A DNA stretch of 5,058 bases from the NCBI GenBank assembly GCA_021789355.1, contig JAJYJR010000477.1:1-5058 (forward strand), written 5' to 3'. The position numbers and the translations under genes were made by a program. Positions 1-5,058 of this stretch are shown in pieces; position 1 is the stretch's first letter, and every line of letters begins with the position of its first letter. The DNA comes from Chloroflexota bacterium. GTDB taxonomy: Bacteria > Chloroflexota > Limnocylindria > Limnocylindrales > CSP1-4. Under the pieces are notes generated by a model. It did no database searches and had not been told where the DNA came from. It was given only the letters and a program-made list of their open reading frames with translations.

Positions 1-261
1 CGGTATCGGCGTGCGACGGCCGAGGTCGCGGTCGAGCGCGAGGAGCCGCCGCCGCGCATCGTCCGGGCGCGCTACACGCTGCGCATCGAGACCGACGAGC
101 CCGATCGCCGGGTCGAGCTGCTGCACCACAACATCCGCACGTTTGGCACGATCACCAACACGCTGGCCCTGGCGTGCGACCTGCAGGGCGAGATCGTGGC
201 GGTCCGCCCGGGGGACGGCCCGGCGCCAGAGGACGGCCACCGAGTCGACGACCCCTCCTGA
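1..261 (+). CDS. OsmC-like family protein, C-terminal part only
   Basis: The gene enters from the left edge and is open in frame 1 for 86 codons to TGA at 259-261; its start is outside the window. The visible part contains RVELLHHNIRTFGTITNTLA followed by LACDLQGEIVAV. This closely resembles the C-terminal helix and final strand of OsmC/Ohr-like proteins, where a conserved Cys (here TGC at 175-177) sits after an NTLA-type stretch. Family members are cytoplasmic and are often thiol-dependent peroxidases, but many OsmC-like proteins have no defined substrate, and the first catalytic Cys cannot be seen here. The tail after residue 70 is acidic and low-complexity. It is probably a separate transcription unit from the ars operon, because a hairpin and the ArsR operators lie between them. 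The family call is fairly sure; the function is not. Confidence 0.72.
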   Translation, partial: RYRRATAEVAVEREEPPPRIVRARYTLRIETDEPDRRVELLHHNIRTFGTITNTLALACDLQGEIVAVRPGDGPAPEDGHRVDDPS

Positions 262-271
262 GCCAGGTGTG

Positions 272-296
272 CCCGTCCGCCGGAGCGGCGTGCGGG
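272..296 (+). terminator. Possible GC-rich hairpin terminator after the OsmC-like gene
   Basis: Beginning 10 bp after the OsmC-like stop codon, CCCG (272-275) pairs with CGGG (293-296) and CGCCG (278-282) pairs with CGGCG (286-290) around a 3-nt GAG loop. One U-G wobble and one mismatch lie between the two stems. No T-run follows, so it is not a classic intrinsic terminator. In high-GC bacteria such hairpins are often found at transcript ends. Confidence 0.4.
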
Positions 297-309
297 GCGT
301 GTCGCATCC

Positions 310-340
310 GCGGGCCGGCTGGCACGTATCGGCGGCCCGC
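310..340. repeat. Inverted repeat with 8-bp perfect arms upstream of the ArsR operators
   Basis: GCGGGCCG at 310-317 and CGGCCCGC at 333-340 are exact reverse complements, separated by 15 bp. The repeat lies between the OsmC-like gene and the arsR1 operators, ending 6 bp before the first operator. It may be a second terminator hairpin for the upstream gene. The arms are pure G and C, so chance occurrence in this composition is possible. Confidence 0.35.
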
Positions 341-346
341 ATGGCT

Positions 347-360
347 CTAACGCACGTTTG
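347..360. promoter_or_regulatory. ArsR operator, copy 1 (CTAACGCACGTTTG)
   Basis: This 14-mer contains the palindrome AACG-CA-CGTT (349-358) and matches the neighbouring copy at 362-375 at 11 of 14 positions. The two share the form CTAACGNNCGTTWG. It lies immediately upstream of arsR1, where autorepressing ArsR/SmtB proteins normally bind. The role as operator is inferred from palindrome symmetry, tandem duplication and position. Confidence 0.7.
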
Positions 361-361
361 A

Positions 362-375
362 CTAACGTCCGTTAG
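362..375. promoter_or_regulatory. ArsR operator, copy 2 (CTAACGTCCGTTAG)
   Basis: CTAACG (362-367) and CGTTAG (370-375) are exact inverted repeats around a 2-bp centre. The copy starts 15 bp after copy 1, so two dimers would lie next to each other about one and a half helical turns apart. It overlaps the putative -10 element TAGAAT (373-378), so bound repressor would directly block RNA polymerase. Confidence 0.75.
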
Positions 376-378
376 AAT
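373..378 (+). promoter_or_regulatory. Putative -10 element (TAGAAT) for a leaderless arsR1 transcript
   Basis: TAGAAT matches the TATAAT consensus at 5 of 6 positions and lies 7 bp upstream of the ATG at 386. This is the spacing at which transcription would start on or next to the start codon. No Shine-Dalgarno sequence precedes either possible arsR1 start, which fits a leaderless message. A TTGACT sequence at 358-363 is only 9 bp away, too close to be the matching -35, and no good -35 is seen at normal spacing. Confidence 0.5.
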
Positions 379-385
379 GGCGCCC

Positions 386-793
386 ATGCTGCAAACGCCG
401 ATCGAACCTGAAGCGACGAGCCTTCCCCCGGAGACGCTCGACGCCCTGCGGGCCATTGCCGAACCGTCGCGCGCCCGGGTCATCGCGCTGCTCGGCCATG
501 GCGAGCACTGCGTGTGCGACGTCGGGGCGGCGCTCGGGCTGAGCACGGCCCTCGTCTCGCACCACCTGCGCGTCCTGCGCGCGAGCGGCCTGCTCCGTGA
601 GCGCCATGCCGGCCGCTGGGTCTACTACTCCCTGGATCTCGACCGGGTGGCGCAACTGCGCGGCGCGCTCGAGCAGCTGCTGACCCCCTCCGATGCCGCG
701 GCGACGACCTGCCTCTGCACCGACTGCGGCGCCCCCGCGCGATCCGGGACCTCCGGCGTGCCCGGCCTGCGGCGGCTGGAAGTGGCGCCGTGA
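386..793 (+). CDS. arsR: ArsR/SmtB-family As(III)-responsive repressor (ArsR1)
   Basis: This 135-aa protein is a winged-helix repressor that should bind the two palindromes just upstream and release them when As(III) or Sb(III) binds. The metalloid motif is HCVCDV with Cys42 and Cys44, matching the CVCD site of E. coli ArsR at the start of helix alpha3. It is followed by the recognition helix (STALVSHHLRVLRASGLL) and a wing (GRWVYYSLD). I chose ATG 386 because TAGAAT lies 7 bp upstream, fitting a leaderless transcript; the in-frame ATG at 377 abuts operator 2 and would add only three residues. The C-terminus is unusual: after the last helix it carries Cys109-x-Cys111-x2-Cys114 in a short tail, which could be an extra metal or thiol site. 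The stop overlaps the next gene by 4 bp (GTGA), so it is the first gene of the operon. Confidence 0.93.
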   Translation: MLQTPIEPEATSLPPETLDALRAIAEPSRARVIALLGHGEHCVCDVGAALGLSTALVSHHLRVLRASGLLRERHAGRWVYYSLDLDRVAQLRGALEQLLTPSDAAATTCLCTDCGAPARSGTSGVPGLRRLEVAP

Positions 794-1194
794 CCTGCTC
801 GGTGCTCGTCGTCGGGCTGCCGCCCGCGGCCGGTTGCGCACCGGGCAAGACCTGGCGGGCCGCGGCGACCCTCGTGCAGCAGCGCCTCGAACAGCGCTTC
901 GGCGATCGGGTCTCGTTCGAGTATGCCGAGCTGTTCAGCCCGGACATGACCCGCCATCCGGACGTCGAGGCCGATATCGCGGCCGGTCTCGTGTCGCTGC
1001 CGATCGTCGCGATCGACGGCGTCCCCCGGTTCTCGGGCGGCAAGCTCAACGTCAGCGCGATCGAACACGCGGCAGCGGAGGCCCTCGGGTCGGCTTCGGC
1101 CCCACGCTCCGCTTCGGCCCCCCACTCCACCTCGGCCGCCCGTAGCGCACCCCCGTCCATCTTCACGTCGGCCACGGAAGGACGCGTCTCATGA
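790..1194 (+). CDS. Small thioredoxin-fold-like protein of unknown function in the ars operon
   Basis: This 134-aa cytoplasmic protein starts at GTG 790, which overlaps the arsR1 stop and is preceded by GGAAG at 778-782 with a 7-bp spacer. Residues 1-96 read as a small alpha/beta thioredoxin-like fold: a strand (SVLVVGL), a loop with Cys16, a helix (TLVQQRLEQRFGD), a strand (VSFEYAELF), then SLPIVAIDGVPRFSGG, where the Pro after Leu resembles the cis-proline of thioredoxin folds. The pattern recalls YuzD-like proteins, but no CXXC pair is present. The only cysteines are Cys3 and Cys16, so a normal disulfide reductase role is doubtful. The last 34 residues are a Ser/Ala/Pro-rich tail containing three tandem hexapeptides. 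It overlaps arsD by 4 bp (ATGA), so the two are probably translated together. A role in thiol or arsenic handling is inferred from context only. Confidence 0.8.
   Translation: MTCSVLVVGLPPAAGCAPGKTWRAAATLVQQRLEQRFGDRVSFEYAELFSPDMTRHPDVEADIAAGLVSLPIVAIDGVPRFSGGKLNVSAIEHAAAEALGSASAPRSASAPHSTSAARSAPPSIFTSATEGRVS
1090..1143 (+). repeat. Three tandem 18-bp units coding for hexapeptides SASAPR / SASAPH / STSAAR
   Basis: Units at 1090-1107, 1108-1125 and 1126-1143 share the pattern TC-[GC]-[GA]-C-[TC]-TCGGCC-N6. The first two are the most alike. The 18-bp period keeps the reading frame and gives six-residue repeats in the tail of the thioredoxin-fold-like protein. The region beyond the fold is therefore a repeat-expanded, probably disordered tail. 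Confidence 0.65.
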
Positions 1195-1523
1195 CGGACC
1201 CTGTACAGGCTTCAGCGGCTCCCGACGTCGAGATCTTCGATCCCCCAATGTGCTGCCCGACCGGCCTGTGCGGCCCGGTTCTGGACACCACCCTCGTGGA
1301 CCTCTCGGAGGCGCTGCTCGCGCTCCAGTCGGACGGGCGCTCTGTGGCGCGCCACATGATGACGGTCGAGCCCCATGCGTTCATGCGCAACCGGGCCGTG
1401 TACGAGCTCATCCGCGACCGCCAGCTCGAGGTCCTGCCCATCACCCTGGTGCGGGGCCAGGTGGTCAAGACCGACGCATACCCGAGCCTCGACGAGTTGC
1501 GCGCCGCGCTGCTGGACAGCTGA
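1191..1523 (+). CDS. arsD: ArsD arsenic metallochaperone
   Basis: This 110-aa protein is a cytoplasmic carrier that binds As(III) and passes it to ArsA, raising ArsA's affinity and ATPase activity. The sequence EIFDPPMCCPTGLCGPV places Cys21, Cys22 and Cys27 exactly like Cys12, Cys13 and Cys18 of the E. coli plasmid R773 ArsD, the three residues needed for chaperone activity. The following fold (helix after LVDLSEALLAL, then LEVLPITLVRGQVVKTDAYPSLDEL) also matches the family. The ATG at 1191 overlaps the preceding stop (ATGA) and has GGAAGGA at 1176-1182. Compared with R773 ArsD, there is an N-terminal extension of about nine residues, and the protein ends without the two C-terminal Cys-Cys pairs. 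Those pairs are absent in many ArsDs and are not needed for chaperone activity. An 82-bp gap separates it from arsA. Confidence 0.95.
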   Translation: MTDPVQASAAPDVEIFDPPMCCPTGLCGPVLDTTLVDLSEALLALQSDGRSVARHMMTVEPHAFMRNRAVYELIRDRQLEVLPITLVRGQVVKTDAYPSLDELRAALLDS

Positions 1524-1605
1524 GCGACCCGCCGCCCGTGCCCCCTGCGCACGTACCCGCCCGCCTCGCGGACGCGCCCGGCGACTCGAAAGGACTTCCT
1601 CCTCG

Positions 1606-3471
1606 ATGACCCAGTTCCTCTTCTTCTCTGGCAAGGGCGGCGTCGGCAAGACGACCATGGCCTGCACCACGGCCGTGGCCGAGGCCGACGCGGGGCGGCG
1701 CACGCTGATCGTCACCACCGACCCCGCCTCGAACCTCGCCGACGTGTTCGAGCAGCCGATTGGCCATCGGGTCAGCGCGATCCACGCCGTTCCGCGCCTG
1801 TGGGCCATGGAGATCGACCCCGACCGGGCCACGGCGGAGTACACCGATCGGACCCTGGCGCCCATCCGGGCCATCTTTCCGCCGGAGATCGTCAGGGTCA
1901 TGGAAGAGCAGCTGGCGTCGCCCTGCACCGCGGAGGTCGCGGCGTTCGATCGGTTCGCCGATTTCCTCGACCCGATCGCGCTGCTCGATCCTGGGGTGGA
2001 CGGCCCGTTCGACCTGGTGATCTTCGACACCGCGCCCACGGGTCATACCGTGCGCCTGCTCGAACTGCCCGAGGCCTGGACGAAGAGCATCTCGGAGGCG
2101 GAGGCCGGCAGCGGGCAGACATGCATCGGCCCGGCCGCGGCGATCGGCGAGGCCAAGGCGAAGTACGAGCGTGCGCTGCACGCGCTGCGCGACCCCGGCC
2201 AGACGCGCTTCGTCTTCGTGCTCCAGCCCGAGGCGACCGCGATCCGCGAGACTGCCCGCTCCAGCGCGGAGCTGGGACGGCTCGGGATCGCGACGACCGA
2301 ACTGATCGTCAACGGGATCCTGCCGGCCGAGGAAGGGGAGAACCCGTTCTTCGCGGCGCGGATCGCCATGCAGCGCCGGCACCTCGAGGACATCGCGAGC
2401 CGGCTCCCGATGCCGGCCAGGCACGTGCCACTCCTCGACGGCGAGGTCCGCGGGATCGAGCGGCTGCGCGCCGTGGCCCCCCTGCTGCACGACGAACGTG
2501 TCCAGCGCCCGAGCTTCGGGCATGAGCCGTCCCAGCCGTCCGACACGGTGACCAGCCTGCCCGACCGGGATGCCGCCATGGCACGCCTGCTGCCGGACGG
2601 CCATCCGCGCACCATCTTCTTCGCCGGCAAGGGTGGCGTCGGCAAGACCGCGGTGTCGTGCACGACGGCCGTGTGGCTGGCGGCACAGGGCCTCCGCACG
2701 CTGCTGGTGACCACCGATCCCGCCGCCCACATCGGCGACGTCCTCGGGGTCACCGTCGACGCCGAGCCGGAACCGGTCGCCGGGGTGCCCGGCCTCTGGG
2801 CCGCGCGGGTCGACCCCAAGGCCGCTGCCTCCGCATACACGGAGCGGATCATCGACGACGCCATCGCGCGGGGGAGGGGTGCGGACGCGATCGCCGCGAT
2901 GCGTGAGGAGCTCGACTCCCCCTGCACCGAGGAGATCGCGGCCTTCGATCGGTTCATCGACCTGGCCAGTCGTGACACCTACGACGTGACGGTGATCGAC
3001 ACCGCCCCGACCGGGCACACCCTGCGCCTGCTCGAGCTGCCCATCGACTGGAGCCGCCAGCTCGACATCAAGGTGTTCGCCTCGGTCGACACCGCGGCGG
3101 CCGACGACGTCGCGAAGGCGCGGTTCGGGCGGGTGATCGAGATGATGCGCGACCCGGCGCAGAGCACGTTCGCGTTCGTGATGTACCCCGAGGCGACCCC
3201 GATCGTCGAGGCGGCCCGGGCGATCGAGGAGCTGGCCACCCTGGGCATCCCGCTGGGGCTGGTCGTGGCCAACATGGTGCTGCCGGCGGACGCGTGCACG
3301 ACCCCCTATTCGCAGGCTCGTCGGCGCATGCAGCGGAGCTACCTGGCCGAGATCGCGGGCCGGTTCGAGGCCCCGATCCTCGAGGTCCCGCTGATCGACG
3401 CCGAAGTGGCGGGTCTGGAGCGGCTCACCGACATGGCAGGGCAGCTGTTTACCGCGACCGTGGCGGCCTGA
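1606..3471 (+). CDS. arsA: ArsA arsenite/antimonite-stimulated ATPase, two-domain form
   Basis: This 621-aa soluble ATPase energises As(III)/Sb(III) efflux when docked on a membrane pump, and it receives metalloid from ArsD. It has two homologous halves. The N-half has P-loop GKGGVGKTT (residues 9-17), TTDPASNL and the ArsA signature DTAPTGHT (141-148). The C-half has P-loop GKGGVGKT (341-348), TTDPAAH and DTAPTGHT (465-472). The three metalloid-site cysteines of E. coli ArsA (Cys113, Cys172, Cys422) correspond to Cys107 (SPCTAEVAAFD), Cys173 (GQTCIGP) and Cys440 (SPCTEEIAAFD), so the site looks complete. I chose ATG 1606 because homology starts at MTQFLFFSGKGG and GAAAGGA (1588-1594) lies 11 bp upstream; the open frame continues to 1375 but that part overlaps arsD and is not ArsA-like. 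The family's usual length is about 580 aa, with the excess probably in the linker around 305-332. Confidence 0.97.
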   Translation: MTQFLFFSGKGGVGKTTMACTTAVAEADAGRRTLIVTTDPASNLADVFEQPIGHRVSAIHAVPRLWAMEIDPDRATAEYTDRTLAPIRAIFPPEIVRVMEEQLASPCTAEVAAFDRFADFLDPIALLDPGVDGPFDLVIFDTAPTGHTVRLLELPEAWTKSISEAEAGSGQTCIGPAAAIGEAKAKYERALHALRDPGQTRFVFVLQPEATAIRETARSSAELGRLGIATTELIVNGILPAEEGENPFFAARIAMQRRHLEDIASRLPMPARHVPLLDGEVRGIERLRAVAPLLHDERVQRPSFGHEPSQPSDTVTSLPDRDAAMARLLPDGHPRTIFFAGKGGVGKTAVSCTTAVWLAAQGLRTLLVTTDPAAHIGDVLGVTVDAEPEPVAGVPGLWAARVDPKAAASAYTERIIDDAIARGRGADAIAAMREELDSPCTEEIAAFDRFIDLASRDTYDVTVIDTAPTGHTLRLLELPIDWSRQLDIKVFASVDTAAADDVAKARFGRVIEMMRDPAQSTFAFVMYPEATPIVEAARAIEELATLGIPLGLVVANMVLPADACTTPYSQARRRMQRSYLAEIAGRFEAPILEVPLIDAEVAGLERLTDMAGQLFTATVAA

Positions 3472-3505
3472 CGCGGCCACCTGAAGGCAGTTGAGGAGGA
3501 CATAC

Positions 3506-3952
3506 ATGAGCGCGACGCAGGGCGTCACCGCCGTGTCCGGCGGTCTCCCGGACCACGTCACCATCGAACCTGCGGGCACGGGCCCCCTCGAGCGCACGGC
3601 CCTCACCGCTGCGGATGCACTGGGGGTGGCACTCCACGAGAGCGCTGCCTACGCGGCGCTGGTTCGGGCCGATCGAGAACTGGAGGCGGACGAGGACGCC
3701 CAGGCGGCCATTGCCGCCTTCGAGCGCCGGCAGGACGAGCTGCGCGTCGAGATCACGTTCCGCACGCTCACCGCCGAACACCAGGCCGATCTCGAGCGCC
3801 TGCAGACGGCGATGCTCGAGACGCCGGCGGTGGCACGGTACGTGGCCGCCCAGGCGTCGCTCGCGGACCTGTGCCGACAGGCGGCGGCGCTCGTCACCGC
3901 CGAGATCGGCATCGACTTTGCCGCCAACTGCGGCAGCAAGTGCTGTGGCTGA
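3506..3952 (+). CDS. YlbF/YmcA-like helical protein with a C-terminal Cys-rich tail
   Basis: This 148-aa, mainly helical cytoplasmic protein follows arsA after 34 bp, with a strong Shine-Dalgarno (GAGGAGGA, 3493-3500) 5 bp before ATG 3506. After a poorly conserved N-terminus of about 30 residues it shows the YlbF/YmcA layout: a helix AADALGVALHESAAYAALVRADRELEAD (quoted here in part only as its ends, residues 35-62), then DAQAAIAAFERRQDEL, a linker, and ETPAVARYVAAQASL with a final amphipathic helix. It ends GIDFAANCGSKCCG, with Cys142, Cys146 and Cys147 plus Cys123 upstream. In Bacillus, RicF (YlbF) and RicA (YmcA) form a complex with RicT that holds [4Fe-4S] clusters and affects RNase Y and development. 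Cys tails in this family are therefore plausible metal ligands. A role in As(III) or Fe-S sensing here is inference from its position. Confidence 0.75.
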   Translation: MSATQGVTAVSGGLPDHVTIEPAGTGPLERTALTAADALGVALHESAAYAALVRADRELEADEDAQAAIAAFERRQDELRVEITFRTLTAEHQADLERLQTAMLETPAVARYVAAQASLADLCRQAAALVTAEIGIDFAANCGSKCCG

Positions 3953-3965
3953 AGGGAGTCGCGCC

Positions 3966-4334
3966 ATGCTCGATCCGACCCTGGAGGCAGCGGCCACCGA
4001 GCTCGGCCGCACGCTCGCCCGTGTCCCCGCGCTTGCGCAGTTCCTGGCCGCCGACGCCGCCCTGGCCCACGACGCCACTGCGCAGATGATCCTTGCCGGC
4101 CTGCGGGAGGAGCAGGAGCTCCTGGGCCGTCTCCAGGCCTCCGGCCTCGCGCCCAGCCAGGAACAGATCAACGCTCTGCGCGTCCGGCAGGCGGCCGTTC
4201 GGGCCGATCCGACCATCATGGAGTACCTCCGCGCGTCGAACGAGGCGCGCTCGTTTCTTCCGGGAGTCGCGCTGCGGATCGGCGTGACGCTCGGGCTCGA
4301 CTTCGGGCAGCTCGTGTCGTCAGGCAGCTGCTGA
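3966..4334 (+). CDS. Second YlbF/YmcA-like helical protein
   Basis: This 122-aa protein starts 13 bp after the previous stop, with AGGGAG (3953-3958) 7 bp before ATG 3966, so the two are surely cotranscribed. It has the same general build as its neighbour: an N-terminal helix (TELGRTLARVPALAQFLAAD), a second helical stretch (AQMILAGLREEQELLGRLQ), a loop LAPSQEQ, then a helix pair with DPTIMEYLRASNEA. It ends LGLDFGQLVSSGSC, which lines up with the IGIDF...CCG end of the first protein, so the pair looks like diverged paralogues. Only one Cys remains (Cys122, the last residue). The pairing recalls RicA plus RicF acting as a heteromer in Bacillus. Function here is unknown; family membership is judged from pattern, not from a search. 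Confidence 0.7.
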   Translation: MLDPTLEAAATELGRTLARVPALAQFLAADAALAHDATAQMILAGLREEQELLGRLQASGLAPSQEQINALRVRQAAVRADPTIMEYLRASNEARSFLPGVALRIGVTLGLDFGQLVSSGSC

Positions 4335-4346
4335 CGGGGTCGCTCG

Positions 4347-4381
4347 GCGCGTCCTGTGCCAATGCGCGGCAAGGGACGCGC
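4347..4381 (+). terminator. Strong hairpin, probable terminator of the arsR1-arsA-YlbF operon
   Basis: Starting 12 bp after the last stop codon, GCGCGTCCT (4347-4355) pairs with GGGACGCGC (4373-4381), including one U-G wobble. After a single G/A mismatch, TGCC (4357-4360) pairs with GGCA (4368-4371) around a 7-nt loop. This gives 13 base pairs in 35 nt. There is no T-run after it, as is common for GC-rich bacteria. It could instead protect the mRNA 3' end after Rho-dependent termination. Confidence 0.55.
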
Positions 4382-4430
4382 ACCGGCCCGGCACATTCGG
4401 CCGTTCCCGCGGTACCAGGGCAGTCACGAT

Positions 4431-4444
4431 GGGCCGGGCGGCCC
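4431..4444. repeat. Short GC palindrome in the gap before arsR2
   Basis: GGGCCG (4431-4436) and CGGCCC (4439-4444) are exact inverted repeats around GG, followed by CTT. It could be a secondary transcript-end hairpin, but the pure G/C arms make a chance match likely. The rest of the gap 4335-4563 holds the hairpin at 4347-4381 and the arsR2 promoter region, and I see no gene in it. Confidence 0.25.
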
Positions 4445-4485
4445 CTTGATGCGGGCGCTTTGGGCCTGTGGCTCCACACGGATCC

Positions 4486-4514
4486 TTGACACACTTCCGG
4501 CTGAGATGTTGACT
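4486..4514 (+). promoter_or_regulatory. Candidate promoter of the arsR2-permease unit
   Basis: An exact -35 consensus TTGACA lies at 4486-4491. At the ideal 17-bp spacing the hexamer is TTGACT (4509-4514), which matches TATAAT only at positions 1, 4 and 6, so the -10 is poor. A weak promoter assignment is therefore the most that can be said. The local drop in GC content (4481-4530) in an otherwise very GC-rich window supports a regulatory region here. Confidence 0.4.
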
Positions 4515-4517
4515 CAC
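4486..4517. promoter_or_regulatory. Direct repeat TTGACWCAC, candidate ArsR2 binding site
   Basis: TTGACACAC (4486-4494) and TTGACTCAC (4509-4517) agree at 8 of 9 positions and are 23 bp apart, close to two helical turns. The second contains the small palindrome TGACTCA. The sequence is unlike the CTAACGNNCGTTWG operators in front of arsR1, which suggests that ArsR2 has a different DNA specificity. The role is inferred from location and repetition only. Confidence 0.35.
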
Positions 4518-4563
4518 ATGGTGTATTGCACTGCCCGCTGCCTGCCACGAGAGGAGTCGCGCC

Positions 4564-4902
4564 ATGCGCGTTGAGCTTCCCGTCCTGCCGGACCTGCGCA
4601 TGGACGAACCTGCCCCCGATGTGGGCGCGCCGCTGGCGGCCGCAGGCCTGCTCGCCGACCGCACCCGCGCCGGGATCCTCGCGATCCTCCGCGATGGGCC
4701 GCACTGCGTGTGCGAGATGGCGGCCGCGCTCGGTGAACGACAGAACAACGTGAGCAACCATCTGGCGCGGCTGCGCGAGGCCGGCCTGGTGCGGCCGACG
4801 CGACTGAGCGGGGACTCTCGTCGCGTCTACTACGAGCGCGACGAGGCGGCTTGTGCATCCGCCCTCGCCACGCTGCGCAGCCTCCTCGAGATCACTGCGT
4901 GA
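4564..4902 (+). CDS. arsR: Second ArsR/SmtB-family repressor (ArsR2)
   Basis: This 112-aa winged-helix repressor starts at ATG 4564 with GAGGAG (4551-4556) 7 bp upstream. The sensing motif is PHCVCEMAAALGE with Cys48 and Cys50, the same helix-alpha3 CVC position as ArsR1 but with Glu in place of Asp after it. The recognition helix region reads RQNNVSNHLARLREAGLV and the wing SRRVYYERDE. The recognition helix differs clearly from that of ArsR1 (STALVSHHLRVLR), in line with the different upstream repeats. It has no C-terminal Cys tail. Its stop overlaps the start of the permease gene by 4 bp (GTGA), so it most likely controls that gene and itself. Inducer is probably As(III), Sb(III) or a trivalent organoarsenical; the sequence does not settle which. 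Confidence 0.92.
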   Translation: MRVELPVLPDLRMDEPAPDVGAPLAAAGLLADRTRAGILAILRDGPHCVCEMAAALGERQNNVSNHLARLREAGLVRPTRLSGDSRRVYYERDEAACASALATLRSLLEITA

Positions 4903-5058
4903 CCGCGCTGTCCCTCACCCGTGGCCGCCGGCCGTCGCTCCCGCTCGTCGTCGCCACGGCCGTCGTCGCCTGGCTCGTCGCCTGGTTCGCCGAGAGCCCG
5001 CTCGCGGACTGGCTGAGCTACGACCTGCTGCGCCTGGAGCGCGGCTCGCACCTGGGCG
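4899..5058 (+). CDS. Permease of the ArsP/DUF318 (COG0701) type, N-terminal part only
   Basis: GTG 4899 overlaps the arsR2 stop (GTGA), there is no clear Shine-Dalgarno, and the frame stays open to the right edge (53 codons). The protein begins with a basic stretch (RGRRP, residues 8-12), then a hydrophobic membrane segment at about residues 14-31 (LPLVVATAVVAWLVAWFA), then WLSYDLLRLERGSHLG. That last stretch resembles the loop after the first membrane helix in COG0701 permeases, which typically have a W-L-[ST]-[YF]-D-x-L-x-L-x2-G-[ST]-x-L-G type sequence. Members include ArsP, an efflux permease for trivalent organoarsenicals, and others of unknown substrate. Coupling to an ArsR gene fits a metalloid exporter. 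The assignment rests on a short fragment. Confidence 0.7.
   Translation, partial: MTALSLTRGRRPSLPLVVATAVVAWLVAWFAESPLADWLSYDLLRLERGSHLG

Follow-up and report, generated by a model that had tools for sequence, protein, structure and literature searches.

Paired YlbF-family proteins with cysteine tails encoded behind arsA, a probable arsenic-handling partner of the ArsA ATPase

Two small genes of the YlbF family, here called ylbF1 and ylbF2, directly follow arsA in the window, that is, the whole stretch of 5,058 nucleotides of Chloroflexota DNA that we analysed. The same pair recurs beside arsA in further bacteria, a counterpart stands behind arsA in haloarchaea, and the encoded proteins carry cysteines in their C-terminal tails. 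The pair is probably an undescribed arsenic-handling partner of ArsA rather than a set of RNA-processing factors. Our preferred reading, to which we give a probability of roughly 0.45, is a Ric-fold heteromer whose tail thiols would bind As(III) or Sb(III), as the tail cysteines suggest, and which would hand the metalloid to ArsA or gate this enzyme.

Arsenic export driven by ArsA is commonly attributed to ArsA, ArsD, and a membrane pump. In Halobacterium NRC-1, the arsADRC cluster confers resistance to arsenite and antimonite, arsB plays no role, and a novel transporter has been proposed, according to passages of a review (PMC3600143). The ars cluster of this organism has a gene pair directly behind arsA which, together with its bacterial counterpart, is a candidate for a missing part of ArsA export. 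If this is true, the pair would represent a third soluble component of the ArsA pump beside ArsD, it might account in part for the function of haloarchaeal ArsA without ArsB, and the YlbF/RicA/RicF fold would be in use outside RNA processing.

The arsenic gene cluster of the window

All genes of the cluster, from arsR to the start of an ArsP-type permease, lie on the forward strand. Directly 5' of arsR, a motif scan revealed two tandem copies of the inverted repeat CTAACG-NN-CGTTAG (347..375), the first with one mismatch (347-360) and the second perfect (362-375). Two matches to this motif occur in the window, and none of 200 shuffles had two or more. Judging from the sequence, these repeats are probably the operator of ArsR. 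Locus L001 displayed a single copy with two mismatches 5' of its arsR, which was equalled by 20 of 100 shuffles.

The first gene, arsR (377..793), encodes an ArsR/SmtB metalloregulator (PF01022, 43.0 bits; NF033788, 84.5 bits, cut-off 55). It is followed by a gene for a small protein without family match in Pfam or NCBIfam (790..1194), relatives of which occupy the same position in L001, L095, and L096; another relative is found 3' of arsA in L076, with a weak DUF1462 match below the cut-off. Next comes arsD (1191..1523), of the As(III) metallochaperone family (PF06953, 96.8 bits; NF033727, 102.5, cut-off 90), whose product has the N-terminal CC...C motif and lacks a C-terminal cysteine tail. 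The gene arsA (1606..3471) encodes a two-domain arsenical pump-driving ATPase (PF02374, 461.7 bits) with 78% identity to the ArsA of a Chloroflexi MAG. The best NCBIfam model for this protein was ArsA_halo (NF041417), at 626.2 bits and below the cut-off of 800. Its Cys107, Cys173, and Cys440, matched by eye, presumably correspond to the metalloid-site cysteines 113, 172, and 422 of the E. coli enzyme.

The gene ylbF1 (3506..3952, forward strand, 148 aa) begins 34 bp behind the stop codon of arsA, which ends at 3471, and ylbF2 (3966..4334, forward strand, 122 aa) follows after 13 bp. Each gene is preceded by a Shine-Dalgarno-like motif on the same strand, read directly from the sequence: GAGGAGG (3493..3499) for ylbF1 and AAGGGAG (3952..3958) for ylbF2. 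Coordinates, gaps, and motifs thus confirm the earlier note on this DNA, which had described two small proteins tightly spaced behind arsA with ribosome sites. YlbF1 ends in ...AANCGSKCCG and the codons of its Cys146-Cys147, a vicinal pair retained by relatives from both bacteria and archaea, lie at 3941..3946; YlbF2 ends in ...SSGSC, with the codon of the final Cys122 at 4329..4331.

The earlier note also had the unit end at a hairpin behind these genes. A G+C-rich stem-loop can indeed form on the forward strand at 4347..4381, but it is weaker than claimed and has no T run. Folded as 51 nt, it had a z-score of -1.40, with 17 of 200 shuffles as good, and as 66 nt a z-score of -2.26, with 5 of 200 as good; a 156-nt stretch was no better than shuffles (z 0.13). 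An intrinsic terminator at this position was rejected, as the T run is missing and the terminator scan made no call there, its sole match lying inside ylbF2. Further downstream are a second arsR-family gene (4564..4902; PF01022, 51.5 bits) and the first part of a gene for an ArsP-type permease, which runs off the end of the window (4899..5058; phmmer, 54 bits to the L001 permease, itself PF03773 ArsP_1). Since both lie on the same strand, the unit need not end at the hairpin.

Family and predicted fold of the two proteins

Membership in the YlbF/YmcA family, as originally suggested from the sequence, was upheld for both proteins: PF06133 matched YlbF1 at 51.0 bits and YlbF2 at 42.2 bits, above the gathering cut-off of 23.9. 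This was the sole Pfam match of either protein up to an E-value of 1, and the ArsD family (PF06953) was absent from both. Protein searches, with the query excluded, returned 11 relatives for each. Ten of those of YlbF1 were full-length at 66-85% identity and one had 54% identity over 74% of the length, and ten of those of YlbF2 were full-length at 73-84% identity, with an 82-aa fragment as the eleventh. Because of these relatives, we consider ylbF1 and ylbF2 real genes, and their full-length relatives together with the PF06133 matches rule out chance open reading frames. One relative of YlbF1 was named by organism, a Candidatus Limnocylindrales MAG, and is annotated merely as 'YlbF family regulator'.

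RicA, RicF, and other YlbF-family structures were the first matches both by sequence profile and by predicted single-chain models. Comparison of these models with solved structures supports a predicted RicA/RicF-like helical fold for both proteins. Profile searches were needed for this, since a single-sequence search with protein P0001 against solved structures returned one chance match. No close relative of P0001 was found in the plasmid collection at an E-value of 1e-3.

Recurrence of the pair beside arsA

The arsA-linked pair was found in eight further bacterial loci whose context was read. The genes ylbF1 and ylbF2 stand directly 3' of arsA in the window and in L001, L002, L003, L026, L027, L095, and L096, and one gene away from it in L088, with an arsR in between. 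L003 has an interrupted arsA and gave no arsD. A scan of genome contigs yielded three loci (two Chloroflexi MAGs and one Propionibacteriaceae MAG), all with the pair beside arsA. The earlier note had staked its proposal on matches to PF06133 and on the arrangement recurring beside arsA in other genomes, and both were found, the latter in these eight loci and in haloarchaea.

Among 400 Chloroflexota genomes, the HcsL model described below matched 6 and PF06133 matched 10, nine of them above the cut-off; the context was read for eight of these ten, G279 and G293 being excluded. The pair lies 3' of arsA in G001, G005, and G027. Genome G238 has a window-type YlbF2 next to an ArsP-type permease where its contig ends, and in G107, G031, G219, and G251 no arsA adjoins the YlbF gene or genes. 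Among 396 genomes of Actinomycetota, eight matched the HcsL model: the pair is 3' of arsA in G002, the order is arsA-arsR-pair in G553 (where a contig end cuts arsA), and in the other six the stretches examined matched neither arsA nor arsD. YlbF1 was detected in 4 of the 126 genomes of the order of G001, and the pair or a part of it in 5 of the 107 genomes of the family of G238, four times beside arsA and once at a contig end. Exactly two YlbF-family matches were present in each of the eight genomes tested. No ylbF pair occurs in L081. Such sporadic presence across the surveyed genomes makes the pair an accessory module, and several arsA operons of the same clade do without it.

In a tree of 31 ArsA rows, the pair occurs in two places. 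One is a clade in which Chloroflexota and haloarchaeal ArsA group together; the other is L002, whose ArsA falls with conventional ArsA and is set apart by a long branch with full support. Supported branches require at least four changes of presence or absence. The tree excludes two Chloroflexota ArsA split in two frames (L079 and L083); no YlbF match was found in either locus, L079 ending 262 bp behind arsA. The presence of the pair in two deep clades, with at least four changes, implies that one inherited operon alone does not explain its shared occurrence. Within the window's clade, the idea that the pair is obligatory is contradicted by six YlbF-less rows and by L078, where a decayed ylbF1 (5338-5715) lies directly 3' of arsA and still matches the L027 protein at 63% identity across 62 residues.

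Some candidates did not qualify as further examples. The small gene 3' of arsA in an Alicyclobacillus plasmid (L013) had no YlbF profile match. The single YlbF genes of four actinobacterial genomes (L084-L087) encode tails without vicinal CC, three of them cysteine-rich and that of L087 with one cysteine, and no arsA or arsD match was found in the stretches examined, which for L087 is a 4.7-kb contig. The YlbF match was weak in L089, and L090 had none.

A counterpart in haloarchaea

NCBIfam holds two 'halo-CC-star' models, HcsL (NF041416) and HcsS (NF041415), which describe the haloarchaeal counterpart of the pair behind arsA. The 24 plasmid records matching HcsL, which are the best 24 arsA records among the best 60 of 2,152, were all haloarchaeal, and in all 24 hcsL lies 42-141 bases past the point where the arsA alignment stops, in the same orientation. 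The order arsD-arsA-hcsL-hcsS was displayed by all three plasmids read in detail, while the genes beyond it varied (arsR-arsM, a substrate-binding protein, or a metallo-hydrolase).

HcsL resembles YlbF1 of the window in its position behind arsD-arsA, its YlbF domain, and its C-terminal CC; the window protein has the CC followed by one glycine, thus ending in CCG where HcsL ends in CC. Each of the six bacterial YlbF1 proteins tested had HcsL as its best NCBIfam model, and none of them reached the cut-off of 140: YlbF1 of the window scored 68.3 bits and the five others 58.7-75.7, against 150.4 for a haloarchaeal HcsL. The second proteins differ more. YlbF2 of the window is a full-length YlbF protein ending in one cysteine, whereas HcsS has 59-62 aa in the three plasmids read and ends in CC. 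YlbF2 scored 26.6 bits against the HcsL model, and no match to the HcsS model (cut-off 55) was listed for it up to an E-value of 1. In an hhalign comparison built on three HcsS sequences (probability 95.4), the last 34 residues of HcsS matched the C-terminal end of the YlbF1 profile, which comprises its final helix and the tail.

The arrangement was therefore partly known already, as position, YlbF domain, and CC tail are part of NCBIfam annotation for haloarchaea, and the bacterial form with two full-length YlbF proteins falls below the NCBIfam cut-offs. The earlier note knew of no standard role for such proteins in arsenic resistance. This holds for function, as no paper on the function of HcsL/HcsS or the bacterial pair was found among the matches listed in the openly licensed literature, but not for annotation, since NCBIfam already places HcsL and HcsS next to arsA.

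Conserved cysteines in the tails

Vicinal thiols are a usual ligand of As(III). A C-terminal vicinal CC was present in 124 of 124 YlbF1/HcsL proteins (98 ending in CC, 25 in CCG, and one in CCGG), a sample made of 12 proteins from the YlbF1 search and 120 listed of 126 profile matches, with 8 in common, which is biased because the search profile included the tail, and in which at least six proteins are of the L028 type, not beside arsA. Across 40 diverse rows, M1, D62, A115, C146, and C147 were invariant, the L029 row (ending in CGCGG) fitting the last two columns only through a gap between them. The tail of YlbF1 in the window contains C142 besides the vicinal C146-C147, and of these the vicinal pair alone is constant among relatives; some YlbF1 proteins have additional C123 and C142.

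The terminal cysteine of YlbF2 follows the link to arsA. It was present in all nine arsA-linked loci (the window, L001, L002, L003, L026, L027, L088, L095, and L096) and in none of four unlinked ones (L028, L029, L030, and L097), with L098 excluded since its YlbF2, which has the cysteine, lies at a contig end; a post hoc Fisher test, uncorrected for kinship, gave p 0.0014. Regarding YlbF1 of unlinked loci, L028 has a CCG tail and L029 ends in CGCGG; a single YlbF was found in L097.

ArsD shares the operon with YlbF1, and several ArsD tails also end in CC. It belongs to a different family (PF06953), though, and the window has its own, tail-less ArsD besides both YlbF proteins. Passages of two papers describe C-terminal vicinal cysteine pairs in ArsD of the E. 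coli type (among PMC3600143, PMC2963123, PMC2440759, and PMC4562236). A cysteine-rich ArsD C-terminus was found in 13 of 13 proteins of the conventional ArsA clade, where rows L035 and L036 gave no ArsD, ten of them ending in CC, compared with 0 of 16 in the clade of the window. The latter has the pair in nine rows, lacks it in six, and has the decayed ylbF1 in one. The idea that the YlbF tail strictly replaces that of ArsD was rejected, as the six YlbF-less rows also lack the ArsD tail.

YlbF genes in other metal neighbourhoods

In L028 (9002-11701), a YlbF1 with CCG tail and a YlbF2 lie behind a SufBD-core gene and a SufC-like ABC ATPase gene, which would link a YlbF pair of Chloroflexota to Fe-S assembly and, as far as the gene content goes, stands against a reading in terms of arsenic alone. 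L029 (8704-13276) and L097 (4478-7125) display arsR, a thioredoxin-like gene, and an ArsP permease, then the YlbF gene or genes and a gene of the Nitro_FeMo-Co family, without arsA; Pfam supports the permease, the Nitro_FeMo-Co gene, and an additional chromate transporter of L029, and L097 was assigned by eye from its likeness. The YlbF genes of these three loci resemble those of the window in family, in pairing (L028 and L029), and in their metal or Fe-S neighbourhoods. They differ in that no arsA adjoins and in that YlbF2 has no terminal cysteine.

Proposed function and alternative explanations

Based on these findings, we postulate that YlbF1 and YlbF2 are two subunits of a Ric-fold helical heteromer, unlike protomers as in RicA:RicF, that would work with ArsA and ArsD. 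Flexible tails would present the vicinal Cys146-Cys147 of YlbF1 and Cys122, the last residue of YlbF2, which together might coordinate As(III) or Sb(III) through three thiols. The heteromer may take the metalloid from ArsD or the cytosol and load ArsA, or else dock on ArsA and gate its activation, and As(III) would then leave through the permease of the operon, which is of the ArsP type in the window. In haloarchaea, HcsL and the shortened HcsS might do the equivalent job. The earlier note had suggested a heteromer that handles As(III); the evidence favours this reading, in which metalloid binding and contact with ArsA are what we infer. More tentatively, and with the odds somewhat against it, the pair could represent a novel type of arsenic metallochaperone, or of adaptor that activates ArsA. 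It would use the Ric/YlbF helical fold, the tails of its two unlike subunits would jointly supply a three-thiol As(III) site, and it would be conserved in haloarchaea, Chloroflexota, and Actinomycetota.

RicA (YmcA) and RicF (YlbF) of Bacillus subtilis resemble the pair in Pfam family, in being among its top structure matches by profile and fold, in having two unlike protomers, and in carrying cysteines in both C-terminal tails. A Ric-like role, with the pair guiding RNase Y under arsenic stress, would accord with this likeness, with the occurrence of RNase Y in 10 of 10 genomes tested, and with that of PSP1/RicT in two genomes with the arsA-linked pair (G005 and G027). However, RicT (PSP1, PF04468) matched none of the 126 genomes in the order of the nearest relatives, which makes a role with RicT and RNase Y unlikely; it is absent from G238 and G002 too, and of eight genomes with YlbF genes four have it (G005, G027, G107, and G219) and four lack it (G001, G002, G003, and G031). 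Unlike the Ric genes, those of the window belong to an ars operon, the pair is sporadic and sits in ars clusters in the family where 5 of 107 genomes have it or a part of it, and the archaeal counterparts keep the link to arsA. The separated ligands C134 and C146 of RicF are also replaced by a vicinal CC. The mRNA-processing role raised in the earlier note is thus highly improbable, and an order without RicT match together with the sporadic pair rules out housekeeping Ric genes. A more substantial alternative, possible though rather unlikely, is that the tail cysteines bind an Fe-S cluster, as RicA and RicF do with RicT, and that the pair senses arsenic damage or protects or repairs clusters, with a third protein (ArsA, ArsD, or another) adding a ligand. 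In passages of PMC6751060, cluster 2 of the Ric complex is ligated by C134 and C146 of RicF, the tail cysteine of RicA, and C167 of RicT, a layout resembling two ligands on one YlbF protein and one on the other. The pair behind the suf-like genes of L028, the Nitro_FeMo-Co gene beside the pair of L029 (and similarly, by eye, in L097), and the extra C123 and C142 of some YlbF1 proteins point the same way. Against it, the same passages report that little iron, if any, is taken up by RicAF on its own and that the authors knew of no documented case of vicinal cysteines ligating one Fe-S cluster, while RicT is missing in the nearest relatives and the vicinal CC is the only constant feature of these tails.

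The pair might also act without contacting ArsA, either by storing As(III) or by adjusting the ArsR regulators in the manner of a thiol buffer or co-sensor. ArsR genes flank it on both sides in the window and one stands between arsA and the pair in L088, and a vicinal CC tail could simply sequester the metalloid; but a buffer need not track arsA, and hcsL stays behind arsA in the three haloarchaeal plasmids whose following genes vary, so we regard this as unlikely. That the genes are passengers hitch-hiking with ars operons, with no role in arsenic metabolism, would fit their sporadic presence and the decay of ylbF1 in L078. The link recurs in haloarchaea, Chloroflexota, and Actinomycetota, it spans two deep clades of ArsA, and gene order and tails are constant, which makes this very unlikely.

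Three minor observations concern related proteins. Passages of PMC6016940 mention YlbF-family proteins in arsenic-resistant Exiguobacterium and tie them to biofilm, not arsenic. The ArsD of L002 (7683-8066) has a tail ending in CCGGGGSC, in an operon that also carries the YlbF pair. Finally, in L030 (8918-9709) two YlbF domains are naturally fused within a single frame of 263 aa, with no tail cysteines.
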